A DNA stretch of 32,216 nt, from NCBI GenBank assembly GCA_017651515.1, contig JAGCCU010000037.1, positions 1-32,216 on the forward strand. The letters run 5' to 3'. This document shows, piece after piece, positions 1 through 32,216 of the stretch (position 1 is its first letter; every line of letters starts with the position of its first letter). Below the pieces are notes generated by a model. The model did not search any database. It was not told where the DNA came from and saw only the letters and a list, made by a program, of their open reading frames with translations. The position numbers and the translations under genes were made by a program. The DNA comes from Muribaculaceae bacterium (GTDB lineage: Bacteria > Bacteroidota > Bacteroidia > Bacteroidales > Muribaculaceae).

Positions 1-890
1 AGTTGAGCTTTGGTGAAGTATTCCTCAGGGCTCACCAACGAGCGTAAAGATGAGCGGAAGTTGGCATCGGGGAATTTTTCGGTAGTGATTATCTCGCCGT
101 AATCGTTGGTGAAATGGGTATAGTAGTCATTGCCGCCAAAATAACCGCTATTCGCGTTAAATGTGGCATCGGCAGGCGTCACACAAGCCATGTCATTCCA
201 AAGGTTTAACTCGCCTATTTGATCGAGTGCCCGGAAACCATAATTAAAGTTGATCTTCACATCGCCAGTATAGATGTGAACATAGTCAAATTTATAGAAT
301 CCATCATGGGTGACATTCATAACAACGTTGAGGTCATCACTAATAGCCACATAACAGCTGTTCGATTTGCCCTTCCCTTCAAAGCCACAGGTGGCGCAAC
401 TGCTCGTGCTTCCACCTGATTTCATCTGGCCCGACACGTTCAATGTTCCGGGGCCTAGGAAGGAGGCTCCCGCACTACCATTGACGTATATTACACCTCT
501 GCCATAATTCTCGCCGGCTGTCATCTTGGCATTAAGCGTGCTACTGCTGGTAATCTCGATGGTGGTGGTTTTGTCCAGATGGATCGCATTGGCGGTGGTG
601 CACGAGATGTTGCAAGTACCCACAAATTTCATCTTCAATCCAGCACAGTCGCGGTTGTGGATGCCATAGTTGCTGCCGCCGCTGCGCGAGATTGTCACAT
701 TTGTGAGTGTCAGTGTGTTGCTAGTTGGATCGTACTTCACCGTACCGCCTAAGATATCGCCACCAGTTACATTGTTGCAGTTGGAACTGGTGACTTCCAC
801 GCCGGCGACGTTGATTTCATACTTCGATGCGGCATTGATGCTCAGTGCCGCTATGGCCACCAGCATCATCGTGAGTAAAACTCTTTTCAT
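1..890 (-). CDS. Secreted surface protein with C-terminal LRR-like start, truncated by window edge
   Basis: The reading frame is open from an ATG at 888-890 down to base 1, so about 296 residues are visible and the C-terminus is missing. It begins with a signal peptide (MKRVLLTMMLVAIAALSINA). A beta-rich domain follows that opens with VAGVEVTSSNCNNVTGG and contains TVKYDPTSNTLTLTNVTI, a pattern common in Bacteroidales surface proteins. Near the visible end, residues EKFPDANFRSSLRSLVSPEE resemble the FPD-NFR lead-in to BspA-type leucine-rich repeats, so the missing part is probably an LRR tract and perhaps a sorting domain. No enzymatic motif is seen. The leader is long (about 115 nt) if the -7 box at 1012-1019 is used. 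The frame and signal peptide are directly visible; the role in surface adhesion or carbohydrate contact is inferred. Confidence 0.85.
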   Translation of the reverse strand, partial: MKRVLLTMMLVAIAALSINAASKYEINVAGVEVTSSNCNNVTGGDILGGTVKYDPTSNTLTLTNVTISRSGGSNYGIHNRDCAGLKMKFVGTCNISCTTANAIHLDKTTTIEITSSSTLNAKMTAGENYGRGVIYVNGSAGASFLGPGTLNVSGQMKSGGSTSSCATCGFEGKGKSNSCYVAISDDLNVVMNVTHDGFYKFDYVHIYTGDVKINFNYGFRALDQIGELNLWNDMACVTPADATFNANSGYFGGNDYYTHFTNDYGEIITTEKFPDANFRSSLRSLVSPEEYFTKAQ

Positions 891-1011
891 AGTTGTATAT
901 CTTTTAGTTAATATTCTTTGGTTATCAGTTATTAAGTTATTCATTTTTCGGGGGTCTCTATTTATTATTGCATAGCATCATAGACATAAAAAGCAATTTA
1001 TTATACGACTG

Positions 1012-1019
1012 CAAATATA
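1012..1019 (-). promoter_or_regulatory. Bacteroidetes -7 box (TATATTTG) upstream of the truncated secreted gene
   Basis: Read on the minus strand this is TATATTTG, matching TAnnTTTG. A -33 box is poor: the nearest TTG (1042-1044) gives a 22-bp spacer instead of 19-20. It would start transcription about 115 nt before the ATG at 890. Confidence 0.4.
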
Positions 1020-1070
1020 ATGAATTTTTGTGAAATTCCTTCAAGAATGCCACAAAAATTCCCTTTTTGC

Positions 1071-1091
1071 TATAAATGCCGTGCATTTATA
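1071..1091. terminator. Perfect 9-bp inverted repeat between the HD gene and the next gene
   Basis: TATAAATGC, a 3-nt loop CGT, then GCATTTATA. It lies just past the stop of the HD gene, so it may terminate the ilvE-HD transcript. It lacks a U-tract right after the stem on the minus strand, so an operator or mRNA-end stabilising hairpin is also possible. Confidence 0.35.
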
Positions 1092-1137
1092 CCGACACGA
1101 CGGCCTCTGCCTTATGTGTTTTGATGTAATCTAGAGT

Positions 1138-1710
1138 CTATTCTTTTAGTGAAGTGGGGTCACCGAAGAGTTCACGAAGCTCGTTGAACCGCGCTACGGT
1201 GTCTGGACCGAATTTTGACAGTGACTTGATGGTACGTTCCATTGTCTTTATGCGATGCACGTGCGACTTGCTGTAGAACTTGTCGGCATAGCATATCACC
1301 TTTTCTTCAAGGGTGATTGGTAGCATGTCACGCAACGGTAGCTTGAGCTTTTGCTCGATGATGTCTTTCATTGAGATTCCTGAGCCTGTGTGTCGCTCAC
1401 ACACCATGGCATGGCGGGGCAGCCCGTGTTTTTCCAGCATTTCACGCCCTATGATGCCATGGCGTATGTATGGTTCATCGCCGTAGCAGCCTATGCCGGG
1501 CGCATTGGTCATCACAATGCCTATGTCGTGCAGCATGGCAGCTTCATAGACAAAGTCAAGGTCGATGACTTCTTCCGGATGCTGTTCCATATATCGCTGT
1601 GACAGGCGTGTGGCAAGTTCGGCCACTTGCTTGCTGTGAGTCGTGAGCAAGGTGTGGTCGGGATAACCAGGTGTGTAGTATTGTTCGATTATGGCGTTAT
1701 AGTCGAGCAT
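1138..1710 (-). CDS. HD-domain metal-dependent phosphohydrolase
   Basis: 190 aa cytosolic protein of the HD superfamily. Metal-ligand candidates occur in the family order: H25 (in TLLTTHSKQV), the HD doublet H61-D62 (AMLHDIGIV), H84 (YIRHGIIGRE), H107 (CERHTGSG) and D143 (CYADKFYSKS). This is the layout of small stand-alone HDIG proteins that hydrolyse phosphomonoesters or nucleotides; the substrate cannot be read from the sequence. It lies 82 nt downstream of ilvE on the same strand and may be read from the same transcript. The ATG at 1708-1710 is the only good start, since the HD fold needs the first 25 residues. Family assignment is firm; the substrate and any link to amino acid metabolism are unknown. 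Confidence 0.9.
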   Translation of the reverse strand: MLDYNAIIEQYYTPGYPDHTLLTTHSKQVAELATRLSQRYMEQHPEEVIDLDFVYEAAMLHDIGIVMTNAPGIGCYGDEPYIRHGIIGREMLEKHGLPRHAMVCERHTGSGISMKDIIEQKLKLPLRDMLPITLEEKVICYADKFYSKSHVHRIKTMERTIKSLSKFGPDTVARFNELRELFGDPTSLKE

Positions 1711-1792
1711 GTTGTTATTGATGAGAAAGAGAGAGCCGTTGCAAGAGTTGCCCCGTGCACCGGCTCAGTCTTTATTGGAACACAGGAGTGTG

Positions 1793-2824
1793 TTATACGT
1801 TGATAATTGTTGTCCAGTTGTGAGTGTCGGGCAGCTCACCTAACTGTATTCCGCGCAGGCGGTTGTAAAGCTCCGTAGTGATGGGGCCAGGGTTGCCGTC
1901 CTTCGAAATCTTGTAGGTCTTGTCCATTCCTTCGTCGTAGATTTCGGCGATTGGAGTAGTAACGGCTGCAGTACCGCACTCGGCTGCTTCCTGCACTTCG
2001 TCAAGTTCTTCAACAGGTATGGGGCGGCATTCAACCTTCAGGCCCATGTCCATAGCTATCTGCTGCAGACTCATGTTGGTGATTGAAGGCAGGATACTTC
2101 CACTCTTTGGGGTAATGTAAACACCGTCCTTGATAGCGAAGAAGTTTGCTGGACCGCACTCGTCGAGGTATTTCTTTTCCTTGGGATCCAAGAACAGGGC
2201 TGCGCTGAAGCCATTGGCCTTTGCCTTGGCAGTAGCGCCCATGCCGCATGCGTAGTTGCCACCAACTTTCCAACGTCCTGTGCCTAATGGAGCAGCGCGG
2301 TCAAACTCGCGGTAGATGGCCACCTTGGTTGGCTTGAAGCCTTCCTTGAAGTAGGGGCCAACTGGTGTCACGAAGATGATGAAAGTGTACTCAGTAGCGG
2401 GATTCACACCCACGCGTGGCGTAATGCCAATCTCGAGTGGACGCAGGTAGAGCGAGCTGCCACTGCCGTAAGGCGGGATGAAGCGAGCATTGAGCTCAAC
2501 CACTTTCTTTGACATTTCCACAAAGAGGTCGATGGGAATTGGTTCCATCTTGATGCCGATGGCGCTGTTGCGCATACGTTTGGCATTCTCCTCGATACGG
2601 AACAGACGCACCTTGCCGTCCTTGCCGCGGAAAGCTTTTTGTCCTTCGAAAATTTCCTGTCCGTAGTGCAGACAGCTGGCTGCCATGTGCAGGGTGATGT
2701 TTTCATCGGTGCAAACTTCGATTTCGCCCCATTTGCCATCACGGAATGTGCAGCGCACGTTGTAGTCGGTTTTCATGTAGGAGAACGAAAGGTTGCTCCA
2801 GTCGATTGTTTCATTCATTGCCAT
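1793..2824 (-). CDS. ilvE: Branched-chain amino acid aminotransferase
   Basis: 343 aa, full length for class IV PLP aminotransferases of the long BCAT type (similar in size to eukaryotic BCAT and many Bacteroidetes enzymes). It interconverts leucine, isoleucine and valine with their 2-oxo acids, using 2-oxoglutarate/glutamate. The PLP lysine is K186 in GRWKVGGNYACG. Other family signatures are HYGQEIFEGQKAFR (substrate and cofactor loop near residue 53), SLYLRPLEIG near 124, and YLDECGPANFFAI near 219. The annotated ATG at 2824 is followed by a second ATG two codons later, so either may be used. No promoter box lies in the 45 nt to the upstream gene, so transcription probably comes from the promoter at 3214-3245. 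Confidence 0.96.
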   Translation of the reverse strand: MAMNETIDWSNLSFSYMKTDYNVRCTFRDGKWGEIEVCTDENITLHMAASCLHYGQEIFEGQKAFRGKDGKVRLFRIEENAKRMRNSAIGIKMEPIPIDLFVEMSKKVVELNARFIPPYGSGSSLYLRPLEIGITPRVGVNPATEYTFIIFVTPVGPYFKEGFKPTKVAIYREFDRAAPLGTGRWKVGGNYACGMGATAKAKANGFSAALFLDPKEKKYLDECGPANFFAIKDGVYITPKSGSILPSITNMSLQQIAMDMGLKVECRPIPVEELDEVQEAAECGTAAVTTPIAEIYDEGMDKTYKISKDGNPGPITTELYNRLRGIQLGELPDTHNWTTIINV

Positions 2825-2869
2825 AATGCAATTGGAATTTTATTAGTTAATTAGTTTATGGTTTGGTTT

Positions 2870-3199
2870 TTATAATGCTACTTTTTGTGTGAGGTTTCCT
2901 ATCTTGACGATGAAAATGCCTCGTGTGCCAACTTTCAGCTCGTAGGAGCCTGGGTTCAACGTGGCTTGCGAGACGCTCTGTCCCAAGATAGTGAATACCC
3001 TGACGTTGATGCGCCGAGTGGTCTTGATTGAAATTACACCATTGTTGCCATAAAGCTCCACGCCATCGGTAGCACGTGGGTCGGTCAGGCTGCGTCCCTG
3101 TATTTCGCGATTCGTTTCACGCCAAGCGAGTTGCGCGCTGGCCATGTTGCTCACAGTCAGTGCAATGATGGTTACCAATATTGCCAACACTCGTTTCAT
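2870..3199 (-). CDS. Small secreted protein made almost only of a sorting-domain-like module
   Basis: 109 aa. Residues 1-22 are a clear signal peptide ending NMASAQ. The remaining ~86 residues match the length and pattern of a type A C-terminal domain of type IX secretion cargo: a short strand (GVISIKTTRRINVRVFTILG), the ILGQ motif, NPGSYELKV, then GIFIVKIGNLTQKVAL at the end. No separate cargo domain precedes it. In family terms such domains direct export and surface anchoring of larger proteins, so a stand-alone one is odd. It has its own promoter with a leader of about 9 nt and is followed by ilvE after 45 nt. Motif and signal peptide are visible; use of type IX secretion is inferred, and no secretion machinery gene is in the window. 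Confidence 0.8.
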   Translation of the reverse strand: MKRVLAILVTIIALTVSNMASAQLAWRETNREIQGRSLTDPRATDGVELYGNNGVISIKTTRRINVRVFTILGQSVSQATLNPGSYELKVGTRGIFIVKIGNLTQKVAL

Positions 3200-3213
3200 T
3201 CTACGTCATCATG

Positions 3214-3245
3214 CAAAATTACAAAATAAACATCACTTGTGCAAA
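3214..3245 (-). promoter_or_regulatory. Promoter TTTG-N20-TAATTTTG for the small secreted gene and ilvE
   Basis: On the minus strand a -33 TTTG (3242-3245) is followed after 20 bp by TAATTTTG (3214-3221), an excellent match to the Bacteroidetes sigma consensus. The predicted transcript start, near 3208, leaves a leader of only about 9 nt before the ATG at 3199. Confidence 0.7.
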
Positions 3246-3284
3246 AAAACTTTTTATAGAATCATACAGTGGTCTATATTTGGA

Positions 3285-5216
3285 CTAGAATAGTGAGAGC
3301 TGTCCAGTTCCATCGGGCTTTGGCTCGGGTAGAGGCTCGGGCTTGGGTTCGGGTTTTGGCTGTGGCTCAGGATTCTCAGAGATTTCTGATTCTGGTTCTT
3401 GAATCTCGGTTTCTGGTTCACTTTCAGGCATCAGCCAGTCTAGGTCATCGAGGTCGTCAAGGGTGGGCGAGTGCATGGCTGGCTTGAACTCGGGCTCGGG
3501 CCCGTGAATAGGTTCGATTTCCAGTTCAGGCTCAGGTGCTCTCACAGGTTCCGGTTCTGGCTCTGGTTGAGGCTTTGGTTCCGGTTCTGGCTCAGGTTGG
3601 GGCTCAGGTTCCGGCTCAAGATTAGGCTCTGAGATTTCCGAGATTAATGGCTCTGGTTGTGCCTCATGCCGGGGTTCTTGAGGTGTTTGAATAATCAGTT
3701 TGTCAGGCTCGTCATCAACAGCAACGTCGAATTCAATCAGATTACGCTTGTGGCCTGTTTCTTTAGGCTCTTGCTTCTGTTCTTGCTTTAGTTCGGCAAT
3801 ATGGTCGTTGCGCAATACAAGTTCGGCCTTTGCAACGGCGAGATCGTCGGACAGTTGCTGGATTTCACTTTGCGCTGCCACATTTAGCTTTTGTTGCTTT
3901 TCAAGCTCATGACGGGCGGCTTCAAGTTGTCGCACAGCCTCAATGTGCTGTTCTGCAATCTCACTGTTGCTCTTTGTTTTCTTGGTCAGTGTTTCGATTT
4001 GCTCTTTACTTGCCTTGAGTTCCTGCTCCACTTCAATCACATGGGCCATACGTTCCTCATCGGTTTTTTCCAGGGCCTGTATTCTGATTGAAGCCTTTGT
4101 GAGTTTTTCCTCTCTTGAGGCAATTTGTTTTCTGAGTTGCTGAACCTCATCTTTTGCCTTTTCGGCCTCCGAAGTGACAGTCGCTAATCTCTGCTCATAT
4201 TCGGCCTTGAGATTATCGGTAATGCTGCTTTGGTCTCGTTGCAGTGCTTCAAGTTTTGACTCGGCATTGTTTTTTGCTCTCAAAGCGCTGTCAGTTTCCT
4301 TCTTCAGACGTTCCTGTTCCTTGAGTGCAGTCATTTCGGCTGCCTGTGAAGTATGTAGCAATTGCTTGTATTCTTCAATTTCATTGAGCAGGTCTTCGTG
4401 CTTGTCGGTGGCTGCCGATGCGGTTTTTCGCAACGAGCTCATTTCCTCCCTGTAGTCATCGGCAAGAGTGGCAGCCGTAGCCATCTGCCGTTTCAGGTCA
4501 TTGATTCGGTTGTTGAGGTCGGTAATGGCGTTCCTGTATTTAAGTGAAGTGGCACTTTCCTGAGCTTCACGCTGCTCTAAAACCTGTTTTAGCCTTGCGA
4601 CCTCGGCGGCGTTGGAGTCTTTTTGCTGCTCAACGTTCGCAATCGCCTCCTTCACTCTTGAGTCGAGCTCGCTTTCCAGTTGATTGCGTTCTTTGATGAG
4701 TTGTTCATATCGTTCACGCAGTGCCTGGGTTTCGCTTTTTTGTTCTTCCAGCTTCTGCTGCCAGGTTTTCTCCACTTCGCCGATGCGTGCGGCTTCTGAT
4801 TTGGCTTTGTTGAGAGCTTCCTGCATGGCCTTTATTTCTCGCTGATGGGTGCTCCGGGCATCTTCAAGGGCCTGAGTGAGTTCCACCTCCTGCTTATGCA
4901 TGCTGTTTTCCATGTCGGCAACCCGCTGTGCAAGCATGTTGGCACGATGTTGAGCCACTTGCACACGGTGTTCAGCATCACTCTGTGAGTCGGCTTGAGT
5001 AACTGAAACTGTAGGTGCCGTGGAAACAGTCTCTTGTTGCTCAGTATCGGAGTCGCTGACGGTTGGCTCCTCGGATGAAGGCTCGCTTTGCTTGTCTCGT
5101 CGGAATGGGTTGACGTAAGGTGCACTCGACATGTCATAGTCGAGTTCATCATCCAGGTCATCGCCATTTTCGTTGAAGCCGAAGGCGTGCTTTAGTTTAT
5201 TGAAGTTAAAGGCCAT
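3285..5216 (-). CDS. Long coiled-coil protein with Pro/Glu-rich tail and C-terminal clamp-binding motif QLSLF
   Basis: 643 aa with no signal peptide or membrane segment, so probably cytosolic. Residues 1-40 are short and acidic ([11 protein letters not shown]). Roughly residues 80-480 are heptad-rich, charged coiled coil, as in SMC or filament-type proteins. From about 520 the chain is a low-complexity Pro-Glu/Pro-Lys linker with an inserted acidic patch, DDLDDLDWL. The last residues are DGTGQLSLF, and QLSLF is the consensus peptide that binds the bacterial DNA polymerase sliding clamp (DnaN), usually at the end of a flexible tail as here. The gene follows the receiver/PPDK-like gene by 39 nt and shares its promoter. 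No family name is recognised. A role as a clamp-tethered scaffold in replication or chromosome organisation is inferred from the motif only. Confidence 0.85.
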
Positions 5217-5255
5217 GTATTCTATTCGTTGTTTCTTAAGTCAAAATCAGTGACG

Positions 5256-8200
5256 TTAAATGTCATCATCGTCATTGCTGTCTTGAGGCGGAATCAGTTC
5301 CATACCGGGTTTGAGAACTATTCCGTAACCGCGTGGGCCATTGATGGCGATTGGCAATGTCTGATCGAAGTGGACTATTCGCAGATAGTCGCTTTCATAT
5401 ACCGGCTCCTGATTCTTGATGAATTCAATGTCAAGCCAATTGTCGCCATCAATACCGTCGACAGTAAAATATCCCACTCCGAACGACGTGAGGTTCTGGA
5501 AGAAATGAGTGCCCTGACTGGGCTCAATTCTATTACCCTCTACTGCAGTCTCTACGATAAGCCTTGCCGCCGAAATGTGAGTCCATTTGACAGGTATTCC
5601 CAGAGCTTCGTCGCTCGACCCCCATCGTCCTGGCCCAATGAGAATATAATTCTCATTTCTGGCGGTAAAGTTACTATTTATTTTTTCAATTTCGGTTGCA
5701 ATAGTGACATTATTTGCAAAAGAAAATGCTTCGGGCTTAACCCACACGATGTCATGAATACCGTCGGTTGCTCCATGACCAAGGGCTTGGGTGCTGATTA
5801 TTAGAGCCTTGTCATGCGGCACGCTGAGTACGTCCTCGTTCAGCATCTCGCAACGATCCACCATAGGCCTGATTTGCAGCCAGTAAAGCGTTCCACGTTT
5901 GTCACTGGAAGAGTCGTTGTTCATGACAGCCGCGAATTCCACTTCCACAGGCCGTCCCATCTGCGTCTGCCCAGTGGTGAGCATGAAATTGATGATTGGA
6001 GCCAGTGGAAATGCATCATGCCGAAGTATGTTGGCAAAAGTGACTACCTTTCGTCCTGGCATGGCATCGGTATCTACCAGCCTTTCATTTTGATAGTCGA
6101 ATGTGGATACCATGTAGTGTAGCTCACCTCTGTCGGCAGCTTGTTGAATTGGCAATCGGGCAATATTGAAGCCTTCGTCGATGGAGAAGTTGGCTTTCTC
6201 GCATAGGTTGGTGTCAAGTGCGCAGAACGTGGTCTGGGTGTCACGCAGAGCCAGTTGCAAGGTGCTGGTCTGCAGCACATGTTTGGGGTGTCGAGGAGAG
6301 AAACGCAGCGACCTTTCGCCATCCACGATGTGCTTGCCCAGTCCTATTGCTACCTCACACACGCCATCAGTGGCCAGTTCTTCACCGGTGGGGTAGTAGT
6401 TCAGCGACCTTCCCACGCCGGCAAAGTGAGGATAATAGTATTGCCCGTGTTGACGGCCTACCACTTCCTGAATGATGACCGCCATCTTTTCCTGGTCAAT
6501 TACATTGCTTGTTGCCACCATGTAGGCCTTGCTGTCGCGATAGAACACCGAGGCATAAACTGCCTTGACAGCGGTCTCAAGTAGGGCGATTGAATTTGCT
6601 TTTTCGGAAAGGTGCGGTACCATGTATGTCGCATAGATTCCGGCAAACGGTTGGTAGTGACTGTCTTCGAGAAGACTGCTGCTGCGAATTGCTAGCGGAG
6701 ATTCAATCACGTCGTATATGGTGCTGAAGTCGGCAGCAAGCCGTTCTGGCAGCTTGGCTTTCAGGAAGGCCTCGAGAATCTCTTCATCGGGAGCATCCGA
6801 CAGTGCAAGCGGGTACAACCCATTCATCTCCATGAATTCATCAAAAATGTCGGTACACAACACGATGGTATGTGGTATGCGCACATCCACGCCCATGAAA
6901 TTCTCACACTCGGGGTTGTGCTTAATGATGGTGTCGATGAAAGCAAGGCCGCGGCCTTTACCGCCCAGCGAACCTTGACCGATGCGGGCAAAACTCGAGA
7001 ATTTGTCATAGCGGTCGGCACGGAATTCTGCCACCACACCTTGGTTCTTCATCTTGCGGTATCGCACAATGAGTTCGGTGAGGATTTGCCGCACCTCGTC
7101 GGCCTCGTGGATACTGTCCATGCGATGGGTTTTTGCTACTTGTGCAATCGGGAACAGTGCACGCGAGTACAGCCATCGAGATATGTCGTTACGCTGCCCG
7201 TGGTAGAGCAGTGAGTCATCAGGGATTTCTGAGAAACGGTACTGGAAGTCCTTGAGATTGCGCAGACGCAAGATCTCCTCATGTGTGTGAGGATTGCGCA
7301 CTATAAAGTCGCCGAAGCCGAATAATTGTGTGATTGTCTTACCTAGGTCAACAGGCAGTTTCTTAGAGTTCTTGTCGAGAAACACGCCGCCGAAGCTGGC
7401 CACACGGTCACGGTTCTCGCTCTCGCTCGATTCGATGATGATGGGCAGGTAGGGGTCGCGTCGGCGCAGCTCTTGAGCCAAGGTAATGCCTGCCGAGCGG
7501 TCCTTCACGCCATTGTGCTTGAAGGATACGTCACTGATCACACCGAGCATGTTGTCGTGGTATTTCTCATACAGAGCAAGAGCCTCTTCATAGTCACGCG
7601 CAAGCATCACCTTCGGACGGCCGCGCATGCGCAGCATGGCTTCGTGGGCATTGAGCGCTTCGGTAGAGAATATGCGTGACTGGTTGAGCACAAATTTGTA
7701 TATTGCAGGAAGCACCGATGAGTAGAATCGCACAGAGTCCTCAACAAGAAGAATCATCTGTACACCCACTTCTAGAACGTCGTGAGCAGCGTTCATCTTG
7801 TCCTCAAGAAGCTTGATGATAGCAACCAGTAACTCGACGTTGCCCAGCCAACTGAACACGTAATCCACGCCGCTGAAATCTTCCCCGGAAAGACGTCGCG
7901 ACACCTCGCGAGAGAAGGGGGTGAGCACGACAAATGGTATGTCGGGGTACTGAGCCTTGATTTCTGATGCACGCGAGAATGTCATGGTGACATCGCCGCC
8001 AGGCATGGCTATGACAAGGTCAAAGTGTTTATCAGCCAACATGGCATCGGATTGATCGTAGTCATTCACCAGAGTCACACGGGGTGGTGAACTCAGGTTG
8101 AGTGACATATACTCAAGGAAAATCTGTTCCTCGATACGTCCGTCCTCCTCAAGCATAAAGGCATCATACGTGCTTGCTATGAGCAGTACGTTGAATATGC

Positions 8201-8267
8201 GTTCCTGCATCAGGCTGTTGAACGCAGTGTCTTTTAGATATAGTTGGCTTACTAACGACGAATTCAT
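5256..8267 (-). CDS. Receiver-domain / PEP synthase-like ATP-binding fusion protein
   Basis: 1003 aa from the ATG at 8267. An upstream in-frame ATG at 8312 is rejected because it lies above the promoter. Residues about 20-145 form a degenerate receiver-like domain without an obvious phosphoacceptor. Residues about 170-320 form a second receiver, with VED ending at D177 and a phosphoacceptor-like D246 in VISDVS. From about 425 comes the ATP-grasp domain of PPDK/PEP synthase: QGSLGGKGRGLAF with K437, then IRSSSLLEDS, EVEFAAV and LYWLQIRPM. The swivelling phosphohistidine domain and the PEP/pyruvate barrel are absent; a conserved-looking module (ILIGPGRWGSSDEALGIP) ends the protein. It therefore cannot run the full PEP synthase cycle as built. 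A signalling or regulatory ATP-binding role is inferred. It is transcribed first, followed by the coiled-coil gene. Confidence 0.88.
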   Translation of the reverse strand: MNSSLVSQLYLKDTAFNSLMQERIFNVLLIASTYDAFMLEEDGRIEEQIFLEYMSLNLSSPPRVTLVNDYDQSDAMLADKHFDLVIAMPGGDVTMTFSRASEIKAQYPDIPFVVLTPFSREVSRRLSGEDFSGVDYVFSWLGNVELLVAIIKLLEDKMNAAHDVLEVGVQMILLVEDSVRFYSSVLPAIYKFVLNQSRIFSTEALNAHEAMLRMRGRPKVMLARDYEEALALYEKYHDNMLGVISDVSFKHNGVKDRSAGITLAQELRRRDPYLPIIIESSESENRDRVASFGGVFLDKNSKKLPVDLGKTITQLFGFGDFIVRNPHTHEEILRLRNLKDFQYRFSEIPDDSLLYHGQRNDISRWLYSRALFPIAQVAKTHRMDSIHEADEVRQILTELIVRYRKMKNQGVVAEFRADRYDKFSSFARIGQGSLGGKGRGLAFIDTIIKHNPECENFMGVDVRIPHTIVLCTDIFDEFMEMNGLYPLALSDAPDEEILEAFLKAKLPERLAADFSTIYDVIESPLAIRSSSLLEDSHYQPFAGIYATYMVPHLSEKANSIALLETAVKAVYASVFYRDSKAYMVATSNVIDQEKMAVIIQEVVGRQHGQYYYPHFAGVGRSLNYYPTGEELATDGVCEVAIGLGKHIVDGERSLRFSPRHPKHVLQTSTLQLALRDTQTTFCALDTNLCEKANFSIDEGFNIARLPIQQAADRGELHYMVSTFDYQNERLVDTDAMPGRKVVTFANILRHDAFPLAPIINFMLTTGQTQMGRPVEVEFAAVMNNDSSSDKRGTLYWLQIRPMVDRCEMLNEDVLSVPHDKALIISTQALGHGATDGIHDIVWVKPEAFSFANNVTIATEIEKINSNFTARNENYILIGPGRWGSSDEALGIPVKWTHISAARLIVETAVEGNRIEPSQGTHFFQNLTSFGVGYFTVDGIDGDNWLDIEFIKNQEPVYESDYLRIVHFDQTLPIAINGPRGYGIVLKPGMELIPPQDSNDDDDI

Positions 8268-8272
8268 AGCTG

Positions 8273-8304
8273 CAAATTTACTAATAAGCAGGCGAAATGC
8301 CAAA
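8273..8304 (-). promoter_or_regulatory. Near-perfect promoter that predicts a leaderless mRNA
   Basis: On the minus strand: TTTG at 8301-8304, a 20-bp spacer, and TAAATTTG at 8273-8280. Only five bases separate the -7 box from the ATG at 8267, so the predicted transcript begins at or next to the A of the start codon. An inverted repeat TTAAAC-AAA-GTTTAA sits at 8328-8342, upstream of the -33 box, and could be an operator. Confidence 0.65.
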
Positions 8305-8425
8305 TAAATCACAAGGTGAGAGTATTATTAAACAAAGTTTAAGTATTGCTGAACCGCATTATCTTTTATCTGAATTTATATGGAATTTCAGAGAAAAAGT
8401 AACTTTGGCGAAAACTAAATAGCGC

Positions 8426-8458
8426 AAAAAAAGCGAGCGAAATGTCGTTTCGCTCGCT
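8426..8458 (-). terminator. Intrinsic terminator of topA
   Basis: Perfect 11-bp stem, AGCGAGCGAAA (8432-8442) and TTTCGCTCGCT (8448-8458), with a 5-nt loop. An A-tract at 8426-8432 becomes the U-tract on the minus strand. It sits 25 nt after the topA stop codon. Confidence 0.9.
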
Positions 8459-8483
8459 CATGTAAAATCTTATGTTGGTATTT

Positions 8484-10808
8484 CTATTTCTTAGTCGCAC
8501 GGGCACGTTTAGCGGCTTTGGGAGCCGGGCCGGCCTCGATGATTGCCTTGCACTCTTCCAGAGTGATGGCCGAAGCGTCTATCTTGCGTGGAATCTTATA
8601 GTTTTGCTTGTTGTAGCTGATATATGGCCCGAAGCGGCCGTTGAGAACCTGCAACTCTGGCTCTTCGGCAAATGTCTTGATGACCTTCTGTGCGTCGGCC
8701 TGTTCTTTTGCGGCAAAGAGCTCGGCGGCCTGTTCCAACGTTATCTCCAGAGGAGCAATGTCCTTGGGGATTGAGACGAATTTCTTGCCGTGCTTGACAT
8801 ATGGACCGAAACGTCCAACGGCCACGGTTACCGTCTCGCCGTCGATCTCACCCAGGTCACGAGGCAGGTCAAACAGTTTCAGGGCTTCATCAAGGGTAAG
8901 CGATGCCACGCTTTGATCTTTCAGCAGTGACGCGAAACGAGGCTTTTCTTTATCATCCGAACTACCCAGCTGAACCAGTGGTCCGTAACGACCTATCTTA
9001 ACCGACACAGGTTTGCCTGTCTTGGGGTCGTTGCCCAGCACACGCTCACCCACTTTATGGTCGAGCCTGAGTGATGCTACCGATTCAATCGTCGGGTGGA
9101 AATCCTTGTAGAATTTGGAGATATCGTCGTTCCAGCGCTCTTTGCCGGCGGCTATCTCATCAAAAGTGCTTTCTACACGAGCAGTGAAGTTGTAGTCCAT
9201 GATGGATGGGAAATATTTCATCAGGAAATCGTTCACAACCATGCCGATGTCGGTAGGAATAAGTTTGCCCTTCTCGGCGCCCACGGTCTCGCTCTTCTTG
9301 CGATTGGTGATCTTGCCCTTTTTGAGCGTGAGAATTTCATATTCACGCTTTTCGCCCTTGTTCTCGCCTTTTTGAACATATTCACGTGCCTGGATAGTGG
9401 AGATGGTGGGGGCGTAGGTCGAGGGACGGCCAATGCCCAGCTCCTCAAGGCGACGCACAAGTGATGCCTCGGTGTAGCGGACGGGCTGCTGGGTGAAGCG
9501 TTGGGTTGCCACCACTTCGTTGGCTGTCATCTCCTGGTTTTTTGACAATGTGGGCAAGATAACGATGTCGTCGGTGACGTTTTCGTCGTCACTACCCTCC
9601 ATGTACACTTTCAGGAAACCGTCAAACTTCACTGTTTCGCCTGTAGCAACAAACATCTCTTGACGGTGGCTTACGGCGATGTCAATGGTCGTGCGTTCCA
9701 GTTCGGCGTCGGCCATCTGAGAAGCTATGGTGCGCTTCCAGATTAAGTTGTAGAGCTTCTTCTCTTGTGAACTGCCGCTGATGTCATGATTGCTAATGAA
9801 GGTGGGGCGGATAGCCTCGTGGGCCTCTTGAGCTCCTTTGCTTGTGGTGTGATAACGACGGCCTTTGTAGTAATTTGCGCCAATGTTGTCGTTTATCTCT
9901 TTCTTGATCGTACCCATAGCCAGCGCACTCAGGTTCACCGAGTCGGTACGCATATAGGTGATATGGCCGCTCTCGTAGAGCGACTGAGCGACACGCATGG
10001 TCTGACTCACAGAGAAGCCAAGTTTGCGCGATGCTTCCTGCTGCAGCGTGGAAGTGGTGAATGGAGGTGCTGGAGTCTTTTTAACTGGCTTGACAGTGAT
10101 GTCAGAAACCTTGAACTCGGCTGTCTTGCAGTGTTCCAGAAAATCTTGTGCCTGATCTCGTGACGACAGACGCTTGTTAAGCTCGGCAGTGACCGATGCT
10201 TCAGTGCCGGTCGCATTCATCTGGGCTGTGATGCGATAATATGGCTCGCTTTTGAAGTTCTTGATTTCTTTTTCGCGTTCGGCAATCAGGCGCACTGCTA
10301 CGCTCTGAACTCGGCCGGCCGACAGAGAAGGCTTGATTTTCTTCCACAGCACGGGCGACAACTCAAAGCCCACGATGCGATCAAGCACGCGACGGGCCTG
10401 TTGGGCATCCACCAGATTGATGTCGATGTCACGAGGATTGTCAATTGCTTCGAGAATAGCCGTCTTCGTGATCTCGTGGAACACGATGCGCTTGGTGTTT
10501 TCAGGCTTTAGATTCAGCACTTCAAACAAGTGCCAGGCAATGGCTTCTCCTTCGCGGTCTTCATCACTTGCCAGCCATACGGTCTTGGCTTTCTTGGCTG
10601 CCGTTTTGAGAGATTTTACAATGTCGGCTTTATCTTCAGGAATTTCATATATTGGCTTGAAACCGTCTTCAATATCAATACTGAAATCCTTTTTGTGGAG
10701 GTCACGAATGTGACCGTAACTCGACATGACTTTGTAGTCCTCTCCCAGGAACTTCTCAATAGTCTTTGCCTTCGCAGGCGACTCAACGATAACGAGATTG
10801 TCTGGCAT
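8484..10808 (-). CDS. topA: DNA topoisomerase I (type IA)
   Basis: 774 aa, within the usual range. It relaxes negative supercoils by cutting and resealing one strand through a tyrosine-DNA link. The N-terminal Toprim domain shows NLVIVESPAKAKTIEKFLG with catalytic E9, and SDEDREGEAIAWH with metal-binding D82 and D84. The active-site tyrosine is Y285 in SGHITYMRTDSVNLS. Instead of zinc ribbons, the C-terminus carries three topo C-terminal repeats (GRYGPLVQLG, GRFGPYVKHGKKF, GRFGPYISYNKQN) and a basic tail, KRARATKK, typical of Bacteroidetes enzymes. It has its own promoter with a leader of about 135 nt and its own strong terminator, so it is probably monocistronic. Confidence 0.98.
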   Translation of the reverse strand: MPDNLVIVESPAKAKTIEKFLGEDYKVMSSYGHIRDLHKKDFSIDIEDGFKPIYEIPEDKADIVKSLKTAAKKAKTVWLASDEDREGEAIAWHLFEVLNLKPENTKRIVFHEITKTAILEAIDNPRDIDINLVDAQQARRVLDRIVGFELSPVLWKKIKPSLSAGRVQSVAVRLIAEREKEIKNFKSEPYYRITAQMNATGTEASVTAELNKRLSSRDQAQDFLEHCKTAEFKVSDITVKPVKKTPAPPFTTSTLQQEASRKLGFSVSQTMRVAQSLYESGHITYMRTDSVNLSALAMGTIKKEINDNIGANYYKGRRYHTTSKGAQEAHEAIRPTFISNHDISGSSQEKKLYNLIWKRTIASQMADAELERTTIDIAVSHRQEMFVATGETVKFDGFLKVYMEGSDDENVTDDIVILPTLSKNQEMTANEVVATQRFTQQPVRYTEASLVRRLEELGIGRPSTYAPTISTIQAREYVQKGENKGEKREYEILTLKKGKITNRKKSETVGAEKGKLIPTDIGMVVNDFLMKYFPSIMDYNFTARVESTFDEIAAGKERWNDDISKFYKDFHPTIESVASLRLDHKVGERVLGNDPKTGKPVSVKIGRYGPLVQLGSSDDKEKPRFASLLKDQSVASLTLDEALKLFDLPRDLGEIDGETVTVAVGRFGPYVKHGKKFVSIPKDIAPLEITLEQAAELFAAKEQADAQKVIKTFAEEPELQVLNGRFGPYISYNKQNYKIPRKIDASAITLEECKAIIEAGPAPKAAKRARATKK

Positions 10809-10948
10809 AAATATCCTTGTATTATTCTGTAAATTAACTATTTAGGTGCGTTGCGACACTTTTTTGAAAGACTCGCCAGCCTTCCTTTTTCTTGTGTCAA
10901 ATGCCGTTTTTTACACCTTATATATATTGCATTTTGAAAAATCGGCTG

Positions 10949-10979
10949 CAAAGGTAGTACAGAAAATTGAAACTACAAA
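10949..10979 (-). promoter_or_regulatory. topA promoter TTTG-N19-TACCTTTG
   Basis: On the minus strand a -33 TTTG (10976-10979) and a -7 box TACCTTTG (10949-10956) are 19 bp apart, matching the Bacteroidetes consensus. The predicted start near 10943 gives an untranslated leader of about 135 nt. Confidence 0.7.
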
Positions 10980-11021
10980 ATAATATTTTTTGAGCATGGA
11001 AAGAAACTACTGAAAATGGCC

Positions 11022-11064
11022 GACGGTTCTCAAGTTTGCAATAGAGGCAAAAATGAGAACCGTC
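11022..11064 (-). terminator. Terminator-like hairpin after the ABC/GntR operon
   Basis: Perfect 11-bp arms GACGGTTCTCA (11022-11032) and TGAGAACCGTC (11054-11064), with an inner TTTGC/GCAAA stem. On the minus strand the stem is followed by a short U-rich stretch (GGCCATTTTC). It lies 54 nt beyond the GntR stop. Confidence 0.7.
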
Positions 11065-11117
11065 AAAGGGTCTTGTAAATGTGTTCGCACTTTAGCGAAG
11101 CGTATCTGATCGATGAC

Positions 11118-11480
11118 CTAACGTGCTATAAAATCAGCGTAGAGGTCTCGTAGTTCGTCTGGGGAGACACCAACGGCTCGAAGTTGGCCCAGGAAGTAGT
11201 CCATCTCGCCCTGCATGAGTAGCTGACGGCGCTGACGAACGATTATGTCGTGGGCTTCAGGTGATACAAAGTAGCCTAATCCGCGCTTGGTATAGATAAT
11301 CCCGCTCTGCTGCAGGTGGTCATAGGTGCGTGCCACGGTGTTGGCATTCACCTCAACCTGAGCGGCGAGTTCGCGAACGCTCGGTATCTTGCCGTCTGGA
11401 GTGAGGGCACCCGAGAGAATGTCGTCGCCTATGCGGTCGGCTATCTGCAGATAAATGGCTTTGTTATCCTTGAAATTCAT
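11118..11480 (-). CDS. GntR-family (YtrA-type) transcriptional repressor
   Basis: 120 aa from the ATG at 11480; the frame extends 13 codons upstream (MLRQSPSP...), but that part overlaps another small ORF and is not family-like. Residues 1-75 are the GntR winged helix: AIYLQIADRIGDDILSGAL, KIPSVRELAAQVEVNANTVARTYDHLQQSG (recognition helix) and GLGYFV (wing). The rest is a short helical dimerisation tail of about 40 residues without a ligand domain, which defines the YtrA subfamily. Such proteins repress neighbouring ABC transporter operons and themselves. A matching inverted repeat lies at the operon promoter (13281-13304), so autoregulation of the whole operon is likely. The inducing signal is unknown; in Firmicutes it is often cell-wall stress. 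Confidence 0.93.
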   Translation of the reverse strand: MNFKDNKAIYLQIADRIGDDILSGALTPDGKIPSVRELAAQVEVNANTVARTYDHLQQSGIIYTKRGLGYFVSPEAHDIIVRQRRQLLMQGEMDYFLGQLRAVGVSPDELRDLYADFIAR

Positions 11481-11487
11481 GACTTGA

Positions 11488-11559
11488 TCACTTTTTGGTG
11501 ATGGCGATTGCCGAAGCACTTGCGGCGGCAGCGGCCACGATTAAACTTACGATTACCAT
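11488..11559 (-). CDS. 23-aa hydrophobic micropeptide
   Basis: A complete small ORF, ATG at 11557-11559 to TGA at 11488-11490. It is 16 nt after the permease stop and 7 nt before the GntR ATG, so it fills the gap exactly. The peptide starts MVIVSLIVAAAAASASA and ends AIAITKK: a single hydrophobic helix with a basic tail, long enough to cross a membrane once. No family is recognised. The tight packing between a membrane permease and its regulator favours a real gene over chance, but a region this Ala-rich could also be fortuitous. If real it may sit with the permease in the inner membrane. Confidence 0.5.
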   Translation of the reverse strand: MVIVSLIVAAAAASASAIAITKK

Positions 11560-11575
11560 AACTCTATGATTTTAA

Positions 11576-12406
11576 TTAGTGAAAAACTCCTCTTGAAACA
11601 ATATCCTTGCGGCGGAATACTATCCAGGCAAGCACCCAGTAGAGAACCAATTGTACGGCGGCGGCAACCAGTATTATAATCGAGAAAGTGCCGTCTTCTA
11701 TATTATTGACTAATCTCATTGCAAATTCCTGGAATGAGCCAAAGCCACGAATAATAAACATTCCAAATAAGAACACTACAAACTCGATGACATAGACGGC
11801 GGCAAATGTCTTTAGGAATGATAGGCGAGGCCATAACACGCTACCAAGCAAATATAGGCCTGGACTTGCAAGGAATCCAATGTAAAGTGACAATTTAAAG
11901 ATTCCCAAATGTCCTATTTGTGGAGTTAAACTGTCATGGAAGCCTTCGACAAAATTCAGGAAACATATCGGGCCGGGGACAATTAGGCTGTCGCTCTGTG
12001 CAGGCCATAATACCACAATACGGGTGAGGTCGGCAAGCTGAATAATAACAAAGAATGACACTATGTAACCCACGACGTAAATCAGGGTGTTCACACAGAA
12101 TTTCTCGGTCATCGACGACGGCGATGTGAGCAGTTCCGTACGGCTTGTCTTGGTCATAAGACCACGGAATGAAAGCGAGGCCATGATGATTGTCGAGAAG
12201 CTGAATGCCATCATGGCTATGATGTATCTTAAGTTGATCAACTCTTGATCATTGCGGCCTTGTGTCATCCAGTTGCCAATAATCATTATAATGCTCAGAA
12301 CGGCATATAGCACTACCAGTGCGAGAACGAGTTGACGCCAGTTCTCAACTATTTCTTTGCGCAGGGCCAGCATGAAGCGGCTCCAGTCGAATACTTGATT
12401 TTTCAT
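11576..12406 (-). CDS. ABC transporter permease
   Basis: 276 aa integral membrane protein with five to six hydrophobic segments, for example around residues 27-47 (LVLALVVLYAVLSIIMIIG), 65-82, 108-125, 170-190, 198-222 and 245-268. It has no signal peptide and resembles ABC-2 type permeases that pair with a separate ATPase. Its ATG overlaps the ATPase stop codon (ATGA at 12403-12406), showing translational coupling. Substrate is not evident. With a YtrA-type regulator, a role in exporting toxic compounds or responding to envelope stress is a reasonable inference. Confidence 0.88.
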   Translation of the reverse strand: MKNQVFDWSRFMLALRKEIVENWRQLVLALVVLYAVLSIIMIIGNWMTQGRNDQELINLRYIIAMMAFSFSTIIMASLSFRGLMTKTSRTELLTSPSSMTEKFCVNTLIYVVGYIVSFFVIIQLADLTRIVVLWPAQSDSLIVPGPICFLNFVEGFHDSLTPQIGHLGIFKLSLYIGFLASPGLYLLGSVLWPRLSFLKTFAAVYVIEFVVFLFGMFIIRGFGSFQEFAMRLVNNIEDGTFSIIILVAAAVQLVLYWVLAWIVFRRKDIVSRGVFH

Positions 12407-13248
12407 GACTCTGTTCCTTTTTGGTTAAACAATTGGTTGATGATCTCGGGCTGATGCAGGGTGGCGTTGAAGAGCATTTCCAGATCCACGTTGGTCTCTT
12501 CGGTGCCGTTGTTGGGCATAACACCCAAAGCACCCATTACGTTCTGCTGGATGTATAGTGGTTGATCACCCTGACGGGTGGGGCGGAAGGCAAGTTTGCT
12601 GCCCACCTCACCAAGGTCGGTGTTCAGTAGTACGCGGCTGTTGTCAATAATCACTACATGGTCAAGGATTGAGTCGATGTCGCGCACTTGGTGAGTGCTG
12701 ATTACTATGGCTTTCTCATCGGTCATGCCCTGGGCAATGAACTTGCGGAACTGGCTCTTGCCGGGGATATCGAGCCCGTTGGTCGGCTCGTCCATCAGCA
12801 GTAGGCTGGTGTTGGTGGCTAGTGCAAAGCTCATGAAAACTTTCTTGCGTTGGCCCATTGACAGTGATTTGAGTTGGGAATTACGTTCCATCTCAAACAG
12901 GTCAAGGTAGCGATTCATGTCTTCAGTGCTGAACTTAGGGTAGAAAGGTGCGTTGAGCTTGACAAACTGATTCAGTGAGAGATTAGGCAATTCAAACTCT
13001 TCAGGGACCAGGAAGAAGTCGCAAAGTGTGCGCGGCAGACGAAGACGAACTTCATCGCCGTTGAAGATTACTCGGCCACCATCGGGAGTGAGAAGCCCAG
13101 TCATAAGGGCGATGAGCGTACTTTTGCCAGCTCCATTACGCCCAAGCAAACCATAAACACCGCCAGCGTTTATGTCCAACGAGAAGTCGTGGAACAGCTC
13201 GCGGTGTGGATTGCGATAACTAAAACTCAGATTTTCAACGTGTAACAT
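12403..13248 (-). CDS. ABC transporter ATP-binding protein
   Basis: 281 aa. The nucleotide-binding domain shows Walker A GRNGAGKST at about residues 36-44, the signature LSMGQRKKV at 129-137, Walker B LLLMDEPTNGLD at 149-160 and the switch histidine in ISTHQ. About 60 residues after the core (LNTDLGEVGSKLAF...) form an accessory tail like that of export-type ATPases. It powers the permease encoded immediately downstream. It is the first gene of the ATPase-permease-micropeptide-GntR operon and starts about 50 nt after the predicted transcript start. Confidence 0.95.
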   Translation of the reverse strand: MLHVENLSFSYRNPHRELFHDFSLDINAGGVYGLLGRNGAGKSTLIALMTGLLTPDGGRVIFNGDEVRLRLPRTLCDFFLVPEEFELPNLSLNQFVKLNAPFYPKFSTEDMNRYLDLFEMERNSQLKSLSMGQRKKVFMSFALATNTSLLLMDEPTNGLDIPGKSQFRKFIAQGMTDEKAIVISTHQVRDIDSILDHVVIIDNSRVLLNTDLGEVGSKLAFRPTRQGDQPLYIQQNVMGALGVMPNNGTEETNVDLEMLFNATLHQPEIINQLFNQKGTES

Positions 13249-13280
13249 AACTATATTAATTTTAGATGCGATTGTTTATT

Positions 13281-13304
13281 AGTGTACCACTACAATAGTA
13301 CACT
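13281..13304. promoter_or_regulatory. YtrA-like operator at the ABC operon promoter
   Basis: Inverted repeat with arms AGTGTAC (13281-13287) and GTACACT (13298-13304). Written as AGTGTA-N12-TACACT it closely matches the YtrA operator reported in Bacillus (AGTGTA, about 13 bp, TACACT; recalled from the literature). It covers the predicted transcription start directly after the -7 box, ideal for repression by the GntR protein of this operon. Confidence 0.75.
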
Positions 13305-13305
13305 G

Positions 13306-13337
13306 CAAAAGTAGATACAATATTTTTATCCACCAAA
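13306..13337 (-). promoter_or_regulatory. ABC/GntR operon promoter TTTG-N20-TACTTTTG
   Basis: On the minus strand a -33 TTTG (13334-13337) is 20 bp from TACTTTTG (13306-13313). The operator repeat begins one base after the -7 box. Confidence 0.75.
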
Positions 13338-13427
13338 TTTTTTTCGCATTTTTTTTGAAAAAAAATCACTATTTTTTATAACGCATTGATTACCACCTGA
13401 TTAAAATCGCATCTTTTTTATTTATTC

Positions 13428-13547
13428 AATTTCCCGCCGTCAGGCGGCCCTTCTGGCGCCAGCCCAATTATCAATTGTCCATTATTATAGTTTTGTGCTT
13501 CTGCAGCCTTTGTGCTTTTGTAAAATCAGCAACATCCTCGGCAAAAA
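13428..13547 (+). repeat. Intergenic repeat, copy 1
   Basis: Opens with AATTTCCCGCCGTCAGGCGG, containing the hairpin CCGCC-GTCA-GGCGG. It then shares AGCCCAATTATC, ATTGTCC, GCTTCTGCAGCCTTTGTGCT, TGTAAAATCAG and CTCGGCAAAAA with copy 2 at 15691-15830, in the same order and orientation. The middle is diverged. It has no coding capacity and no recognised family. Confidence 0.8.
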
Positions 13548-13564
13548 CTTCGGGCGCAATCACT

Positions 13565-13593
13565 AAAAAAGCGAAATCATTTGGTTTCGCTTT
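13565..13593 (-). terminator. Intrinsic terminator of the SH3-domain gene
   Basis: Perfect 9-bp stem AAAGCGAAA (13568-13576) and TTTCGCTTT (13585-13593) with an 8-nt loop. The A-tract at 13565-13570 supplies the U-tract on the minus strand, 17 nt after the stop codon. Confidence 0.85.
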
Positions 13594-13609
13594 CTTATCT
13601 ATCATTTCT

Positions 13610-14011
13610 TCAGTGCCCTAATTTTATGTAGCCTTTGCCTTTGCACTTGCGACAAGTGGCTAGTTCAATATCCACTTCAGCGATGTTTTCATCTTTTGTC
13701 CCTTTACATGTTGGGCAAAGCGTTACCGGGCGCAGATATTTCTGTGATACCCACCCTTCTCTTTCGTCGCCGCCCCATTCCAATGGACCAACGACAAGGC
13801 AAAAGCCATTTTTCTTCTGCCCACAATCCATCACAACGTCACCTTTTGACATCTGTCGTTTTTGGCCGGCACCATCATCCATGACGGCATATCTGACTCC
13901 TGCTCCGGTGCGGATATTCACGTGATTACCTGTGCACACGTAGCCTTTCTGCTGTGCATTGGCGGTCATGACTGCCAATAACGCTATCAAAAACAATGCT
14001 AGTTTGTTCAT
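13610..14011 (-). CDS. Secreted SH3-domain protein with C-terminal zinc-ribbon motif
   Basis: 133 aa. Signal peptide at residues 1-19 (MNKLALFLIALLAVMTANA). Residues about 24-95 are a bacterial SH3 domain: GYVCTGNHVNIRTGAGVRYAVM, then a turn region and EGWVSQKYLRPV. Such domains bind peptidoglycan or cell-wall peptides. The tail has two CxxC pairs (C99/C102 in CPTCKGT and C120/C123 in CRKCKGKGY) like one DnaJ-type zinc-ribbon unit, unusual in an exported protein. Its terminator is strong. A -7 box TACCTTTG lies at 14066-14073, without a clear -33. Precise role unknown; envelope location is inferred from the signal peptide. Confidence 0.85.
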   Translation of the reverse strand: MNKLALFLIALLAVMTANAQQKGYVCTGNHVNIRTGAGVRYAVMDDGAGQKRQMSKGDVVMDCGQKKNGFCLVVGPLEWGGDEREGWVSQKYLRPVTLCPTCKGTKDENIAEVDIELATCRKCKGKGYIKLGH

Positions 14012-14065
14012 TTTTAAATAGCTTTATATGTGAGAAAATATGATTTATCTATCTCAATGCGATTG

Positions 14066-14073
14066 CAAAGGTA
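14066..14073 (-). promoter_or_regulatory. -7 box TACCTTTG for the SH3-domain gene
   Basis: Good TAnnTTTG match on the minus strand, about 55 bp upstream of the ATG at 14011. No TTTG lies at the expected -33 position. Confidence 0.45.
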
Positions 14074-14161
14074 CAACATTTTTGCCTAATAGTTGTGTCT
14101 TTTGCCCAAACTATCAATCAACCGCGTATTCCCTTAAAAGACGTAGCCAACACATAGGACT

Positions 14162-14980
14162 TTACTCTAAAGAATAGCCTTTCACAACAATCATAGGACC
14201 GGCAGGGATTTTTTTCATCTTCCCTTTCACATTGTTGCGGGCATAGTAGCTTTTGAAGTTGACAGGGAAAGAGAGCCTACCTTTTCCCTTGATGTCAACA
14301 ACGCTTATTGTGATACAATATTTGTTTTTCCCCTTAAGCACTATGAGCTCCTCTGGTCTGACATATATTTGTTTCCCATTGTCGGCAGGGGTGACACACT
14401 TGTAGATGGGTTTGTTTAGTACATTGACAAATTCTTTGTCTCGAACCTCGTAGCAGTTGAAACTCAACAAGCATTCCTCATACTCGCACCTATCGATACT
14501 TACAATGATGTCAGTCAGCAGATAGTCTTTCTTTTTCTTAAAGATTGGCCCCCACTCCAAGTCACCCTTGCTGTCGCCTTCGAAAGCGGCCTTACCCACA
14601 CTTATCCATGACTTACCAGACAACGTTTGCGGCTTGTTTTTTTTGTCGTCAACTATGACTTCTGCAAGTTCGACGGACTTTTCTCGTAGCGTTACGGTCA
14701 GTTCCCGTCCATCGGCGTAAGACGCATAGGGAATAGTCTCAGTCTGATAGGAAACATGGGTAAAGGTCAGATTGTCTTTGCGCCCTGCGGGTACTGTCAG
14801 CGTAAATTGCCCCTTCGCATCAGAGATAACGCCAACACTGTCCTCCTCGATGCCGATGCTGACGTACCCGACATCGCCACCTTGTTCGTTGATGACGTGG
14901 CCTTTGACTATGGTCTGTGCTTGCACTGCAATTCCAAGAAAAGCAAGTAGAACTATGATAATAATTCTCATCTTAATCAT
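14162..14980 (-). CDS. Secreted protein with carboxypeptidase-regulatory-like domain
   Basis: 272 aa with a signal peptide (about MIKMRIIIIVLLAFLGIAVQAQ; the ATG at codon 4 is an alternative start). Residues about 23-100 form the CarboxypepD_reg-like fold that begins many Bacteroidetes outer-membrane proteins: TIVKGHVINEQGGDVGYVSIGIE, then GVISDAKGQFTLTVPAG, FTHVSYQTETIP and LTVTLREKSVELAEVIV. No TonB plug or barrel follows. The C-terminal ~150 residues (GKSWISVGKAAFEGDSKGDLEWG...) are not recognised. It lies 42 nt downstream of the XRE regulator and may be in its transcript. Function unknown; periplasmic or surface location is inferred. Confidence 0.82.
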   Translation of the reverse strand: MIKMRIIIIVLLAFLGIAVQAQTIVKGHVINEQGGDVGYVSIGIEEDSVGVISDAKGQFTLTVPAGRKDNLTFTHVSYQTETIPYASYADGRELTVTLREKSVELAEVIVDDKKNKPQTLSGKSWISVGKAAFEGDSKGDLEWGPIFKKKKDYLLTDIIVSIDRCEYEECLLSFNCYEVRDKEFVNVLNKPIYKCVTPADNGKQIYVRPEELIVLKGKNKYCITISVVDIKGKGRLSFPVNFKSYYARNNVKGKMKKIPAGPMIVVKGYSLE

Positions 14981-15022
14981 GTCGATTTTTAGTTTAGTAG
15001 AAATCGATAATATGACTATGTC

Positions 15023-15304
15023 TCACACCGTTGCCACTTCGTGATATACTTGAAGCACCGGAGCCTGCAAAGCTTCTTCAATAGCAACAACCGTGTCAAT
15101 CGTGAAATTGTGAGTTCCACGCATCCATTTGCTTATCTCTGCCTCGCTCTTTCCAAGCATGAGCGCAAGGTCTTTTTGCCGCAGGTTGCGCTCCGCAAGA
15201 ATCTGATGAATGCGGTCAACAATCTGAAATGAAAGGCTTACGCGTTCCTTCACTTCGGGATTTATGTGGCGGCGACGTTCTTCTATTATCTTACTCCGTT
15301 TCAT
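15023..15304 (-). CDS. XRE-family helix-turn-helix regulator (HigA-like)
   Basis: 93 aa DNA-binding protein. The helix-turn-helix lies at about residues 40-62 (NLRQKDLALMLGKSEAEISKWMRG), with a helical N-terminus and a short tail. The form resembles HigA-type antitoxins and small XRE repressors, but no toxin ORF lies next to it on either side. Two AACTT/AAGTT palindromes bracket its promoter (15376-15389 and 15435-15452), which suggests autoregulation. Its ATG at 15304 follows the predicted transcript start by about 90 nt. The next gene, 42 nt downstream, may be co-transcribed. Confidence 0.88.
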   Translation of the reverse strand: MKRSKIIEERRRHINPEVKERVSLSFQIVDRIHQILAERNLRQKDLALMLGKSEAEISKWMRGTHNFTIDTVVAIEEALQAPVLQVYHEVATV

Positions 15305-15375
15305 CTCTGCTGAAGTTTAAGTTTCCGACAATTTCTTTATCAACCAAAACTATTGTGATAATGCTGTCTTGTTCT

Positions 15376-15389
15376 TAACTTATAAGTTA
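15376..15389. promoter_or_regulatory. Perfect 14-bp palindrome, likely operator of the XRE gene
   Basis: TAACTTATAAGTTA lies just downstream of the -7 box, where a bound repressor would block the start site. A related element with AACTT/AAGTT arms and 7-bp spacing lies at 15436-15452, upstream of the -33 box. Confidence 0.55.
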
Positions 15390-15397
15390 TCTCGCTG

Positions 15398-15429
15398 CAA
15401 AGTTAAGCCAAAGAATTCAATGCACCAAA
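15398..15429 (-). promoter_or_regulatory. XRE gene promoter TTTG-N20-TAACTTTG
   Basis: On the minus strand TTTG (15426-15429) and TAACTTTG (15398-15405) are separated by 20 bp, a full consensus match. Confidence 0.72.
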
Positions 15430-15434
15430 CAAAT

Positions 15435-15452
15435 TAACTTAAAAATTAAGTT
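15435..15452. promoter_or_regulatory. Second AACTT/AAGTT inverted repeat, upstream of the XRE -33 box
   Basis: AACTT (15436-15440), seven A/T bases, AAGTT (15448-15452). It uses the same half-sites as the palindrome at 15376-15389 but with wider spacing. Confidence 0.45.
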
Positions 15453-15690
15453 TATCGTAAATTTCTCTACCTACGTCTGTTTTTCGGGGATTTGTTGCTC
15501 ATCAGCCGCTGATAATCGTCCTGCGCTATTGTTCACGGGTTTTATAACTTTGGTATAAGTTCCTCAATCTACTTTTGCGGTAAAATAATAACCGCTTAAG
15601 TCGGCGGCGCCTCGGCATAGCCATGCTCGCAAGCACAATAGCTATGGCGCTGTGGTCATTCCTCGTGCTCAACTTTAAATATTTTTGAAT

Positions 15691-15830
15691 AATTTCCCGC
15701 CGTCAGGCGGCCCCTTTCGCGTTAGCCCAATTATCCATTGTCCAATTGTCCATTAATGTCGTTTTTGCTTCTGCAGCCTTTGTGCTTATGTAAAATCAGT
15801 ACTCTAAGCAGTACTCTCACTCGGCAAAAA
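15691..15830 (+). repeat. Intergenic repeat, copy 2
   Basis: Same opening hairpin block and the same ordered segments as copy 1 (13428-13547), 2.26 kb away and in the same orientation. It has small insertions, including an extra ATTGTCC unit and an AGTACTCT direct duplication near 15799-15817. It ends about 20 bp before the GSCFA promoter. Confidence 0.8.
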
Positions 15831-15853
15831 AAATAAAAAACTTTGTTTTTCAT

Positions 15854-15884
15854 TTTGTTTTGCGCTCGCTTATTCGTAACTTTG
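15854..15884 (+). promoter_or_regulatory. Promoter of the GSCFA-murF/alr operon
   Basis: TTTG (15854-15857), a 19-bp spacer and TAACTTTG (15877-15884). The predicted start near 15890 leaves about 15 nt before the ATG at 15905 and rules out the longer reading frame beginning at 15860. Confidence 0.72.
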
Positions 15885-15904
15885 CTTGCTTATATCTATG
15901 TGAT

Positions 15905-16870
15905 ATGGAATTTAGGACTACGATAAGGATGGGAGAGAACCAAGGCGTGTTGCACCACAGCGATGCCGTGGTACTGATAGGGTCGTGCTTCAGCGACAAC
16001 ATCGGAGCCAAGATGCAATCAGCAATGATGAACGCTATGGTGAACCCCTTTGGCACATTATATAATCCTCTGAGCATTGCTGCAGGCATACAGCGTCTCA
16101 TCGATGGTGATGCCATTCCAGGCAATACACTCTTTTCACTCAACGGTGTGTGGAACAGCTATTGCTTCCACTCACGTTATTCGCTTGCCGACAAACAAGC
16201 CACACTCAATGGCATGAACGCACGCATTGTTGAAGGACAGGCACGACTCAAGACTTGCCAGGCACTCATCGTCACACTGGGCACTGCCATGGTCTATCGC
16301 CTCAAGAGTACCGGCGAAGTGGTGGCAAACTGCCACAAAGTGCCCCAGCACGAGTTCACGCGGCAGATGGCGAGCGTCGATGAAATGACTCAAGTATTAA
16401 CCAGCATGGTTGAGCGTTTCCACAAGTTCAATCCAAAGGCAAGGGTGATATTCACCGTGAGCCCAATTCGTCACATTGCCGACGGGCTGGACGTGAACTC
16501 TCTCAGCAAAGCTATGCTGCGTGTGACTATTAATAATGTGCAGCAGCGTTTCCCTCAGCTGGTAGATTATTTCCCAGCCTACGAGATTGTGATGGATGAC
16601 TTGCGCGACTACCGTTTCTATGCTGCCGACATGGTGCATCCCAGCGACGTGGCTATAGAATACATCTGGCAGGCGTTCCAGGCGACATACTTCGACGATC
16701 GCTCGGCGCAGGCCATTGCGCGATGTGAACGTGTGAGCAAGCGACTGCAGCACCGCCACATGGGAGCTTCGCGTGAGCTGATCGAACGTTTCAACGCCGA
16801 CACACAGGCAGTGCTTCGCAACCTGGTGAGTGAATACCCTTATCTTGAAGACTTTGTTAACAACCTTTAG
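15905..16870 (+). CDS. GSCFA-domain protein
   Basis: 321 aa from the ATG at 15905; the frame is open from 15860, but the promoter overlaps that extra part. The defining GSCF motif is in VVLIGSCFSDNIGAKM near residue 27, followed by NPFGTLYNPLSIA. Other conserved-looking blocks are LIVTLGTAMVY, FTVSPIRHIADGL and ADMVHPSDVAIEYIW (near residue 240), giving a GSxxxN/DxxH layout like SGNH/GDSL hydrolases. The family is common in Bacteroidetes, and its substrate is unknown to me. There is no signal peptide, so it is cytosolic. murF-alr begins 12 nt after its stop, which suggests a link to cell-wall precursor metabolism or simply co-transcription. Confidence 0.9.
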   Translation: MEFRTTIRMGENQGVLHHSDAVVLIGSCFSDNIGAKMQSAMMNAMVNPFGTLYNPLSIAAGIQRLIDGDAIPGNTLFSLNGVWNSYCFHSRYSLADKQATLNGMNARIVEGQARLKTCQALIVTLGTAMVYRLKSTGEVVANCHKVPQHEFTRQMASVDEMTQVLTSMVERFHKFNPKARVIFTVSPIRHIADGLDVNSLSKAMLRVTINNVQQRFPQLVDYFPAYEIVMDDLRDYRFYAADMVHPSDVAIEYIWQAFQATYFDDRSAQAIARCERVSKRLQHRHMGASRELIERFNADTQAVLRNLVSEYPYLEDFVNNL

Positions 16871-16882
16871 CCCACACCATAT

Positions 16883-19372
16883 ATGAAATATAATGTAAAG
16901 GAAATAGCCGATGCACTGCGCACATCCGATGCGTGGCTCTTCTTCCCCGACGCAATGGTGAGCGAGCTGCTCACCGACTCGCGATCGTTGACCTATCCAC
17001 AGGAAACGCTATTCTTCGCCTTGCGCACTGCCAATGACGATGGGCATCACTATGTGGGGCACCTCTTCGAGCAGGGCGTGCGCAACTTCGTAGTCGACGA
17101 CATGGCCGAAGTGCCGCGTGAAGTGCTGGCAAAGGCCAACTTCTTCGTCGTCGAGGATACGTTAGAAGCGTTGCAGACGTTGGCTGGATACCATCGCCAG
17201 CGTTTCGACATACCGGTGATTGGAATCACAGGCAGTCGTGGCAAGACTACCGTCAAGGAGTGGCTGTATCAGTTGCTAAAAGATGATTACCGCATCGTAC
17301 GCTCACCACGCAGCTATAATTCGCAGATTGGTGTACCGTTGTCGTTGTGGGACATCGAAGACGATACCACGCTGGCTATTATCGAGGCAGGCATCTCTAC
17401 GGTGGGAGAGATGGCGCGACTGCAAGCCATGATTCGCCCAACTATTGGCGTGATCACAAATATCGGCTCGGAACACGACGACGGCTTTGCCTCGATGACC
17501 GAAAAGGCACAGGAAAAAGCGAAAATCCTGAGCAGTTGCGAGAATATAGTATATGGTGCCGACTATCACCTGGTGACAAAGACCATTGCCCCTCTGCTTG
17601 AGGCCGACGTGGCACAGGAGCTGGCATGGAGTGCCAAGGGCAACCCTGCGGCATTGCAAGTCACTTCTGTACAGCGAAACGACGACAGTACGGTCATCAA
17701 CTATACTTACTGTGGCGCTGAACAGTTGGTGACTGTGCCGTTTGATGCCGACCGCGACGTGGAGAACGCCATCACCTGTCTGGCTGTGCTGCTGATGATG
17801 GGCATTGAGCCTGAAATAATAGAGGAACGTATGCGCACACTCACGCCCGTAGGCACGCGTATTAAGGTTATTGAGGGTGTGAACAACTGCACTATTATCC
17901 ACGACGGATACACCAGTGACTACAATTCGCTCACCCCTGCACTTAACTTCATGATGCGTCGTGCTGGAAATCATTCGGGCACTGTGATATTGAGTGACTT
18001 GAAGCCCGACACTTATTATGGCGACGAGCTTTATCTGCGTACAAACGAACTTCTGCGTAGCAAGGGCGTGCATCGCCTGGTGGGCATCGGTCCCGACATG
18101 TGCAGCTATGCCAGTCTGTTCAATGGCGTACAAATCACGCATTTCTACACTACGACACAGGAGTTTATCGATGCGATGACACCTGGTGATTTTGAAGACG
18201 AGACTCTGTTGCTGAAAGGCTCTCCAGAATATGAGTTTGACCAGATTATTGAAAGGTTAGAGGCAAAACGCCACCAGACTGTGATGGAAATCGACCTCAA
18301 TGCTCTGGCATATAATTTCAAGTTCTTCAAGTCGATGGTGAAGCCCACTACACGCACGGTGGCGATGGTAAAGGCCAGTGGCTATGGTACAGGCAGCTAC
18401 GAAGTGGCTAAGACTCTTCAGGATCGTGGCGCCGATTATCTGGCTGTGGCAGTGCAGGATGAAGGGGTGGACTTGCGAAAGGCTGGCATCACCATGCCTA
18501 TCATAGTACTCAATCCCAGCGTTGTGAACTACAAGGCGATGTTTGTGCATCGTCTGGAACCCGAAGTCTATAGTCTTGCCGAGTGTGAAGGACTGATAAA
18601 GGAAGGTGGCAAGTATGGTGCACACGATTTTCCTGTTCATATAAAAATCGACACTGGTATGCACCGTCTGGGATTTACACGCGAAGAATTACCGGCATTG
18701 GTTGAACTGCTGAAAAATCAGGATGTACTTCGTCCGGCATCGGTATTTACACACTTGAGTGTAGCCGACGACCCGACGCAAGACGCGTACACTCATCATC
18801 AGTTTGAGCTTTTTGCGGAGTGTGCCGAATGGCTCCAGCAAAATTTCGACCACTATTTGTTGCGACATGTGCTCAACACCAGTGGCATTGTGCGTTTCCC
18901 AGAGTGGCAGTGCGACATGGTCCGCATAGGCATAGGCCTATATGGTGTCGCTACTGTCCCAGGTGATGCAGAGGCACCACTGCAGACGGTAGCATCGCTG
19001 CACTCGGTCATAATCTCAATTAAAGAATGGCCTGCTGGAACGACAATTGGCTACGGACGCAAAGGCGTGCTCGAGCGTGACTCACGCATTGCCACTGTGA
19101 CAATTGGATATGCCGATGGCTTTGATAGGCACTTTGGCAACGGGCGAGTGAGTATGTGGGTCGATGGCAAGCTTTGTCCCACTGTTGGCAATGTGTGCAT
19201 GGACGCAGTGATGATTGATGTCACCGATATCGATTGCCATGTTGGTGACCAAGTCGAGATTTTCGGAAATCACGTCCCAATTGAGCAGCTGAGCGATGCT
19301 CGTGGCACGATTGGCTATGAGATTCTCACCAGCATATCGCCACGTGTCAAGCGTGTCTATTTCCGTGAATGA
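16883..19372 (+). CDS. murF-alr: Bifunctional MurF ligase / alanine racemase
   Basis: 829 aa fusion typical of Bacteroidetes. Residues 1 to about 460 are MurF, which adds D-Ala-D-Ala to the UDP-MurNAc-tripeptide using ATP. Its P-loop is GITGSRGKTT at about residues 113-122, and it also shows EAGISTVGEM and TNIGSEH. Residues from about 468 are alanine racemase, which makes D-alanine from L-alanine with PLP. The PLP lysine is K497 in AMVKASGYGTG and the second catalytic tyrosine is Y724 in TTIGYGRKG, with TIGYADGF and VCMDAVMIDV near the end. Joining the racemase to the ligase links the supply of D-Ala to its use. The protein is cytosolic. The start is fixed by the GSCFA stop 12 nt upstream. 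Confidence 0.97.
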   Translation: MKYNVKEIADALRTSDAWLFFPDAMVSELLTDSRSLTYPQETLFFALRTANDDGHHYVGHLFEQGVRNFVVDDMAEVPREVLAKANFFVVEDTLEALQTLAGYHRQRFDIPVIGITGSRGKTTVKEWLYQLLKDDYRIVRSPRSYNSQIGVPLSLWDIEDDTTLAIIEAGISTVGEMARLQAMIRPTIGVITNIGSEHDDGFASMTEKAQEKAKILSSCENIVYGADYHLVTKTIAPLLEADVAQELAWSAKGNPAALQVTSVQRNDDSTVINYTYCGAEQLVTVPFDADRDVENAITCLAVLLMMGIEPEIIEERMRTLTPVGTRIKVIEGVNNCTIIHDGYTSDYNSLTPALNFMMRRAGNHSGTVILSDLKPDTYYGDELYLRTNELLRSKGVHRLVGIGPDMCSYASLFNGVQITHFYTTTQEFIDAMTPGDFEDETLLLKGSPEYEFDQIIERLEAKRHQTVMEIDLNALAYNFKFFKSMVKPTTRTVAMVKASGYGTGSYEVAKTLQDRGADYLAVAVQDEGVDLRKAGITMPIIVLNPSVVNYKAMFVHRLEPEVYSLAECEGLIKEGGKYGAHDFPVHIKIDTGMHRLGFTREELPALVELLKNQDVLRPASVFTHLSVADDPTQDAYTHHQFELFAECAEWLQQNFDHYLLRHVLNTSGIVRFPEWQCDMVRIGIGLYGVATVPGDAEAPLQTVASLHSVIISIKEWPAGTTIGYGRKGVLERDSRIATVTIGYADGFDRHFGNGRVSMWVDGKLCPTVGNVCMDAVMIDVTDIDCHVGDQVEIFGNHVPIEQLSDARGTIGYEILTSISPRVKRVYFRE

Positions 19373-19404
19373 CAATAATTTCAATAGATAATCGTTATAG
19401 ACTT

Positions 19405-20562
19405 ATGATAAAGAGATTATTAATTGCCATAGCGTTGATTCCCATGATGGCCAATGCATGGGATTTTACCAGCGGAGGTTTCTGTTACGACATCATTTCC
19501 GACGAAGAAGTGGCTGTTGCACCAGCTATTGAGGGAATCGCAAACGTGTACGAAGGAACTGTGATTATTCCCGAGGAGGTGTATTTCGACGGCAAGAACT
19601 ACCGCGTCTCGACTATTGCCGACGCTGCGTTTGCCGGTTCGGCAATAACTCAGGTGCAACTTCCCAACACAATTTTTGATATCGGTGAGTATGCCTTTGC
19701 TGGCTGTGACAAGCTCACAAGCATCACTCTGCCGTTATATATAAATTATTTACCCACGGGGATGCTTGCAGGAACGGCCGTCAAGGGAATAGCAATCCCC
19801 GAAGGCGTGGAAACCATAGGCGAGGGCGCTTTCTACGAATGTGTGAACCTGCGTACTGTCTACCTGCCCTCAACTCTGCTCACTATCGAGGATGGCGCAT
19901 TTGAAGACTGCTTCAACCTGTTTGAGGTGTATTCGGCTGCACAGATGCCTCCAGAAGTGAAAGGCGAAACCAACTTTCTGGCCCTCAGTGGGGTAGATCT
20001 GGTTTTGGAAAATGGTCACGCGCTGAAAGAGTATTCGGCAGATACTCTCTGGGGCAACACCGATATATTCTCGTTATGGACCAACGATGACATCTTGCTC
20101 GATCGCCCCTCACTTGAAATCGAGACTCTCGACAATGGCATATCTCGCGTGGCACTTGGCAACAACATCGCATTCAGCATCTACGGCCCCGATGGCTACT
20201 TGATGGCTGTAACGGCTGCAGATGATTATTTCTTACCCACTCCTTTGGTGGCAACCGATTATGCCATTGCTGCAACAAATCTCATAACTGAGAGCGAAGA
20301 CGTGTGGCCATGCCGGTTGACTCCTCCTGTCACCACTGGCATTTACGACGAGTTGCCATGGTGGGAGCAACCGACTATCATTGCCAATGGCGGCTCTATA
20401 TATGTGAATGGAGATCGTAACGGCACATGGACATCTATTTGCGATATCTATGGCAGGATATACTATCGTCATCCCACCATGGAGTGTTTTATCGACAATT
20501 TGCCGGCAGGACGGGTCTATGTGGTTATTGTTGGCAATCAAGTGGTAAAAGTGGCTCTTTAG
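19405..20562 (+). CDS. Secreted BspA-like leucine-rich repeat protein with sorting-domain-like C-terminus
   Basis: 385 aa from the ATG at 19405, which opens a clean signal peptide (MIKRLLIAIALIPMMANA). An in-frame ATG at 19369 overlaps the previous stop and only adds a non-signal extension. Residues about 50-190 contain BspA/LRR_5 repeats: RVSTIADAAFAGSAITQVQL, FDIGEYAFAGCDKLTSITLP, ETIGEGAFYECVNLRTVYLP and LTIEDGAFEDCFNLFEVY. The end (ICDIYGRIYYRHPTMECFIDNLPAGRVYVVIVGNQVVKVAL, read in parts) has the pattern of a type A sorting domain. Such proteins are surface adhesins or binders in related bacteria. Its place inside a cell-wall and tRNA operon, 32 nt after murF-alr and 9 nt before tadA, is unusual. 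Confidence 0.88.
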   Translation: MIKRLLIAIALIPMMANAWDFTSGGFCYDIISDEEVAVAPAIEGIANVYEGTVIIPEEVYFDGKNYRVSTIADAAFAGSAITQVQLPNTIFDIGEYAFAGCDKLTSITLPLYINYLPTGMLAGTAVKGIAIPEGVETIGEGAFYECVNLRTVYLPSTLLTIEDGAFEDCFNLFEVYSAAQMPPEVKGETNFLALSGVDLVLENGHALKEYSADTLWGNTDIFSLWTNDDILLDRPSLEIETLDNGISRVALGNNIAFSIYGPDGYLMAVTAADDYFLPTPLVATDYAIAATNLITESEDVWPCRLTPPVTTGIYDELPWWEQPTIIANGGSIYVNGDRNGTWTSICDIYGRIYYRHPTMECFIDNLPAGRVYVVIVGNQVVKVAL

Positions 20563-20571
20563 TACTACGTG

Positions 20572-21009
20572 ATGACCGACGAAGATGTCAAATATATGCG
20601 CATAGCCCTCGACGAGGCACACAAGGCCTTTGAGCGCGACGAGGTGCCTATTGGCGCTGTCGTGGTTAGCCGGGGACGCATCATTGCGCGAGGCCACAAC
20701 CTTACCGAGACTCTAACCGATGTCACTGCCCATGCAGAGATGCAAGCCATAACAGCAGCGGCTGGCACGTTGGGAGGTAAGTATCTCACCGACTGCACAC
20801 TCTACGTAACCGTCGAGCCATGCCTGATGTGCGCAGGAGCCTTGGCATGGAGTCAGATTTCACGAGTCGTCTTTGGCGCCGACGATGACAAGCGTGGCTA
20901 TCACACCCAGTGCGAGAATCCCTTCCATAAAAAGACTGAAGTCGAGGGTGGTGTCCTTGCCGATGAGTGTGCCCAACTGATGAAAGATTATTTCAAAACA
21001 AAACGATAA
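20572..21009 (+). CDS. tadA: tRNA-specific adenosine deaminase
   Basis: 145 aa from the ATG at 20572 (a GTG three bases earlier is in frame). It deaminates the wobble adenosine 34 of tRNA-Arg(ACG) to inosine. The zinc deaminase signatures are complete: TAHAEMQ with zinc ligand H54 and proton-shuttle E56, and EPCLMCAGA with C84 and C87. PIGAVVV near residue 26 and the C-terminal FxxKR ending are also typical. The size is normal for TadA, although other nucleoside deaminases share the fold. Its stop overlaps the start of the esterase gene (TAATG), so the two are translationally coupled. Confidence 0.93.
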   Translation: MTDEDVKYMRIALDEAHKAFERDEVPIGAVVVSRGRIIARGHNLTETLTDVTAHAEMQAITAAAGTLGGKYLTDCTLYVTVEPCLMCAGALAWSQISRVVFGADDDKRGYHTQCENPFHKKTEVEGGVLADECAQLMKDYFKTKR

Positions 21010-21866
21010 TGAAAAGATACTTGCTAATATTGTCGCTGTTTGTCGTGTTGATGAGCGGCGCATTGCCTGCTGAAGCGCAGAACCTGACTGGCTTAGGGTT
21101 GCCACAGGCCGATACGGTAAAAATCCATTCGGCAAAGATGGCACGCGACATAACGACTGTGGTCATTGTCCCTGAGCAGTATTTCGCACCCGAGAAGTTG
21201 GCAAATCGTTTTCCGGTGCTATATCTGTTGCACGGAGCTTCTGGATGCTATAATAACTGGCCCAAGATAGCAAATCTCGATGCAATAGCCAGCCAGTACT
21301 CGATGATTATTGTGTGTCCCGATGGACAAGACAGTTGGTACTTCGATTCGCCCATCGACCCTGCATTCCAGTTTGAGACGTTTATCAGTAAGGAACTGGT
21401 TGAATATATCGACCGAAACTATCGTACTGTTGCCGACAGGTCAACGCGTGCAATAACCGGCCTTAGTATGGGCGGACATGGAGCTTTGTGGAATGCCTGG
21501 AGGCATCCTGATGTATTTGGCTCGTGCGGAAGCATGAGTGGTGGCGTGGATATAGTTCCTTTCCCAGGCAGATGGAACATTGATAAACGCTTAGGCAACT
21601 ATGACGACAACAAGGACGTATGGGCTGCACATTCGGTTATTAACCTTGTTCCTGCGTTGAAGAAAGGACAGAACATCATCATTGACGATGGAAATGAAGA
21701 CTTCTTCCTTGAGGTGAACCTCAATTTGCATAAAGCATTACAGCAACATGGCATAGCACATGACTTTATAGTCAGACCTGGCAACCATTCTTGGGACTAT
21801 TGGGTAAATGCCCTAGACTATCAAGTCCTGTTCTTCCACAAAGCCTTCACCCACGCCAACATGTAA
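21009..21866 (+). CDS. Secreted alpha/beta-hydrolase esterase (esterase D / S-formylglutathione hydrolase-like)
   Basis: 285 aa from the ATG at 21009, which gives a proper signal peptide (MKRYLLILSLFVVLMSG...AEAQ). The enzyme is of the esterase D/feruloyl esterase fold: oxyanion region YLLHGASG, nucleophile S153 in GLSMGGHGA, an acid candidate D227 or D231 in DDGNEDF, and catalytic H260 in PGNHSWDYW. These enzymes cleave ester bonds such as acetyl or feruloyl groups on polysaccharides, or acyl chains. Export to the periplasm or outside suggests glycan or other nutrient substrates. It is the last gene of the operon; no strong terminator follows. Confidence 0.9.
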   Translation: MKRYLLILSLFVVLMSGALPAEAQNLTGLGLPQADTVKIHSAKMARDITTVVIVPEQYFAPEKLANRFPVLYLLHGASGCYNNWPKIANLDAIASQYSMIIVCPDGQDSWYFDSPIDPAFQFETFISKELVEYIDRNYRTVADRSTRAITGLSMGGHGALWNAWRHPDVFGSCGSMSGGVDIVPFPGRWNIDKRLGNYDDNKDVWAAHSVINLVPALKKGQNIIIDDGNEDFFLEVNLNLHKALQQHGIAHDFIVRPGNHSWDYWVNALDYQVLFFHKAFTHANM

Positions 21867-22006
21867 TCATAATCGTATTCAAGTGTTATTAATTTGAATA
21901 TCTCGATTAACCTTACCCTTGCGCGTTTACTAGTTAAAATTATTAAAAACTTATGCTTAATTCATAAAACCGCCAAATATTGGCCTGTTTTATCCTATAT
22001 TTCGTG

Positions 22007-22014
22007 TAATTTTG
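22007..22014 (+). promoter_or_regulatory. -7 box TAATTTTG for the large dockerin gene
   Basis: Matches TAnnTTTG in the 232-bp gap after the esterase gene. The -33 match (TTG at 21980-21982) has a spacer of 24 bp, so it is weak. The predicted leader is about 80 nt. Confidence 0.5.
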
Positions 22015-22098
22015 CATGCAAAATTTATTACGTTATAATAACTCATTGAATAATTAGGCTTTAGGCAAATTGGTCATTGGGTTAATATATTCAAGGAA

Positions 22099-23940
22099 AT
22101 GACAAATCAATTCATTAATTATATGAAACAGTTCAACATCTTATCCCTTGTGATGGTTGTGCTTATGTTTATGTTGCCATGCACTGTAAAGGCTTTGCCA
22201 TTTGTACCTACCACTAATCCAAACTTATCAACAAATTATTGGTATTTTATCAAAACCAACGATAAGTATATTGGCGGTAGTTCTAACTATGAGATTACGT
22301 TCTCGACAACGGCAAATGTAAACAACGAAATGCAGTTGTGGTGCTTCGTGGGTACTGAGAACGATGGTTATAGAGTTTACAATAAGGGTCTCGGCAAGTA
22401 TATTGTTGAAGATACTTTTTTCCCAACTGAAGATCCCAATAGTAGATACACTTACTATGAAGCGATAGATGAATCTACATTCTACCTTCGTTTCTATATT
22501 CCTAATCAATGGCACTACCTGTATCAAGAAACCTATAGCGACCAATACGGTTTTATGGACTACATGGCTGCCGATCCCAATAATAGAGGGGTGTTTAGTG
22601 CAATTGAAGCAATAAAGGGTTCTGATCAACCGGAAGAGCTCTCGTGGACACGCTACGACACTGACGGCGTTGGATACAGGTTCGTAGAGGGTGGAACTAG
22701 TTCCAATACAGCGGAAATTGCCTCCAATCTTTGTGACGGCAACGCATCGACAAAGTATCTTGGCACGCCAGGAAGCTACTGGGTTACTATTGAGGCAAGT
22801 ACTGATGTGGCTGTCAAGCAGTACAGTCTAGTAACTGCTAACGACTCGCGTAGGTGCTACGATCGCACAATACGCAGCTGGAAGTTGCAAGGTTCTAACG
22901 ACAACGTCAACTGGACTGACATTGACCAGCGCAGCGATTACCCTATGCCGTTCGCCGATCAACAAGAGGTGGTGTTTACTGTCAACGACACTCACAAGTA
23001 TCGCTACTTCAAGCTGGTGACCCTAGCAGGTACAGGATCGTTGCTGCAATTGAGCGAGTTGTGGATTAACGGCCAGACGCACATATGGGATTCTCCTACA
23101 ATCACCAATTCAACTTGCGGCACACAAGGAACAAATTGGAGCGAGTGCACCGATTGTCATGCCCGTAGAATGGATTTGCTTCCACCTACAGGAGAACATA
23201 ACTATGTAAATGGCGTGTGTGCGGTGTGTGGCTTGGAAGAGGGCGTGACAGTGTTGCTTCATAACGGACAGTCTTTACCTTATAATGCAAAGTCGCAGCA
23301 TTTCAATACGACGGAGTATTCTTTGGAAGAAATATGGCTTCAAGTAGACTATGATGACAGTAGTTGGATGGATTTGACTTTACCTATTGCAAGCCCAGGC
23401 CATTCTAATGGTCCGTTTAACGGTTTGATGTATAACTCTAATTGGTATGGTGAGTACAATTTATATTTTATTCGTCGCCCATTCAACATTTCTGTTGTAG
23501 ATCCTAATGCAACTTATTATTTCCACTGCATCCATGACGATAACATGAAAGTTTTTGTAAATGGACATGAAGCTATTAACCAGAATGGATGGACTGAAAC
23601 ACCCGATGGATGCAACTGGGAAAACAGCTATGAAACATTCGAGTTGCCAGCATCTTTATTTCAAAGTGGAGATAATATACTTGTAGTGTGGATTGAGCAG
23701 AATTGGGGCGGTGCTTATTTCGACTGCGAACTCATTATGAAGCAGGGGAATAACAATCCCATCACTGGTGACGTGAATGGAGATGGCTTGGTGGATGTTG
23801 AGGATGTTAATGCCGTCATTAACATTATTCTGAAGGTTAAATCTACAAGTGACTATCCTGGTAATGCCGACCTGAGTGGCGATAACATCGTAGATGTGAT
23901 AGACGTAAATAGTATAATAAATATAATACTTAAAAAATAG
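22099..23940 (+). CDS. Secreted multidomain protein with F5/8C domain and C-terminal dockerin
   Basis: 613 aa. The ATG at 22123 (MKQFNILSLVMVV) is an alternative start with a neater signal peptide; either leads to cleavage near TVKA. Residues about 35-175 form an unknown beta-rich domain (LSTNYWYFIKTNDKYIGG). About 190-325 is a discoidin/F5-8C carbohydrate-binding module (ASNLCDGNASTKYLG ... IRSWKLQGSNDNVNWTDI ... YRYFKLV). About 335-375 is a cysteine-pair ribbon (CTDCHARRM ... CAVCGLEEG). About 380-550 resembles the galactose-binding beta-sandwich of GH2-type proteins (NMKVFVNGHEAINQNG). Residues about 555-613 are two dockerin calcium loops (DVNGDGLVDVEDVN, ADLSGDNIVDVIDVN). No catalytic domain is seen, so a glycan-binding or assembly role is inferred. 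Confidence 0.87.
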   Translation: MTNQFINYMKQFNILSLVMVVLMFMLPCTVKALPFVPTTNPNLSTNYWYFIKTNDKYIGGSSNYEITFSTTANVNNEMQLWCFVGTENDGYRVYNKGLGKYIVEDTFFPTEDPNSRYTYYEAIDESTFYLRFYIPNQWHYLYQETYSDQYGFMDYMAADPNNRGVFSAIEAIKGSDQPEELSWTRYDTDGVGYRFVEGGTSSNTAEIASNLCDGNASTKYLGTPGSYWVTIEASTDVAVKQYSLVTANDSRRCYDRTIRSWKLQGSNDNVNWTDIDQRSDYPMPFADQQEVVFTVNDTHKYRYFKLVTLAGTGSLLQLSELWINGQTHIWDSPTITNSTCGTQGTNWSECTDCHARRMDLLPPTGEHNYVNGVCAVCGLEEGVTVLLHNGQSLPYNAKSQHFNTTEYSLEEIWLQVDYDDSSWMDLTLPIASPGHSNGPFNGLMYNSNWYGEYNLYFIRRPFNISVVDPNATYYFHCIHDDNMKVFVNGHEAINQNGWTETPDGCNWENSYETFELPASLFQSGDNILVVWIEQNWGGAYFDCELIMKQGNNNPITGDVNGDGLVDVEDVNAVINIILKVKSTSDYPGNADLSGDNIVDVIDVNSIINIILKK

Positions 23941-23981
23941 TATACGAGTGACACGTTACTAGTATTGCTGTCATATATACA

Positions 23982-24013
23982 AATCGAGCCGTTGCGATTG
24001 CAGCGGCTCGATT
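23982..24013. terminator. Bidirectional terminator hairpin between convergent genes
   Basis: Stem AATCGAGCCG (23982-23991) with CGGCTCGATT (24004-24013), extended inward by four more pairs to a GATT loop. It lies between the dockerin gene and the lipoprotein gene, which converge. U-tracts are weak. Confidence 0.75.
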
Positions 24014-24033
24014 CGTGTTACTGGAATCAAAAA

Positions 24034-24930
24034 TTAATTTAGAACTTTGGTGACTTCACCGAAGGCCTTTACTTCGGTCTTGCCATCTCTCTCAACCCAG
24101 ATGCGGCCGAGATTCTTGTCAATCTTGGTAATCTTGTAGCCATCTTGGTAACCTGTTACCCATATTGCACGCACATCGTCGCCAACTTTGAGGTCCTCTT
24201 TGAAAGGAATGAGTTTTACATCCTCTTTCTTGTAGGCTTTCACCTTGCTGCTGAAACCAATCACAAGCACCTTGCCGTCCTGTTCGCGGATAAGAGTAGC
24301 TGCATCCCAACCATCACGGTCGTTCTTGCAGGCAACCTGGGCACCGGGCTGCCATTCGCCGTCGGTGATGATGTTGAACGTACCGGGCTTCAATGGATCA
24401 TCAGCAAACTTCTGAGCGAAACCTGGATTCTCTGGGTCATCGCCATATTCCATGTCCAGATAGTCCACCTTAGGAGCAGAGGGATCGCTGGCATCCTTTA
24501 CGATGGCACGTTTCAGGCCGCTGCCGCTCTGCCACCATGTGAGCACGATGTCACCCTTCTTTGCCTGTGCCTCCTTAGCCAGTGGGATGATGAGTGCGTT
24601 GGGCAACTCAACATCAGTGTTGACTTTAGATTTGCTTTCGCCTACTTCGGTCATCTTGGTGCTGTAGAAAATCAGAGTTTGCTCAGCAGGGTTCTTGCCG
24701 TCCTCAAGGGCACCTGGATAGAAGGTGTAAGGAGCGAGAATCATTTGGTCGGGTTCGGCTTCAAGCTTCACGTTCTGTGGAAAGTCCCATGGCCAAGGGT
24801 TTACACTTGAGGTAGCTTGTTCGGTAGCAGAGCTGTCGGTACCGTCGGCAGTGCTCTCGGCATTGCCAGCGCAGCTGAACAGTGCAGTTGCAGCCATGAT
24901 GATTGCTAGGTTCATAAGTAATTTCTTCAT
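24034..24930 (-). CDS. Lipoprotein of unknown function
   Basis: 298 aa with a lipoprotein signal: hydrophobic residues 4-18 then the lipobox LFSC with lipidated C20, followed by AGNAE and an acidic Ser/Thr-rich linker to about residue 45. The mature part is mainly beta (PWPWDFPQNVKLEAEPDQMI ... GDIVLTWWQSGSGLKRAIV). Toward the end it has two SH3- or Tudor-like stretches (KVLVIGFSSKVKAYKKEDV ... VGDDVRAIWVTGYQDGYKITKID). I do not recognise a named family. It is 49 nt downstream of the next minus-strand gene and has no promoter box of its own, so the two are probably one transcript. Membrane anchoring is visible; function is not. Confidence 0.82.
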   Translation of the reverse strand: MKKLLMNLAIIMAATALFSCAGNAESTADGTDSSATEQATSSVNPWPWDFPQNVKLEAEPDQMILAPYTFYPGALEDGKNPAEQTLIFYSTKMTEVGESKSKVNTDVELPNALIIPLAKEAQAKKGDIVLTWWQSGSGLKRAIVKDASDPSAPKVDYLDMEYGDDPENPGFAQKFADDPLKPGTFNIITDGEWQPGAQVACKNDRDGWDAATLIREQDGKVLVIGFSSKVKAYKKEDVKLIPFKEDLKVGDDVRAIWVTGYQDGYKITKIDKNLGRIWVERDGKTEVKAFGEVTKVLN

Positions 24931-24979
24931 TTTTTTGTTTGATGTAAATAATTTAAAAAGTTAGTATAAAGTGAATTAA

Positions 24980-26080
24980 TTATTGGTCAATAGTCATTCT
25001 GCCGCCATTGATGACATAGTTCTTCATGTCTTCGAGCATGTTCCAGTCGCCCCATGGACTTACCCACGAGTCGATCTTCCACTCTCCGTCCTCAAATACC
25101 ATGGTCACGCATTGGCGCATGCAGTCGTCATTCTTGTCGCATAGGTCGAAATAAACCCAGACGGTGTCGTCATCATCGGTTTTGATTTCGACGTTTTTTA
25201 CTGTCAGTGGCACTTCCATGCCGCTGGTCCAGTGCATGTCTTCCACGAAGAACATCTCTTCGGCTGTTTCTTTCTGATTGTCGATTTCCTCAACTGCGGC
25301 ATAGGTCTCCTGCCAGTCACGGCTGCAGTACATTTTATCGAGGTCAACGTATTCGTTTGAATTTAGGTCAAAAGCCCTGCTCACATGTGCATAGATGGCT
25401 TTCAGTTGGTTTGTAATGGCATCTGAGATAGTCTCATTAAATATTGGAGCATCATCTTCTTCAATTATGTCTTCATCAACCTCAACATTATTGGAAAGTT
25501 CCCAGCGCTTTGCAAGTTCCAATTCTATTAACTGAAGGTTGGTATCTTCAATCAAAGAGTTTTTTTTCTTGCTGCCAAGTTTCTCCATCTGTGTTCTCAA
25601 GTCATCGCTATTGAAGTTATTCACTGCATAATGGTTCATCAGATAGTTTGAAACCAATTCGCTGAGTGGTTGCTTGAGCGCAGTGGCCATCTGGTTGTGG
25701 CATTGAGTGAGGTCATCGGGAGTGAGGACAAGTGTCTCAGTTATCATGTCGCCATTATATATGGCTAGAAAGTGCATGCCGTCTTGGTTGATATACTTGA
25801 CGGGGCTGTTCCACTCACAATTGAATGGGGGCTCTTCGGCCTGGCGGCTAGGAATAAGCTTAAATTCGTTGGTTTTGCCCTTGACTTTTTCTAAAGTCAA
25901 TTCGTAACTTTCTCCATAAATGTCATTACCGGTAAAGTAGATAATGCTTCCCATCCGTATCTCTGAAACGGTATAGAGAGTAGTGCCGTTGAAGAATTTG
26001 TCATTTTTAGCTATTTGTTTTGCTGTGACTAACATGCTGAATAGCAGTATTGTCAAAGAGAGTAGGAGAAAACGTTTCAT
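24980..26080 (-). CDS. Secreted protein of unknown function
   Basis: 366 aa with signal peptide MKRFLLLSLTILLFSMLVTA. The N-terminal half reads like a small beta domain (TLYTVSEIRMGSIIYFTGND ... ELTLEKVKGKTNEFKLIP). The middle is acidic and helical (VEVDEDIIEEDDAP). The C-terminal ~150 residues (SDAITNQLKAIYAHVSRAF ... CSRDWQETYAAVEEID ... VWVYFDLCDKNDDCMRQCVTMVFEDGEWKID) look like the NTF2-like DUF3828-type fold found in small exported proteins. That is a pattern judgement, not a firm assignment. It probably leads a two-gene transcript with the lipoprotein; a -7 box lies at 26169-26176. Confidence 0.82.
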   Translation of the reverse strand: MKRFLLLSLTILLFSMLVTAKQIAKNDKFFNGTTLYTVSEIRMGSIIYFTGNDIYGESYELTLEKVKGKTNEFKLIPSRQAEEPPFNCEWNSPVKYINQDGMHFLAIYNGDMITETLVLTPDDLTQCHNQMATALKQPLSELVSNYLMNHYAVNNFNSDDLRTQMEKLGSKKKNSLIEDTNLQLIELELAKRWELSNNVEVDEDIIEEDDAPIFNETISDAITNQLKAIYAHVSRAFDLNSNEYVDLDKMYCSRDWQETYAAVEEIDNQKETAEEMFFVEDMHWTSGMEVPLTVKNVEIKTDDDDTVWVYFDLCDKNDDCMRQCVTMVFEDGEWKIDSWVSPWGDWNMLEDMKNYVINGGRMTIDQ

Positions 26081-26168
26081 AAATAAGCAAAATAGATCAT
26101 TTAGAAAAGCTGTTGTTTAACCGGAATCCACTAATGGCAATAATCGTGCCATCACAATTCCTAAACGA

Positions 26169-26176
26169 CAAAATTA
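26169..26176 (-). promoter_or_regulatory. -7 box TAATTTTG for the secreted protein/lipoprotein pair
   Basis: TAnnTTTG match on the minus strand, 88 nt upstream of the ATG at 26080. The nearest upstream TTTG (26202-26205) gives a 25-bp spacer, so the -33 element is weak. Confidence 0.4.
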
Positions 26177-26230
26177 GCCATAAATTTTATAATAGCTGTC
26201 CCAAAATCGTATTTTTTTCCAAATTGTTTG

Positions 26231-26238
26231 TACTTTTG
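26231..26238 (+). promoter_or_regulatory. -7 box TACTTTTG for the acetyltransferase/flippase pair
   Basis: Good TAnnTTTG match 21 bp before the ATG at 26259, giving a leader of about 15 nt. No clear -33 TTTG is present. Confidence 0.5.
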
Positions 26239-26258
26239 CCATAGATTATAACGAGACG

Positions 26259-27203
26259 ATGATTACTATTGTAAGATATGAGCCTACGATGCAGGCTGAG
26301 TGGGATAACCACGTCCGCATTTCGCGCAACGGCACGTTCCTGCATGAGCGCGCATTTATGGATTATCACAGCGATCGTTTTGTCGATTGCTCGCTGATAG
26401 CGCGAGACGAAACCGGGCATCTGGTGGCGGTATTGCCTGCAAACCGTGAAGGTGATACTCTATGCTCACACCGTGGACTCTCTTACGGCGGATGGCTGAT
26501 GGCTGCCAAGCACTGTGATGCTTCCGTGATGTTAATGGTGGTGGAAGCATTACGACAGTGGATGGTTGAGAACGGCTTCAAACGATTGATTTATAAGCCT
26601 GTGCCGCATATCTACCACCGCTATCCAGCCGATGATGACATCTATGCCATGTGGCGTGCTGGTGCCAAGGTGGATAGTTGCAGCATATCTTCGACAATCG
26701 ACCTTGCATACCCATTGCCTATGAATCGTGGCAACAAGAGTGGTCAGCGTGTTGCCGAGCGAGCAGGAATTACAGTGGGTGAGGATATCCGTTGGGATGA
26801 CTATTGGCAGATACTCACTGAGGTGCTTGCTGCACGGCATGACACACGGCCGGTGCATACCCTCGATGAAATCTTGCTCCTGCATAGTCGCTTCCCTGAA
26901 AATATTAGGCTTTACACCGCTCGTCATAACGATCGCGTAGTGGCAGGGGTGGTGATGTTCTTCACTCCGATGGTGGCTCATGCGCAGTATATTGCTTCAA
27001 GTGCCGAAGGGCGTGATATGCATGCATTGTCATTGCTATTCGCTCATCTGCGCGAAGTGGCTACGAATCGTTGCTGCCGATATCTTGATTTCGGCATATC
27101 GACCGAAGACGGCGGCCGTGTCCTCAACGAGGGCCTTCTCCAGCAGAAGTCGCGTCTTGGAGGTCGCGGCACCCTCACCCAAGTACTCGAATTGAATTGT
27201 TAG
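26259..27203 (+). CDS. GNAT/FemAB-like N-acyltransferase
   Basis: 314 aa cytosolic protein. The layout fits the two-lobed GNAT/FemAB-like acyltransferases: an N-terminal half (ITIVRYEPTMQAEWDNHVRISRNGTFLHERAFMDYH ... LVAVLPANREG) and a C-terminal half with RLYTARHNDRVVAGVVMFFT, the strand and acetyl-CoA region, then ALSLLFAHLREVA and YLDFGISTEDGGRVLNEGL. Relatives acylate sugar nucleotides or peptide amines in envelope biosynthesis. The adjacent flippase (12-nt gap) supports a role in modifying a surface polysaccharide precursor before export. The exact acceptor is unknown. The start is set by the promoter 20 bp upstream. Confidence 0.85.
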   Translation: MITIVRYEPTMQAEWDNHVRISRNGTFLHERAFMDYHSDRFVDCSLIARDETGHLVAVLPANREGDTLCSHRGLSYGGWLMAAKHCDASVMLMVVEALRQWMVENGFKRLIYKPVPHIYHRYPADDDIYAMWRAGAKVDSCSISSTIDLAYPLPMNRGNKSGQRVAERAGITVGEDIRWDDYWQILTEVLAARHDTRPVHTLDEILLLHSRFPENIRLYTARHNDRVVAGVVMFFTPMVAHAQYIASSAEGRDMHALSLLFAHLREVATNRCCRYLDFGISTEDGGRVLNEGLLQQKSRLGGRGTLTQVLELNC

Positions 27204-27215
27204 ACAATAGTTGAA

Positions 27216-28652
27216 TTGACAAAATCCCGCAGTAACATATCGCAGATGGCAGTAAAAGCCATGGGGCTTTTCGGCGGTGTGCAGGTGATGGGCATTATAT
27301 GCTCCATTATCCGTACAAAGCTTGTAGCTCTTTGGATTGGCCCTGTGGGTGTGGGATTGTTCGGCATCTTCAACAATGTCCTTGAGATGTTGAATACTGG
27401 CACCAACTTGGGTGTGCGAAGCAGCAGTGTGCGTGACATCTCGCAGGCTGCCGACACGGGACGTAATGACCTAGTGGCCCGCATCATGGCAGTAGTACGC
27501 CGTTGGTCGTTGTGGCTCGGCCTAGGAGGGGCACTTGTGACATTGGCATTGTCACCGCTGCTGAGCCGCCTTACTTTTGGCAATGAAAACTACATCTGGG
27601 GATTCGTGGCACTCAGCATCGCCGTTCTGCTGATGGCAATCACCAACGGCGAACAGGCCATCATGCAAGGCTCGCAGCGGCTGCGAAGATTGGCATTATC
27701 GACTTTGTGGGGTACTCTAGGCGGACTGGTGGTTTCAATTCCAATGTTCTACCTATGGCGCGAACGCAGTGTGGTTCCGTCGATAATTGCCTATGCTGCT
27801 TGTAATGCGTTGGCTGCATGGTTGCTGCGTAACCGTGAGTTCCCTCCAGTCAAGGTTTCAACTCGTGAGACAATGACCATGGGTGCTGGATTTGTGAAGT
27901 TGGGCATCTATATGACCATAGGCAGTTTTGCCTCGATACTCGCAGGCTATGTCTTCAATGCCTGGCTGAACAATTATGCAGGTACCGGCGAGGTGGGTTT
28001 CTATCAGGCAGGTTATACGCTTGTGAACAAATATACCGGACTGATATTCACAGCCCTCGGCATGGAATATTATCCACGTCTTGCCCGTGTGGCAGAAAGC
28101 CGCACTCGTTTGCGTGTCTTCGTTTCACAGGAGGTGAACGTGGCCATGATGGTGCTTGCGCCTGTAGCGGTGCTGTTCATCTTGCTTCGCGAACCCATAG
28201 TGTGGTTGCTCTATACTTCCGAGTTTAGTGTCATTCACAGCTATGTGGCATGGGGAATGGTGGGCATAGTGTTGAGAGCCCTTTCATGGTGCATTGCGTT
28301 TGTGATACTGGCACGTGGCGATGGCCGCACCTATGTTATTACCGAGGTGCTCAGCGCAGTGGCAACAGTCGTGTTCAACGTACTGTGCTACCTGAAGTGG
28401 GGGCTGACAGGCTTAGGCATAGCTTTCTTGCTGTCATATGTGTTTTATGCCGTAATGGTGGCAGTGGTCTATGTGTGGCGTTATGGCCTGACGTTGAGTC
28501 GCGGTTCCATTCTTAACACTTTGTGGGCACTTGTTGCAACTGCAGTGGCAATGCTGTTCATGGAACATGGCATGCTGATTCTCACGGCGGTATTAGCTGC
28601 TGTAGTCGTGCTGTTTTCTTTATTGCAATTGCGTGATTTATGGCGTCGTTAG
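27216..28652 (+). CDS. Polysaccharide flippase (O-antigen translocase, Wzx/RfbX type)
   Basis: 478 aa with about 12 to 14 predicted membrane segments, as in the MOP/Wzx superfamily. It would flip lipid-linked oligosaccharide across the inner membrane. The start of the family is clear in KAMGLFGGVQVMGIICSI, TKLVALWIGPVGVGLFGI and GVRSSSVRDISQA. The annotated start is a TTG at 27216 (TKSRSNISQMAV...); the first ATG is at 27246, but the ten residues before it look like normal N-terminal sequence of homologs, so TTG is preferred. It forms a two-gene unit with the acyltransferase. No glycosyltransferases are adjacent, so the rest of the pathway must be encoded elsewhere. Confidence 0.92.
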   Translation: MTKSRSNISQMAVKAMGLFGGVQVMGIICSIIRTKLVALWIGPVGVGLFGIFNNVLEMLNTGTNLGVRSSSVRDISQAADTGRNDLVARIMAVVRRWSLWLGLGGALVTLALSPLLSRLTFGNENYIWGFVALSIAVLLMAITNGEQAIMQGSQRLRRLALSTLWGTLGGLVVSIPMFYLWRERSVVPSIIAYAACNALAAWLLRNREFPPVKVSTRETMTMGAGFVKLGIYMTIGSFASILAGYVFNAWLNNYAGTGEVGFYQAGYTLVNKYTGLIFTALGMEYYPRLARVAESRTRLRVFVSQEVNVAMMVLAPVAVLFILLREPIVWLLYTSEFSVIHSYVAWGMVGIVLRALSWCIAFVILARGDGRTYVITEVLSAVATVVFNVLCYLKWGLTGLGIAFLLSYVFYAVMVAVVYVWRYGLTLSRGSILNTLWALVATAVAMLFMEHGMLILTAVLAAVVVLFSLLQLRDLWRR

Positions 28653-28694
28653 GTTAATAAAACTGAAAAATTAACACTTTGTGGTGTCTATATA

Positions 28695-28725
28695 TTGCAT
28701 GATTTAGAAAATAGGTGTAATTTTG
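28695..28725 (+). promoter_or_regulatory. greA promoter TTG-N20-TAATTTTG
   Basis: -33 TTG at 28695-28697 and -7 TAATTTTG at 28718-28725, spaced 20 bp. The predicted start near 28731 gives a leader of about 85 nt that carries a terminator and a small ORF. Confidence 0.7.
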
Positions 28726-28752
28726 CAACATAAAACAAGAAAGCAGTATTAG

Positions 28753-28792
28753 GAGGGATTCCAAGCGTATGTCTGGAATTCTTCAATTTTTT
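28753..28792 (+). terminator. Intrinsic terminator in the greA leader (attenuator candidate)
   Basis: 11-bp stem with two G-U pairs: left arm 28753-28763 (GAGGGATTCCA), 10-nt loop, right arm 28774-28784 (TGGAATTCTTC), then CAA and six T (28787-28792). It lies between the greA promoter and the greA ATG. Its left arm overlaps an AGGAGG Shine-Dalgarno sequence. Confidence 0.65.
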
Positions 28793-28834
28793 AACGAAAA
28801 ACAAAAAGAAAAACCATGGCTATTAGCTACATGA
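28769..28834 (+). CDS. Upstream ORF (21 aa) in the greA leader
   Basis: ATG at 28769 to TGA at 28832, overlapping the first six codons of greA in another frame. It is preceded by a perfect AGGAGG (28751-28756), a signal rarely used in Bacteroidetes, though the 12-nt spacing is long. The peptide starts MSGILQFFNEKQKEK. Its translation would disrupt the overlapping terminator stem. It may be a regulatory leader ORF; it could also be chance. Confidence 0.35.
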   Translation: MSGILQFFNEKQKEKPWLLAT

Positions 28835-29286
28835 CTAAAGAAGGCTTCGATAAAAAGATGGCTGAGCTGGCTCACCTGGAAAACGTTGAGCGGCCCGAGG
28901 TGGTGCGCGCCATAGCTGAGGCTCGTGACAAAGGCGATCTTTCGGAAAATGCCGAATATGATGCCGCAAAGGAACGTCAGGGAATGCTCGAAGCAAAGAT
29001 TTCAGAACTGAAGAATCTGGTCGCGACAGCACGCATTATCGATGAAAGCAAGATAACTACCGATGAGGTTCAGTTGCTTAACAAAGTTACCATTAAGAAC
29101 GTGAAAAACGGTGCACAGATGACCTACACGATTGTTACTGAGACAGAATCTAATCTGCGTGAAGGAAAAATCTCAATCACCACCCCGATTGCTAAAGGTC
29201 TTTTAGGCCACAAGGTGGGCGACGTCGTTGATGTCAATGCTCCGGCTGGTGTGATGCAATTCGAGATTATCGATATAGCAGTATAA
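28816..29286 (+). CDS. greA: Transcription elongation factor GreA
   Basis: 156 aa, the normal length. GreA enters the secondary channel of RNA polymerase and stimulates cleavage of backtracked transcripts, restarting stalled polymerase. The N-terminal coiled-coil hairpin (residues about 5-75) carries the tip motif GDLSENAEYDAAKERQ with D41 and E44 positioned at the active site. The C-terminal globular domain contains TYTIVTETESNLREGKISITTPIAKGLLGHKVGDVV and ends FEIIDIAV. The leader holds a putative attenuator, and a strong terminator follows the stop. Confidence 0.98.
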   Translation: MAISYMTKEGFDKKMAELAHLENVERPEVVRAIAEARDKGDLSENAEYDAAKERQGMLEAKISELKNLVATARIIDESKITTDEVQLLNKVTIKNVKNGAQMTYTIVTETESNLREGKISITTPIAKGLLGHKVGDVVDVNAPAGVMQFEIIDIAV

Positions 29287-29313
29287 GCTTTTCATGACAA
29301 TAATGAATTTTAC

Positions 29314-29363
29314 CGCGAATTTTGTGAGTTCTTTACTGAATAGGCAAAATTCGCGTTTTTTTT
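29314..29363 (+). terminator. Strong intrinsic terminator after greA
   Basis: Perfect 11-bp stem CGCGAATTTTG (29314-29324) and CAAAATTCGCG (29345-29355) with a 20-nt loop and eight T (29356-29363). It ends only 14 nt before the HIT gene ATG. Confidence 0.9.
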
Positions 29364-29377
29364 AAACCCGATTAATT

Positions 29378-29767
29378 ATGACTATTTTCAGCAGAATCGT
29401 GGCTGGTGAAATTCCCAGCTACAAAGTAGCAGAGGACGAGAATTACTATGCATTTCTCGACATCAATCCCGTGGCTAAGGGACACACGCTTGTGATTCCC
29501 AAGCGTGAAGTGAACTATCTCTTTGAACTCGATGAAGACGAATATCTTGGTTTGTGGGCATTTGCACGTAAAGTGGCTAAGGCTCTTGAAGCTGCAGTGC
29601 CTTGCAAGCGCATCGGCGTTGCCGTGCTCGGCATGGAAGTACCTCATTGCCACATCCATCTTGTGCCGCTGAATACCGAGGGCGACCTGAACTTTGCCAA
29701 GCAGAAGCTCACATTGCCAGCCGAGGAAATGCAGGCTATCGCAGCAGCCATTGCTGCAAAGATGTAA
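29378..29767 (+). CDS. HIT-family nucleotide hydrolase/transferase
   Basis: 129 aa cytosolic protein of the histidine-triad superfamily, HINT-like branch. The triad is HCHIHLVP with H90, H92 and H94, H92 being or flanking the nucleophile. Residues FSRIVAGEIPSYKVAEDENYYAFLDINPVAKGHTLVIPKRE (read in parts) are typical of the HINT N-terminus. Such enzymes hydrolyse nucleoside phosphoramidates and related adenylates. It lies right after the greA terminator with no separate promoter box between them, so expression probably depends on read-through. Confidence 0.95.
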   Translation: MTIFSRIVAGEIPSYKVAEDENYYAFLDINPVAKGHTLVIPKREVNYLFELDEDEYLGLWAFARKVAKALEAAVPCKRIGVAVLGMEVPHCHIHLVPLNTEGDLNFAKQKLTLPAEEMQAIAAAIAAKM

Positions 29768-29838
29768 TTTACGCCACGAATTACATATCTCTTGGCACTC
29801 AGAGGTCACAGTGAACTCTGAGTTCTATGAACAAAACA

Positions 29839-29870
29839 GTTGCGGTGGAGTTTTGAAACCCCACCGCAAC
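29839..29870. terminator. Bidirectional terminator between convergent genes
   Basis: Arms GTTGCGGTGG (29839-29848) and CCACCGCAAC (29861-29870), with an inner GTTT/AAAC. AAAA on the left and TTATTATTT on the right give usable U-tracts in both directions, between the HIT gene and the dockerin gene. Confidence 0.8.
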
Positions 29871-29894
29871 ACTTATTATTTATTTAATTGTTTA

Positions 29895-30728
29895 CTATAA
29901 TTTTAGGATGATATTGATGATGGCATTCACGTCCTCCACGTCGATGATTCCGTTGCCGTCTATGTCACCTTTGCCGGGATAGTCACTCACGGACTTCAGC
30001 TTCAGGATGATGTTGATGGCGGCATTAACGTCTTCCACGTCCACGATTCCACTGCCGTCAATGTCACCATCGTCGAAAATATCATCATGAGGAATAGTAG
30101 TAATCCATTCTTCTGCGCTTTCAGATCGGAAGATTTCATCACCATCACGGAATATCCATAGTACTTTTGAATAGATAATTCCAGGTAGAATGGGCTCTTC
30201 TATTTTATACCCTAATAAACAGCAGCCTCTATACAGTTCTGAAACCCTGCCTATATCCTTGATTATAGCCCCACTATCATTCATGATAAACTCCATTTGC
30301 TTACCACCCAGCCATATCTCTTGTATACCGTTGACATCCAAATAGGTGCGTTCCTTGATTAATGAGCTTTCTCCAGTGAGATACTCGTAATAGACTGGTG
30401 CATCCCCATGCCAATCAAAGTCATAAATCATAATTGGTTCAGGGTAATCATCTGTTAAAAGCCACACCTTACTTCCATCTTCGTGTATCCATCGGTTGAG
30501 AGGTGTTTTGTTTAATAAAACCCTCTTGCATGTAATACTTCTTACGATAGTATCTTCTCCTATCTCATACAAAAATGAGTATGTGGTATCCAATGGTGCA
30601 TAATCAGGCTCGCAATGCACCTCCTTCCAAATCATTCCGGCAGGGAAAAAATTACCTGCAACCGTGATTGTGGTAAAAGCTATGGTAAGAGCTATTGCAA
30701 ATAACAGCGTAATAATTTTTCTGTTCAT
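29895..30728 (-). CDS. Secreted protein with C-terminal dockerin pair
   Basis: 277 aa. The N-terminal signal peptide (MNRKIITLLFAIALTIAFTT...) is followed by a domain of about 180 residues, related in layout to the next gene (GMIWKEVHCEPDY ... YSFLYEIGEDTIVRSITCKRVLLN). No catalytic motif is seen. The last ~60 residues are two type I dockerin calcium loops, DGDIDGSGIVDVEDVNAAI and DIDGNGIIDVEDVNAII, separated by LKSVSDYPGKG. Dockerins classically dock on cohesins; no cohesin is visible here, and in Bacteroidales the partner is generally unknown. It belongs to the dockerin cluster at the right end of the window and has no obvious promoter in the 184-bp gap upstream. Confidence 0.85.
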   Translation of the reverse strand: MNRKIITLLFAIALTIAFTTITVAGNFFPAGMIWKEVHCEPDYAPLDTTYSFLYEIGEDTIVRSITCKRVLLNKTPLNRWIHEDGSKVWLLTDDYPEPIMIYDFDWHGDAPVYYEYLTGESSLIKERTYLDVNGIQEIWLGGKQMEFIMNDSGAIIKDIGRVSELYRGCCLLGYKIEEPILPGIIYSKVLWIFRDGDEIFRSESAEEWITTIPHDDIFDDGDIDGSGIVDVEDVNAAINIILKLKSVSDYPGKGDIDGNGIIDVEDVNAIINIILKL

Positions 30729-30912
30729 GAGTTCTATCTATTATTCAAGTTAAAATAGTTTTTTATAAACGCCCGGCATCATAATATATTGTTGTACATC
30801 ATAGTTATTTATAGTTCACACCCCTCGTTACGTGTTTCAAAAGACGAAAGCAATGGTAGTGCATCGATGAGGAACTTCATCAGAAGGGACAGCAAGTATA
30901 TAAGCCCCAAAA

Positions 30913-31803
30913 TTAAAGCTTCAAAATGATATTGATTATTGCATTTACGTCCTCCACATCGATGATACCGTTGCCATCCATGTCACCGTTGCCGGGATAG
31001 TCACCCACGGTCTTCAGCTTCAGGATGATGTTGATGGCGGCGTTAACGTCTTCAACATCCACCATGCCACTGCCGTCAATGTCTCCATTCGCGTTATCGC
31101 TCCTGTAGGCTTTGCCATAGTAGATGATGTTGCCGTCGGCATCCTCTATGTGATGCAGACCAAGATATCTGTAGTTGCTCGCAAATAATGCACGTTCGTA
31201 GTATGGCATCAGCAGGTCTCCAAATATATCGCTGTCGAAACCGACACCTTCTATGAACAGTCCTTGTTCAGCTCCAAGATATGGGTGAATATATGAATAA
31301 ACCTCACTTTCTTGATTGAGAAATGGCTTGTAGCCTTCAAGCTTAAAGTGTCCATTTTCATCAAACTCATATAATTTCATATCCTTTTCTCCGTCATAAT
31401 ACCAATCATATGTAGACCAGTATAAGAAATCTGTCATGCTACCCGATGAGGTGTAAAAGTAATCATCACGATTATATGCATACACAACCCGGCCTTCTTC
31501 GCGTAAAAGTGCAATTGGTTCGGTTCTCGAACATGGAAATGTCAAAGTTTCATTCCAATCAACATCTGAGTAACGATAGCACTTCTTGTAGGTCATACCT
31601 TCAACAACGGTGTCACCAATCAACTCTATTGTATAGAAGCGAGTATAAACATCAGGATAAAATTCTGGATGATTATAATCAGTAACTGATTTTGTCTCAA
31701 CGCATACCCATTTCACGCCTTCACGCAGCAATGGAACATACTCATCAGCTTGCATGATGCCAAAACTCAGCAACGCAACCAATAATAATACAATCTTCTT
31801 CAT
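30913..31803 (-). CDS. Secreted protein with C-terminal dockerin pair (tandem paralog A)
   Basis: 296 aa with signal peptide MKKIVLLLVALLSFGIMQA. The N-terminal module (LLREGVKWVCVET ... YTIELIGDTVVEGMTYKKCYR) is a Bacteroidetes extracellular domain without known function. The middle contains LGAEQGLFIEGVGFDSDIFGDLL and LGLHHIEDADGNIIYYGKAY. Two dockerin loops end the protein (DIDGSGMVDVEDVN and DMDGNGIIDVEDVN). The segment from about GFDSDIFGD to the stop is closely repeated in the next gene, showing a tandem duplication. The gap to that gene's stop is 79 bp, filled partly by a short direct repeat. Confidence 0.87.
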   Translation of the reverse strand: MKKIVLLLVALLSFGIMQADEYVPLLREGVKWVCVETKSVTDYNHPEFYPDVYTRFYTIELIGDTVVEGMTYKKCYRYSDVDWNETLTFPCSRTEPIALLREEGRVVYAYNRDDYFYTSSGSMTDFLYWSTYDWYYDGEKDMKLYEFDENGHFKLEGYKPFLNQESEVYSYIHPYLGAEQGLFIEGVGFDSDIFGDLLMPYYERALFASNYRYLGLHHIEDADGNIIYYGKAYRSDNANGDIDGSGMVDVEDVNAAINIILKLKTVGDYPGNGDMDGNGIIDVEDVNAIINIILKL

Positions 31804-31845
31804 AGCTGTAAAATTTTTATCTGTTAATGTTTGAATATGTCAGTC

Positions 31846-31894
31846 ACTCGTAGCTCGTTTACTTGTCTACTCGTTAACTCGTTTACTTGTTTAC
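31846..31894. repeat. Short direct repeats between the tandem dockerin genes
   Basis: The stretch is built from CTCGTTTACTTGT units (at 31855 and 31879) with interleaved TACTCGTTAA pieces. It runs into the stop codon of the upstream paralog (31883-31885), so the last codons of that gene lie inside the repeat. Such low-complexity repeats promote slippage and recombination. Confidence 0.6.
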
Positions 31895-32216
31895 TTTCAA
31901 AATGATATTGATTATTGCATTTACGTCCTCCACATCGATGATACCGTTGCCATCCATGTCACCGTTGCCGAGATAGTCACCCACGGTCTTCAGCTTCAGG
32001 ATGATGTTGATGGCGGCGTTAACGTCTTCAACATCTACCATGCCGTTGCCGTCAACGTCGCCACTCACAGCATTACTCTTGTAGGCTTTGCCATAGTAGA
32101 TGATATTGCCGTCGGCATCCTCAATATGATGCAGACCAATATGGCTGTAGTTGCTCAGATATAGTGATCGACTATAGTATGGGGTCAGTAAATCTCCACA
32201 TATATCGCTGTCAAAA
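31883..32216 (-). CDS. Secreted dockerin protein, tandem paralog B, N-terminus beyond the window
   Basis: The frame is open from the right edge to a stop at 31883-31885; 110 codons are visible. It starts inside FDSDICGDLLTPYY, continues IGLHHIEDADGNIIYYGKAY and ends with two dockerin loops (DVDGNGMVDVEDVN, DMDGNGIIDVEDVN) plus VNK. It aligns codon for codon with the C-terminal part of the gene at 30913-31803, and the dockerin part is nearly identical at the DNA level. An internal ATG at 32068 is not a credible start because the paralogous sequence continues upstream without a break. Confidence 0.85.
   Translation of the reverse strand, partial: FDSDICGDLLTPYYSRSLYLSNYSHIGLHHIEDADGNIIYYGKAYKSNAVSGDVDGNGMVDVEDVNAAINIILKLKTVGDYLGNGDMDGNGIIDVEDVNAIINIILKVNK

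Follow-up and report, generated by a model that had tools for sequence, protein, structure and literature searches.

What does a long coiled-coil protein do with an ending that resembles a docking peptide for the replication sliding clamp? The window, by which we mean the entire analyzed stretch of 32,216 nucleotides from a Muribaculaceae bacterium, contains such a gene on its minus strand (3285..5216), encoding a protein of 643 residues that was originally picked for its ending. The first-pass annotation had described a 643-residue frame, a long coiled coil, a Pro/Glu linker of about 110 residues and the C-terminus QLSLF, all of which we confirm from the sequence. We establish the anatomy of the protein, its conservation and the gene order, and we read these as pointing to the role of a scaffold. 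Specifically, we propose that the protein is a chromosomal, clamp-binding coiled-coil adaptor of several Bacteroidales families with its N-terminus probably at the membrane, a reading to which we assign a probability of roughly 0.55.

Architecture of the protein

The gene was delineated from its open reading frame and from its relatives. In order, the protein comprises a basic N-terminus, an acidic stretch, the sequence PYVNPF, the coiled coil, a linker carrying the sequence DDLDWLMP, and QLSLF, which is followed by the stop codon. Residues 1–14 (5175..5216, minus strand, as for all protein features below) form a conserved basic hydrophobic N-terminus in the alignment and, by composition and permutation tests of weak outcome, a candidate membrane-binding helix. 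PYVNPF occupies residues 33–38 (5103..5120); in the alignment, P..NPF is invariant among 13 sequences, the 643-residue protein included, and it is absent from many more distant members. The coiled coil spans residues 69–483 (3768..5012), as judged by periodicity and by matches to SMC coiled coils, and coincides with the longest proline-free run of the protein (415 residues, starting at residue 69); the core-residue periodicity peaks at 3.55 over residues 83–478 (1000 shuffles, p = 0.004). The linker was recognized by its composition (residues 528–638; 3303..3635), Pro and Glu accounting for 55% of its 111 residues. Within it, the alignment reveals an acidic-Trp motif, 590DDLDWLMP597 (3426..3449), where Asp590, Asp591, Asp593, Trp594 and Pro597 are invariant across the 13 aligned sequences. 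Of 138 members, 134 have a Trp residue at most 130 residues from the tail, for the most part within D-x-D-W-L. The predicted clamp-binding motif, QLSLF, was assigned by conservation and forms the extreme C-terminus (residues 639–643; 3288..3302).

Members of the family range from 212 to 782 residues, and the length of the coiled coil varies. Four features go beyond the first-pass annotation: the conserved N-terminus, the DxDWLxP motif, an internal 141-residue domain of many relatives and the usual gene neighbor. The two ends are what nearly all members keep, and the layout is, as far as sequence can tell, that of an adaptor.

The claim that the family is unnamed also holds. No curated model matches the 643-residue protein above its cut-off, Pfam and NCBIfam giving only coiled-coil models far below theirs, and PHROGs and PADLOC give nothing. 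The score against SMC_prok_B is 27.2 bits (cut-off 567.35) and covers the coiled-coil stretch only; 38 of 40 members match the same model with E-values of up to 0.01. SMC and Rad50 proteins likewise have a coiled coil, but their ATPase head domains are absent here, and kinship to SMC, Rad50 or defense proteins was rejected as the resemblance is limited to the coiled coil. Among solved structures, the family profile picks out diverse coiled-coil or helical proteins (best 60 of 94 matches). A mobile-element origin was likewise set aside, the 140-residue domain of a Barnesiella member having no match in phage or plasmid records. We found no literature on the family among open-access full texts, most matches being judged from listings. 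The family is real, conserved and, as far as searched, undescribed, and its members are predicted clamp clients.

Conservation of the C-terminal tail

We collected 175 members, which were reduced to 138 distinct complete proteins by removing copies alike over the last 150 residues. Left out were nine members truncated where a contig or locus ends (L097, L182, L192, L199, L231, L239, L249, L256 and L263) and three non-family rows (L159–L161). Also outside the 138 are three relatives from family f67 without the motif, a short member from G067 and four late finds, the last five all having the motif.

Among the 138, a total of 135 end in Q-x-x-[LIM]-[FW] followed by 0–2 residues and the other three in variants, counts that refer to related sequences rather than independent events and for which the variable linker serves as internal control. 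The commonest cores are QLSLF (38), QMSLF (34) and QMSLW (31). The column entropies of the motif are 0, 1.08, 1.03, 0.17 and 1.07 bits over the 138 proteins in an alignment anchored on a Q-requiring pattern, the Q being present in all of them. Entropy rises to 2.29–2.67 bits in the three residues before the motif and to 2.93–3.70 bits for residues −30 to −4. The first-pass annotation had predicted that the last five residues would be the most conserved part and that the linker would vary, and this is what the alignment gives: 0–1.1 bits for the motif versus about 3 bits per linker column. The annotation holds on its main point, but the tail is Q[LM]xL[FW] and not strictly QL[SD]LF. The make-up of the linker differs among families and the tail does not. 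The linker is Pro/Glu-rich in the genus of the window, and in f22 and f105 it is a charged Glu/Arg/Lys stretch, perhaps helical.

Could the tail be a chance ending, or the product of drift in low-complexity sequence? On the DNA alone, the tail is unremarkable. Searching the own genome (87% complete) for the pattern gave two matches, one being the coiled-coil gene and the other lying antisense within a longer frame and not ending any listed frame of at least 60 residues; a reversed control pattern gave three, so that by this measure the pattern is not commoner than its control. Chance is nevertheless excluded for practical purposes because the tail is conserved, the same ending occurring in only one of 1018 non-family frames of the same loci (open from one stop to the next over 200 residues or more, some of them not genes), and the adjacent low-complexity linker is not conserved.

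Relatives within and beyond the family

A match to the protein was found in 15 of 61 related genomes. Matches touching the Pro/Glu linker alone (G018, G033 and G034:C2) were dropped, since the fetched stretch held no gene with the N- or C-terminal pattern. Twelve full-length members from the genus all end in RQ[LM][ST]L[FW], having been gathered by that ending; the N-terminus had provided the match for 11, all with the tail, and the C-terminal part for the twelfth (G027).

To avoid circularity, a profile was built from residues 1–44 in 13 sequences (alignment A2). It matches 126 of 297 genomes of the own family (f1), in 25 of 30 genera, with one match per matching genome. Sixty of the 126 matches were fetched, and 58 of these end in Q-x-x-L-[FW] plus 0–2 residues; one of the other two genes is cut by a contig end and one ends in QLSIDW. 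Eight more all have the tail, bringing the coverage to 68 of 126. Of 393 genomes of the order, 18 were picked up by another N-terminal profile (A3). Five of these belong to the own family, six to f22 and five to f105, and the other two, like one additional row, turned out to be unrelated. QMSLW closes 10 of the 11 genes from f22 and f105, and QMTLW the remaining one. Taken over the proteins picked by N-terminal profiles, the motif or a variant is present in 76 of 76 complete proteins and 24 of 24 genera, the variants including QLSIDW, QPSLFDF and QTSLW. Four further genera (g32, g57, g89 and g115) keep the tail, one of them in a member of 212 residues.

The internal domain of about 141 residues, recognized by a rough pattern, occurs in 51 of 77 relatives, in one case 22 residues shorter, and aligns without internal gaps in 31 sequences from six families. 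It is absent from the 643-residue protein, in whose genome the domain profiles have no match. A search with the domain alone matched 32 of 393 genomes of the order, and 42 of 374 at a looser limit. Matches with E below 1e-40 fall in f1, f22, f28, f60, f86 and f105, and those above 1e-4 in the looser search were taken as background. Despite different N-termini, 11 of 11 complete genes found by the domain in f60, f28 and f86 keep the tail, with the endings QMSLW, QMLLW, QMKLW, QMKLWD and QMKLWDL. A scan of named genomes, in which the best 80 of 108 loci were considered, yielded 74 complete genes, all with a Q ending; six have odd forms (QLSIDW, QLSFEDFG, QMSLWDDEY, QLSIWA, QPSLFDF and QTSLW). 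Labels among these best 80 of 108 loci include Muribaculaceae, Bacteroidales, Porphyromonadaceae, Barnesiella and Bacteroidaceae. At the level of the phylum, the domain profile hits 6 of 345 genomes, with E-values of 3.9e-6 to 9.5e-4; the matches are partial, lie in frames of 479 to 2410 residues and were taken as coiled-coil background.

Homologs without a QL–LF ending, which by the first-pass annotation would refute its claim, turned up in one lineage, and 135 of 138 other members keep an ending of the Q-x-x-[LIM]-[FW] type. The three f67 relatives (domain match E 1.2e-10 to 5.4e-8) have the basic N-terminus and the coiled coil and no clamp motif; the loci concerned are L305–L307 and L323. 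They offer a natural experiment on whether the role passed to another protein. The G067 member, of 212 residues, retains the N-terminus, the domain and QLSLFS, and most of its coiled coil is gone.

In genomes without a match, the region behind topA was inspected in 13 cases. Four genomes of the genus first scored as absent (G006, G007, G017 and G024) carry the gene there, ending in DPRQLSLF. The other nine (G030, G099, G228 and G335 in the genus; G062, G079, G085, G088 and G089 in other genera) have no coiled-coil gene behind topA, a check that covers this position alone, as the gene may lie elsewhere in those genomes.

The tail as a sliding-clamp ligand

The published clamp-binding consensus is QL[S/D]LF or, more generally, QxxLF, and the C-terminal QLSLF of Bacillus subtilis PolC binds DnaN with a KD of 3.8 µM (PMC12309361). 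For transposases, the C-terminus is the usual place of such motifs (PMC4549789). The family has the marks of a pentapeptide clamp client, namely a peptide of the Q-x-x-L-F type at the terminus and conservation above the surroundings, with the three f67 relatives as the exception.

We used the replicative polymerase of the same genomes as a local reference. DnaE and DnaN are both present in eight of eight genomes tested, and SL[FW] stands at one aligned internal position in nine of nine DnaE copies, in the form QNSLF in the own genome and with Trp in place of Phe in one copy. The Q lies two residues before the Ser in two of the nine, three before it in four, and is absent in three. The core of the local polymerase motif is seemingly the same as that of the tail, the Q being looser, which makes this an imperfect control that supports docking. 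In the genome G403 (L275, L283, L287 and L295), DnaE is encoded twice, and DnaN has an additional, shorter match whose frame runs off the end of its locus.

Alternatively, some protein other than DnaN could receive the tail, provided that it binds Q[LM]xL[FW]. Position 2 is often Met and position 5 often Trp (QMSLW in 31 of 138), which is looser than QL[SD]LF; the usual neighbor is a PPDK_N/receiver gene and no replication gene; and seven of nine DnaE copies lack a Q at the standard place. Against this stand the fit of the tail to QL[S/D]LF and QxxLF (PMC12309361), its C-terminal place, and the SL[FW] core that DnaE in these genomes also has, with Trp in one copy. We consider another partner improbable, and docking on the DnaN clamp is strongly indicated by the sequences.

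A candidate membrane-binding N-terminus

What, then, does the other end hold? The mean net charge is +2.1 in residues 2–13 and −6.1 in residues 14–30. N-termini differ between families (MSFFxxLKRAFGF, MKSKFFKSMHALW, MKLNFKKSLLSIF and MNWNFLKQLY), with the basic hydrophobic character kept. Because the residues change while this character stays, a lipid surface fits better than a protein pocket. The helical moment of the N-terminus is weakly above column permutations for residues 2–12 (p = 0.009 and 0.034); other windows tried gave p = 0.056–0.12, and the moment of the 643-residue protein's own N-terminus, 0.24, is below the shuffled mean of 0.30. Together, these data suggest weakly to moderately that the candidate N-terminus lies on the inner face of the membrane.

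Proposed mechanism and comparison with known systems

In the mechanism that we propose, the last five residues would dock in the hydrophobic pocket of DnaN, for which the case is strong. The long coiled coil probably gives a dimer or larger oligomer and would thus be multivalent for clamps, and the coiled coil and the linker (Pro/Glu here, Glu/Arg/Lys-rich in some families) would carry the tail away from the N-terminus. Weak single tails on an oligomer should act best where clamps crowd, that is, on freshly replicated DNA behind the fork; oligomeric weak tails would favor clamp-rich places as with CrfC (PMC6374313). Speculatively, new DNA might be tied to the membrane or to another scaffold, or sister forks to each other, and the outcome might be to help replisome placement, nucleoid segregation or the timing of division. 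If the proposal is correct, long coiled-coil adaptors would constitute a new link from replication to cell architecture in abundant gut bacteria, found in Muribaculaceae and, motif included, in five other Bacteroidales families, with little but the two ends kept. To our knowledge, enzymes and small regulators make up most of the clamp clients in Escherichia coli and B. subtilis.

CrfC of E. coli is a homo-oligomer with a clamp-binding pentapeptide that binds several clamps and holds the nascent DNA of sister forks together (PMC6374313); the pentapeptide is common to both proteins, as a prediction in ours. CrfC has a GTPase domain, the motif QLALP near its N-terminus and no typical membrane-binding motif (PMC6374313). 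In contrast to CrfC, the coiled-coil protein has its motif at the extreme C-terminus and no enzyme domain that we could find. Scans with Pfam and NCBIfam gave no dynamin-like GTPase domain and no ParB-type DNA-binding/CTPase domain in the 643-residue protein, and neither type is among the families listed for 40 members (25 of 58 Pfam, 25 of 34 NCBIfam).

YabA has a C-terminal domain that binds zinc, which is not seen in the coiled-coil protein, and also binds DnaA. In low-GC Gram-positives YabA is oligomeric and contacts DnaN (PMC4705661). The 643-residue protein has no YabA family match in the Pfam and NCBIfam scans, the presence of a YabA model in these libraries being unconfirmed.

Noc binds specific DNA sites via a ParB-type domain; unlike in Noc, DNA would here be recognized through the clamp. 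Noc of B. subtilis is peripheral and brings DNA to the membrane; its N-terminus is short, conserved and amphipathic, with a variable spacer behind it, and its membrane helix can be replaced by an unrelated amphipathic helix (PMC4331003). The N-terminus of the coiled-coil protein recalls this helix. By extension, a peripheral-membrane tether might read new DNA by the clamps left on it rather than by sequence, tying the nucleoid to the envelope and placing or timing division. We hold this extension to be tentative and would not bet on it; if true, the protein would do for these Bacteroidales what Noc- or SlmA-type systems do elsewhere.

Gene neighborhood

Upstream of the coiled-coil gene lies a gene on the same strand (5256..8312, minus) encoding a PPDK_N (ATP-binding) domain and a weak receiver-domain match, as identified by a Pfam scan and gene order; 39 bases separate the two. 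Of 157 loci, 155 have at least 900 bp upstream, and in 126 of these such a PPDK_N/receiver gene stands immediately before the coiled-coil gene in the same orientation; some genomes are counted twice, as they occur in two collections. A median of 36 bp lies between the end of the PPDK_N/receiver match and the start codon. In 13 of 13 loci taken from seven families, the coiled-coil gene is preceded by a frame of about 990 residues that has the neighbor's N-terminus, and L323, the only f67 locus checked for gene order, has the usual arrangement. A terminator-like hairpin of 12 pairs (8431..8459, minus strand) lies between topA and the PPDK_N/receiver gene, found in a consensus scan that is itself no evidence, with 9 sites versus a mean of 11.3 in shuffles. 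Given the hairpin after topA, the likely transcription unit is therefore the PPDK_N/receiver gene plus the coiled-coil gene.

This neighborhood bears on a further alternative, in which the clamp is bound as proposed and the N-terminus docks on a protein, for example the PPDK_N/receiver neighbor or an initiation factor, so that the protein would be a soluble regulator or fork tether like YabA or CrfC. The evidence from the tail serves this alternative equally, the upstream gene in 126 of 155 loci and in all 13 loci of the seven families favors it, and the amphipathic signal of the N-terminus is weak. On the other hand, the N-terminal residues are not kept between families; the neighbor occurs without a relative of the coiled-coil gene downstream in 20 loci of other families (by eye); and in 29 of 155 loci no PPDK_N/receiver gene is upstream, five having topA there and several being from f22. 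Given the same absences, an obligatory partnership with the PPDK_N/receiver protein is not supported. We regard protein docking as unlikely, if well worth keeping in mind, and prefer the membrane-associated adaptor. PPDK_N/receiver matches occur in 89 of 104 genomes of the order, in some of which a longer relative of lower identity is the sole match; a second, longer copy is often present in genomes of the order. Gene order, without a tree, suggests that an ancestor shared by a group of families gained the coiled-coil gene downstream of the PPDK_N/receiver gene.

Elsewhere in the window, a Mur ligase domain and an alanine racemase are joined in one gene (16883–19372, plus strand). Three further genes (22099–23940, plus strand; 29895–30728 and 30913–31803, minus strand) encode proteins with signal-like N-termini, as judged by eye, and dockerin-like repeats at the end; against Pfam Dockerin_1, one of the three scores above the cut-off and two slightly below.
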